Assembly (NCBI GenBank): GCA_034717495.1
Contig: JAYELL010000044.1
Span: 1 to 41,531 of the forward strand
Reading direction: 5' to 3'
Origin: Chloroflexota bacterium
GTDB taxonomy: Bacteria; Chloroflexota; Anaerolineae; JAAEKA01
DNA length: 41,531 bases
Under the pieces are notes generated by a model. The model had not been told where the DNA came from. It was given only the letters and a program-made list of their open reading frames with translations, and did no database searches. How positions within the stretch are numbered: position 1 is the first letter of the stretch; every line of letters starts with the position of its first letter. This document shows, piece by piece, positions 1-41,531 of the stretch. Both the position numbers and the translations under genes were made by a program.

Positions 1-1
1 G

Positions 2-169
2 TTGAACTCGGTCGTGGACCTGGACGCCTTTGCCGGCGAGACTGTTCGCTTCCGCTGGCGCCTGGCCACCGATACCAGTGTCGGTCGTCCAGGCTGGGAC
101 ATCGACGATGTGGCGGTGCAGAGTTGCCGGCCGCTCAGGACCTTCCTGCCCTCGATCCAGACGGACTGA
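2..169 (+). CDS. C-terminal end of a secreted/surface protein (5' truncated by window)
   Basis: An open frame enters from the left edge and stops with TGA at 167-169, giving 55 residues. The segment contains RFRWRLATDTS and then GWDIDDVAV, the W-x-IDDV strand signature of MAM/immune-inhibitor-A-like jelly-roll domains found at the ends of secreted proteases and surface proteins. The last residues (TFLPSIQTD) resemble the short hydrophobic LP-type tails common on exported Chloroflexota proteins. The enzyme or binding domain lies outside the window, so the overall function cannot be given. The domain type is recognised by pattern only. Confidence 0.6.
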   Translation: MNSVVDLDAFAGETVRFRWRLATDTSVGRPGWDIDDVAVQSCRPLRTFLPSIQTD

Positions 170-180
170 GCACCTTGCTA

Positions 181-215
181 ATTGTCAATTGTCAGTGGTC
201 AATTGTTAATGGCAG
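181..215. repeat. Heptamer short tandem repeat (ATTGTCA-like)
   Basis: Five 7-bp units run in phase: ATTGTCA, ATTGTCA, GTGGTCA, ATTGTTA, ATGGCAG. The same unit reappears in phase at 35891-35925. This resembles the short tandemly repeated repetitive (STRR) sequences known from cyanobacteria. It lies between two convergent genes. Confidence 0.7.
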
Positions 216-221
216 ACAGGG

Positions 222-316
222 CGGAGTTTCAGAGTGTCGGAGCGTCGGAGTCCCGGAGGCGCCGTGTTCGGTCTTTTCTGACTCTCTGTCCCTCTGACAT
301 TCTGATCCTCTGTCAG
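222..316. repeat. Two inverted 8-bp-phased arrays
   Basis: Positions 222-261 read as five octamers: CGGAGTTT, CAGAGTGT, CGGAGCGT, CGGAGTCC, CGGAGGCG. Positions 277-316 read as five octamers starting TCTG: TCTGACTC, TCTGTCCC, TCTGACAT, TCTGATCC, TCTGTCAG. The second array is roughly the reverse complement of the first: 229-252 and 282-305 match at 17 of 24 positions. An imperfect long hairpin between the convergent genes is therefore possible. Confidence 0.65.
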
Positions 317-339
317 CGCTTCGCACCCTCAAACTTAAA

Positions 340-1125
340 TCAGGGAATCTTCAGTGTCATCCCGACGGGACAGTGATCGCTGCCCAGGACATCGGGTAGA
401 ATGAAGGCGTCGACAACCCGGTCCATTGCCTCTTCCACGATAAAAAAGTAATCGAGCCGCCAACCGACGTTGCGCGCTCTGGCACGGGTTGGCATGGACC
501 ACCAGGTGTACTGGCCGGCCACATCTGCATAGAAGTGGCGAAAGGTATCGACGTAACCCGCAGCTGTTACCTGATCGATCCAGATGCGTTCCTCGGGCAG
601 GAAGCCGGTGGTCTTACGGTTGGACCTGGGGTTGGCCAGGTCGATCTCGCGGTGCGCCGTGTTGACGTCGCCGCAGAAGATGACAGCCTTGTCCTCTCCC
701 CGTATATCCTCGCATTTGTTGAGAAAGGCATCGTAGAAAGCCAGTTTGAAGGGCACGCGGCTGTGGTCGCGACTGCCATTGGGGAAGTAACAATTCAGCA
801 AGGTGAAGGTGGGGTATTCGGCGATGATCGTGCGACCTTCCTGGTCGAATTCATTGATACCCAGGCCAAATGTCACACTCAACGGCTTCTGCCGTGTCAT
901 CAGGCCGGTGCCGCTGTAGCCCTTGCGGGTTTTCGACGGGTTCCAGTAGGTGTGATAGCCAGCGTACTCGCGGATATCGGCGGGTACCTGGTGCGCTTCG
1001 GCGCGGGTCTCCTGCAGACACAGGATGTCCGGCGCGGCTTCGGCCAACCAGTCAGGAAAGCCCTTTTTTGCTACAGCACGGATGCCGTTGACGTTCCAGG
1101 AGAGCAGGGTTAGGGGAGGAGTCAT
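340..1125 (-). CDS. xth: Exodeoxyribonuclease III (AP endonuclease, ExoA/Xth family)
   Basis: This is a cytosolic base-excision-repair nuclease that cuts DNA 5' of abasic sites and trims damaged 3' ends. The 261-residue protein has the full set of endonuclease/exonuclease/phosphatase-fold motifs. They are WNVNGIR (10-16, metal/DNA contact N11), LQET with metal ligand E39, NCYFPNG with the active-site Tyr113, GDVNTAHREIDL with D153 and N155, R-x-NVGWRLDYFF with D225, and GSDHCP with the catalytic D250/H251 pair. The length is normal for the family. The ATG at 1125 is preceded by an AGAGGAAG-like ribosome site. The gene is divergent from the SulP gene, and its leader would carry a strong inverted repeat (1142-1213). 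Confidence 0.96.
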   Translation of the reverse strand: MTPPLTLLSWNVNGIRAVAKKGFPDWLAEAAPDILCLQETRAEAHQVPADIREYAGYHTYWNPSKTRKGYSGTGLMTRQKPLSVTFGLGINEFDQEGRTIIAEYPTFTLLNCYFPNGSRDHSRVPFKLAFYDAFLNKCEDIRGEDKAVIFCGDVNTAHREIDLANPRSNRKTTGFLPEERIWIDQVTAAGYVDTFRHFYADVAGQYTWWSMPTRARARNVGWRLDYFFIVEEAMDRVVDAFILPDVLGSDHCPVGMTLKIP

Positions 1126-1141
1126 GATCAGGGCTTCCTCT

Positions 1142-1213
1142 GTCGGGGCAGGAATGGCGCAAGGGCCTCTCGATGCTGCGCAAGAACGGTAAGGGTGCCA
1201 TTCCTGCCCCGAC
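1142..1213. repeat. 17-bp perfect inverted repeat in the xth leader
   Basis: The left arm (1142-1158, GTCGGGGCAGGAATGGC) and the right arm (1197-1213) are exact reverse complements separated by 38 nt. On the minus strand the repeat lies between a TATAAT element (1215-1220) and the xth ribosome site. The xth mRNA would therefore begin with a GC-rich hairpin of at least 12 bp. There is no U-tract after the stem, so it is not an intrinsic terminator. Confidence 0.85.
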
Positions 1214-1214
1214 G

Positions 1215-1243
1215 ATTATACGCGGTCGCCTTGGAATCGCCAA
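1215..1243 (-). promoter_or_regulatory. Predicted promoter of xth
   Basis: On the minus strand TTGGCG (1238-1243) is followed after 17 nt by a perfect TATAAT (1215-1220). Transcription would start near 1208, inside the right arm of the inverted repeat. Predicted from consensus only. Confidence 0.55.
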
Positions 1244-1295
1244 CTGGAATCAGGAACATGGCATGCCATCGATCTGCAAAAATGCAAGGATCGGG

Positions 1296-1301
1296 TATAA
1301 T
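1296..1301 (+). promoter_or_regulatory. Predicted -10 element of the SulP gene
   Basis: A perfect TATAAT lies 53 bp before the ATG at 1354. No good -35 hexamer is visible at 16-18 nt upstream, so activity may depend on an activator or on other contacts. Confidence 0.45.
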
Positions 1302-1353
1302 TGCATCGCGCACGTTCCAGCAACGGTTTACCAACTCACCTGGAGACGAACCT

Positions 1354-3042
1354 ATGACAACAGACAGACCTCCCATGGGCCTTCGGGTCCCGCGTAAGAT
1401 ACTCACCAACGACCTGGTCTCCGGCCTGGTCATGGCAATCATCACCGTGCCGGGCGCACTGGCCAACGGCCTGCTGGCCGGTGTCAACCCGGTTTTTGGT
1501 GTTTATTCGGTGATCGCCGGTACCACGATGGCCGCGGTATTCACCAGTTCGGTGATCATGAATGTGGACTCTACCAGCGCCACAGCCATCGGTACAGGCG
1601 ATTTTCTGGGCGCCTATTCCTCCGGTGAACAGCTTGGTTATCTGGTGGTTTTGGGGATTCTGGTGGGCCTCTTCATGTTGCTCTTTGGTATCCTCAAACT
1701 GGGCTTTTTGGTTCGCTTCATCTCCAATGCGGTCATGACCGGCTTTCTCAGCGGCCTGGGTGTACTGACTATCCTTGGGCAGACGGCAGATATAACCGGT
1801 TATTCCAGCGATGCACCCAACAGAGTCTTTCAATTCATCGATACCATAATTCACTGGCAAGAGATCAACTTCGCCACGTTGGCTGCTGGCCTGTTGACTA
1901 TTGTTCTCATTGTCCTGCTGTCGCGCACGAAACTGGAGCGTTACGGCTTCGCCATCGCGCTGGGAATAACGACCCTCCTGGTTCTGTTGGTTCCCATTTT
2001 CGACTCGTTGGTCCTGGTGGGCGATACCACGGAGATTCCCCGGGGCCTGCCCAGACCCCACTTCCCAAATCTGTCTTTGGTGCCAGCCATGATCCTGCCC
2101 GCGCTGACTCTTGCTATCATTGCTCTGGTTCAGGCGGCCGGCGTCAGCGGCAGTGTTCCCAACCCCGATGGGGAATATCCCGATCCTTCCGGTGATTTCC
2201 GGGGACAGGGTGCCGGCAACGTGGCTACTGGTTTCTTCGGCGGCATTCCAGTTGGTGGCTCTCTCTCAGGCACGGCCCTCATTCAGAGTGTCGGCGGTCT
2301 GTCCCGTTGGGCCAATATCTTTACCGGCCTCTTTTCGTTGGTCATCCTGATGCTCTTTGGACAGGTCATCGAGATCCTGCCGCTGTCAGCGCTGGCAGGA
2401 CTCCTGGTGGTGGTCGGCTTCGGTATGATCAAGGTCGGCCGCATCGAAACTGTCTGGAACACCGGACCGGTGCCCGCGGTCGTTACGGCGATTACCTTCG
2501 TCGCGACTCTTTTCCTGCCCCTGCAGTATGCCGTCGGTCTTGGTGTGATCCTGACGATCGTGGTGCATGCCTTCCAATCGGCTGAAAGGGTGCGCATCGA
2601 AAGAATCATGATGGATGAGGATGGTTCGTTTTACGAGACTGAGGTGCCCGACGAGCTAAGCAGCGAGGAAATCATGACGCTGATGCCCATCGGCAGCCTT
2701 TTCTTCGCCGGTGCTGCCGAATTCGAGGAGGAGCTTCCCGATGTGGGCGACGCCCACCGCTCGGTTGTTATCATTACCCTGCGAGACCGCGATGAGATCG
2801 GCAGCACCTTTGTGCGTGTCCTGAAGCGTTACGCCGAAGAACTGCTGGCTCAAGGCAACAAGCTGATGTTGGCGGGCATGAATGACCAGGTATTGTCGCA
2901 ATTGGAGAGAACGGGAATCGTCGATCTGATCGGTGAGGAGAGTGTCTTCCCGGGCGAAGCGCTTTATGGCGCCAGTCTGGAGGCAACCATGGCTGAGGCG
3001 CAGGAATGGATCGATAGCGAGTCGCAGAAAGCGCTCGACTGA
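1354..3042 (+). CDS. SulP/SLC26-family anion transporter with C-terminal STAS domain
   Basis: This is an inner-membrane anion permease of 562 residues. The first ~420 residues are strongly hydrophobic, with 10-14 membrane segments. They include the family's early NDLVSGLVMAIITVPGALA stretch and the glycine/serine-rich GGIPVGGSLSGTALIQS region, which contributes to the substrate pore in this fold. The last ~120 residues form a soluble STAS domain (VVIITLRDRDEIGSTFVRVL onward). The substrate (sulfate, bicarbonate or another anion) cannot be read from the sequence. The ATG at 1354 is preferred over longer in-frame starts because GGAG sits just upstream and the extension has low-complexity, non-family sequence. 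Transcription ends at the hairpin 3059-3108. Confidence 0.92.
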   Translation: MTTDRPPMGLRVPRKILTNDLVSGLVMAIITVPGALANGLLAGVNPVFGVYSVIAGTTMAAVFTSSVIMNVDSTSATAIGTGDFLGAYSSGEQLGYLVVLGILVGLFMLLFGILKLGFLVRFISNAVMTGFLSGLGVLTILGQTADITGYSSDAPNRVFQFIDTIIHWQEINFATLAAGLLTIVLIVLLSRTKLERYGFAIALGITTLLVLLVPIFDSLVLVGDTTEIPRGLPRPHFPNLSLVPAMILPALTLAIIALVQAAGVSGSVPNPDGEYPDPSGDFRGQGAGNVATGFFGGIPVGGSLSGTALIQSVGGLSRWANIFTGLFSLVILMLFGQVIEILPLSALAGLLVVVGFGMIKVGRIETVWNTGPVPAVVTAITFVATLFLPLQYAVGLGVILTIVVHAFQSAERVRIERIMMDEDGSFYETEVPDELSSEEIMTLMPIGSLFFAGAAEFEEELPDVGDAHRSVVIITLRDRDEIGSTFVRVLKRYAEELLAQGNKLMLAGMNDQVLSQLERTGIVDLIGEESVFPGEALYGASLEATMAEAQEWIDSESQKALD

Positions 3043-3058
3043 CGGTCGGAAAAAAAGG

Positions 3059-3108
3059 AACACCGGGCTTCCGCTGAACCATAAAGATTGCTTTGGAAGC
3101 CCGGTGTT
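3059..3108. terminator. Bidirectional intrinsic terminator
   Basis: A perfect 14-bp stem is formed by 3059-3072 (AACACCGGGCTTCC) and 3095-3108, with a 22-nt loop. A T-rich run follows on the plus strand, and an A-run (3050-3056) precedes it, giving a U-run on the minus strand. It sits between the convergent SulP and lipoprotein genes and can serve both. Confidence 0.85.
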
Positions 3109-3157
3109 TTGTGTTCACATCAGGTTCGGTGTTTTGTCTGCACCGGTGCCAGCCAGC

Positions 3158-5062
3158 TCAATCGGCCCAACCAAGTGCTGTCAGGACAGCAGTCAAGGCT
3201 TTTTCCTCGTCCGCGATGGCCAGTGTGCTGCGGTCGCCAGCCTGTCGAAGGAATGCTACCCGGTCGCCGGCAGTGAACCGGCTCTCTTCGCCGGTGCTAT
3301 AGCCTGTGGCCGCAAGCCACTCCGCCAGAATCGATGTGCCTTCGGCGGCCTCGTCGGGACTGTCCCAGGCAATTTCAATGGCAAAGAGACCATTCCCCGC
3401 GTCATCGGTCAAAAAGACGTACTCGCTGCCATCCCATCCGTCGGCTCCACTGCTGGCCTGGTCGCTATCGAGGTCGCCCAGCAGCAAGCGCAGGTCGATC
3501 TCCCCCCAGACATCTCTGAGAATTTCCTGCCAACCACTGCCCATCGCTTCGGCCAGATCGGCAGGAAGGGACACCTCGGTTGGCTGATCCAACCGGTATT
3601 TTTCCGGATGCAGGATCTGTTCAGTTGAGGCCGGCAGATCATCCCACAGCGCATCGACCGCCTGCCAGCCGCCCGTTGCGAAGACAGTATCTACAAACTG
3701 AAGACCTGCCTCGTAGGGAAATAGCAGTGCCTCTTGCAGATAACGAGGGGTGTTTTGCAGTACTGCATTGTTTAGTTCGGCGGCCGCCGCGCTGGCCAAC
3801 GTGCCCAGCATTTCGAGCGAGGGGTTCTCGATCATCCAGTGGAGCATGACCAGAGTTGCTTCCCCTTCCACCAGGGCATCCACGGCCCCCTGTTCGTCTT
3901 CCGCAAGCCCCGCCTCGTCGCCGACGAACAGGCTCAGGTCAAAGTGTTGGTCCTGCAAGGCATGGGTATACTCGTGAACAAAGGTGATCTGATCCTCCAC
4001 GCTCAACGGTTGGCCCTGCCGTTCCTCGTCGGCGATCAGAAAAAAGGCGTCCTCTTCGTCATCGTAGAAACCCAGAATCTGCGACTCATAGAGATCAAGC
4101 ATCAGGTCGTTCAGGTTTGTATCGTTCGGAATCAGCTGGAGGAGCTTCAGCATTTGGTCCAGGGCGGCTAAACTCTCAGGCTGCAGATCTGCGGCCAGGG
4201 ACTCCTCCAACTCGGCTCGCAGGTCGTCTCGATTCATGAACTCAAAGTCAACCGCTTCAATTGTATCGAGGCCGCGGATGCTTTCGGTCTGATGGATCAG
4301 TTGCTTCATCTGGTCCTCCAACGATATGGGCTCGGCGACCTCAACCGCTACGTCGGATAGAGCCAGCCCTGCCAGGGCGGCCTGGGCGTCAGCCGGTTCG
4401 GCAAATCCCTCGGCCAGAATGTACAGGATTCCAGTGGGCTGTGGAACAAGCCACATGAATACCAGCTCACCCTCCGGTCCATCCACGGAAACCAGCGCCG
4501 CTTTCTTGGCGGACAGTTCGACCAGGCTCGGCTCGACACCTATGAGGCCCAATCCGGCCGACAGGCTCTTCACGGCAAGGTCAGGATCGGTCTCAAACAA
4601 CATGGCTGTTGCCTGACTGACCATGGGTGGCATGTCGATGGTGAACAGGGTCAGGTATTCCTCGGCATCGATGGCGGCTGGCGAGTAGCCTACCAACGGA
4701 ATCAAGGGAGAAAAAACGCCTTCCAGAATGGTCGCATCAATGAAGATCCACTCCGGATCGTGAGCTTGCCAGGTCACGCCAAGATCGCTGTTTTCGTACG
4801 AAGCACCTGCTGGATCAACCGGGTCCACTGGCGCTTCGGAAACGGCGGGGGAAGGCAGCGGCGTATCCGTCGGCGCTGCCGCGGGCGCAGGAGTCGATGG
4901 TACCGCTGTACCGGCTGGTGGGGGAGCAGCTGCTTCCTGGACGGTCGGGCTGCTCGCAGCGACGGCAGTAGTGGTGGCAACAGGTGGTGGTGCCTGGACA
5001 CAACTCACCAGAGCAAGGCTCAGACCGAGCCCAATGAGAATAACACGGATGCGAAAAAACAT
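3158..5062 (-). CDS. Large lipoprotein with gluzincin-type metallopeptidase motif
   Basis: The 634-residue protein begins with a lipoprotein signal peptide: FFRIR, a hydrophobic core, then LVSC with lipidated Cys21. A Pro/Ala/Thr-rich linker (about 22-85) follows. The middle contains HEYTHALQDQHF at 363-374, a zinc-binding HExxH (His363, Glu364, His367). About 32 residues later comes ALVEGEAT with Glu399 and Glu401, which can supply the third zinc ligand, as in gluzincin peptidases. The expected location is the outer face of the cytoplasmic membrane. GGAGGG lies just before the ATG. Substrate and true peptidase activity are unproven; I recognise no named family. It lies 47 nt downstream of holA and may be co-transcribed with it. 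Confidence 0.75.
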   Translation of the reverse strand: MFFRIRVILIGLGLSLALVSCVQAPPPVATTTAVAASSPTVQEAAAPPPAGTAVPSTPAPAAAPTDTPLPSPAVSEAPVDPVDPAGASYENSDLGVTWQAHDPEWIFIDATILEGVFSPLIPLVGYSPAAIDAEEYLTLFTIDMPPMVSQATAMLFETDPDLAVKSLSAGLGLIGVEPSLVELSAKKAALVSVDGPEGELVFMWLVPQPTGILYILAEGFAEPADAQAALAGLALSDVAVEVAEPISLEDQMKQLIHQTESIRGLDTIEAVDFEFMNRDDLRAELEESLAADLQPESLAALDQMLKLLQLIPNDTNLNDLMLDLYESQILGFYDDEEDAFFLIADEERQGQPLSVEDQITFVHEYTHALQDQHFDLSLFVGDEAGLAEDEQGAVDALVEGEATLVMLHWMIENPSLEMLGTLASAAAAELNNAVLQNTPRYLQEALLFPYEAGLQFVDTVFATGGWQAVDALWDDLPASTEQILHPEKYRLDQPTEVSLPADLAEAMGSGWQEILRDVWGEIDLRLLLGDLDSDQASSGADGWDGSEYVFLTDDAGNGLFAIEIAWDSPDEAAEGTSILAEWLAATGYSTGEESRFTAGDRVAFLRQAGDRSTLAIADEEKALTAVLTALGWAD

Positions 5063-5109
5063 TGTTCCCTCCGAACTGAGATGGCAGGTGAAAAGAAAGA
5101 TGTATCGGG

Positions 5110-6174
5110 TCAGACGCCGGTGCGGGGTGCCCCCTGAAGCAGCGGAAGGGACCGCCTGCTAAGTTCCAGTACCAGCAGGTCCAGGGCCAGGTCGTCCGCC
5201 AGCTTTCCCGTTTTTATTGACAGATCGGTCTCCAGAAGACGATCGTAAACAGCCTTTAGATCGGCCAAACGCCATTGCTGGACCTGTCTCATAGCCTTTT
5301 CCGTGGGGTAGGGATGCAGGCCAATGGCCTTTGCAATGTCATACTGGCCCAGTCCCCGGCTCATTTGGTCAGAGACCTGAACCAGAATGCGAAACTGGCG
5401 AACGATCATGGATAGCAGATAGAGCGGGGCTGCGCCATCGCGCTCGAGTTCGCGCAGCAGTCGCAGCGCCTTCGCGCTGTTTCGTTGGCCAATGGCGTCA
5501 ACCATATCGAAGACATTGGCTTCCTGGGCGTAGGGCACAAGCAGGCGCACATCCTGACGTGTGATTTCTCCATCGCCTCCGCGGTATGCTACCAACTTCT
5601 CCAGTTCGCTATCCAGGAGACGCAGGTTGGGTCCTACGAAGGCCGCCATATCCTGGGCTGCATCCCTGTCAATTGTGGCGCCCTTAGCTTTCACTCGCTT
5701 GTTGATCCAGGCAGGCAACTCCTGTGGTTTCGGGGCTTTGCAGGAAACGATCGTTGCCTGCCCCTGTTTTTGCAACTGAAGCAACAGTTTGTAAGGCTTG
5801 CGACGCTCATCGATTCCACGGGGCTCTATCAGGACCAATTCCGTGGTGTCGGGCAACGAGGGCAGGTAATCCAGCAGGGATTGCAATTGGGAATCGCTGG
5901 CGGGGATGCTTGAGTCCTTTTCAGCCTGTCCTGGCTTTTTGCCCCCTGACTTCTTTGATAGCTGGGCAATCAATCCCTCCACGACGACCAGACGCCGCTC
6001 GGCGAGGAAGGGTACCACGTCGCAGTGGTAGCGGACCTCCGTGACGCGGGTCTTACGGCCATCGAGCCAGGTGCTGTTGGCTTCCAACAGGTCGGCCGAG
6101 CCCATCGATTGGCGGATGGTGGCAAGATGTTCTGCCTGAATCAGGTCATCGGGGCCGTGTAGCAGCGTGATCAC
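5110..6174 (-). CDS. holA: DNA polymerase III, delta subunit
   Basis: This is the clamp-loader subunit that opens the beta sliding clamp. The 354-residue protein has the HolA layout. It starts with ITLLHGPDDLIQAEHL, a degenerate P-loop-like region without a functional Walker A. An AAA+-like domain follows, with LVLIEPRGIDERRKPYKLLLQL. The helical collar domain includes NVFDMVDAIGQRNSAKALRLL and the family's PLYLLSMIVRQFRILVQV helix. The start is GTG at 6174, only 8 nt after the stop of the preceding gene, which suggests translational coupling. The length is typical for bacterial HolA (330-350). Confidence 0.9.
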   Translation of the reverse strand: MITLLHGPDDLIQAEHLATIRQSMGSADLLEANSTWLDGRKTRVTEVRYHCDVVPFLAERRLVVVEGLIAQLSKKSGGKKPGQAEKDSSIPASDSQLQSLLDYLPSLPDTTELVLIEPRGIDERRKPYKLLLQLQKQGQATIVSCKAPKPQELPAWINKRVKAKGATIDRDAAQDMAAFVGPNLRLLDSELEKLVAYRGGDGEITRQDVRLLVPYAQEANVFDMVDAIGQRNSAKALRLLRELERDGAAPLYLLSMIVRQFRILVQVSDQMSRGLGQYDIAKAIGLHPYPTEKAMRQVQQWRLADLKAVYDRLLETDLSIKTGKLADDLALDLLVLELSRRSLPLLQGAPRTGV

Positions 6175-6182
6175 GGGTAGTC

Positions 6183-6683
6183 TCAGATGCTCTCATCGAT
6201 GGTGACGAAGTGATAATTCCAGCGCCACAGCTTACCTCGGGTAATGCTACCCAGCTTGAGTCCACCGATGTCGGCCAGGGTCGTTACCTGTCGCTGGAGG
6301 CGCGTGCCGGCCGGCCGGCCGAGCATCATTCCCCCGATACCTGCCATGATGGCCACAGGGATCTGGTCGACGATCCTGGCGTTGTTCCTCCTGGTCAGCA
6401 TGGTGGCTGCGAAAGTCGCCAGTCCGGCGAGCGCTCCGGTGGTGACCAGGTTTGTGCCACAGTTGGGATGTATCGCCAACCTTGCTTCACCTGCTCGCAG
6501 GCGGGTGATCGCTTCGTCAACGGCCCTCTGCAGCACTTCTGTGTCGACATCGCCGAAGATGTAGAATCCCCGGTGATCGCTGCGACCGCCTACCAGGCTG
6601 GCGACCTGGTTCCGTCTGGTGAGCATGGTGACGGTAGCGTGCTCGATGGCGTGATGTTGTCTCGTGCGCCTGACGAATCCCAT
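6183..6683 (-). CDS. DUF6391-like conserved protein
   Basis: The 166-residue protein of unknown function has conserved-looking blocks HHAIEHATVTML (10-21) and LAIHPNCGTNLVTTG (about 69-83). A hydrophobic glycine-rich segment follows, which may be one or two membrane helices (GALAGLATFAATML and VAIMAGIGGMMLG). The His/Cys residues in IEHA and HPNCGTN suggest metal binding, but this is inference. The pattern matches what I know of DUF6391 proteins in cyanobacteria and Chloroflexota; a profile search would settle the family. It is the first gene of a likely unit with holA. Confidence 0.65.
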   Translation of the reverse strand: MGFVRRTRQHHAIEHATVTMLTRRNQVASLVGGRSDHRGFYIFGDVDTEVLQRAVDEAITRLRAGEARLAIHPNCGTNLVTTGALAGLATFAATMLTRRNNARIVDQIPVAIMAGIGGMMLGRPAGTRLQRQVTTLADIGGLKLGSITRGKLWRWNYHFVTIDESI

Positions 6684-6781
6684 GGTTTTGCTGTGCAGTT
6701 CCTTTCATGCAGGTGGTGATCGGTGGGGCGATCGGAGGAGGACCCCCGCGCCCCCTGGGGCTGGCTGGGCAGCCCCTCTGA

Positions 6782-9337
6782 TCATGCCCAGGTGACCAGC
6801 GCCATTTCGTGCTGGTTCAGCATGTGATCGTGTCTGGGCAACACGCGCACACCGTAAAGCAGGGCACCGGTCTTGTTGGGCACAAAACCGCCCTCATACT
6901 TGTAGAGATAGATGCCGTTCGTCTGCTCGCCGACCAGGTTCATGGGCGCTGTCTGCGGCGACGCCAGGCGTCCGCCGGAGTCTTCGCCGAAAACGATCTC
7001 GACCGTCACCTGGTCCGGCGTCAGGACGCCAAGGGCCACCAACGCGCTGACTGGTGCAGTCTCGCCGATGGTGAACTGGGTTTCGTTGGGACCTTTGGCA
7101 TTCACTGCTACCTCCGACCAGTTTTGCCGGATCGTGCTTCGCCACTGGGCTAAATCACGGGCCACGGCGAAATCGTCCGCCCGGTAGGCCTGGCTCGAGA
7201 TGGCAGTCGGCACATAGAGCTGGTCGGTATATTCTCCCAGCATGCGGCGGAAATTGAAGTCCCAAAGGCTGCTGCGCATCGCCTCCTTGGCAACTTTCAC
7301 CCAGCCGTGGGGAACGCCGTTTTTGTCGCGATCAAAGTAGAGTGGGATGATATCGTGTTCCAGGGTCCAGTAGAGGGAGCGGGCATCGGCCTCATCCTGT
7401 GTCTCCTGATCCCGGTATTCCCAGTTTTCGCCTATTGCCCATCCGTTGTTGCCATGATAACCTTCAGCCCACCAGCCATCCAGCACGCTGAAGTTGGGAT
7501 TGCCGTTCATGGCGGCCTTCTGACCGCTGGTACCGCTGGCCTCCCGGGGACGACGGGGTGTGTTTAGCCACATATCGGTTCCCTGCACCAGGTAACGGGC
7601 TACGTTCATCTCGTAGTCCTCGATAAAGATGACCTTCGCCCAATACTCGGGCGATTGAGCCACTCGAACGATGTCTTGAATCAAGGACTTTCCGAGATCA
7701 TCGGCGGGGTGGGCCTTGCCAGAAAAGAGGATTTGCACCGGTTTTTCCGGATCCTTGAAGAGGCGACTGAAGCGATCCATATCGCGGAAGATCAGGGTGG
7801 CTCTCTTGTAGGTGGCAAATCGACGGGCAAAACCGATGGTCAACGCATTTGGATCGAGAATATCATCGATCTGTTCCAGAACTGCCGGAGACTCGCCTTG
7901 ACGAATGCTGCGCGCCCGGGCTCGCTCGCGCACAAACTCGATCAGCCGGCCCTTGGCGCTCTGTTGGGCAGCCCAGAAGTCTTCATCGGGAATATCATCG
8001 ATAAGATCCAGGACAGCGGGATCATCCAGCCTATCCTTCCAATCTTCTGGCAGGTAGTTATCGAGAAGGGCCACCATCTCCGGCCCAAGCCAGGTTTCCA
8101 GGTGAACGCCATTGGTGACATAGCTGATGGGAACTTCATCCACCGGCGTGTCGGGCCAGAGCCAGTGCCACATGGCACGGGAGACCTCGCCGTGCAGCCT
8201 GGCGACGGCGTTGATGCGGCCTGCCATGCGCATCGCCAGCACAGTCATGCTGTAGCCGGGGCCCCAGCTTTGATCGTGGCGGGCCAGTTCGAGAAATTGC
8301 TCCCGGCTCAATCCCAGCCGCCCCCAGAATTTGCCGAAGAACTGATCGATCAGGTCCCAGCTGAATACATCATGGCCCGCGGGCACCGGCGTGTGGGTTG
8401 TAAAGATGGTACTGCTGCGCACTACCTCCAACGCCTCTGCCACAGAAAGCCCCCCGTGCTCAACGTATTCCCGCAGCCGCTCGAGGCCAAGAAATGCGGA
8501 GTGGCCTTCGTTCATGTGCCAGACCATGGGCTTGACACCCAGGGCCCGGATGGCTCGCACGCCACCGATTCCAAGAACGAACTCCTGGCTGATGCGAAGA
8601 TTGTGATCGCCACCGTAAAGCCGGGCGCTGAGTTCGCGATCGCCGGGCTGGTTCAGGGGAACATCGGTATCCATTAGAAAGAGGGGAATCCGTCCCACCT
8701 GGATCTTCCACACCTTGGCGAAGACATCGCGACCAGGCAGTTCACATTTTATCAGAACTTCCTTGCCGTTCTTGTCGAGGGCTGGTGTGGCGGGCACCTC
8801 GGAAAAACTCAACTTGCTGTAGCGAGCCTGTTGCCAACCATCGGGGTCGATGTACTGCGTAAAATAGCCCTGGGGATAGAGGAAACCTACGGCGACGAAG
8901 GGTAACCCCAGGTCGCTTGCGGTCTTGCAGTGGTCACCGGAGAGGATTCCCAGGCCGCCGGAATAAATGGGCAATGCTTCGTGCATGCCGAATTCCGCGG
9001 AATAGTAGGCAATCACTTCACCGGTGTGATTGGGAAACCTTCGGCTGAACCAGGTCTCCTCCGGGTTCATGTAGGCATCAAAGCGGGCAAGTACCTTGTT
9101 ATAGCGTTCCAGGTAGTCTTCGTCTTTGGCAACGGCATCCAGTTTTTCCTGACTCACCTCGCGCTGGAACTTTACAGGGTTGTGGGCAACTTTTTCCCAC
9201 AGTTCGGGGTCGATATCACAAAACAGGTCCTGAGCATCGCTGTTCCAACTCCACCAGAGGTTGTTGGCGAGTTCGGGAAGACGGTTGAGAGCTTCAGGAG
9301 TTCGGGGGAAAATCGAAAGGCGTCCAAGAAAATCCAC
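6782..9337 (-). CDS. glgP: Alpha-glucan (glycogen) phosphorylase, DUF3417-containing type
   Basis: This enzyme releases glucose-1-phosphate from storage glucan (GT35 family, PLP-dependent). The 851-residue protein starts with a DUF3417 domain (about 10-115; NLWWSWNSDAQDLF), typical of the short, non-E. coli-type phosphorylases. The GT35 core has the PLP-lysine region EASGTSGQKAAMNGNPN, with Lys607 expected to bind the cofactor. HMNEGHSAFLGLERL and the RFATYKRATL phosphate/PLP-site block are also present. The start is GTG at 9337 with AAGGAG 8 nt upstream. A promoter lies at 9449-9477. No other glycogen gene is nearby. Confidence 0.95.
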   Translation of the reverse strand: MDFLGRLSIFPRTPEALNRLPELANNLWWSWNSDAQDLFCDIDPELWEKVAHNPVKFQREVSQEKLDAVAKDEDYLERYNKVLARFDAYMNPEETWFSRRFPNHTGEVIAYYSAEFGMHEALPIYSGGLGILSGDHCKTASDLGLPFVAVGFLYPQGYFTQYIDPDGWQQARYSKLSFSEVPATPALDKNGKEVLIKCELPGRDVFAKVWKIQVGRIPLFLMDTDVPLNQPGDRELSARLYGGDHNLRISQEFVLGIGGVRAIRALGVKPMVWHMNEGHSAFLGLERLREYVEHGGLSVAEALEVVRSSTIFTTHTPVPAGHDVFSWDLIDQFFGKFWGRLGLSREQFLELARHDQSWGPGYSMTVLAMRMAGRINAVARLHGEVSRAMWHWLWPDTPVDEVPISYVTNGVHLETWLGPEMVALLDNYLPEDWKDRLDDPAVLDLIDDIPDEDFWAAQQSAKGRLIEFVRERARARSIRQGESPAVLEQIDDILDPNALTIGFARRFATYKRATLIFRDMDRFSRLFKDPEKPVQILFSGKAHPADDLGKSLIQDIVRVAQSPEYWAKVIFIEDYEMNVARYLVQGTDMWLNTPRRPREASGTSGQKAAMNGNPNFSVLDGWWAEGYHGNNGWAIGENWEYRDQETQDEADARSLYWTLEHDIIPLYFDRDKNGVPHGWVKVAKEAMRSSLWDFNFRRMLGEYTDQLYVPTAISSQAYRADDFAVARDLAQWRSTIRQNWSEVAVNAKGPNETQFTIGETAPVSALVALGVLTPDQVTVEIVFGEDSGGRLASPQTAPMNLVGEQTNGIYLYKYEGGFVPNKTGALLYGVRVLPRHDHMLNQHEMALVTWA

Positions 9338-9399
9338 TGATGTGCTCCTTCATAGTTGCGTTTGAATCATTGTTCGCAATGAGGCAAGGGGCCAATAAT

Positions 9400-9417
9400 A
9401 CCGGCTTGCCAGCCGGT
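9400..9417. promoter_or_regulatory. Hairpin/palindrome in the glgP leader
   Basis: ACCGGC (9400-9405) and GCCGGT (9412-9417) form a perfect 6-bp inverted repeat with a 6-nt spacer. It lies between the predicted glgP promoter and its ribosome site. It could be an operator or a leader hairpin; nothing more can be said. Confidence 0.35.
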
Positions 9418-9448
9418 CAAAGGGAAAATGGGCTGCCGGTCCCGCGGC

Positions 9449-9477
9449 ATTATACTACCGTGCCTGAGCAGGGGCAA
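9449..9477 (-). promoter_or_regulatory. Predicted promoter of glgP
   Basis: On the minus strand TTGCCC (9472-9477), a 17-nt spacer and a perfect TATAAT (9449-9454) lie about 110 bp before the start codon. The same hexamer pair and spacing recur in front of recJ. Confidence 0.6.
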
Positions 9478-9499
9478 AAACCTGGCATCCTCTCCTGTG

Positions 9500-10495
9500 T
9501 CATGAACCGGTCATCTTAAGATAACCTGCCTCGCGCAGCCACTCTTCAGTATGGCGCATACCCGTTTCGAAATCGATCATCGGCTGGTATCCGAGAACCC
9601 GCTGTGCCTTCTCTACACTGAAGCGGCTCGGGTTAAAGCGGAAATGGACGCTCCAGGGGCCGGGCACTTGTCTCCCCAACAGTCCCCGCAGAAATCGCCC
9701 CGGGGCCGTCGCGGCACCGCGGGCAAGCCAGGCGGGCATCGTTGGCAGGCCCTGCTTTCCCAACATCCGGGCGTAGCGCAGGTAAAACTCCCGATAAGTG
9801 ACGACCGTACCGTCGCAAAGGTTGAAGGTCTCTCCAAAGGCTGAGGGATTGTTCATGGCAAGGCTGACGCCGTCAACCACGTTGTCGATATAGCCGGTAT
9901 TGACCAGGCCAGCATCTTTTCCCAGCAGCACTAATCGCCCCGATTTGATCGATTCTATCGGACGCACCGACCATGCTACCCCCCGCGGGCCATAAGTTGA
10001 GGCGGGGCGGATGATCGTCGTCTGCAATCCCTGGGTCTGTGCGTATCGCACTAACGTTTCAGCCGCGATTTTGCTGTCAGGGTAGAGTTGACCGACCGGA
10101 AAGATCGAAGCGCCTTCGTCGATCACCGCAGACCGGTTGATGCCGTAGACTGCGACGCTGCTGAAGTAGATGAACTGCTGCACACCTGACTGGCGTGCAG
10201 CCTCGAGCAGATGCCGTGTCGCTACCACGTTGATCAGCCAGGCCTGCGTCCCGCTCAATCCTGGTTCACCTGTCCAGGCCGCTGCATGAAGGACAATATC
10301 GCAATCCTGTACAGCTTTTTTCAGGGAGGACAGCTGGCGGAGATCGCCCTGACACAGATCGGCTCCCTGCTGCGCCAGCCAGCCAGCGGACGCGGGCTCA
10401 CGCACCAGGCCGCGTAGCTCAAAACCATCCGATAGCAGACGTTCTGCCAGGTGTCCCCCGATAAAGCCGGTGATGCCGGTAATCAGGACGCGCAT
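9500..10495 (-). CDS. NAD(P)-dependent epimerase/dehydratase (extended SDR)
   Basis: The 331-residue protein has a Rossmann nucleotide-binding motif GITGFIG at 7-13, the SDR active-site serine region YFSSVAVYG (110-118) and the catalytic YPDSK (Tyr138, Lys142). Members of this group act on nucleotide sugars, sterols or flavonoid-like substrates; the substrate here cannot be read. The C-terminal half (RPASTYGPRGV, then a substrate-binding lobe) is typical of extended SDRs. It lies 68 nt downstream of a CBS-pair gene on the same strand, so it could be read from the same transcript. Confidence 0.85.
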   Translation of the reverse strand: MRVLITGITGFIGGHLAERLLSDGFELRGLVREPASAGWLAQQGADLCQGDLRQLSSLKKAVQDCDIVLHAAAWTGEPGLSGTQAWLINVVATRHLLEAARQSGVQQFIYFSSVAVYGINRSAVIDEGASIFPVGQLYPDSKIAAETLVRYAQTQGLQTTIIRPASTYGPRGVAWSVRPIESIKSGRLVLLGKDAGLVNTGYIDNVVDGVSLAMNNPSAFGETFNLCDGTVVTYREFYLRYARMLGKQGLPTMPAWLARGAATAPGRFLRGLLGRQVPGPWSVHFRFNPSRFSVEKAQRVLGYQPMIDFETGMRHTEEWLREAGYLKMTGS

Positions 10496-10563
10496 GAGCG
10501 GCGGTCCCTGGATACCCGAGCGGGCAGCATGGCGAGGAAATTGCGAGCGGGCGATGGGTACAC

Positions 10564-11019
10564 TTAGAGCAACGGCGACTGGGCTTTCCGGTCGACCTGG
10601 GCAAACTGACGCTCACAATCGATCAATGTTTCCAAGAGATCGCTGGTGGTTATGATTCCCACCAACACACCCTTTTGGACCACCGGAAATCCGCTGATCT
10701 TTCGTTTGATGAGCAGGCTTGCGGCATCAGAGATGGGTGTCTCCGGAGTGAGAATGATCGGATCACGGCTCATTACATTGCCGATTGGAATGTGGCGCCA
10801 GAGGAAATTGTCCTGGCTCTGGTCGTATAAGATCGAACTCAATCCGGTGATCCGGCGTAAATCACCGCTGGTCACCATGCCGACCAATTTGCCGTTCTCG
10901 ACCACGGGCAGGCGACGCAGCTCGCCTTGACGCATCAGTCGGATAGCCGTCGCCACACTGTTCTGAGGCTCTATTGTCACCAGCCTGGTGGTCATGATTT
11001 CTGCAATGGTGCTTGCCAC
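10564..11019 (-). CDS. CBS-domain pair protein
   Basis: A stand-alone tandem CBS (Bateman) module of about 151 residues. The first CBS repeat spans roughly 5-60 (IAEIMTTRLVTIEPQNSVATA, LRRLPVVENGKLVGMVTSGDL). The second spans roughly 80-140 (VMSRDPIILTPETPISDAASLL, GFPVVQKGVLVGIITTSDLL). Such modules bind adenine nucleotides and sense energy or redox state. I choose GTG at 11019 because GAGG lies 7 nt upstream; a longer TTG start (11031) would overlap that site. A partner is not evident, but a second CBS pair is encoded just upstream. Confidence 0.85.
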   Translation of the reverse strand: MASTIAEIMTTRLVTIEPQNSVATAIRLMRQGELRRLPVVENGKLVGMVTSGDLRRITGLSSILYDQSQDNFLWRHIPIGNVMSRDPIILTPETPISDAASLLIKRKISGFPVVQKGVLVGIITTSDLLETLIDCERQFAQVDRKAQSPLL

Positions 11020-11173
11020 GATTTGCCTCAATACATTTGGACGCCATTGGGATAGAAGGGCAACCCGGGCGCTTCGAAAAACTGTCCCTTCAAAAACAGT
11101 TTACCCGATATTTCCCATTCTAACTATGCGTTAAATCATATTTGGGGGCGAATATTGGCAAAAATGTGGTCGA

Positions 11174-11194
11174 AAATGGCAGATTCAGCCATCC
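11174..11194 (-). terminator. Possible terminator after the CBS/DUF58/MoxR genes
   Basis: On the minus strand ATGGC and GCCAT (plus positions 11188-11192 and 11176-11180) pair around a 7-nt loop, followed by TTTTC. The stem is short and the U-run brief, so termination may be partial. Confidence 0.35.
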
Positions 11195-11239
11195 TGGCCG
11201 TTTTTTCTGCGCAGGCGAGCGGTGTTGGGGACTCCCCGG

Positions 11240-11638
11240 CTACAGGTCGTCGGCCATATCACAAACGAGATCAGAATCCGAAATCACGGCAATGGGGCGC
11301 TCTTTGCCCATCTCCTGGCGAACCACTACCAGCCGGTGGACGTTTCTAGCGGTCAGAGTTGCCACAACATCCGAGAGAGAGGTTTCCGGCCCAACCGTGA
11401 TGACATCGCTGGTCATATAGTCACCGACCGGTTTCGCCTTCCATTGCCGGTCGTTCGCATAAGCGCGCAGCAGATCACTGCGGGTGATGATACCACGAAG
11501 AAAACCCTCGTCGTCAACGACAACGAGCGCACTGATATCATCGTCCGCCATCCGCCGGGCGATAGGCCCCAACCGGTCATCGGCGGAGCAACCTTCGATG
11601 CCAAGACGCTTGGCCTGTAACACAGTCTTCTGCTTCAT
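11240..11638 (-). CDS. CBS-domain pair protein, overlapping the DUF58 gene
   Basis: A 132-residue tandem CBS protein. Repeat 1 (about 10-60) contains ISALVVVDDEGFLRGIITRSDLL. Repeat 2 (about 72-128) contains YMTSDVITVGPETSLSDVV, VHRLVVVRQEMG and IAVISDSDLV. Its ATG overlaps the end of the DUF58 gene by 4 nt, so the two are translationally coupled. The overlap suggests that ligand sensing by the CBS pair is tied to the MoxR-DUF58 system, though no interaction is shown. Adenine-nucleotide binding is expected from the family. Confidence 0.88.
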   Translation of the reverse strand: MKQKTVLQAKRLGIEGCSADDRLGPIARRMADDDISALVVVDDEGFLRGIITRSDLLRAYANDRQWKAKPVGDYMTSDVITVGPETSLSDVVATLTARNVHRLVVVRQEMGKERPIAVISDSDLVCDMADDL

Positions 11639-12954
11639 GACAGCACCTCCGCTGGTCTTGAATCAAGGTCATCGTCTAGGGAAGTTATCGGACTGGCAAG
11701 CGCGGCTGGAATGTCGTCGCCGTTGGCGACGACGCGGGTTGAAATGCCGCTGGCCAGGAGTTCTGCCAGGGCCTGTTTGTAGTCAGGGGCACCCTGGCCA
11801 AAGGTACTGGCTGCCAAAAAAATCGCCATGCTGTGGACCCCACGCCGGCGAATATCCCTCATTGCCGCAATCCAGGATGAGTGGGCAGACGGGGTTATCG
11901 CCAACACGGTCGTGTGACGGGGCAAATGTTCCATCTCGGCTGTCAGAACCTGGGCAAAGGGAATCTGGCCGCTGGCGCCGACAACGGCCAGGGTTTCGAG
12001 AATCTTGGTGAGTTGTCGTTCACCGCGATCGGCCTGAATCAACTCCCGCCGGGTACCATGGGCGATCATGCCGATCGACCGGTCCTTGATCAGGAAATGG
12101 CGACTCAAACTTGCCGCGATCGTGACGGCGTACTCCAGAGTGCTGGGCGGCAATTGCACTCCTACTCGTTCCTGGCGCAACACGGCGGGGCCCTGGTCGG
12201 TCTCCGGCGGGACCCATGGCAGTTGGTAATGGACCGTCTGATCCAGATCGAGCACGATCCAGATGTCGGCGGTGGGATCCAGTTCGAATTCCTTGACGAT
12301 CAGGCGACCAGTGCGAGCTGTAGAGGGCCAGTGAATACGGTTGAAGCTGTCTCCAGGAACATATTCGCGGACCCCGGAAACGTTGGTTGTGACATAATGG
12401 GTGCGGCGTCGCATGGCGTCGCCACCGGGAAGAAATCCTACGGGAGGGGTGAAGCCCGGGATATCAAGAGTAGCGGGATAGACGATCATCGCCGACGTGT
12501 CCGGCAGTTCCCGTTTCATGGGGAAAAGCCCCAGCGGATCGCTGCTCTTCAAGGTCAGCGGGCCGAGCCGAAAACGACCCCGTTGCAGGCAGAGAGTTCG
12601 AACGATCCAGCGGCGGCGACGGTGTGGACCGAGGGAGTTAAGTACTCTGCTTGCGTAATGCCGGGGCAATTCGGAGTGGTCCCGCACCTCCAACCACAGC
12701 TTGGGCAACCGGCTGTCGTTGACCACCTCGAATTGTTCTTCCGCGATTCGTCCCACCTGCGAGCGGCGGGCTCGGGTATAGCGCCCGATACGCACCCATT
12801 TAAGATTGGTCCAGGCCCAAAGATAGGACAGCACGACAATTGCTGTCAGGAGGTAGGCGATGGTGAACGCGATACTTCGGTTGCGCTCCGCCACAAAGAG
12901 GGCAAACAGGATAGAGAGCAGCCAGAGCGCGATGATCCACCAGGAACGTCGCAT
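11635..12954 (-). CDS. DUF58 domain membrane protein (MoxR partner)
   Basis: The 439-residue protein starts with two membrane helices (about 5-21 and 28-47). A beta-rich domain follows, and then the DUF58 signature VREYVPGDSFNRIHW (195-209). After it a von Willebrand A-like fold is suggested by DIWIVLDLDQTVHY. DUF58 proteins are almost always paired with MoxR ATPases and are thought to help assemble or activate other proteins or envelope components. Here the gene follows moxR by 11 nt and overlaps the CBS gene by 4 nt. No separate VWA or transglutaminase genes follow, so this is a minimal version of the locus. Confidence 0.9.
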   Translation of the reverse strand: MRRSWWIIALWLLSILFALFVAERNRSIAFTIAYLLTAIVVLSYLWAWTNLKWVRIGRYTRARRSQVGRIAEEQFEVVNDSRLPKLWLEVRDHSELPRHYASRVLNSLGPHRRRRWIVRTLCLQRGRFRLGPLTLKSSDPLGLFPMKRELPDTSAMIVYPATLDIPGFTPPVGFLPGGDAMRRRTHYVTTNVSGVREYVPGDSFNRIHWPSTARTGRLIVKEFELDPTADIWIVLDLDQTVHYQLPWVPPETDQGPAVLRQERVGVQLPPSTLEYAVTIAASLSRHFLIKDRSIGMIAHGTRRELIQADRGERQLTKILETLAVVGASGQIPFAQVLTAEMEHLPRHTTVLAITPSAHSSWIAAMRDIRRRGVHSMAIFLAASTFGQGAPDYKQALAELLASGISTRVVANGDDIPAALASPITSLDDDLDSRPAEVLS

Positions 12955-12965
12955 GGCAGCTGCGC

Positions 12966-13928
12966 TTAACTGGCCCGAACCCGCGTGCCAGGTACCGGCA
13001 CGGAGTCCAGGATTTCACTCAGCACGGAGCGAGGATCCACGTTTTTGATGCGGGCTGAAGGGCTGACGATTAGCCTGTGAGCCAGGGTCGGCTCAGCCAT
13101 GGCCTTGACGTCATCAGGAATCACGAACTCCCGTGCATCTACCGCAGCCCGGGCGCGCGTGGTCTTGTAAAGAGCCAATGAACCACGGGGGCTGGCGCCC
13201 AGGTAGATGTCTGGATGTTTGCGGGTCGCACCGGTAATGGCGACGATGTATTCCTTGATCAAAGAGTCCACATAGACATCGGTCACAGCACGCTGGGCAT
13301 CGATCAGATCATCAGCTCCCACCACTTGCGTCAGCTGCCCGATAGGATGGATCTTCTGTTGGGAGTCCAGAATGTGTATCTCATCCTCGGGTTCGGGATA
13401 GCCGAGGGTGATTCGCATCATGAAACGATCCAGTTGAGCCTCTGGCAAAGGAAAGGTGCCTTCGTACTCAATCGGGTTCTGGGTGGCCAGAACCAGGAAT
13501 GGCCTGGCCATGGGGTAGGTAGTACCGTCCACCGTGACCTGTCGCTCTTCCATGGCTTCCAACAGGGCAGACTGAGTCTTGGGCGTGGCTCGATTGATCT
13601 CATCGGTCAACACGATCTGGGTCATGATGGGCCCGGGCCGGAACTCAAACTCGCTGGTTTTCTGGTTGAACACGGATACGCCGGTCACATCAGAGGGCAA
13701 CATGTCGGGTGTGAACTGGATGCGTCGGAAATCGCACCCGATCGATTTGGCGATGGCGCGCGCCAACATCGTTTTTCCCACGCCGGGCACATCCTCGATC
13801 AAGAGGTGTCCCTCACAAAGCAAGGCCATGATCGTCGTCTTGATCTCCGGCCGCTTACCAATGATGACGTTTTCCACGTTGTCACAGATGCGATCGGCGA
13901 AAGACTTGACGGTTGAAACATCAGACAT
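12966..13928 (-). CDS. MoxR-family AAA+ ATPase
   Basis: The 320-residue ATPase is of the MoxR type and acts as a chaperone-like regulator with DUF58/VWA partners. Walker A is [10 protein letters not shown] (45-54) and Walker B is [10 protein letters not shown] with D109/E110. These are followed by [15 protein letters not shown] and the sensor-1 region [19 protein letters not shown]. The C-terminal lid domain contains [17 protein letters not shown]. The ATG at 13928 is preceded by GGAGG at a good distance. The promoter (14064-14091) is divergent from that of the response regulator. Confidence 0.95.
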
Positions 13929-14063
13929 TTAGAACGGTCCTCCAGGAGGCCTTTTATCCAGGTTGCTGCAGGCGTATCAGCAGCGTCTTGGGTATCGGGC
14001 CGCGACTCAGGGCAGGGTTTGGCGTCACGAACACGCTCGGACTTCTTCGCTGGGTGCGCTTCG

Positions 14064-14091
14064 ATTATACCAGCGATAGCAGCGATGGGAA
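14064..14091 (-). promoter_or_regulatory. Predicted promoter of moxR-DUF58-CBS
   Basis: On the minus strand there is a perfect extended -10, TGGTATAAT (14064-14072). A weak -35, TTCCCA (14086-14091), precedes the TATAAT by 16 nt. The start codon is about 135 bp downstream. Confidence 0.55.
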
Positions 14092-14154
14092 AACTGCAGG
14101 CTCACTACAACACAAGCTGAGCGTATCCAGGGTTCAGTTGCTGTCAGAACCGAT

Positions 14155-14182
14155 TTGCCAGCCTCCTGTCCTATGTTATAAT
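14155..14182 (+). promoter_or_regulatory. Promoter placed for a leaderless response-regulator mRNA
   Basis: TTGCCA (14155-14160) and the extended -10 TGTTATAAT (14174-14182) are separated by the usual 16 nt between hexamers. The start codon at 14190 is only 8 nt from the last T of the -10, so transcription should begin at or next to the A of the ATG. No ribosome binding site is visible. Confidence 0.7.
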
Positions 14183-14189
14183 CTGCGAC

Positions 14190-14873
14190 ATGGCTGAACG
14201 CATCTTGGTGGTCGAGGATGACCCGCGAATGGCGGATCTGCTTCGCCGGGGTCTGATCTTCGAAGGGTATCAGGTTGAAATGGCCGAGGATGGTGAGTCC
14301 GGGCTGATCGCAGCGCGGGACAAACTTCCTGATCTCGTGATTCTCGACCTGATGCTGCCCGGCGATCTGGATGGTCTGGAAGTCTGCCGCCGGTTGCGGT
14401 CCGCCGGCGATGTACCCATTCTCATGCTGACCGCCAAGGGTGCCCTCAGTGACAAAGTCACTGGACTCGACAGCGGTGCTGACGATTACCTGGTCAAGGC
14501 CGACTTTCAGTTCGAGGAGCTTCTTGCTCGGGTCCGCGCCCTGTTGAGACGTCGACAAGCGCCCCCTTCCCAGGAAGTGCTGCGTTTCGCCGATCTTGCC
14601 CTTCACCCGGCCAGCCGGGAATCCCTGCGCGGCGAACGCCGTCTAAACCTGACTGCCAAGGAGTTCGATGTCCTGGAAGTCTTTATGCGTCATCCAAGAC
14701 AGGTGCTTACCCGGGATATTCTGTACGACCGCATCTGGGATTACGACTTTGGCGGTGAAAGCAATATCATCGAAGTCTACATGCGTTACTTGCGCACCAA
14801 ACTGGAGGCGGACGGTGAACCTCGCCTTCTCCATACCGTCCGCAGTGTGGGCTACGTTTTGAGAGAACCCTAA
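14190..14873 (+). CDS. OmpR/PhoB-family response regulator
   Basis: A 227-residue two-domain transcription factor. The receiver domain (1-118) has acidic D10/D11, phosphoacceptor Asp53 in VILDLMLP, Thr81 and Lys104. The C-terminal winged helix (about 128-225) has [16 protein letters not shown] and [14 protein letters not shown], the OmpR DNA-recognition region. Two departures from the usual receiver are visible: one extra residue after the LP (GDLDGLE), and KA in place of the usual KP after the conserved lysine. The ATG at 14190 lies 8 nt from a strong -10, so the mRNA is probably leaderless. The cognate kinase follows 105 nt downstream. Confidence 0.95.
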
Positions 14874-14978
14874 GCTCGCCACTTTTCACACTGCTCTTAT
14901 CAACGAATAAGCTGTGTTTAATGTTCTTGGTGCACAGTATGTTTGTACATGTTGCACCCAACTGCTAGCCAGGCCTCC

Positions 14979-16361
14979 ATGACACTGCGTGTTCGCCTGA
15001 CCCTCTGGTTTACTCTGTTACTGGCCCTGGTTCTGCTGGCCTTCGCATTTCTGTACCACACGGTTCTTTCGCGTACCTTGTTCAACCACGTGGATACAGC
15101 GTTGCGAAGCCAGGCAGAGCAGGTCGTCTCTATCTTTGAGGCAGACTTCGATCCAACCAAGGCCCAGATTCCCACTGCCATCGTTTTGGCGCCTCAGTTC
15201 TTTGCTCAGGCAGCTACTCCCGATGGTCGAATCATCGATACCTCCGATAATTTGATGGATCAGACTTTGCCTCTCCCTGTCCATTTGCTGGAGCTCAATA
15301 TCCAGGGAGAGGCTGAGTTTTTTACCTGGCAAGATGAAGCAAGTCATCTCAGAATCTATAGCGCCCCGGTGCAGACCCCCGGAGGTCAGGTGGTCGCGAC
15401 GGTCCAGGTCGGACAATCTCTCGAGCCGATCGAGGATATGTTGCAGTTAGCGCGTCTCGGCCTGTTGATTGCAGGGGTCATTGCATTGATCCTGGCAGCG
15501 GCCGGCGGTTATCTCATTTCCGAGGCAGCTCTGCGGCCGTTGAATGAAATCGCGGAGACAGCCAGCCAGATTGCTCGCACCCGGGATCTCGAGCAGCGTC
15601 TTGAGGTTACACAACCGGATGACGAGGTGGGGCGCCTGGCCGAGGCCTTCAACGCGATGCTGGAGCGCCTGCAACGTCTCTTCCGCACACAGGAACGACT
15701 GGTCGCCGACGTTTCCCATGAGCTGCGGACACCTCTGGCGACCATTCGCGGCAATCTCGATCTTCTCCGGCGCGGCGCGGCGCAGGACCCCGAAATGTTG
15801 CAGGAGGGACTGGATGCGATCGGCTCGGAGACGGCCCGGATGAGCCGATTGATTCGCGATCTGCTGCTGCTGGCTGAAGCAGATGCGGGGGTAGGGCTGG
15901 ATCTCAAGCCGGTGGAACTGGATACGTTGCTGTTGGAGGTGTATCGGGAGGCGTTGCTGATTGCTCATGGACGGGTCAAGGTCCGCCTGGGCCATGAGGA
16001 TCAGGCCATGGTAGATGGGGACGCCGATCGTCTTAAGCAGCTCTTTCTCAACTTGATGAGCAACGCAATCAAGTACACGCCTGACGGTGGCTTGGTAACC
16101 CTCAGTCTGCACTGCCGGCCCGACGGCTGGGTTCGGGTGGTCATCAGTGATACCGGAATCGGAATCGCCGAGGAGGATCTGTCGAACATCTTCGATCGAT
16201 TCTGGCGAGTCGACAGGGCGCGCAACCGCAGTGCCGGCGGCACGGGGCTGGGATTGAGCATTGCGCGCTGGATCGCGGAAGCGCACGGCGGGCAACTGAC
16301 GGTGAAAAGCCAACTTGGCAAAGGTTCGACGTTTGAGGTCATGTTACCTCGCTCCGATTGA
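14979..16361 (+). CDS. Membrane sensor histidine kinase (partner of the OmpR regulator)
   Basis: About 460 residues. TM1 is near the N-terminus (LWFTLLLALVLLAFAFL). An extracytoplasmic sensor region of ~120 residues follows, then TM2 (LGLLIAGVIALILAAAGGY) and a HAMP domain. HisKA has VADVSHELRTPL with phospho-acceptor His247. The ATPase domain has the N box LFLNLMSNAIKYTPDGG, the G1 box DTGIGI, the F box IFDRFWRVD and the G2 box GGTGLGLSI. All catalytic motifs are intact. The ATG at 14979 puts TM1 at the usual distance; in-frame TTG 14943 or ATG 14949 would add 10-12 residues, and no start has a clear ribosome site. The signal sensed is unknown. Confidence 0.93.
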   Translation: MTLRVRLTLWFTLLLALVLLAFAFLYHTVLSRTLFNHVDTALRSQAEQVVSIFEADFDPTKAQIPTAIVLAPQFFAQAATPDGRIIDTSDNLMDQTLPLPVHLLELNIQGEAEFFTWQDEASHLRIYSAPVQTPGGQVVATVQVGQSLEPIEDMLQLARLGLLIAGVIALILAAAGGYLISEAALRPLNEIAETASQIARTRDLEQRLEVTQPDDEVGRLAEAFNAMLERLQRLFRTQERLVADVSHELRTPLATIRGNLDLLRRGAAQDPEMLQEGLDAIGSETARMSRLIRDLLLLAEADAGVGLDLKPVELDTLLLEVYREALLIAHGRVKVRLGHEDQAMVDGDADRLKQLFLNLMSNAIKYTPDGGLVTLSLHCRPDGWVRVVISDTGIGIAEEDLSNIFDRFWRVDRARNRSAGGTGLGLSIARWIAEAHGGQLTVKSQLGKGSTFEVMLPRSD

Positions 16362-16395
16362 GGCGCGGGCGATTGTGGCTAGAGGTAACCGTGGT

Positions 16396-16424
16396 TTGAC
16401 AGTCGTAGTGGACTGGGCTATAAT
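16396..16424 (+). promoter_or_regulatory. Perfect-consensus sigma70-type promoter
   Basis: TTGACA (16396-16401), exactly 17 nt, TATAAT (16419-16424): both hexamers and the spacing are ideal. It is the strongest promoter seen in the window. It drives the candidate small RNA/leader at 16431 and, by readthrough, rpsU-infA. Confidence 0.85.
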
Positions 16425-16430
16425 TGTCAA

Positions 16431-16577
16431 CAAGTAGCCAAGCGGCCGCTGAAAGCCTGACAGCCACCGTGTGTCATAGAGGAGAGAAACGACTCTAGAC
16501 GAGCTTTTCTAGCGAAAACCGGTCATGATTGCAGGAACAGTCGGCCTCACTTGCACTGGCAGTGAGGCTCTTTTTTG
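16431..16577 (+). ncRNA. Candidate small RNA or attenuated 5' leader of rpsU-infA
   Basis: Transcription from the ideal promoter should start near 16431 and stop at the intrinsic terminator ending about 16576, giving a ~147-nt RNA with no ribosome site or convincing ORF. Local stems are visible. TGACA (16458-16462) pairs with TGTCA (16472-16476). Immediately after it TAGAG (16477-16481) can pair with CTCTA (16493-16497). An alternative pairing of CTAGA (16495-16499) with TCTAG (16508-16512) uses three of the same bases, so these two are mutually exclusive. I could not match it to 6S RNA, SRP RNA, tmRNA or a named riboswitch. It may be an independent small RNA or a regulated leader. Confidence 0.55.
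16544..16576 (+). terminator. Intrinsic terminator upstream of rpsU
   Basis: GCCTCACT (16544-16551) pairs perfectly with AGTGAGGC (16561-16568) around a 9-nt loop. It is followed by TC and six Ts. It lies 80 nt before the rpsU start codon, where it would end the leader RNA or attenuate the operon. Confidence 0.85.
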
Positions 16578-16655
16578 CGATTGAAATGTGTTTGGCAAGG
16601 ATTTCAGGTCAGCATAGTCGTCGGGCATAAACAAACGAAGGAGGCACAATCAGAG

Positions 16656-16859
16656 ATGGCAAATGTCGAATTGCGTTCCGGTGAATCTCAGGAACAACTC
16701 TTGAGGCGTTTCCGCAAGGAAGTCACCAAGTCCCGTATCCTGTCCACCGCACGCAAGAAGCGTTGGTTTACACCTCCGAGCGAGGTGCGCAGGATCAAGA
16801 AGCAAAAGGCAATTCGCAAGGCGCGTCAGGCACAGCGCAAAAGAGAGCGAAGATATTAA
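16656..16859 (+). CDS. rpsU: Small ribosomal subunit protein bS21
   Basis: A 67-residue basic protein of the 30S subunit, located near the anti-Shine-Dalgarno end of 16S rRNA. The sequence begins MANVELRSGESQEQLLRRF, followed by a family-typical lysine/arginine-rich half (RKKRWFTPPSEVRRIKKQK, then RKARQAQRKRERRY). The ATG at 16656 follows AAGGAGG (16638-16645 region), which decides against the longer in-frame reading that begins inside the terminator. It is co-directional with infA, 44 nt downstream, and is probably transcribed from the promoter at 16396 by readthrough. Confidence 0.92.
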   Translation: MANVELRSGESQEQLLRRFRKEVTKSRILSTARKKRWFTPPSEVRRIKKQKAIRKARQAQRKRERRY

Positions 16860-16903
16860 CCGTTATTCAAAAAAGTCTGCGTCCGGAAAGGAGGTGATGG
16901 CGA

Positions 16904-17149
16904 GTGGCAGCAAATTCTAAAGAAGAAAAACTTGTTTTGGAAGGTAAAGTTATCGAAGCTTTGCCCAACACAACGTTCCGCGTGGAGTTGGAAAATGGGC
17001 ACAAGGTCCTGGCCTATTTGTCTGGCAAGATGCGAAAGCACTACATCCGGGTTCTTCTCGGTGACAATGTGCGCGTTGAACTTTCGCCATACGACCTCAC
17101 TCGAGGACGCATTGTTTATCGACATCGAACTCCGCGTGTCCGGGTCTGA
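16904..17149 (+). CDS. infA: Translation initiation factor IF-1
   Basis: An 81-residue OB-fold protein that occupies the ribosomal A site during initiation. The core is clear: [38 protein letters not shown], then [15 protein letters not shown]. The C-terminus has about eight extra residues (HRTPRVRV) beyond the usual end. The start is GTG at 16904, preceded by AAAGGAGGTGA (16887-16897), a near-full complement of the 16S tail. An ATG at 16897 is out of frame and closes quickly. infA usually sits in the spc/alpha ribosomal cluster; here it stands alone behind rpsU. Confidence 0.95.
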
Positions 17150-17160
17150 TCTGCGATCAG

Positions 17161-17217
17161 GCCTCGTATTGGAGGGGAAAGCGCGGTAGTAAGCCGCGTT
17201 CAGCTGCCGGTACGAGC
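17161..17217 (+). other. Structured 3' region of infA
   Basis: CTCGTA (17163-17168) pairs with TACGAG (17211-17216). Inside it a 7-bp stem (17180-17186 with 17194-17200, one G-U) closes a 7-nt loop. These nested stems lie between the infA stop and the terminator at 17242. They could be a 3'-UTR structure or part of a small RNA. Confidence 0.35.
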
Positions 17218-17241
17218 ACTCATTTGCGACCGTTTATTTCG

Positions 17242-17271
17242 AAGGCACTCCCAACCAGGGGTGCCTTCTTT
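17242..17271. terminator. Terminator between infA and the Nif3-like gene
   Basis: AAGGCACTCC (17242-17251) pairs with GGGGTGCCTT (17258-17267), a 10-bp stem with one G-U and a 6-nt loop, followed by CTTTC. It lies between convergent genes. The U-tract is short. Confidence 0.65.
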
Positions 17272-17291
17272 CGATCCGGGCAATCAAACCA

Positions 17292-18047
17292 CTACATGCC
17301 TGTGGGCAAGTCGATGAATACGGTTTCCAGACCGAACTTGCCGTTGAGGTGCCGCCCCAACGCCTTGAGACCCACCGTCTCCGTGGCGTAATGGCCCGCG
17401 AAAATCAAGTTGATCTGATGGTCATGGGCACTGTAGAATTGAGAGTGGGATGTCTCGCCAGTAATGAGTGTGTCGGCACCCAGATTGGCCGCTTCTCCCG
17501 CGTGGGAAGCGCCGGCGCCAGAAAGAATAGCGATTCGTTGGGTGGTCGTGGGCCCATGCGCCAGAACTCTTGGTTCTACTCCCAGGCGAGCTGTCAATGT
17601 GTCCACGAGCGACTCCAGCGCTATGCCACCTTCCGGCGTGCTGCATACCACGCCAAGATCGGTACCCTTGACGTTGCAAAACCAGCTATCTACAACCAGG
17701 GAAAGAATGCGGGCCAATTCAGCATTGTTGCCCACTTCCGGATGAGCATCCAGGGGCAGGTGCGCTGCATACAGATTTAGCTGGGTCTCAAAAAGGCGGT
17801 GAATCCTGCGTCCGAATCCTCCTCGAAGCGGTTCCGCTTGACCCCAGAACACCCCATGGTGAACGATCTGCATCTGGGCACCGACTTTCACTGCTGCATC
17901 GATGCAGGGCAGGCCGGCGTCCACGGTAAACGCGATGCGGCTTACCTCATCAGCGCCCTCAACCTGCAAGCCCTGGGGGCCATAGTCCTCGATCTCGTTG
18001 ATGCGAAGATACCTGTCCAGATAGTCTGTCAATTCGTTTCTGTTCAT
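17292..18047 (-). CDS. Nif3-like dinuclear metal-center protein (YbgI/YqfO family)
   Basis: The 251-residue protein has the family's metal-site motifs: IVHHGVFWG (His63/His64), LPLDAHPEVGNNAEL and, near the C-terminus, GETSHSQFYSAHDH and FAGHYATETVG. The fold binds two metal ions in a ring-shaped oligomer. The biochemical role is unsettled; members are often labelled GTP cyclohydrolase I type 2 without strong proof. The short form lacks the CutA-like insertion of the Gram-positive YqfO type. The ATG is 10 nt after the stop of the MFS gene, so the two are probably one operon. Confidence 0.9.
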   Translation of the reverse strand: MNRNELTDYLDRYLRINEIEDYGPQGLQVEGADEVSRIAFTVDAGLPCIDAAVKVGAQMQIVHHGVFWGQAEPLRGGFGRRIHRLFETQLNLYAAHLPLDAHPEVGNNAELARILSLVVDSWFCNVKGTDLGVVCSTPEGGIALESLVDTLTARLGVEPRVLAHGPTTTQRIAILSGAGASHAGEAANLGADTLITGETSHSQFYSAHDHQINLIFAGHYATETVGLKALGRHLNGKFGLETVFIDLPTGM

Positions 18048-18057
18048 GGCTTATGCC

Positions 18058-19545
18058 TCACATTTGGGGGCTCTCGGCAGATGGCGGCGTTGCTGCTGAT
18101 CCACCGCCTTTTTCGGTGCTGGGCGACGTTGCCACAACCGTGTTACCCCCGGATTCCCGATCTCTGTCTGCAACGAATTCTGCTTTGCGCGCGCTTGCAC
18201 CAGCCGGTCGACGGATCTGCCGGATGATGCTGGACTGGTAGTAGGTGGTGCCGATCAACACTGCGAGTACGACCAGGCTAATTCCCAACAGGATTTGAGG
18301 GATACCGATCACATCTGCTAATGCTCCGATGGCCAGCATGGGCGGGATGCCTGCCAGGTTGTTCAGCATGAACTGGACCGCAAAGACCCTGCCACGCACT
18401 CGCTCCGTCGTATTCTCGTGCAACGAGGTTTGAGAAACGATATTCACGCCAGACATGGCCAGACCGAGGAAGAAGCTGATGAAAATCGTTGCCAGGATGA
18501 GCGCAGCCCCGGCGGGCGGCAATTTCAGCATTGTCTCATCCAGGGGCAGGCGCATATTGGTTTCCTGGAAGCGCCACGACACCCAGCCAAAACCGGCAAA
18601 ACCCAGCACCATAGCCGCCAATCCGAACTGGGTCAGACGGCGCTTGGACATCCGGTATCCCCACCGGCCCAGCAGGATTGCTGCAACCAACATTCCCAGG
18701 CCTGCCGGAGCGAAAACGACGATGGCATCCTCCGGGGCAAGATGTAGCACGCGGGAGGCTATTCCAGGGGCCAACATGGCCAGAACCATGACTAAACTGG
18801 CGATCAAGGTCAGATTCGTCATGGCCAACTTGACTCTGGGGTGCTTGAGGACGAATTCCCACCCCTCTTTCAGTTCCGCCCAGGCACTTTCCCAGCCGGA
18901 TCTGGCCGACTTGGGAGTCGTAGCTGGCTCATCCTTGGGCAGACGGCTAACCAGGATGGCTGCTACCAGGTACATGCCCGCAATGAGAACGAAGGCCCGG
19001 TCCACCCCGATCAGTTTGACGGCCAGCGGGCCGAGGATAATCAAGCCGATGACCTGGGAGAGGGCCAGGGTCAGGTTGAACAGGGAGTTTGCTGCCATCA
19101 GCTGGTCCTGGCCAACCAACATCGGAATGGTTGCGGTTTCCGCCGGGTTGAAGAATTGCCCGATGGCCGACATGGTGAAGGTCAGGGCGTACAGGGTAAT
19201 CAGCAACAAGCCGGTTGTTTCGCCAGAATAGCTCGATAGAACCACCAGGTAGATAAGAACAGTTATCACCCTCAGGGCGTTGGAGCCTACCAGTATCCAC
19301 TTTTTAGGGTAGCGGTCGATCAAGACGCCGCTGATCGGGGCGAAGATGATAGCGGGCAAGGTGAAGGCAAGAATCATGAGGCCGAGGTGGACGCTGGCGC
19401 CGGTCAGCCGCTCGATGAGCACGATCAGGACAAAGTGGATCGCGTTCTGCGCGGTTTGGGCCAGGGCCTGAGAGCCCCATAATCTGCGAAATGCTTTGTT
19501 TTCTAAAACGGGCCGAAAGCCCTGCTGCGTCTTTGGTACGGACAT
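18058..19545 (-). CDS. MFS transporter (enterobactin-exporter/macrolide-efflux-like)
   Basis: An inner-membrane carrier of 495 residues with about 12 membrane segments. FAPISGVLIDRYPKKWILVGSN is the MFS loop 2-3 signature (G-x-L-x-D-R). FFNPAETATIPMLV and VRGRVFAVQFMLNNLAGIPPML are typical of the EntS/MefA-like group, which exports siderophores, macrolides or lipids. A hydrophilic tail of about 35 residues ends the protein. I choose ATG 19545 because the -10 element at 19627-19635 lies inside the longer reading (to 19725), and the extension shows no family-like sequence. The substrate is unknown. Confidence 0.88.
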   Translation of the reverse strand: MSVPKTQQGFRPVLENKAFRRLWGSQALAQTAQNAIHFVLIVLIERLTGASVHLGLMILAFTLPAIIFAPISGVLIDRYPKKWILVGSNALRVITVLIYLVVLSSYSGETTGLLLITLYALTFTMSAIGQFFNPAETATIPMLVGQDQLMAANSLFNLTLALSQVIGLIILGPLAVKLIGVDRAFVLIAGMYLVAAILVSRLPKDEPATTPKSARSGWESAWAELKEGWEFVLKHPRVKLAMTNLTLIASLVMVLAMLAPGIASRVLHLAPEDAIVVFAPAGLGMLVAAILLGRWGYRMSKRRLTQFGLAAMVLGFAGFGWVSWRFQETNMRLPLDETMLKLPPAGAALILATIFISFFLGLAMSGVNIVSQTSLHENTTERVRGRVFAVQFMLNNLAGIPPMLAIGALADVIGIPQILLGISLVVLAVLIGTTYYQSSIIRQIRRPAGASARKAEFVADRDRESGGNTVVATSPSTEKGGGSAATPPSAESPQM

Positions 19546-19626
19546 AATGATTTCGATGGTGACGACCGGACGCACGTACAGCGTCACCAGCACGTCAGAC
19601 CACGACAATGAACGGATCGTCCATCC

Positions 19627-19635
19627 ATTATAGCA
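19627..19635 (-). promoter_or_regulatory. Extended -10 of the MFS-Nif3 operon
   Basis: On the minus strand TGCTATAAT, a perfect extended -10, lies 82 bp before the chosen ATG. There is no good -35, as is common for extended -10 promoters. It supports the shorter start of the MFS gene. Confidence 0.55.
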
Positions 19636-19806
19636 CCGCCCTGGTAGAAAGCGTAAAAACTCCTTCTTTCTCCATGACGTACGGCAGTGGGCGTGGAATC
19701 GACATGCCGGTTGTGCTGTTTTCAAACGTTAATCAGCGACGTTTTTTCTCACCTGGCAAAATCCGCTAAGCAAAACAATTCTCCCGGCCCGCATGACACC
19801 TGGAGT

Positions 19807-20055
19807 CTAGCCTGGCGAGGGAGGGGGTACTGATACTCCACTATTTGGCGCCGCGCCGCTGGCAGGGTCACCGCGCCGCACGAATGTTTTTACCCGTTTC
19901 TCAAACTCCCGTCGCGTCAGAAGGACACGACGACCACAGGTCGTGCAAAGCAGACCGATGTCGGCACCCAGGCGAACGATTTCCCATTCATAGCCACCAC
20001 AGGGGTGGGGTTTCCGGAGGCGAACCACGTCTCCCAGGCGAATTTCGATAGTCAT
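19807..20055 (-). CDS. DUF951 family protein
   Basis: An 82-residue protein with the DUF951 pattern: [20 protein letters not shown], then [17 protein letters not shown], then RREFEKRVK. Cys19, Cys37 and Cys40 may bind a metal. The family is widespread in Firmicutes and Chloroflexota and uncharacterised. A Pro/Ser/Gly-rich tail of about 20 residues follows the domain. It is preceded by an extended -10 (20101-20109) and stands alone on its transcript, between the MFS gene and the glycan operon. Confidence 0.85.
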
Positions 20056-20100
20056 AGTCAGTTCGGCAGATGTTGAGTAACAGGTCAGTTGTTGCCGATA

Positions 20101-20109
20101 ATTGTAGCA
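20101..20109 (-). promoter_or_regulatory. Extended -10 of the DUF951 gene
   Basis: On the minus strand TGCTACAAT lies about 46 bp before the DUF951 start codon. TTGCTC (20124-20129) at 17 nt spacing is a weak -35. Confidence 0.45.
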
Positions 20110-20154
20110 TAATCGAGGCGCAGGAGCAACTGATGTCGATTTGAATCGGATAGG

Positions 20155-21921
20155 TCAGGGTACAATCAACTGAAGGCGATGCAACGCCAGACCTACTATC
20201 CGATCATCGGTCGAAGTCGGGTCGATCGATATCGGGCTGACGGCGCCCGGCGTTTCGAAGGTCAGCGTATTGAAGTGCCGTCGAGGGGGATTCTTTCTGA
20301 GCAGGGAGGCTTGGAAGGGAAAACGGAAAACCGAAGGTTGCGTCTGATCGATGGATCCAATAGTCTGGCCATTCAGGATCACGGTGACTTCCTGGGGTTG
20401 AAAGGGGCTGGCATCGATTTCCAGGACCATCTGGCCCTGCCTGGGCATGTTTTCTCTCGAAACCTTGAAGTGGATGCTGGCCCAGTCCCCCTGCGACCAG
20501 CGCCACTGCCCGTTGCCATCTTCTTCGGGATCGTACCATCGCTCGAAGGTAACCTGGGTGTTGTCGGGCAGGATCGTCTGCCCCAAGGGGAAGGGCTGAA
20601 TGCCATCGGCGCGATGGTACTGCTCGCTGCGTCTGACCAGCATCTCGCTGCTGGCCAGAAACTGCGGGTATTTCCAATCCAGGATGTAGGCTTCCCTTTC
20701 AATCTGTCTGACAGGTTCAGGTCCGTGCCACTCGTGCCACAGAAAGGTGTCAAAATTGTATAGTCCTTGATAGCTGTTGAAAAAGATGGCTACGACAGAT
20801 AGGGCAGCAAAGGTGCCCAGGCCTGCCCGCTGCCACGGGACCGACGTTCGTTCGATAGCTGCCCTGGTCAGCAGCAAGGTCAGCAAAAGCAGCGCCGGGA
20901 TAACATCCACGGTGAGGCGACTACCAAACGACCAGCCGCCCCACCAGTGTCCAAACCTACTGATTATAACGAGATGCAGGGCCAGCCAGCCCACCGCCAG
21001 CCAGAACAGCGGCTGGCGGATCGACGCCTTGATCACGAACGGCAGGACCAGAAGGGGCAATAGCAGAAATGGATTGTAGATCAGCAGCCCGCGCCCTGGA
21101 CTAACCAGGTTTCCCAGCAAAGCTGTCCAGAAACTGCCCGCGCCGCTCACCCGTTTGGGCTGGTAATACGGCGGTAACAGCTGGCCAAATTCGCGCCAGG
21201 AATAGAGAATGAAGCCCGCCAGACAAACAAGCAGGGTCAGGGAAAGCTTGAGGAAAAGCTCCCGGCGCCAAATCAGTACGTAGAGCAGCACTGCCAGATC
21301 AAACATGACCAGGATTGGTCGAATCAGGTAGGCTGCAAACAAGAGTAAACCAAGCAGGTAGGGATTGGCAGGGCGCTTTCCCCGGTCATCATAGACTAAC
21401 ATCAGCAGTACGAAGAGCGTGATGATCAGAGCAAAGTTATGGGTCCAAAGCGCCGTACCCAGTGTTGCGACGATGGAGCTTCCGAAGAAGAACACAGCAG
21501 TGAAAAGGATACTGAGGGCGTAACCTGCAAAGCACCGGCTTAACAGGTAGATGAGCAGAACGATCAGAGCCGCGGATAGGGCCGACAGGGTGTGTTGCAG
21601 CGTCTTGTTTTGTTCGATGTCGGTCATATCCTGCCCCTGCAGATTTGCCAGCCAGACTGCAGGGGAGGCCAACAGGGAGGTGCCGAGGGGGAAGTAGTCG
21701 TAAAGATGTCCACCCGACTCGACCAGCCTTGAGTCGTCGGGATCATCCAGGTAATCATCCAACCTGATCGTCCCGCTGGAGAGCAGGGCCTGGGAAGTGA
21801 CCAGCAGATAACGGGAGTCGCCAAAGGCGTAGTCGTTGTCCGGATCCCGGGTGACAAGAAATGCCGCGACGACCAGGATGAGCAATAGGAGCCGGCTACT
21901 CTTGCGAAAGAAGCTTTCCAT
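20155..21921 (-). CDS. GT-C-like multi-spanning membrane protein (last gene of glycan operon)
   Basis: A 588-residue protein with about 10-12 hydrophobic segments in the first ~400 residues and a soluble beta-rich C-terminal domain (about 400-588; EVTVILNGQTIGSID). A first extracytoplasmic loop containing GDSRYLLVTSQALL and YDYFPLGTSLLASP resembles GT-C polyprenyl-phosphate-dependent sugar transferases, but I see no clear family name. It is expected to act on the outer face of the cytoplasmic membrane. Its ATG lies 26 nt inside the end of the preceding GT4 gene, so it is coupled to it. The function is inferred from neighbours. Confidence 0.65.
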   Translation of the reverse strand: MESFFRKSSRLLLLILVVAAFLVTRDPDNDYAFGDSRYLLVTSQALLSSGTIRLDDYLDDPDDSRLVESGGHLYDYFPLGTSLLASPAVWLANLQGQDMTDIEQNKTLQHTLSALSAALIVLLIYLLSRCFAGYALSILFTAVFFFGSSIVATLGTALWTHNFALIITLFVLLMLVYDDRGKRPANPYLLGLLLFAAYLIRPILVMFDLAVLLYVLIWRRELFLKLSLTLLVCLAGFILYSWREFGQLLPPYYQPKRVSGAGSFWTALLGNLVSPGRGLLIYNPFLLLPLLVLPFVIKASIRQPLFWLAVGWLALHLVIISRFGHWWGGWSFGSRLTVDVIPALLLLTLLLTRAAIERTSVPWQRAGLGTFAALSVVAIFFNSYQGLYNFDTFLWHEWHGPEPVRQIEREAYILDWKYPQFLASSEMLVRRSEQYHRADGIQPFPLGQTILPDNTQVTFERWYDPEEDGNGQWRWSQGDWASIHFKVSRENMPRQGQMVLEIDASPFQPQEVTVILNGQTIGSIDQTQPSVFRFPFQASLLRKNPPRRHFNTLTFETPGAVSPISIDPTSTDDRIVGLALHRLQLIVP

Positions 21922-23023
21922 GATCCAGTACCAGCTTGAACAGGGATTCGTAGGAATCGGCTACCGCCTCCCAACTATAGACGGCGGCCGCCCGCTCCGC
22001 CGCGCGGCTGCGATAGGCATCGACCAGAGCAGGTGCTGAGATGAGCGTCTCCAACACCGGCGCCAATGAGGCAGCGCCAGCCTTTCCATCGTACCAGAGC
22101 CCCGCATCGTCGATGGTCTCCAGGTTTTCAGGCGTATTGTGGACCACGACGGCATTGCCGAAGGCCATGGCTTCCACCAGAGCAGGATGGGTACCCCCCA
22201 CGCCGCTGGTCAATACGTAGGCATAGGCATTGCTGTTCAGTTCCTGATAACCCTCACCAAAGAGGTAACCGGTGAAGATGATACGGGGATCATCGCCGGC
22301 CAACTGGCGCAGTTGGGCCTTATAGGCATCGGCATAGGCAGAATCGCCAACGATGACACATTTCAGGTCGGTGTCGAGTTGGAGCCAGGCCTGGACCAGA
22401 TGGTGGGCGCAGTTTTCGGGAACGAGCCGCCCTACGAAGAGCACGTATCCGCCTGGCTCAAGGCCAAAACGGGAGAGGGTCTTACCCGGCTCTCGACGGG
22501 GCAACTCCGCGCCATAGGCGATATAGGTCGACTCAGTGCCGTAGGTTTCCAGATAGTACTGTTGAACCACCTTGCTGTCGGTGATCACGGCATTGGGCAA
22601 TATGGTGCTCATTCGTTCGGCGAACTGGATATAGCGCTTCGCCAGGGGCGGCCACTTTTCCCGCTTCCAGTCGAGGCCGTCCACATTGATCAAGGTTCGC
22701 TGGCCGGCCAGTCGGGGAATCCAGGTCACCAGGCTGTTGCCTGCGATGAAATAGAGACAGATATCGTAGCCTTGAGTCAGGGCGTGTATGCTGGAAAGCA
22801 GGCTGTGCACGATGGTGTCAAAGTACTTGTTGGCAATGGTAGGCAGGTTCACCAGCCGCATGCCCTTGTAGAAAGGTTGATCATAGGCAATGTGGTGGCT
22901 GCGCCCATAGACGGTCACCTGGTGGCCTCGAGCCACCAACCGGCTGCCAAGTTCTTCGACGCAGGTCTCGAAACCGCTATAACTGGCCGGCACCCCTCGG
23001 GTGCCCAACATGGCAATTCTCAT
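21896..23023 (-). CDS. GT4 glycosyltransferase with N-terminal DUF1972-type domain
   Basis: A 375-residue cytosolic or peripheral GT-B enzyme. The N-terminus RIAMLGTRGVPASYSGFET is the hallmark of the DUF1972/rhamnosyltransferase-like group of GT4. The C-terminal Rossmann domain has YVLFVGRLVPENCAHHLVQA and GVGGTHPALVEAMAFGNAV, the nucleotide-sugar binding region. It probably adds a sugar (possibly rhamnose) to a lipid-linked intermediate; the donor is not determinable. It follows the GT-C/TPR gene by 14 nt and overlaps the next gene by 26 nt. Confidence 0.9.
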   Translation of the reverse strand: MRIAMLGTRGVPASYSGFETCVEELGSRLVARGHQVTVYGRSHHIAYDQPFYKGMRLVNLPTIANKYFDTIVHSLLSSIHALTQGYDICLYFIAGNSLVTWIPRLAGQRTLINVDGLDWKREKWPPLAKRYIQFAERMSTILPNAVITDSKVVQQYYLETYGTESTYIAYGAELPRREPGKTLSRFGLEPGGYVLFVGRLVPENCAHHLVQAWLQLDTDLKCVIVGDSAYADAYKAQLRQLAGDDPRIIFTGYLFGEGYQELNSNAYAYVLTSGVGGTHPALVEAMAFGNAVVVHNTPENLETIDDAGLWYDGKAGAASLAPVLETLISAPALVDAYRSRAAERAAAVYSWEAVADSYESLFKLVLDHGKLLSQE

Positions 23024-23037
23024 GGTATTTTTCGTTG

Positions 23038-26000
23038 TTACTGTCCTCGCAGCGTTTCCAGATGTTCCCTGAGTTCATCCGCCCTGGTGCTCTCCGGCGC
23101 CAATTCCAGATAGCGTTCGTAGGCTGTCACAGCGCCAATCGAATCGCTCCATGCCTCAAGGGCTCGCCCAAGCAGCAAGTAGGTTTCCGCTTCCAGCGGC
23201 GCCAGATCGACCGCCTTTTGCAGGTGGTGTGCTGCCACGTCAGGCTGGCCGGTCTGGCGCAAAGCCTCGCCCAGCAGTCGCCGGGCCCAGTAGCTATCAG
23301 GTGCCTGTATCACAGCGTCGCTGAGAACCTCCGTGCCTTCGCCCGTTTGCCCGGTGATCAACAACTGTTCGCCCAGGCGGATCATGGCCTCGACGTCGTC
23401 TGGTGAGAGGTTGAGAGCGTTGCGGTAGGCTTCGATGGCACGGTCAGCATTCCCATCCTGTCGCCACAGGTTGCCGCGGTCGAGCTCGAAACGAGACCTG
23501 GCGTTCTCGTCTGCTGTGTTTGAAGCAGCTTGCGCCAGCAACTGGTCGGCCATCTCCGGGTCATTGTTTGTTCTGTAGAACCTGGCCAGGCTCGCGAGGG
23601 CTGCCGGGTTTTCTGGCAAACTTTCAATGCCGAAATCACCAAGTTGTGCCGCTCTTTCCCTCGTTGGCCGCCACCGGTAGACATTCAAGTTCGGACCAAA
23701 GGGAATGCGAAGGGCATCCGTTTGCTGTAAAAAGGAGTTTACCTCATAGAAGCCGGAAACTACCAAAATCCATCCGCTGCTGCTCTTGCGAACCGCATCC
23801 TCAATCTCACCAGTCTCATATTGCCAGCCCAGTCGGTCCACCCACTCGGGCGCGTAGAATCGCAGGTAGTTTTCCGCTTTGATGCCGGGGACAAGGACAA
23901 CCTCATCATCCCGGGCATTGGACGTTACGAAGTCCAGCGCGCCGCGCCAATCCTGGTCTGTCGAGCTGTAGCGGGCCTGGACAATCGGGGTCAATGGCAG
24001 GATCAGGATAGCGGCAAAGAGCAGAGCAGCGGCGGTTTGCATCCCGCGGCGCCGGCGGGGACTCTCAATCTCCGTGCTGATCCAACCGATCAACGAAGCT
24101 CCTGCCTGTGCAACCATCAGCAGGTAAAAGGGCAGCAAAAAGAGCAGCTGACGCCCGGTAAAAAAGTAGTTCAACTGATTCAAAACCAGGACGATCACCA
24201 CGGGGGAGAGAATCAGGAGCAGGGTTGCCAACAGGGTTCCTGGCCTGGTTGGTGGCCGCAACAGGCCAACGGCGATGCCCAGAAGGGCCAGGATGCCGTA
24301 TAGCCAGAGCAGCCATGGTTGAAACAGCTCGGGCAGTTGCCACGCGTCGCCGAAGACAAGCCCGGCATGCATGGCGTGGATCAGATCGGCCGTCAAGATC
24401 GGGGGAGTGGCCCGCGGCGTGCCTGTCTCCCGCAGCACTGCCAGATAAAACCAGGGTAGAAAGGCGACAGCCGCAATCAGACAGCTTAGCAGAAAATGAA
24501 AAACGATTTGCCAACGGCGCCCTGTCTGCTGATTTCTATCAGGGACTCGAAAGGTGGGATAGATCAACAGCACCATGCCCTGAACCAGCACCACCAGAGG
24601 CATGAAATAATGGCTGTAGAGCCCGGCGATCACGGTCGCCGTATAGATAATCCAGCCCAGTTTGTTGTCTCGCCGGGTAGCCACAACCAGGGCCAGAGAA
24701 CTGCCAACCGCCAGGCAAGCGAACAGCGCATAGAAGCGTGCTTCCTGGGAGAAATGAAGGTGAAAGGGGGATATAGCCAGCAACAGCATGGCCAATAAAC
24801 CGGTCACGTCATCAAAAAGGACGCGGGCCAACTGGTAGGTGAGCGCCAGAGTCAGGGTGCCGAACATGACAGCGGGCAGGCGCACCAGGAATTCACTGTG
24901 GCCGATTTGCAGGGTTAGCCAGGTAAAGAGGTAATCCAGCGGCGCCGCGCCATGATGACGCTGGGCACCTGTCAGCGCTTCCAGCAGGCCATTCATCGAC
25001 TCCGAGGCCTGGCCCATCTCGTCCAGCCAGAGGCTGGCAGTTCCCAGCTGATCCAATCGCAGGGCAAAGCCCAACAGCAGAATAAGCAGGGGCGCCAGCC
25101 GGCCCACGGCCCTCCCCAGACGCTGTCGATCCCATGAGAGAAACGCTGTTGCCATTTCAGGGGTTTGGGCTCGGCGCCATGCCCGTTGAACCAGGACGCC
25201 CCAGAGAATCAGAACAGGCAACGACTTGGTACTATGGTAGAGAGCCGCCTGCCAGAAGAGCCAGAATTGCTCAGGGTCTTTGGGGCCGGCCACGTCGAAG
25301 AGCCAGAGCAGGGAGGGGGCGGCTACCAGGACCCAGACAACGGCCAATAGCTTTCTGGGGAAGTCCCGTTTGAGCCAGAGCAGGGAGAGCGCCGGCAACA
25401 ACATGACATAATGATGCTCCCAGACATCCCGGTAGATCAGAAAGTAGGCCGCGATCCACAGAGCCAGGCCTTCCACCGGATCGAAGCGATCTCTCCAGCC
25501 GTCGATGGCGGCAGCAGAGCGACGAAACAGTCTGGGAATGACGATCTCGACCGGCGCGAAGGTCACCAGCAGACTGATCAGCGCTATCGTCCCTACCAAC
25601 AATTGAACGATCCATACACCGGCCGGAAGCGTTGGCGGCAATCCTGGCAGCGGCTCTCGCAAGAGGAGGAAGCGGCGAAGCACAGCCATCAGGAACGCGT
25701 GTAACCCGAAGTTGCCTGCATGGGCACCCAGATAGGTGGGTGCCTGAAAATTTCGTGAGAAAACCTGCCAATCATCAGGGCGCTGCAGAAAGTAGGGCAG
25801 GGTGGTCAACAACAGCACCATGAGCCCGATCAGCAGAGTTCGCCAGGCCCTCAGTCGAACGACGAGGGGTGTAAACAGGGCCGAATTGCTCTTCCAAACC
25901 AGCGAGAGGATCCATGCACCTGAAAATGACAGAGACTCCCAGCCCTGCTTCTGATAGATCGCGGTGCCGTCTCCCTGATCGGATCTGTGGTCCTGCGCTG

Positions 26001-26595
26001 TACGAAACAGGCTGGCACCCATGATATAGAAAAGGGTTACCATAACCATGCTGAACTGCCCCATGAAGAGTTCCATGTAGAAGGGAGTAAAGGCCAGCCA
26101 GCCAGCCGCCACGATGGCGAACTGACGGGAAGTCCCGGCCAGTCGCCAGCTCAGCCACAGGTTGAACAGCAACAGCGCCTCGACGACAATAAGCCACAGC
26201 CAGTAGGCATCGGTTGGTCGAAACTGGGCAACGACGGGGCCAAGGGTGTAGGCAGCGAAGGGGATGTAGCGGTAGGGATATAGATAGGGCACTACTTCCT
26301 GCCAGCCGGTGGCATCGTAGATACTTGTCCCCTGGAGCGCATGGGTGCCTGCCAGGTAAATGGCGTAGAAATCAGCGCCCTGGCCTCGCCGGTGCAGGGC
26401 ATCGTTGAAGAAGATGTTGAGAGATCCTGTGAAAATGGAGATCCAGAACAGCAGATGGACTGCGACAGCAACGGCGAGCAAGAGGTAGGGTCCGTATCTG
26501 GAAAACCAGCCGGCTTCTCCTGGTGTTTCGGCCGCGGCAAACTCCTCCCGGCTTTCCGTTGCGCTGGCGCGAAGGATTGCCTGTTCGATCATCAC
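23038..26595 (-). CDS. Giant double GT-C glycosyltransferase fused to a TPR tail
   Basis: At 1185 residues this is about twice the size of a usual GT-C enzyme. Residues 30-480 look like a DUF2029/GT87 unit (ADFYAIYLAGTHALQG, YLYPYRYIPFAAY, then many TM helices). Residues 500-830 look like a second unit of the GT39/ArnT type: SLWLDEMGQ with the expected catalytic D525/E526, HHGAAPLDYLF, and SPFHLHFSQEARFYALF. Residues ~870-980 form a soluble domain, and 995-1185 contain four to five TPR repeats (AIEAYRNALNLSPDD; AAHHLQKAVDLAPLEAE). The gene starts at GTG 26595 or ATG 26592, overlapping the upstream stop. It probably transfers sugars from polyprenyl-phosphate donors outside the membrane; no substrate is known. 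Confidence 0.82.
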   Translation of the reverse strand: MMIEQAILRASATESREEFAAAETPGEAGWFSRYGPYLLLAVAVAVHLLFWISIFTGSLNIFFNDALHRRGQGADFYAIYLAGTHALQGTSIYDATGWQEVVPYLYPYRYIPFAAYTLGPVVAQFRPTDAYWLWLIVVEALLLFNLWLSWRLAGTSRQFAIVAAGWLAFTPFYMELFMGQFSMVMVTLFYIMGASLFRTAQDHRSDQGDGTAIYQKQGWESLSFSGAWILSLVWKSNSALFTPLVVRLRAWRTLLIGLMVLLLTTLPYFLQRPDDWQVFSRNFQAPTYLGAHAGNFGLHAFLMAVLRRFLLLREPLPGLPPTLPAGVWIVQLLVGTIALISLLVTFAPVEIVIPRLFRRSAAAIDGWRDRFDPVEGLALWIAAYFLIYRDVWEHHYVMLLPALSLLWLKRDFPRKLLAVVWVLVAAPSLLWLFDVAGPKDPEQFWLFWQAALYHSTKSLPVLILWGVLVQRAWRRAQTPEMATAFLSWDRQRLGRAVGRLAPLLILLLGFALRLDQLGTASLWLDEMGQASESMNGLLEALTGAQRHHGAAPLDYLFTWLTLQIGHSEFLVRLPAVMFGTLTLALTYQLARVLFDDVTGLLAMLLLAISPFHLHFSQEARFYALFACLAVGSSLALVVATRRDNKLGWIIYTATVIAGLYSHYFMPLVVLVQGMVLLIYPTFRVPDRNQQTGRRWQIVFHFLLSCLIAAVAFLPWFYLAVLRETGTPRATPPILTADLIHAMHAGLVFGDAWQLPELFQPWLLWLYGILALLGIAVGLLRPPTRPGTLLATLLLILSPVVIVLVLNQLNYFFTGRQLLFLLPFYLLMVAQAGASLIGWISTEIESPRRRRGMQTAAALLFAAILILPLTPIVQARYSSTDQDWRGALDFVTSNARDDEVVLVPGIKAENYLRFYAPEWVDRLGWQYETGEIEDAVRKSSSGWILVVSGFYEVNSFLQQTDALRIPFGPNLNVYRWRPTRERAAQLGDFGIESLPENPAALASLARFYRTNNDPEMADQLLAQAASNTADENARSRFELDRGNLWRQDGNADRAIEAYRNALNLSPDDVEAMIRLGEQLLITGQTGEGTEVLSDAVIQAPDSYWARRLLGEALRQTGQPDVAAHHLQKAVDLAPLEAETYLLLGRALEAWSDSIGAVTAYERYLELAPESTRADELREHLETLRGQ

Positions 26596-28868
26596 GGGCT
26601 CGCCACCTGATCGGTCCAGGGCACCAGGGCCAGGTAGGCCGGACGGGCGAAGTGTTCGCCCTGGCTGAGCAGTTCGATCTCCACTCCTGAGCGGGCATCG
26701 TTCGAAAGGGGCACCTGCACAGTCTGCCAGCCGTCAGATCCTCCCACCACATCCACGAGTTCTCCGTCGACCGATACCGCCAGTTCGACGCCTGGCCAGT
26801 CGCGGTGCAACAACTCGATTGCTAACGGGCCTTCACCAGAGGGTGCCAGCCGCACCCTCTCTGCTACGCCGGGATCCAGGCGCACAGTGGGACGGGGACG
26901 GGTGCTGGCATCTGCCATGGGCACAAAGTAATGGACTGCCGGCAGGGCGTTGCTGATGATCCAGGCAACGGTTGCAGGTTGTTCGCCGGCTGTTCCCTGC
27001 AGTTCGAGCAGTACCAGGCCCGACTCGTCAGGTGTCAGTTGTAAAGGGATATCCTGCCAATCTGCCAGCTCGCCCTGCAACTGGGAAACGAGTTGTCCAT
27101 TCACCAGAACGTCCAGGGCGCTGTCCGGAGGCAGGAACGCGTGCAGAGAAGCTTCGGGATCACTGCCGGGCTCGAAGATGAGTTGCTGGGAGAATACTGT
27201 GGGCTGATCGCCAGTTTTCCACCAAACCGCCTCACGCGTCTCGCGTGCCTGGGAGGGTCCGAGTCCTCGCTGGAAGACGAAAGCACGAAATTCGTCTTCT
27301 TTCAGGATCGCTGTCGGCTCATACCGTTGGCGAAACCAGGGGGCTTCGACCAGGTTGTAAGGAACGGCGTCGTCATCGGCCGCGAGCACGATCAGGTCGG
27401 GCGCGTAACGCTGGATCGACCAGACCATCTTGTTGTAGGGCGCAATCTCGAGGTGGGCGATATCGGGCTGCATCAGGCCTGAAAAATCGGCGATTCTGCA
27501 ATCGCTGATGTAGCCCATCAGGCCTATCTCGGCCATGCCCACCAGAGGACCGCCGCCGGCCTCGTTGCACATCGCCCGAAGTGCCTCGCCCGTCTGTCGA
27601 TAAACATGTTCCCGAACGCGTAAATCGGGCCCGGGCCCCCGGATCAAGTAGCGCATGGCGAGCGGGATCGGGCGAAGAACCAGGGCCAGCAGGACCAGCG
27701 CGCCCACCCAAACAGTCGCGGTTGCCCAGCGGCTGCGGCCTAAGCGCTGACCTGACCAGGCGATCAGGGCAACCACGCCGTCAGCCGCCAGCAGGGCTGG
27801 TACAGATGCCAGGGGCACGTAGTACCAGAAATAGCTGCGCACGTCGAGCCAGGTGTGCGCGACGATATAGAGCAACGTCCATAACAGCAGAGGCAGGCGG
27901 TCCTCTCTGCGCCACCAGAGAGCGGTTGCCAAACCGAGCAGGGCCGCGATCGCGGCCAGCGACTGAATATCGAGCCAGAGAGAGGCCATGTCGAGCAGCC
28001 GAGCTCCCCAACGAGGAACCCCACCGCCCAATCCCTGGGTTGTCTTGGCCGCCAGGGTGTTGGGGATGGGAGATCCGTAATACAGCCATGAAAAGATCAC
28101 CCAGGGCACGGTCAGGATCAAACCGACGGCCAGGGCGCGCCATGGCACTCGCCGGCGGGTGGCGATCCAGTGCAGTCCGATACTGAGTCCCACAAGGATG
28201 CCGTCAGGTCGAAAGAGAAAGGCGAGGGCGGCCGCAACGGCTGTTACCAGCAACCACGAGTCACCGGTCCCCCTCCTATCCTGTTGCAGGGCGCGCCGGT
28301 AGGCCGCAAAGGCAGCCAGGATCGCAGCCACATAAAGGGGGGTCTCCATGCCGAGGGCACTGGTGAGCGGTGGAAAGGTGAGGGTCAGTGAGACGGCAAT
28401 CAGCGCTCCAAGGGCAGATAGGGCAGTTCGACCTGTAAGGCCCCAGCGATCGCCCAGTTTGGGGTAACGATCCACCCTGCTGAGATCGATCAGACAGGCA
28501 CCGGCGAGAAAAACACCGACGCCGCTCAGGATCAGACCGAGAGCGACAAAATCCTGGCTCAAAAATGAAAGTGCAGCTAATACCAGCGCATAACCAGGGG
28601 TCGTGATGCTCAAGACTGCTTCGCCCGGGTTGAAGACAAAACCATGGCCGCTGGCCAGATTGCGGGCCACCCGGTAGGTGATGTAGGCATCGTCGACCAG
28701 GCCCAATCGCTTGATGTAGGCCAGATTGAGCAGGGTGAGGATCAGCAGCATGAGCCATGGAAGTGCCTGAAGCAACAGGCGCAGCCAGGGCGCGCCAGAC
28801 GATGTGGCCGCGCTGGAATCAGGACTGGCTTGTATTGTTTCGCCGGAGGGAGGCACCAGGCTAGCCAT
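26592..28868 (-). CDS. GT-C membrane glycosyltransferase, arabinofuranosyltransferase-like
   Basis: The 758-residue protein has a short cytosolic N-terminus and about 11 membrane segments. The first loop carries VDDAYITYRVARNLASGHGF, with D59/D60 as likely catalytic acids, followed by VFNPGEAVLSITTPGYAL. This DDAY/F-(I)-x-x-R-x-ARN pattern is shared with actinobacterial AftB-like enzymes and relatives. The C-terminal ~330 residues are soluble and beta-rich (LDVLVNGQLVSQLQGELAD), probably carbohydrate-binding outside the cell. It overlaps the GT4 gene before it by 8 nt and the next gene by 4 nt or less, so the three are coupled. Donor and acceptor are unknown. Confidence 0.8.
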   Translation of the reverse strand: MASLVPPSGETIQASPDSSAATSSGAPWLRLLLQALPWLMLLILTLLNLAYIKRLGLVDDAYITYRVARNLASGHGFVFNPGEAVLSITTPGYALVLAALSFLSQDFVALGLILSGVGVFLAGACLIDLSRVDRYPKLGDRWGLTGRTALSALGALIAVSLTLTFPPLTSALGMETPLYVAAILAAFAAYRRALQQDRRGTGDSWLLVTAVAAALAFLFRPDGILVGLSIGLHWIATRRRVPWRALAVGLILTVPWVIFSWLYYGSPIPNTLAAKTTQGLGGGVPRWGARLLDMASLWLDIQSLAAIAALLGLATALWWRREDRLPLLLWTLLYIVAHTWLDVRSYFWYYVPLASVPALLAADGVVALIAWSGQRLGRSRWATATVWVGALVLLALVLRPIPLAMRYLIRGPGPDLRVREHVYRQTGEALRAMCNEAGGGPLVGMAEIGLMGYISDCRIADFSGLMQPDIAHLEIAPYNKMVWSIQRYAPDLIVLAADDDAVPYNLVEAPWFRQRYEPTAILKEDEFRAFVFQRGLGPSQARETREAVWWKTGDQPTVFSQQLIFEPGSDPEASLHAFLPPDSALDVLVNGQLVSQLQGELADWQDIPLQLTPDESGLVLLELQGTAGEQPATVAWIISNALPAVHYFVPMADASTRPRPTVRLDPGVAERVRLAPSGEGPLAIELLHRDWPGVELAVSVDGELVDVVGGSDGWQTVQVPLSNDARSGVEIELLSQGEHFARPAYLALVPWTDQVASP

Positions 28869-30039
28869 TGGCTTCTCTCTCCTGCATCACTTCCCGGTAG
28901 ACTGCCAGGGTTTCGGCTGCGCAGCGATCCCAGGAGAATCGGGCTGCTCGTTCCAGGCCTCTTTCTCTAAGCTCGTTTGCCTGGTTGGGATCCCCCAGGA
29001 CATCGGCCATCGCTTTTGCTAGCGCGTCCGTGTCGGTAGGATCAACCTGAACAGCAGCGTCGCCTACCACCTCCGGCAGCGATGCTGCGTTGGAGCAGAC
29101 GACCGGAGTGCCGCAGGCCATGGCTTCCAGGGGAGGCAGGCCGAATCCCTCGTAGAGCGTCGGAAACACAAAGAGTGAAGCCGCGCTGTAGAGGGCCGGA
29201 ACATCGTTGTCGTCCACATAACCGGGAAAGATTACCCGGTCGGTTAGCCCGCGCCCCTCGACAGCCTCGAAGATGTCACTCTCCCGCCACTGGGCTTTGC
29301 CGGCGACCACCAGTTTGACCTGATCGAACTGGGGCAGGTGTGCCACGGCTGAGAACGCCTCGACCAATCGCGCCATATTTTTTCGGGGCTGAAGATTGCC
29401 CAGAGCCAGCACAAAGGGTGAGGGACCTGTTCCATACCTTTCGCGGACAGCATCCAGGGCCGACCTGTCGACCACCGGCTTGAAGTGATCGGCGGCTGCC
29501 TCGTAGGTGACGGCGATCTTCTCAGCCGGTATCCCGTAGCGGTCCATGATCTCCCGTTTGGCGTGTTGGCTGACAGTGATGACGCGGGCTGCCCGGCGAA
29601 TACTGGGAGGTACCAGGGTTCTCAGGATGGCCTGATCTCTCGGCGAGAAGAATTGGGGATAGCGCTCGAATGCAATATCGTGAACGGTAACCACCGTAGG
29701 GCAGGGGGTGATTGGAGGGGCATTGTAGGTCACATGAAGCAGATCGAACCGGTGGCGCCGTGCTGTCAACGGCAGGCTCAAGGGGATACGCAGAAGAGCA
29801 TTGCCGGGACGCAAGGTTCTGATCTCGGCATGGGAAGGAAGGCTGGCCAGACGGGTGCGAAGCCGTTCAGGATGGGGACTGAGCAGGGAGAGCCGTACTG
29901 GATCCAGGTCGCGCGAGCCTGCTTCCTGAGTGATTCGAAGCAATCCACGCACCAGGTTCAGCGTATAGGTCTCGTTTCCCGTTTCGTTTTCGCCCACCAT
30001 GTGGGCATCAATCGCGACATGCATGTTAGGGATGGGCAC
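28861..30039 (-). CDS. GT4-family glycosyltransferase (mannosyltransferase-like)
   Basis: The 392-residue GT-B enzyme has an N-terminal acceptor domain beginning [20 protein letters not shown]. The C-terminal donor domain contains [20 protein letters not shown] and the EX7E motif EGFGLPPLE (E297, E305), followed by [18 protein letters not shown]-mannose is a common donor in close relatives, but this is inference. The start is taken as GTG 30039; ATG 30024 is an alternative, five residues in. A TGCTATGAT element (30096-30104) in the 57-nt gap before it might be an internal promoter. Confidence 0.92.
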
Positions 30040-30096
30040 CTGCTCAGAAATTGAATCGCTGCAGCGGCGCTAAAGGCCCGATGAGTTTCTTTTGAA

Positions 30097-31179
30097 TCAT
30101 AGCAGGGAAACCGGGTTGACCGGAGGTGTTGGCTCAGACCGCGGCTTCAAGGCTTGCCGAATCACTCCTGTATAAGCGCGCCAGTTTTCCTTCCAGCGAT
30201 TCCGTTGGGCGCCACTGGTCAAAACAATCATGCCCGCACTGACGGAGGCACGAAATCCCATACCGACAATCGTAATCGCCCGCACGGCAAGCTCGGTGGT
30301 TCGTCCCTCGAATTTGCCAAAATAGCGAAAATGGGAACGGAATCCCAGGGGCAACAGGTCGCCCCGGGCTTGAGCAACGGCCTGTTTGCCGTGGTGAACG
30401 ACCTGGGCATCGGGCGTGAAAAAGATGCGATAGCCCCGTTCCCTGGCGCGCCGACACCAATCCAATTCCTCGACGTACATCCAGTAGGCCTCGTCGAAGG
30501 AGCCTACCTCATTCCAGACCTCGCGACGGATTGCCAGCGCGCAACCCTGGACCCAATCCACCTCCAGCTCTGTGTCCCGGTTGAAACCGCCCAATTCCCG
30601 ACGCGCGAATAAGGGACTTCGAGGCCAAATCACGCTGAGGAAGGCCGCCTCACAGAAAAGATCCCATAGGGTGGGAAAGCGAAACGAGGCCGCTTGCCAG
30701 GAGCCATCCGGATTCAGTACATTGGGACCAACAGCCGCAGCCTGCGGCTTATTCCGCAGAAAGGTTGCAAGGCCGTTGAGGGCGCCGGGTAATAAATAGG
30801 CATCCGGATTGAGCAGAAAGAGATTGTGGCCGTTTGACCGGGTGATGGCCTGATTGTTGGCGGCTGCGAACCCCAGGTTTCGTTGGTTCGCGAGCAGTCG
30901 AACCTGGGGAAACTCGTCCTCTAACATGGCGATGCTGCCATCGGACGAAGCATTATCGACGACGATGACCTCCACCGACAATCTGGCAGAGCTGCCATGC
31001 GGTTGTCCGCCGGAGCAGGGCCTCGAATCCGACAGGGTGCCATCGGGATCGACGATCGTCACGTCTGGCTGGGAGAAAATCGAGCTCAAACATGCTCTCA
31101 GCAGATCCCGGGTGTTCCAATTGACGATGATGATCGAAAAATCGGGATCGGCACCTTCTGTCACCTCGCCTGGTATCAT
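30097..31179 (-). CDS. GT2-family glycosyltransferase with an unusual N-terminal insertion
   Basis: A 360-residue GT-A enzyme of the rhamnosyltransferase-like GT2 group. FSIIIVNWNTRDLLRACLSSI opens the fold. VIVVDNASSDGS and then FLLNPDAYLLPGAL supply the nucleotide-sugar/metal site (N-P-D in place of DXD). WVQGCALAIRREVW and EELDWCRRARERGYRI complete it. Between the first helix and the second strand, residues ~37-67 form an insertion (TIVDPDGTLSDSRPCSGG...) where relatives have only a few residues. The frame is intact. It is 8 nt downstream of the O-antigen ligase gene. Confidence 0.9.
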   Translation of the reverse strand: MIPGEVTEGADPDFSIIIVNWNTRDLLRACLSSIFSQPDVTIVDPDGTLSDSRPCSGGQPHGSSARLSVEVIVVDNASSDGSIAMLEDEFPQVRLLANQRNLGFAAANNQAITRSNGHNLFLLNPDAYLLPGALNGLATFLRNKPQAAAVGPNVLNPDGSWQAASFRFPTLWDLFCEAAFLSVIWPRSPLFARRELGGFNRDTELEVDWVQGCALAIRREVWNEVGSFDEAYWMYVEELDWCRRARERGYRIFFTPDAQVVHHGKQAVAQARGDLLPLGFRSHFRYFGKFEGRTTELAVRAITIVGMGFRASVSAGMIVLTSGAQRNRWKENWRAYTGVIRQALKPRSEPTPPVNPVSLL

Positions 31180-31187
31180 AGCTTGAG

Positions 31188-32768
31188 TCAGCCTTCTGCT
31201 CTCTTCGGTTCAACGCTGGCCGGTCTGGCGTAGGCGTCCAGGTGGAAGGCGAAACCGGCCATCAGCCAAAGGTAACTGGCAACCAGGAAATTCTGCATCA
31301 AGGGTGTGACAGTGAAAACAGCCAACATGCCGATCCATGCAACCAGCGCCACCTCGGTCAGCATCTGGGCTTCCAGATCGCCGCGTTGCTTTTGTCGTTT
31401 TCGAAGGCGCCAGAGTGTTGCAATCAGAGACAGAAAAAAGAGCATCAGGAGCAACATGCCGAAGATGCCCATCTCCATACCGAATTGCAGATAGGTGCTT
31501 TCCGTGTGCTCGATCTCCAGCGGTATCTCTGATTCTCTCTGAAAACGCAGCGCTCGCGGCCCTGCCATGCCCATACCGGTGCCAACGGGGTTCTCTGTCA
31601 CGAAATTTACGGCATATACCAGGGAGTCCACATGTCCGAGTGCGGCAGGATCCTGGCCCGTGAGACCGCGCCAGACCCGTTGCCCAAATCCTGAGACCAC
31701 GACACCGACCAGGGCGAGGATGATCAGTGCCACCAGGCCGGCCATGACCAACTTATTGGAGGTGATCTCGCGCCAGGTACGTTTCAACCCTCGATCGTAA
31801 AGATAGATGGCTGCGCCGGCCAGGATCGAGGCGCCAAGGGCCACGAGTCCGCCACGGCTATAGGTCAAGAGCAGACAGGCGCCATACAGCAGGATCAAGG
31901 CAAGCAACGGCAGGGTGCTGCCCAACCGGTAGCGGGACCGCAGCGACTGGTTATCCCCCGCCACCTGGCCCTGCTGCCCCATGTAGAGCAGGGCATAGCC
32001 ACACAGCAGGATGAACAGATTGAGATAGATTGCCAGCTGGTTAGGACCGGTAACGGTGGAGATCGCCCGGGGGCGGGGCTGGGCATCCCGCAGGGCTGTT
32101 TTGAAGGCAAACGGCAGGTTGCCGAACTCATCCACGTAGCCGAGCTGTACCATGGTGGCAAAATCGATAAACAGAGCCTGGTAAATGCCGTAAGCCGCCA
32201 CAAGAGCTGCCACCAATGCCAGCACGATCAACAGGCGTCGAAGGTCCCGTCTCGAATAAGGCATGAGGCGAGCCAGGAAAAGCAGAGCGATGGGTTCAAA
32301 GTAGTTGCGGAAGCCGAAAACACCGATCTCACCGGTGGCAGCCACAACGATATAGGCCGCCGAAAGCAGCGCCAACGCCACTAACCAGAGGTCAAAATGG
32401 TAAACCTTGTAGCGAATGCGACGCTCCGGTTTGGTGAGATGCTGCAGAATCATGACGGCGAACAGCAAGAGGATCAGACCCTCTTTCCACAGGGAGAACA
32501 GGGTAATCCGGCTGGCCGCCCATCCCCATTGCCAGGTGAGGATTCGCTGAATGCCCTCGTGGAATGGCAGTAGCACCACCAGTGCGCCAAGACTCCCAAA
32601 GGGGTAGCGCCATGTGATTACAAGGCTGGCCAGCGCCACCAGGACCAGCACCGCCCACATGGGATTGAGAAATATCAGAACCGCGAGGATCGCCAGGCCC
32701 AACAGCAGAATCGTCGGCCAGAGTAGCGCCCTGGGTGATTGTTGTCCGGCAGAGGTTTGCGAGGTCAT
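31188..32768 (-). CDS. O-antigen ligase/polymerase (Wzy/WaaL family)
   Basis: A 526-residue membrane protein with about 11-13 membrane helices. A large extracytoplasmic loop in the second half (RVWRGLTGQDPAALGHVDSL onward) is typical of the family. The Wzy_C-type signature TYSRGGLVALGAS begins at 302. VTGPNQLAIYLNLFILL and the later RALRFQRESEIPLEIEHTES are also family-like. These proteins join or ligate oligosaccharides carried on undecaprenyl phosphate on the outer membrane face. It starts 9 nt after the phosphatase-superfamily gene. No flippase (Wzx) or chain-length regulator is present in the window. Confidence 0.88.
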   Translation of the reverse strand: MTSQTSAGQQSPRALLWPTILLLGLAILAVLIFLNPMWAVLVLVALASLVITWRYPFGSLGALVVLLPFHEGIQRILTWQWGWAASRITLFSLWKEGLILLLFAVMILQHLTKPERRIRYKVYHFDLWLVALALLSAAYIVVAATGEIGVFGFRNYFEPIALLFLARLMPYSRRDLRRLLIVLALVAALVAAYGIYQALFIDFATMVQLGYVDEFGNLPFAFKTALRDAQPRPRAISTVTGPNQLAIYLNLFILLCGYALLYMGQQGQVAGDNQSLRSRYRLGSTLPLLALILLYGACLLLTYSRGGLVALGASILAGAAIYLYDRGLKRTWREITSNKLVMAGLVALIILALVGVVVSGFGQRVWRGLTGQDPAALGHVDSLVYAVNFVTENPVGTGMGMAGPRALRFQRESEIPLEIEHTESTYLQFGMEMGIFGMLLLMLFFLSLIATLWRLRKRQKQRGDLEAQMLTEVALVAWIGMLAVFTVTPLMQNFLVASYLWLMAGFAFHLDAYARPASVEPKRAEG

Positions 32769-32777
32769 TGTTCGTCG

Positions 32778-34472
32778 CTATTGTACGTAACCAAGGCCGC
32801 GCAGGCGCTCGTCGATCAACAGTTGCTGCCCGCTGTCATAGTCGGTGCCCGACCCGGTCTCACCTGTTCCCTGGGCAAAGTGTACCGGATGCTCAGCCAG
32901 CCAGTCCTCCTGGAACGCTTCTGCCAATACCCGACCATCCATATCATCGGGCACCTGCAGCCCAAGGTAGTGAAGTATCGTCGGTGCCAGATCCCACAGG
33001 ATGCCCTCCTGGAACTGGGAATCGGGGTGGATGCCGGGCCCTGACAATACGAAAATACCGTGAAGTCGATGGCCACCGTTGTTAAGGTTGGGGCTCAGTG
33101 GCCGGACCGGTGGCGGCGCCTGACCTGCCTGTGGCAAATAGATGCCCCGGATGACGCGCGTTTCTTGCCAGCGGATAAGGATATCGGGCGATTTGTGCAG
33201 GTTCGGCCCGTGATAAACAGCTTCCCTTCTGATTGCCTGCTTCAACACCGGCTCATGATCCTGCAGGTCGCGGCTGGCATGGAGTTTTTCGATGATCTCG
33301 TCGCGCAGTGCCTGGTACTGCGATGGCGGCACGATGCCACCCGGCTCGCGCCCTTCCAGGTTTATCCACAGATCATCTCTGGCGCCATAGGCATAGGCCC
33401 GGGTTCGGCTCCAGTCGATGTTGCCAAAGGTCATGGCCATTTCCATCCGCTCACGGACGCCTGGCAACAGTTTCACCAGCTTGAGCTTGGCATCCCGGGA
33501 AAGATTGCGGTCCACTAAATCATATCCCCACCTGAGTGGCATCATGGCGAGCTGTTCGATCTTTTGCACCAGGCCTGTTTCAAGTCCCGCTTCATCCACG
33601 TAGTGCAACAGGCCGATGCTGGCAAGCCAATCGTTGAGGTATTCTGCACCCCGTTGGTTGAACCCCCCGCCGTGGTCGCTCATCAGCATGATGGCAGCGT
33701 CGGGCGCCAGCGATGACAGTTCTCCCACGATTCCGTCCATGCGCCGGTACACCCGCTCGATCGTGTCTCCGAAGCGAACGGCCTCGACGGGATCGTGTTC
33801 CGGGTGGGTTGGATCCATGTCCTTCCAGAAGAAGTGGTGAGCGGCGTCGGTGGCGGTGAAGGTGACGTGGAAGACATCCCAGGAACGGCTGTTCATCAGG
33901 TAGCTTACGTAAGCCAGGCGTTTTTCAGCCGCCTCGAAGATGGCCTGTTCGGCCAGATCGCGTCGCCCCATTTTCATGTAGCTGGGAATACCAGGCTCTA
34001 TGATATAATCGCCAACGTTGGCCTGAAGTTCCTGGATCAACTCTGGTGGGTAACTGAAATTCGGGCTGTCAAGGCCAGGAGCGTCCAGGCCTGCCAATAT
34101 TACTCCCTGGACCGTTTCGGCGGGATAGCTCATGGGCACATTTACCACGCCAACTGTCTTGCCTGCCTGGCTGGCGAGGCGCCACCAACTCTCCCCCTGG
34201 CGAAAGCCACCGTTGAGATAACGTTTGTTGTAGGTGCCCTCGATCCGCTCGTCGAAATAATAGATCCCGTGTTTTCCAGGATTTTTGCCAGTGGCAAAAC
34301 TGCTCCAGGCGGGGGCGCTGTTCTGATTGGGAACCGAGCGAAGGCGCGCGCTCGACCCGGTTTCGATCAACCGGGCGATGTTTGGCAGTTTGCCCTCCGA
34401 TATCCACGGAGTGATCAAGTCGAAGGTGGCCCCGTCCAGGCCGATGATAAGGAGTCTTGGTCCAGATGACAT
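32778..34472 (-). CDS. Alkaline-phosphatase-superfamily enzyme (type I phosphodiesterase-like, cytosolic)
   Basis: About 564 residues. The protein opens with LLIIGLDGATFDLITPW, where Asp13 binds metal and Thr16 is the expected nucleophile. TATDAAHHFFW, IMLMSDHGGGFN (metal Asp/His) and NNGGHRLHGIFVLSGPGI complete the metal site. I see no signal peptide and no membrane helix, so it should act inside the cell. Relatives are called AP-superfamily or nucleotide-pyrophosphatase-like proteins of unknown substrate. I choose ATG 34472; an in-frame TTG at 34556 would add an unlikely 28 residues. Position at the head of the glycan operon suggests processing of a phospho-sugar or polyprenyl intermediate, which is inference. 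Confidence 0.88.
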   Translation of the reverse strand: MSSGPRLLIIGLDGATFDLITPWISEGKLPNIARLIETGSSARLRSVPNQNSAPAWSSFATGKNPGKHGIYYFDERIEGTYNKRYLNGGFRQGESWWRLASQAGKTVGVVNVPMSYPAETVQGVILAGLDAPGLDSPNFSYPPELIQELQANVGDYIIEPGIPSYMKMGRRDLAEQAIFEAAEKRLAYVSYLMNSRSWDVFHVTFTATDAAHHFFWKDMDPTHPEHDPVEAVRFGDTIERVYRRMDGIVGELSSLAPDAAIMLMSDHGGGFNQRGAEYLNDWLASIGLLHYVDEAGLETGLVQKIEQLAMMPLRWGYDLVDRNLSRDAKLKLVKLLPGVRERMEMAMTFGNIDWSRTRAYAYGARDDLWINLEGREPGGIVPPSQYQALRDEIIEKLHASRDLQDHEPVLKQAIRREAVYHGPNLHKSPDILIRWQETRVIRGIYLPQAGQAPPPVRPLSPNLNNGGHRLHGIFVLSGPGIHPDSQFQEGILWDLAPTILHYLGLQVPDDMDGRVLAEAFQEDWLAEHPVHFAQGTGETGSGTDYDSGQQLLIDERLRGLGYVQ

Positions 34473-34594
34473 AGATGGTTTTCCCGCAATCTGGAAAAAG
34501 GCCCAACCGGCGGCATGGCCTCCCTGCCAGGATAAACAGGCCCGAATTCCAGACAAACGGAGGCGACACGAATATGCCTCCCTCGCAAGCCTTC

Positions 34595-34623
34595 ATTATA
34601 GCCGCGCCTACGGGCTGGGACAA
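34595..34623 (-). promoter_or_regulatory. Predicted promoter of the glycan operon
   Basis: On the minus strand TTGTCC (34618-34623), 17 nt, then a perfect TATAAT (34595-34600) lie about 120 bp before the first gene. No comparably good promoter was noticed further down the operon. Confidence 0.6.
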
Positions 34624-34641
34624 GCTTTGAAGAACCAGTGA

Positions 34642-35472
34642 TCAACCAGCGTTTTGCCACGCAACCATGAGATCTGGCAATCCCGGGAAAACATGGGTTG
34701 GCGGCGGGTTGGCCGCGGCGAATTCCTCCGCCGTCGTGATGCCAGTCAAAACCGCTGCTGTGCGAAGACCCGCTTGATGCCCTCCCAGAATGTCGGTCTC
34801 ATAGCGATCGCCCACCATGACAGTCTCCCCGGGATGCCGGCCGATGCGCTCCAACGCCTGAAGGAACATCTCCGGCTGCGGTTTACCGATGAAAACGGGG
34901 CTGACGTCGGTGGCCGTTTCCAGCAGAGCGATGATCGACCCGGCACCCGGCACGATTCCCCTCTCCTCGGGATAGGAACGGTCGGGATTGGTACCGATGA
35001 AGGGGCAGCCGCGCCGAATTGCCAGGGCAGCCTCTGCCAGCTTCGGATAGTTGATCGCCAGGTCCATCGAAGCTACCACCAGATCGGTCTCCCGGTAATC
35101 ATCGACGATTTCATAGCCAGCGTCCTGCAGGGCAACCGCCAGGCCTTCCATTCCCACGATCAGGATTCGACTCCCGGCCGGATAGCGGTCGCCGAGCCAT
35201 TGGGCAGTGGCCTGCGCCGATGTGAAGATATGCTCCGGCGCTATGGCAAAGCCCAGCGCGGTCAGCTTTTCGGCCATGTTCCGGGGTGTGCGAGTGGCGT
35301 TGTTGGTCAGCAGGAGATAGGGAGTGTTGCTATCTGCCAGGAGGGTGAGAAACTCTTGAGCGCCGGGCAAGGGTTGCGCGCCGCGGTATAGAACGCCATC
35401 GCCGTCCAGCAGGAAGGCTTCTGCGGAAAAAGAGTCTCGGTTTACAAGTGAATTCAAAAGGTTAGAAGTCAT
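34642..35472 (-). CDS. HAD-superfamily IIA phosphatase (NagD-like)
   Basis: The 276-residue protein has HAD motif I FLLDGDGVL (nucleophile Asp23, Asp25), motif II LLTNNATRTPRNMAEKL, motif III lysine in FIGKPQPEMF and motif IV MVGDRYETDILGG. The cap between motifs II and III (YEIVDDYRETDLVVASMD) marks subclass IIA, which includes NagD and phosphoglycolate/4-nitrophenyl phosphatases. The likely role is clearing phosphorylated metabolites. No strong ribosome site is seen before the ATG. It is on the same strand as the glycan operon but is separated from it by the operon promoter. Confidence 0.93.
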   Translation of the reverse strand: MTSNLLNSLVNRDSFSAEAFLLDGDGVLYRGAQPLPGAQEFLTLLADSNTPYLLLTNNATRTPRNMAEKLTALGFAIAPEHIFTSAQATAQWLGDRYPAGSRILIVGMEGLAVALQDAGYEIVDDYRETDLVVASMDLAINYPKLAEAALAIRRGCPFIGTNPDRSYPEERGIVPGAGSIIALLETATDVSPVFIGKPQPEMFLQALERIGRHPGETVMVGDRYETDILGGHQAGLRTAAVLTGITTAEEFAAANPPPTHVFPGLPDLMVAWQNAG

Positions 35473-35585
35473 TTTTGATGGATTCCACTGGCTTTCGAGA
35501 ATGCTTGAGTTTGGCTTGCAGCATCACAGGGCCATTCAGGTACTGCAAGATGAAACGACTGGATATGAGTCAAAAAAGGGCCTGG

Positions 35586-35876
35586 CTAATCGGAGGTGGC
35601 GTTGGACGAATCTTCCGCCTCGGCGGCCTGCTGAACCTCTGCCAGATCAGCTTCGACGTCGCAGGCAGCGGTCGCTACGGCCCAGGCTACCAATCCCCAA
35701 CTGCCGGCGGAAATCCCCAGTGCCAGAAGAATGCTCAATGGATTGAGGGGAACATTGCCTCGCGCGATTCCCACAAGGGCCAGGACCAGGGCCAACGTTG
35801 CGGCGGCCAGGCCGATTTTGACCGGGCCTGAGAAACGCCCAAGGGATGACCTGTTCGAACTGTTTGCTGTGCTCAT
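35586..35876 (-). CDS. Small two-helix membrane protein, unknown function
   Basis: 96 residues: a polar Ser/Asn-rich N-terminus, membrane helix 1 (VKIGLAAATLALVLALVGIA, about 19-38), a short proline-containing loop, membrane helix 2 (ILLALGISAGSWGLVAWAVA, about 49-68) and an acidic tail. I do not recognise a family. The hydrophobic pattern and clean start and stop support a real gene. It follows the AbrB-like gene by 32 nt, through a heptamer repeat. Confidence 0.6.
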   Translation of the reverse strand: MSTANSSNRSSLGRFSGPVKIGLAAATLALVLALVGIARGNVPLNPLSILLALGISAGSWGLVAWAVATAACDVEADLAEVQQAAEAEDSSNATSD

Positions 35877-35890
35877 TGAAGACCTGTCTA

Positions 35891-35925
35891 ATAGTCAATA
35901 ACCGATTGTCAATTGTCAATGGAGG
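35891..35925. repeat. Heptamer short tandem repeat (ATTGTCA-like)
   Basis: Five in-phase 7-bp units: ATAGTCA, ATAACCG, ATTGTCA, ATTGTCA, ATGGAGG. The unit is that of the array at 181-215, about 35.7 kb away. It overlaps the last codons and stop of the AbrB-like gene, so it has contributed coding sequence. Confidence 0.65.
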
Positions 35926-36190
35926 CGTCGGGGTCGCCACGTTCTGCCCATGGGAAGCGGATCTGGCAAGAATCGACCTCGTCCAGGTCGAAATCCTCGG
36001 GAGCAGGCAGCGTCTCACTGTGCAACAGGAGGTATTCCTCGTAGTTCTCCGGACTCCGACTCAGTTGCACGCCGGGCCCACGTATCACGAAAAAGACAGC
36101 ATCGCCGGAATTGACACCTAACACATCCATGACCTCGGGGGGCAGGACGATCCGGTTGCGGGTACCGACTTTCGCTACACGTATGCGCAT
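35909..36190 (-). CDS. AbrB/SpoVT-like DNA-binding domain protein
   Basis: The 93-residue protein has an N-terminal swapped-hairpin AbrB domain (about 3-48: VAKVGTRNRIVLPPEVMDVL, then GDAVFFVIR). An acidic tail follows. Such domains act as transition-state regulators or antitoxins; no toxin gene is adjacent, so it is an orphan. GGAGG lies 7 nt before the ATG. It follows recJ by 28 nt and may be read with it. The C-terminus (SIDN) is encoded by the heptamer array. Confidence 0.85.
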   Translation of the reverse strand: MRIRVAKVGTRNRIVLPPEVMDVLGVNSGDAVFFVIRGPGVQLSRSPENYEEYLLLHSETLPAPEDFDLDEVDSCQIRFPWAERGDPDASIDN

Positions 36191-36218
36191 TTTTTGCCTC
36201 CGTTGTACATTGCAGGCG

Positions 36219-37967
36219 TCAGGAATCCGGCCTTAGATCGTGTACGACCAATTGAAGCCGTCGTTGGTTATTCCAGATGTTTTCATCCAGCGAGTAGACC
36301 AGGTCCACGCGGCTTTTCAGGTGTCCGAACCAATGGCCCTGGCGAAATGCGATGGCGTCCCAGATTTTTTGGCTACGCGGCCCGGCCTCCGGATCACTGA
36401 CCGACAGCTTGAGGTGGGCGCCTTCGCTGCCTACCTGGCGCGCCCCGCGCACCTGCAACCCCCGGCTTAGCAGCAATGGCTGAGGATTGAGGATTCCCGT
36501 TGGCTCCAGTTGCTGTAATAATCCCCAGGTGGCCCAATCGAGGTCGCCCAGGAGGACCTCTTTGTCGATAACGAGACTCGGTTTCAGGTCCCTGTCCGCC
36601 AGTTCTTCGGCCGCGATATCCTGCAACATGGCACGGAAAGCGTCCAGGTTGCAGTTCTCGACGGTAAAGCCGGCCGCGGCAGCGTGGCCGCCATGGCGGA
36701 CCAGCAGGCCCGCTTCGGCGCAGCGATCTAGCGCTTTGGTGATATTGAATTCGGGGATGCTGCGCGCGCTGCCCCGGCTGCATTCATCGCCCAGTTCCAA
36801 CACAAGGGCTGGCCGGTAGTAGGCCTCTGCCAGGCGGCCCGCCACCAGGCCGACGACGCCTGACTTGAAATTCTTCTCAGCCACCATGTAAAGATAAGCG
36901 TCCGAATCCCTGGCCTCGATCTGCTCTTGAGCCTCTTTCAGAGCCGCCGCGGTTAAATCCTGGCGCTGCCGGTTGAGTCCGTCCAGTTGCAGTGCCAGTT
37001 CCGTTGCCCTGAGCACGTCGTCTGTGCTGAGCAACTCATAGCTAAGCATAGCGCTATCGATCCTGCCAGCCGCATTCAGACGGGGTCCTATCACGTAGCC
37101 GATCGTGCCGGAGGTGACCTGGCCGGGCGCGATGCCGGCCAACGACATGATCGCCTGCAGGCCTGGCCGGGGCGCTTGATTGATGCGTTCCAGGCCACGA
37201 CGAACCAGCCAACGATTTTCGTCGAGCAAGGGCGCCAGATCGGCTACCGTGCCAATAGCCACCAGATCCAGCAGGTCCCCCTCGTCCAATGTCACCGTCA
37301 GGTCATCCCGAATCGGAACCTGGTGGTGGGAGCGCAGCAGCGCCTGGGCAAGCCTGAAAGCAATGCCAACGCCGGCCAGCCCCTTGAACTCGTAGCGGCA
37401 GACAGGTTGCTTCGGATCAAGGGCAGCCAGAGCGGGTGGCAACGCTGGACCCACCGAGTGATGATCGGTGATGATCACATCCATGCCCAGGCTGTTGGCG
37501 TAGGCGACTTCGTCTACCGCCCGGATACCGCAGTCAACCGTGATGAGAAGATCGCATCCTTCGCCGGCCAGTTGGGTCAGGGTGTCCTTGTTAAGCCCGT
37601 ATCCCTCGTCCACCCGATGGGGAATGTAGGGTTCTACCCTGGCTCCCAGCGCGTTGAGCGTTTGCACCATCAGAGCGGTAGCCGTGACGCCATCGGCGTC
37701 GAAGTCGCCATAGATAACGCAACGTTCGCCGCGGCGAATGGCGTCGCGTATGCGCGTCACAGCTTGGCTCATGCCCGCCATTTGAAAGGGGTTTTCCGCA
37801 CGTGCCTCGCCGTCCAGGAAGGCATCGACTCTATCAGAATCGGTTATCCCCCTGTTGACGAGCAGCTGCAGGATCAAAGGAGGCACATGGGGCAAACGGG
37901 CCAGGACTTCTTCGGGAACCGGGTCGGGAAGGTTCCATTGTTTTTCTTGTAGTTTCATGGATTGCAT
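36219..37967 (-). CDS. recJ: Single-stranded-DNA-specific exonuclease RecJ
   Basis: This is a 5'-3' ssDNA exonuclease of recombination and mismatch/base-excision repair. The 582-residue protein carries the DHH-family motifs YGDFDADG (86-93; Asp88, Asp90, Asp92), LLITVDCGI (Asp146), ITDHHSVG (Asp168, His169, His170) and the DHHA1 motif RHGGHAAAAGFTV. A C-terminal OB-like domain follows. The length is standard. The start may be ATG 37967 or ATG 37958; neither has a strong ribosome site. The promoter at 38003-38031 is divergent from that of the zinc-finger gene. Confidence 0.95.
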   Translation of the reverse strand: MQSMKLQEKQWNLPDPVPEEVLARLPHVPPLILQLLVNRGITDSDRVDAFLDGEARAENPFQMAGMSQAVTRIRDAIRRGERCVIYGDFDADGVTATALMVQTLNALGARVEPYIPHRVDEGYGLNKDTLTQLAGEGCDLLITVDCGIRAVDEVAYANSLGMDVIITDHHSVGPALPPALAALDPKQPVCRYEFKGLAGVGIAFRLAQALLRSHHQVPIRDDLTVTLDEGDLLDLVAIGTVADLAPLLDENRWLVRRGLERINQAPRPGLQAIMSLAGIAPGQVTSGTIGYVIGPRLNAAGRIDSAMLSYELLSTDDVLRATELALQLDGLNRQRQDLTAAALKEAQEQIEARDSDAYLYMVAEKNFKSGVVGLVAGRLAEAYYRPALVLELGDECSRGSARSIPEFNITKALDRCAEAGLLVRHGGHAAAAGFTVENCNLDAFRAMLQDIAAEELADRDLKPSLVIDKEVLLGDLDWATWGLLQQLEPTGILNPQPLLLSRGLQVRGARQVGSEGAHLKLSVSDPEAGPRSQKIWDAIAFRQGHWFGHLKSRVDLVYSLDENIWNNQRRLQLVVHDLRPDS

Positions 37968-38002
37968 CAGGTCCGGATGGCATTTCGCCAGTGTATGGAC
38001 AG

Positions 38003-38031
38003 ATTATAGCCTACGTCGCAAAAACGGGCAA
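38003..38031 (-). promoter_or_regulatory. Predicted promoter of recJ
   Basis: On the minus strand TTGCCC (38026-38031), 17 nt, then TATAAT (38003-38008), about 35 bp before the start codon. Hexamers and spacing are identical to the glgP promoter. Confidence 0.65.
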
Positions 38032-38050
38032 CGTGGGTATGATATGATCA

Positions 38051-38079
38051 TTGACTCTGCCGCCAACTCGTGGTATAAA
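38051..38079 (+). promoter_or_regulatory. Predicted promoter of the zinc-finger/upp/dCMP deaminase operon
   Basis: TTGACT (38051-38056), 17 nt, TATAAA (38074-38079): one mismatch in each hexamer with ideal spacing. The leader to the first ATG is about 130 nt. The promoter lies back-to-back with that of recJ. Confidence 0.7.
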
Positions 38080-38216
38080 TTAGCACCATCTAAAACAATG
38101 GTTGATCCGCGTGCCAGGCGTTCCTGCCTGCTTTGGGTTGTGTGGAGCGTGCGGCGCAGCCGGGTGTTCAGGCTTGAGACTGACACTCGTTTTGAGAAAG
38201 GAACCGGGGCGACAAG

Positions 38217-38585
38217 ATGCGACAGATTGATACCAGTGCCGAGCGTGAACAGCTGGAAAAGGAAAAGCTGGAAGTACTCGACGACATTGAACACATTCGC
38301 GAGTGGTTGCAGGGTGAAGTGGATGCAGATGTTGACGAGGGCGATCCTGACCTGGCGGAACGGGAGAAAAATCTTGCGCTGCTCGTGGCCATGGAACGGC
38401 GGCTCGAGTCCATCAATACTGCCCTGCGAGCCATCGAAAAAGGCCGCTACGGCATCTGCGAACGATGCGGCCAACAGATCGATCCCGCCCGGTTGGAAGT
38501 TCGACCCGATGCAATCATGTGCCTGGATTGCCAGCGCGAGATTGAGCGCATTGCCAAACGTTCATCCCACCAATACAGCCGTTGA
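38217..38585 (+). CDS. DksA/TraR-type C4 zinc-finger protein
   Basis: A 122-residue protein with an acidic, coiled-coil-prone N-terminal half (about 8-75) and a C4 zinc finger: CERCG (Cys81, Cys84) and CLDCQ (Cys102, Cys105). The usual DksA family arrangement is recognisable ([19 protein letters not shown]). DksA binds the RNA polymerase secondary channel and alters transcription with ppGpp. Whether this short relative does so is unknown: the coiled-coil tip here is acidic ([12 protein letters not shown]) and includes possible DxxD-like acidic residues. A GAAAGGAA site precedes the ATG. It heads an operon with upp. Confidence 0.85.
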
Positions 38586-38614
38586 CATCACACCCTGGGA
38601 TCGGAGAGAGTAAA

Positions 38615-39241
38615 GTGGCTGACGTTCACGTTTCCAACCATCCATTGATCAGACACAAGCTCACCTTGTTGCGCGATAAACGCACCGAGCCGAAGAAATT
38701 TCGCGAGCTGGTGCGGGAGTTGGCCATTCTACTGGCATATGAAGCTACGCAGGACCTGGGGGTATCCTCCGCCACCGTTGAGACTCCCATGGGCCTGGCA
38801 GATGGGCATGTACTGACCGAAAACATCGGTCTTGTACCGGTGCTGCGGGCCGGTCTCGGTATGGTCGAGGGAATCTGGGAGATGATGCCCTCCGCGGAGG
38901 TCTGGCACATCGGACTCTATCGCGATGAACGCACATTGCGTCCCGTCGAGTACTACAACAAGCTGCCGGTCGCGCCCACCGTTCAGGTTTGCCTGATCCT
39001 GGACCCGATGCTGGCGACCGGCGGATCGGCTTCCGCGACGGTCGATATCCTCAAGAAATGGGGCGCTCAGCGGATAAAGTTTGTGGGCATCATTGCTGCT
39101 CCCGAGGGCATTGAAAGGCTGTCCGGCGCCCATCCGGATGTGCCGATTCATCTGGCAGCGGTCGACGACCGGCTTAACGAGATCGGCTACATCGTGCCTG
39201 GCCTGGGCGATGCTGGCGACCGGCAGTTCGGGACCGGGTGA
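38615..39241 (+). CDS. upp: Uracil phosphoribosyltransferase
   Basis: Converts uracil and PRPP to UMP in pyrimidine salvage. With GTG 38615 as start the protein is 208 residues, the usual size. That start has GGAGAG 6 nt upstream, whereas an earlier TTG would add 11 unrelated residues. The PRPP-binding motif is [13 protein letters not shown] (128-140). [10 protein letters not shown], and [16 protein letters not shown] at the C-terminus (the uracil-binding loop), are fully conserved. The next gene, dCMP deaminase, starts 30 nt downstream. Confidence 0.96.
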
Positions 39242-39271
39242 TTGACTCCGCGCGATGCTTCGAGAAGTCAA

Positions 39272-39727
39272 ATGGCTGAGATAAGTCACAAACGTCCCCC
39301 ATGGAACGACTATTTCATGGGCATTACCTTTCAGGTCGCCAGGCGCAGTACCTGCGATCGAGCGCGGGTAGGAGCGATCGTCGTCAAGGACCGTCGGATA
39401 CTCACCACGGGCTACAACGGATCGCCGGCCGGTTTACCCCATTGCGACGACATCGGTCATTTGATAGTGGATGGGCACTGTGTACGAACACTGCATGCCG
39501 AGCAAAATGCCATCATTCAGGGAGCTCAGCATGGGGTCACGCTGCGGGGCGGCACTCTCTACGTTACCCACCAACCCTGCCTCACCTGTGCCAAGATGAT
39601 CATCAATGCAGGGCTGGTACGGGTGGTCTACGCTGGACACTACCCGGATGAGAACTCGGTGGCATTTCTGGCCCAGGCGGGCGTCGCACTGCAGAAATAT
39701 GATGGGCCTGTTGAGAACAGCGACTGA
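39272..39727 (+). CDS. dCMP deaminase (ComEB-like)
   Basis: The 151-residue cytidine/deoxycytidylate deaminase converts dCMP to dUMP, feeding thymidylate synthesis. The zinc site is LHAEQNAI (His75, catalytic Glu77) and PCLTCAKMI (Cys103, Cys106). RPPWNDYFMGITFQVARRSTC at the N-terminus and TTGYNGSPAGLPHC are typical of the dCMP-specific group. ATG 39272 is chosen over TTG 39242, which would add 10 non-family residues. Together with upp it forms a short pyrimidine-salvage unit. Confidence 0.93.
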   Translation: MAEISHKRPPWNDYFMGITFQVARRSTCDRARVGAIVVKDRRILTTGYNGSPAGLPHCDDIGHLIVDGHCVRTLHAEQNAIIQGAQHGVTLRGGTLYVTHQPCLTCAKMIINAGLVRVVYAGHYPDENSVAFLAQAGVALQKYDGPVENSD

Positions 39728-39777
39728 ACAAACCGTTTCCGTCACTGCCCCAGTTGCAGCGCTCCTGTCGTTTGCAG

Positions 39778-40272
39778 TCAGTCGTCGCAGCAATCGATGC
39801 GCCGTTGACGGCGCTCCAGGCGCCATTTTCGACGTTGTTCCGCCTCGAGATAGCGGCGTTGTTGGGCGTCGGTTTCCGGTTCCAGAGGTGGCACCGGCAC
39901 CTTGTTCCCGTGCTTATCCAGGGCAACGAAGGTCAGATAGGCGGTCGCCGTGTGCCGCCGTTCGCCAGTAAGTGGGTTCTCCGATTCAACCTTGACGCCC
40001 ACCTCCATCGAAGAGCCGAACGCCCGATTGACCTGGGCCTGCAGGACGAGCACCTCTCCCACATAGGCAGGCGCCAGGAAATGCAGGTCGTCCATGGAGG
40101 CGGTCACGGCGACCTGGCGTGCATGTCGCATGGCTGCCACGCCGGCACAGAGATCGATCCAGGCTGCCACCTGTCCACCAAACACCGTGCCCAGCGGATT
40201 GGCATGGGATGGCAGGATGATCTGGGTCGTCTCCACAGCGGATTCGGATGCTTTCTTTCCAACGTTTGACAT
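39778..40272 (-). CDS. Acyl-CoA thioesterase (hotdog fold, YciA/BACH-like)
   Basis: The 164-residue hotdog-fold protein contains SHANPLGTVFGGQVAAWIDL, with the active-site Asp and the HANxxGxxFGG pattern of acyl-CoA hydrolases. DDLHFLAPAYVGEVLVLQAQV and ERRHTATAYLTFVALD follow. It should hydrolyse acyl-CoA in the cytosol; chain-length preference is not readable. The last ~35 residues are a charged tail (QQRRYLEAEQRRKWRLERRQ) likely to be helical. It converges with the dCMP deaminase gene and diverges from the formimidoyltransferase gene across the octamer array. Confidence 0.92.
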   Translation of the reverse strand: MSNVGKKASESAVETTQIILPSHANPLGTVFGGQVAAWIDLCAGVAAMRHARQVAVTASMDDLHFLAPAYVGEVLVLQAQVNRAFGSSMEVGVKVESENPLTGERRHTATAYLTFVALDKHGNKVPVPPLEPETDAQQRRYLEAEQRRKWRLERRQRRIDCCDD

Positions 40273-40294
40273 AGTTCCGCACCTGTTACCTTGC

Positions 40295-40414
40295 CTACTT
40301 GTCTACCTGTCTACTTATTTACTTGTCTACCTGTCTACCTGTCTACCTGTCTACTTGTCTACTTATCTACTTATCTACTTATCTACCTATCTACCTGTCT
40401 ACTTATCTACCTCC
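40295..40414. repeat. 15-unit octamer tandem repeat (CTACYTRT)
   Basis: Fifteen contiguous 8-bp units run from 40295 to 40414. Most are CTACCTGT, CTACTTGT or CTACTTAT; the exceptions are TTACTTGT (fourth), CTACCTAT (twelfth) and CTACCTCC (last). Variation is almost confined to the fifth and seventh bases. The array fills the intergenic gap between divergent genes and stops 37 bp before the ATG of the formimidoyltransferase. It could alter promoter spacing if the copy number varies. Confidence 0.95.
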
Positions 40415-40451
40415 CCATCACTAACCAAGACGAACCCAGGAGAAAAAAGCG

Positions 40452-41342
40452 ATGCGAAAAATCGTGGAATGTGTTCCAAACTTCAGTGAGGGCCGCCGGC
40501 AGGAGGTGATCGACGCCATCGTGGCCGCGGTCGCTGACGTGGATGGCGCGTCGGTCCTGGATGTCCAGAGCGACGCCGACCACAATCGCACGGTGGTGAC
40601 CTTTGTCGGTGGACCGGAGGCGGTGTTGGAGGGCGCGTTCCAGGCTGCCCGGCAGGCCGCCCGCTTGATCGATCTCGACGAGCACCAGGGAGAACATCCC
40701 CGCATGGGTGCCTCCGACGTGATCCCCTTCATCCCGGTACAGGGAGTTTCCATGGCGGACTGCGTCGATCTGGCAAAACGGCTTGGCCAGCGGATGGGGG
40801 AGAAACTGGATATCCCTGTCTATCTCTACGAAGCGGCGGCCACCCGTCCGGCGCGCAGGAACCTGGCCAATGTGCGCAAGGGGGAGTACGAGGGAATCCG
40901 GGAGTCGATCGGCAGCGATCCGGCCCGCGAGCCTGACTATGGCCCCCGTCGTTTGGGGCCGGCCGGGGCGACGGCGGTAGGCGCCCGGCCCTTTTTGATA
41001 GCCTTCAATGTCTACCTGAACACCGATGATGTGGAGATTGCCAACAGGATTGCCAAACGGATTCGTCATTCCGGTGGGGGACTGAGATATGTCAAGGCAC
41101 TGGGCATGTTGGTAGAGGGGCAGGCCCAGGTTTCCATGAACCTGACCGATTTCCGCAGGACTGCCATTCACACGGTGGTGGAGATGATCCGCCGCGAAGC
41201 GGCGCGCTACGGGGTTCTGGTAACCCATAGCGAGTTGATCGGCATGTTGCCCCAGCAGGCCTTGCTCGATGCCGCCCAGTGGTACCTGCAGTTGGACGGT
41301 TTTGGGGCGGAGCAGGTGTTGGAGAATCGGCTGGGAGAATAA
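40452..41342 (+). CDS. ftcD: Glutamate formimidoyltransferase (FTCD N-terminal-type)
   Basis: The 296-residue enzyme moves the formimino group of N-formimino-glutamate to tetrahydrofolate in histidine degradation. It consists of the two formiminotransferase subdomains only, without the cyclodeaminase domain of the animal protein. KIVECVPNFSEGRRQEVIDA, HNRTVVTFVGGPEAV, DEHQGEHPRMGASDVIPF and PFLIAFNVYLNT are the conserved blocks. GRRQEV and the His of the HNR segment are expected at the folate/glutamate site. An AGGAG site precedes the ATG. No other histidine-degradation gene is in the window. Confidence 0.94.
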   Translation: MRKIVECVPNFSEGRRQEVIDAIVAAVADVDGASVLDVQSDADHNRTVVTFVGGPEAVLEGAFQAARQAARLIDLDEHQGEHPRMGASDVIPFIPVQGVSMADCVDLAKRLGQRMGEKLDIPVYLYEAAATRPARRNLANVRKGEYEGIRESIGSDPAREPDYGPRRLGPAGATAVGARPFLIAFNVYLNTDDVEIANRIAKRIRHSGGGLRYVKALGMLVEGQAQVSMNLTDFRRTAIHTVVEMIRREAARYGVLVTHSELIGMLPQQALLDAAQWYLQLDGFGAEQVLENRLGE

Positions 41343-41432
41343 TTACTGGAGTTACGCAGTCTGCATACTGAGTGCGACCGAAGGGAGCGATCGAAGTGTG
41401 CGAACGGGTCAAATGACATCCTGAGCCTCGCT

Positions 41433-41531
41433 AGCACGCCAGCACGTCAGCAGACGATGCGTGAGCTAGGCGGTGCGTGAGCTACGCCAGCAGGCGGTGC
41501 GTGAGCTACGCCAGCAGGCGGTGCGTGAGCT
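41433..41531. repeat. 8-bp-phased array with 24-bp higher-order repeat (runs off the window)
   Basis: From 41433 the sequence reads as octamers: AGCACGCC, AGCACGTC, AGCAGACG, ATGCGTGA, GCTAGGCG, then the triplet GTGCGTGA-GCTACGCC-AGCAGGCG repeated (41473-41496, 41497-41520) and begun a third time. The 24-bp period is therefore built of three 8-bp units. Its full length is unknown because the window ends inside it. Confidence 0.85.

Follow-up and report, generated by a model that had tools for sequence, protein, structure and literature searches.

The window examined here, the whole 41,531-nt stretch of DNA, corresponds to contig C44 in a draft genome of 5.0 Mb whose nearest named relatives belong to the Chloroflexota, class Anaerolineae. 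Within it, a response regulator gene and a histidine kinase gene are followed on the same strand by rpsU and infA, after which comes a convergent NIF3 gene. Matches to PF01165 and PF01176 confirmed that the two genes downstream of the leader encode ribosomal protein bS21 and initiation factor IF-1, as originally predicted. The small protein bS21 joins the 30S subunit late, can be exchanged, and participates in Shine-Dalgarno (SD) pairing. Further upstream in this neighbourhood, a second good promoter-like site, TTGCCA-16-TATAAT with an extended -10 (14155–14182), stops 7 nt short of the start of the response regulator gene, which possibly gives a leaderless or near-leaderless mRNA. The features of the locus are collected in Table 1.

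Table 1. Observed and predicted features around the rpsU-infA leader (positions in the window)
Feature	Position	Strand	Basis or remark
Response regulator gene	14190–14873	same as rpsU	upstream of rpsU
Histidine kinase gene	14943–16361	same as rpsU	upstream of rpsU; ends 35 nt before the -35 element
Sigma-70-type promoter of rpsU-infA, TTGACA-17-TATAAT	16396–16424	+	sequence; kept in relatives
Predicted leader transcript	16431–16577	+	start inferred 7 nt past the -10; end placed at the T-tract
GGCCGCUG, candidate competitor pairing with CAGUCGGCC (16538–16546, overlapping the terminator foot)	16444–16451	+	duplex test
GCCUGACAGC, candidate antiterminator strand against the 3' arm 16559–16568 (8/10 pairs)	16455–16464	+	counterpart of CCCRCUGCAU in genus g3
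AGAGGAG, SD-like purine stretch without a suitably spaced start codon	16478–16484	+	-9.2 kcal/mol against the canonical 16S tail
Terminator-like hairpin GCCUCACU/AGUGAGGC with U-tract UCUUUUUUG	16544–16577	+	fold; class-wide position just upstream of rpsU
AAGGAGG, SD of rpsU	16638–16644	+	canonical 16S tail pairing
rpsU, ribosomal protein bS21, 67 aa	16656–16859	+	PF01165
infA, initiation factor IF-1, 81 aa, GTG start	16904–17149	+	PF01176
GAAGGCACUCC/GGGGUGCCUUC hairpin, probable rpsU-infA operon terminator	17241–17269	+	hairpin fold

The promoter of rpsU-infA matches the consensus at 12 of 12 positions, with TTGACA at 16396–16401, a 17-nt spacer, and TATAAT at 16419–16424, and it is the sole 12/12 site between 14000 and 19000. 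Across the 5.0-Mb genome, this 29-mer pattern was counted 35 times and its reversed control not once; TTGACA-17-TATAAT is therefore a genuine type of promoter rather than an accidental string. Both hexamers are kept in the same-family relatives (TTGACA 4/4, TATAAT 4/4). The hairpin that follows is built from the arms GCCTCACT (16544–16551) and AGTGAGGC (16561–16568), with a 9-nt loop closing the uninterrupted stem, a few further pairs inside, and TCTTTTTTG running on to 16577. Together with its U-tract, which includes six consecutive U, the hairpin (16544–16568) folds at -16.3 kcal/mol, a value equalled by 0 of 200 shuffles. It ends, with the predicted transcript, 79–87 nt ahead of rpsU-infA. 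The perfect consensus promoter, the clean hairpin with a U-tract, its distance of 120 nt from the -10, and the resulting RNA length of about 147 nt thus all stand as originally proposed.

To place these elements in context, we compared the window with the genomes of its order (six, of which five carry rpsU), with two families in detail, and with a non-redundant set of 110 Anaerolineae rpsU upstream regions. The family of the window comprises the window itself and L006–L009, which fall into three genera, one of them (g3) made up of L006–L008; the second family comprises ten genomes (L010, L011, L013–L020). A promoter, a leader, and a terminator-like hairpin adjoin rpsU in 5/5 members of the first family and 10/10 of the second. 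Leader length ranges from 120 to 275 nt across the relatives; nonetheless, the hairpin lies 52–87 nt before the rpsU start, and in the second family, which spans that entire range of leader lengths, it lies 54–64 nt before it. In L006–L009, the leader sequence has diverged, while the promoter was retained, as was a hairpin of the form GCCUCAC...GUGRGGC followed by a U-rich tail. Both families share the stem sequence GCCUCAC/GUGAGGC. Pairing of the stem holds in 100% of alignment cells, with compensatory variation at its eighth pair (U-A, C-G, G-C). In most relatives other than the window, the U-tract is broken by a G.

In 28 of the 110 upstream regions, a hairpin with a T-tract lies within approximately 110 nt of rpsU; the corresponding counts are 3 for the reverse strand and 1.5 for shuffles. 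In other families, the hairpins ahead of rpsU have unrelated stem sequences and keep T-rich tails. The kinase gene is co-directional with rpsU and stops shortly before the -35 element, a context shared by L006–L008, so the hairpin might simply terminate the two-component operon upstream (ending at 16361), with the promoter placed before it by chance. This explanation is largely refuted and we consider it very improbable, because L009 keeps the hairpin behind a divergent upstream gene (a MoxR-type ATPase on the minus strand). Moreover, upstream genes vary in the second family while the distance from hairpin to rpsU is fixed, and the promoter precedes the hairpin in all cases. These counts, the fixed position, and the arrangement in L009 indicate that the hairpin belongs to rpsU, before which both it and the promoter hold a conserved position.

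We also considered whether the transcript could be an independent RNA. Searches with Rfam covariance models, which include the known r-leaders and riboswitches, gave no match at or above the gathering score at the leader, and at E ≤ 10 the window yielded only a chance miRNA match. 6S RNA (RF00013) was rejected at this site even at E ≤ 10, and the 6S RNA of the genome was located elsewhere (C40:44334–44529, 71.6 bits). A stand-alone small RNA of approximately 147 nt that has a promoter and a terminator of its own, with rpsU served by read-through or by another promoter, would agree with the strong promoter and strong U-tract of the window, and termination would indeed release an RNA of that size. 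However, the sequence between promoter and hairpin is unconserved between genera, unlike that of a trans-acting RNA; the unit is found only ahead of rpsU and is single copy in the genome; and a scan of the interval from the hairpin to rpsU detected no second promoter of at least 9/12. Such an RNA is improbable here. Of the two outcomes originally envisaged, the free abundant small RNA is thus unsupported, while attenuation of the translation genes is supported by the unit staying with rpsU, both in all readable relatives of the family and in a second family, as the upstream gene changes.

The locus presents the arrangement expected of an attenuator, namely a promoter, a leader, and an intrinsic terminator before the gene, conserved in relatives. 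We therefore regard a 5' leader of rpsU-infA carrying a transcription attenuator as the best reading of the sequence and a reasonably probable one, and the stop signal in the leader is probably conditional. Among the observations that count against attenuation are the G-interrupted U-tracts of most relatives and L015, which lost most of the leader and retained the hairpin, an odd outcome for a pure attenuator. Both would suit a hairpin that serves as a structural element of the mRNA, for example, as a site at which bS21 or some other protein lands or as a processing or stability element, and that acts on translation or decay. That two families conserve GCCUCAC/GUGAGGC would be unusual in a simple terminator and points in the same direction, as does the tendency of the leader 5' end in the second family to base-pair with the segment separating the hairpin from the SD. 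On the other hand, the copy in the window has its run of six U, and the hairpins at this position in other families have unrelated stems yet T-rich tails. On balance, a structural role appears unlikely.

In the attenuation model, RNA polymerase would start near 16431, and formation of the hairpin at 16544–16568 would stop transcription at about 16577 and release the RNA of approximately 147 nt. Alternatively, upstream strands of the leader would capture the arms or the foot of the hairpin, permitting read-through into rpsU and infA. With z = -1.5 for folding of the whole leader, a modest gain over shuffles, and -0.5 for 16431–16543 alone, the leader shows no unusual overall structure. The switch originally suggested consists of two small hairpins, TAGAG/CTCTA (16477–16481 and 16493–16497) and CTAGA/TCTAG (16495–16499 and 16508–16512), that share 16495–16497. 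We rejected this pair (16477–16512), as 57 of 200 shuffles folded equally well, a stability expected by chance, and neither hairpin occurs in relatives. The comparison of rpsU upstream regions proposed with it accordingly gave a divided answer, in which the terminator stem is conserved with compensatory changes and the two small hairpins are absent.

Pairing of an upstream strand with a terminator arm appears to be the better candidate for a switch. In the sister genus g3, the motif CCCRCUGCAU, 59–72 nt from the start, can pair over 10 bp with the 3' arm of the terminator (in L006–L008, as few as 3, 19, and 29 of 1000 shuffles did as well), GAGGC pairs with the 5' arm, and the antiterminator is the minimum-energy fold; a competing antiterminator is thus supported in g3 by comparison. 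The counterpart strand in the window, GCCUGACAGC, pairs weakly on its own (209/1000 shuffles as good), and the terminator fold lies 0.5 kcal/mol ahead of the best terminator-free fold, a gap that 19 of 150 shuffled leaders equal and that is therefore not significant. A duplex between the first 60 nt of the window leader and the terminator foot, involving GGCCGCUG and CAGUCGGCC, surpassed 994 of 1000 shuffles (6/1000 as good). In L009, the corresponding position holds a perfect helix of eight bases (0/1000 shuffles). Of these pairings, the one with the terminator foot reaches significance in the window and L009 alone, and the one with the 3' arm is strong only in g3. Since several alternative pairings were tested, isolated p-values at the level of a few per cent deserve little weight. 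Given this number of tests and the variation of the helices from genus to genus, an antiterminator in the window is likely but unproved. One antiterminator common to the whole family was rejected, as the competing helices differ among the three genera and covariation supports none of them.

For the second family, folding revealed no antiterminator, with the terminator ahead by 4.5–8.5 kcal/mol. RNAalifold gave an alignment energy better than all column shuffles (0/100), mostly owed to the terminator hairpin, and few compensatory pairs lie outside it. In L163 and L164, the rpsU leaders are approximately 245 nt long and share a conserved GGAGGGRGCCAUCGC block as well as a GCCUGYGUGCCUGUCUG stretch within the terminator loop region.

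We next turn to translation signals. A leader peptide in the window was rejected: the only ATG, which opens 18 codons at about 16526, lacks an SD and is unconserved. Eight of the ten leaders in the second family (L010, L011, L013, L014, L016–L019) carry, approximately 40 nt from the predicted start, a conserved SD and a two-codon ORF, AGGAGCG-N3-AUG/GUG-GCC/GUC-UGA (GUG once), which is similar to how rpsU itself begins (AUG-GCN). In L020, the ORF from the same start is longer, and the tenth leader lacks that part. In a third family, L169 and L170 have leaders of 287 and 297 nt that have diverged, yet both keep a start-stop pair behind an SD-like sequence (GGAGA...GACGCC-AUG-UAG). Overall, one- or two-codon AUG ORFs led by an SD were present in 9 of 56 leaders versus 0.5 expected, with seven of the nine from one family. 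The family of the window has no such mini-ORF, only the SD-like purine stretch.

Against the canonical 16S tail, and for the handful of genes compared, SD energies were -12.5 kcal/mol for rpsU in the window, -21.3 kcal/mol for infA, and -19.6 to -19.8 kcal/mol for four rpsU copies of the second family. The infA SD, AAAGGAGGUGAU (16882–16903), has approximately 12 bases complementary to that tail and is stronger than the rpsU SD. In a separate group (L045, L047–L051, L056), AUCACCU...AGGUGA occurs just upstream of rpsU; AUCACCU, which is like the 16S rRNA 3' tail, could pair with the rpsU SD there and mask it, and this suggests translational rather than transcriptional control in that group.

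Among known systems, the L10(L12)4 leader of Bacillus subtilis rplJL is an r-protein leader that acts by transcription attenuation (PMC4538822). The rpsU leader is alike in belonging to an r-protein operon, in having a similar size with a terminator before the first gene, and in the competing antiterminator, here seen in genus g3; it differs in its protein, in the lack of a recognised rRNA mimic, and in the lack of an Rfam match. In Flavobacterium johnsoniae, bS21 autoregulation is translational, mediated by ribosomes lacking bS21 through an extended SD, with no attenuator (PMC9976891). That case resembles ours in that rpsU would be the controlled gene and strong SD sites may be involved, whereas the window has an attenuator-like leader and an infA SD stronger than the rpsU SD. 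The element is of the same kind as the 20 r-leader candidates of Eckert and Weinberg (PMC7247131), a text in which a search found no mention of S21, Chloroflexi, or Anaerolineae. Our literature search found no bS21 leader described in Chloroflexota, and detailed rpsU control in Flavobacteria only. Most likely, the RNA is the 5' part of the rpsU-infA message. It represents a plausible new means of controlling S21, of a general kind already known, rather than a separate known RNA.

Termination in this organism would then be conditional, and its signal may be translation feedback, either by bS21 itself or by 30S subunits short of bS21. This is a natural guess because of other r-protein leaders (PMC4538822) and Flavobacterium rpsU (PMC9976891). 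Subunits short of bS21 should favour strong SD sites. One long-shot extension is that, in Anaerolineae, the leaders of rpsU gauge how many initiation-competent 30S subunits are available, with the loading of a decoy site, set by bS21 content, deciding whether the terminator forms. The decoy would be SD-AUG-GCC-UGA in one family, SD-AUG-UAG in another, and the SD-like purine stretch in the family of the window. If true, such an attenuator would read initiation itself and not elongation over a leader peptide. More broadly, a terminator that holds a fixed place ahead of rpsU in many Anaerolineae families would provide this group with a joint control point for bS21 and IF-1, and the rpsU leaders of this class would offer comparison sets with differing upstream parts.
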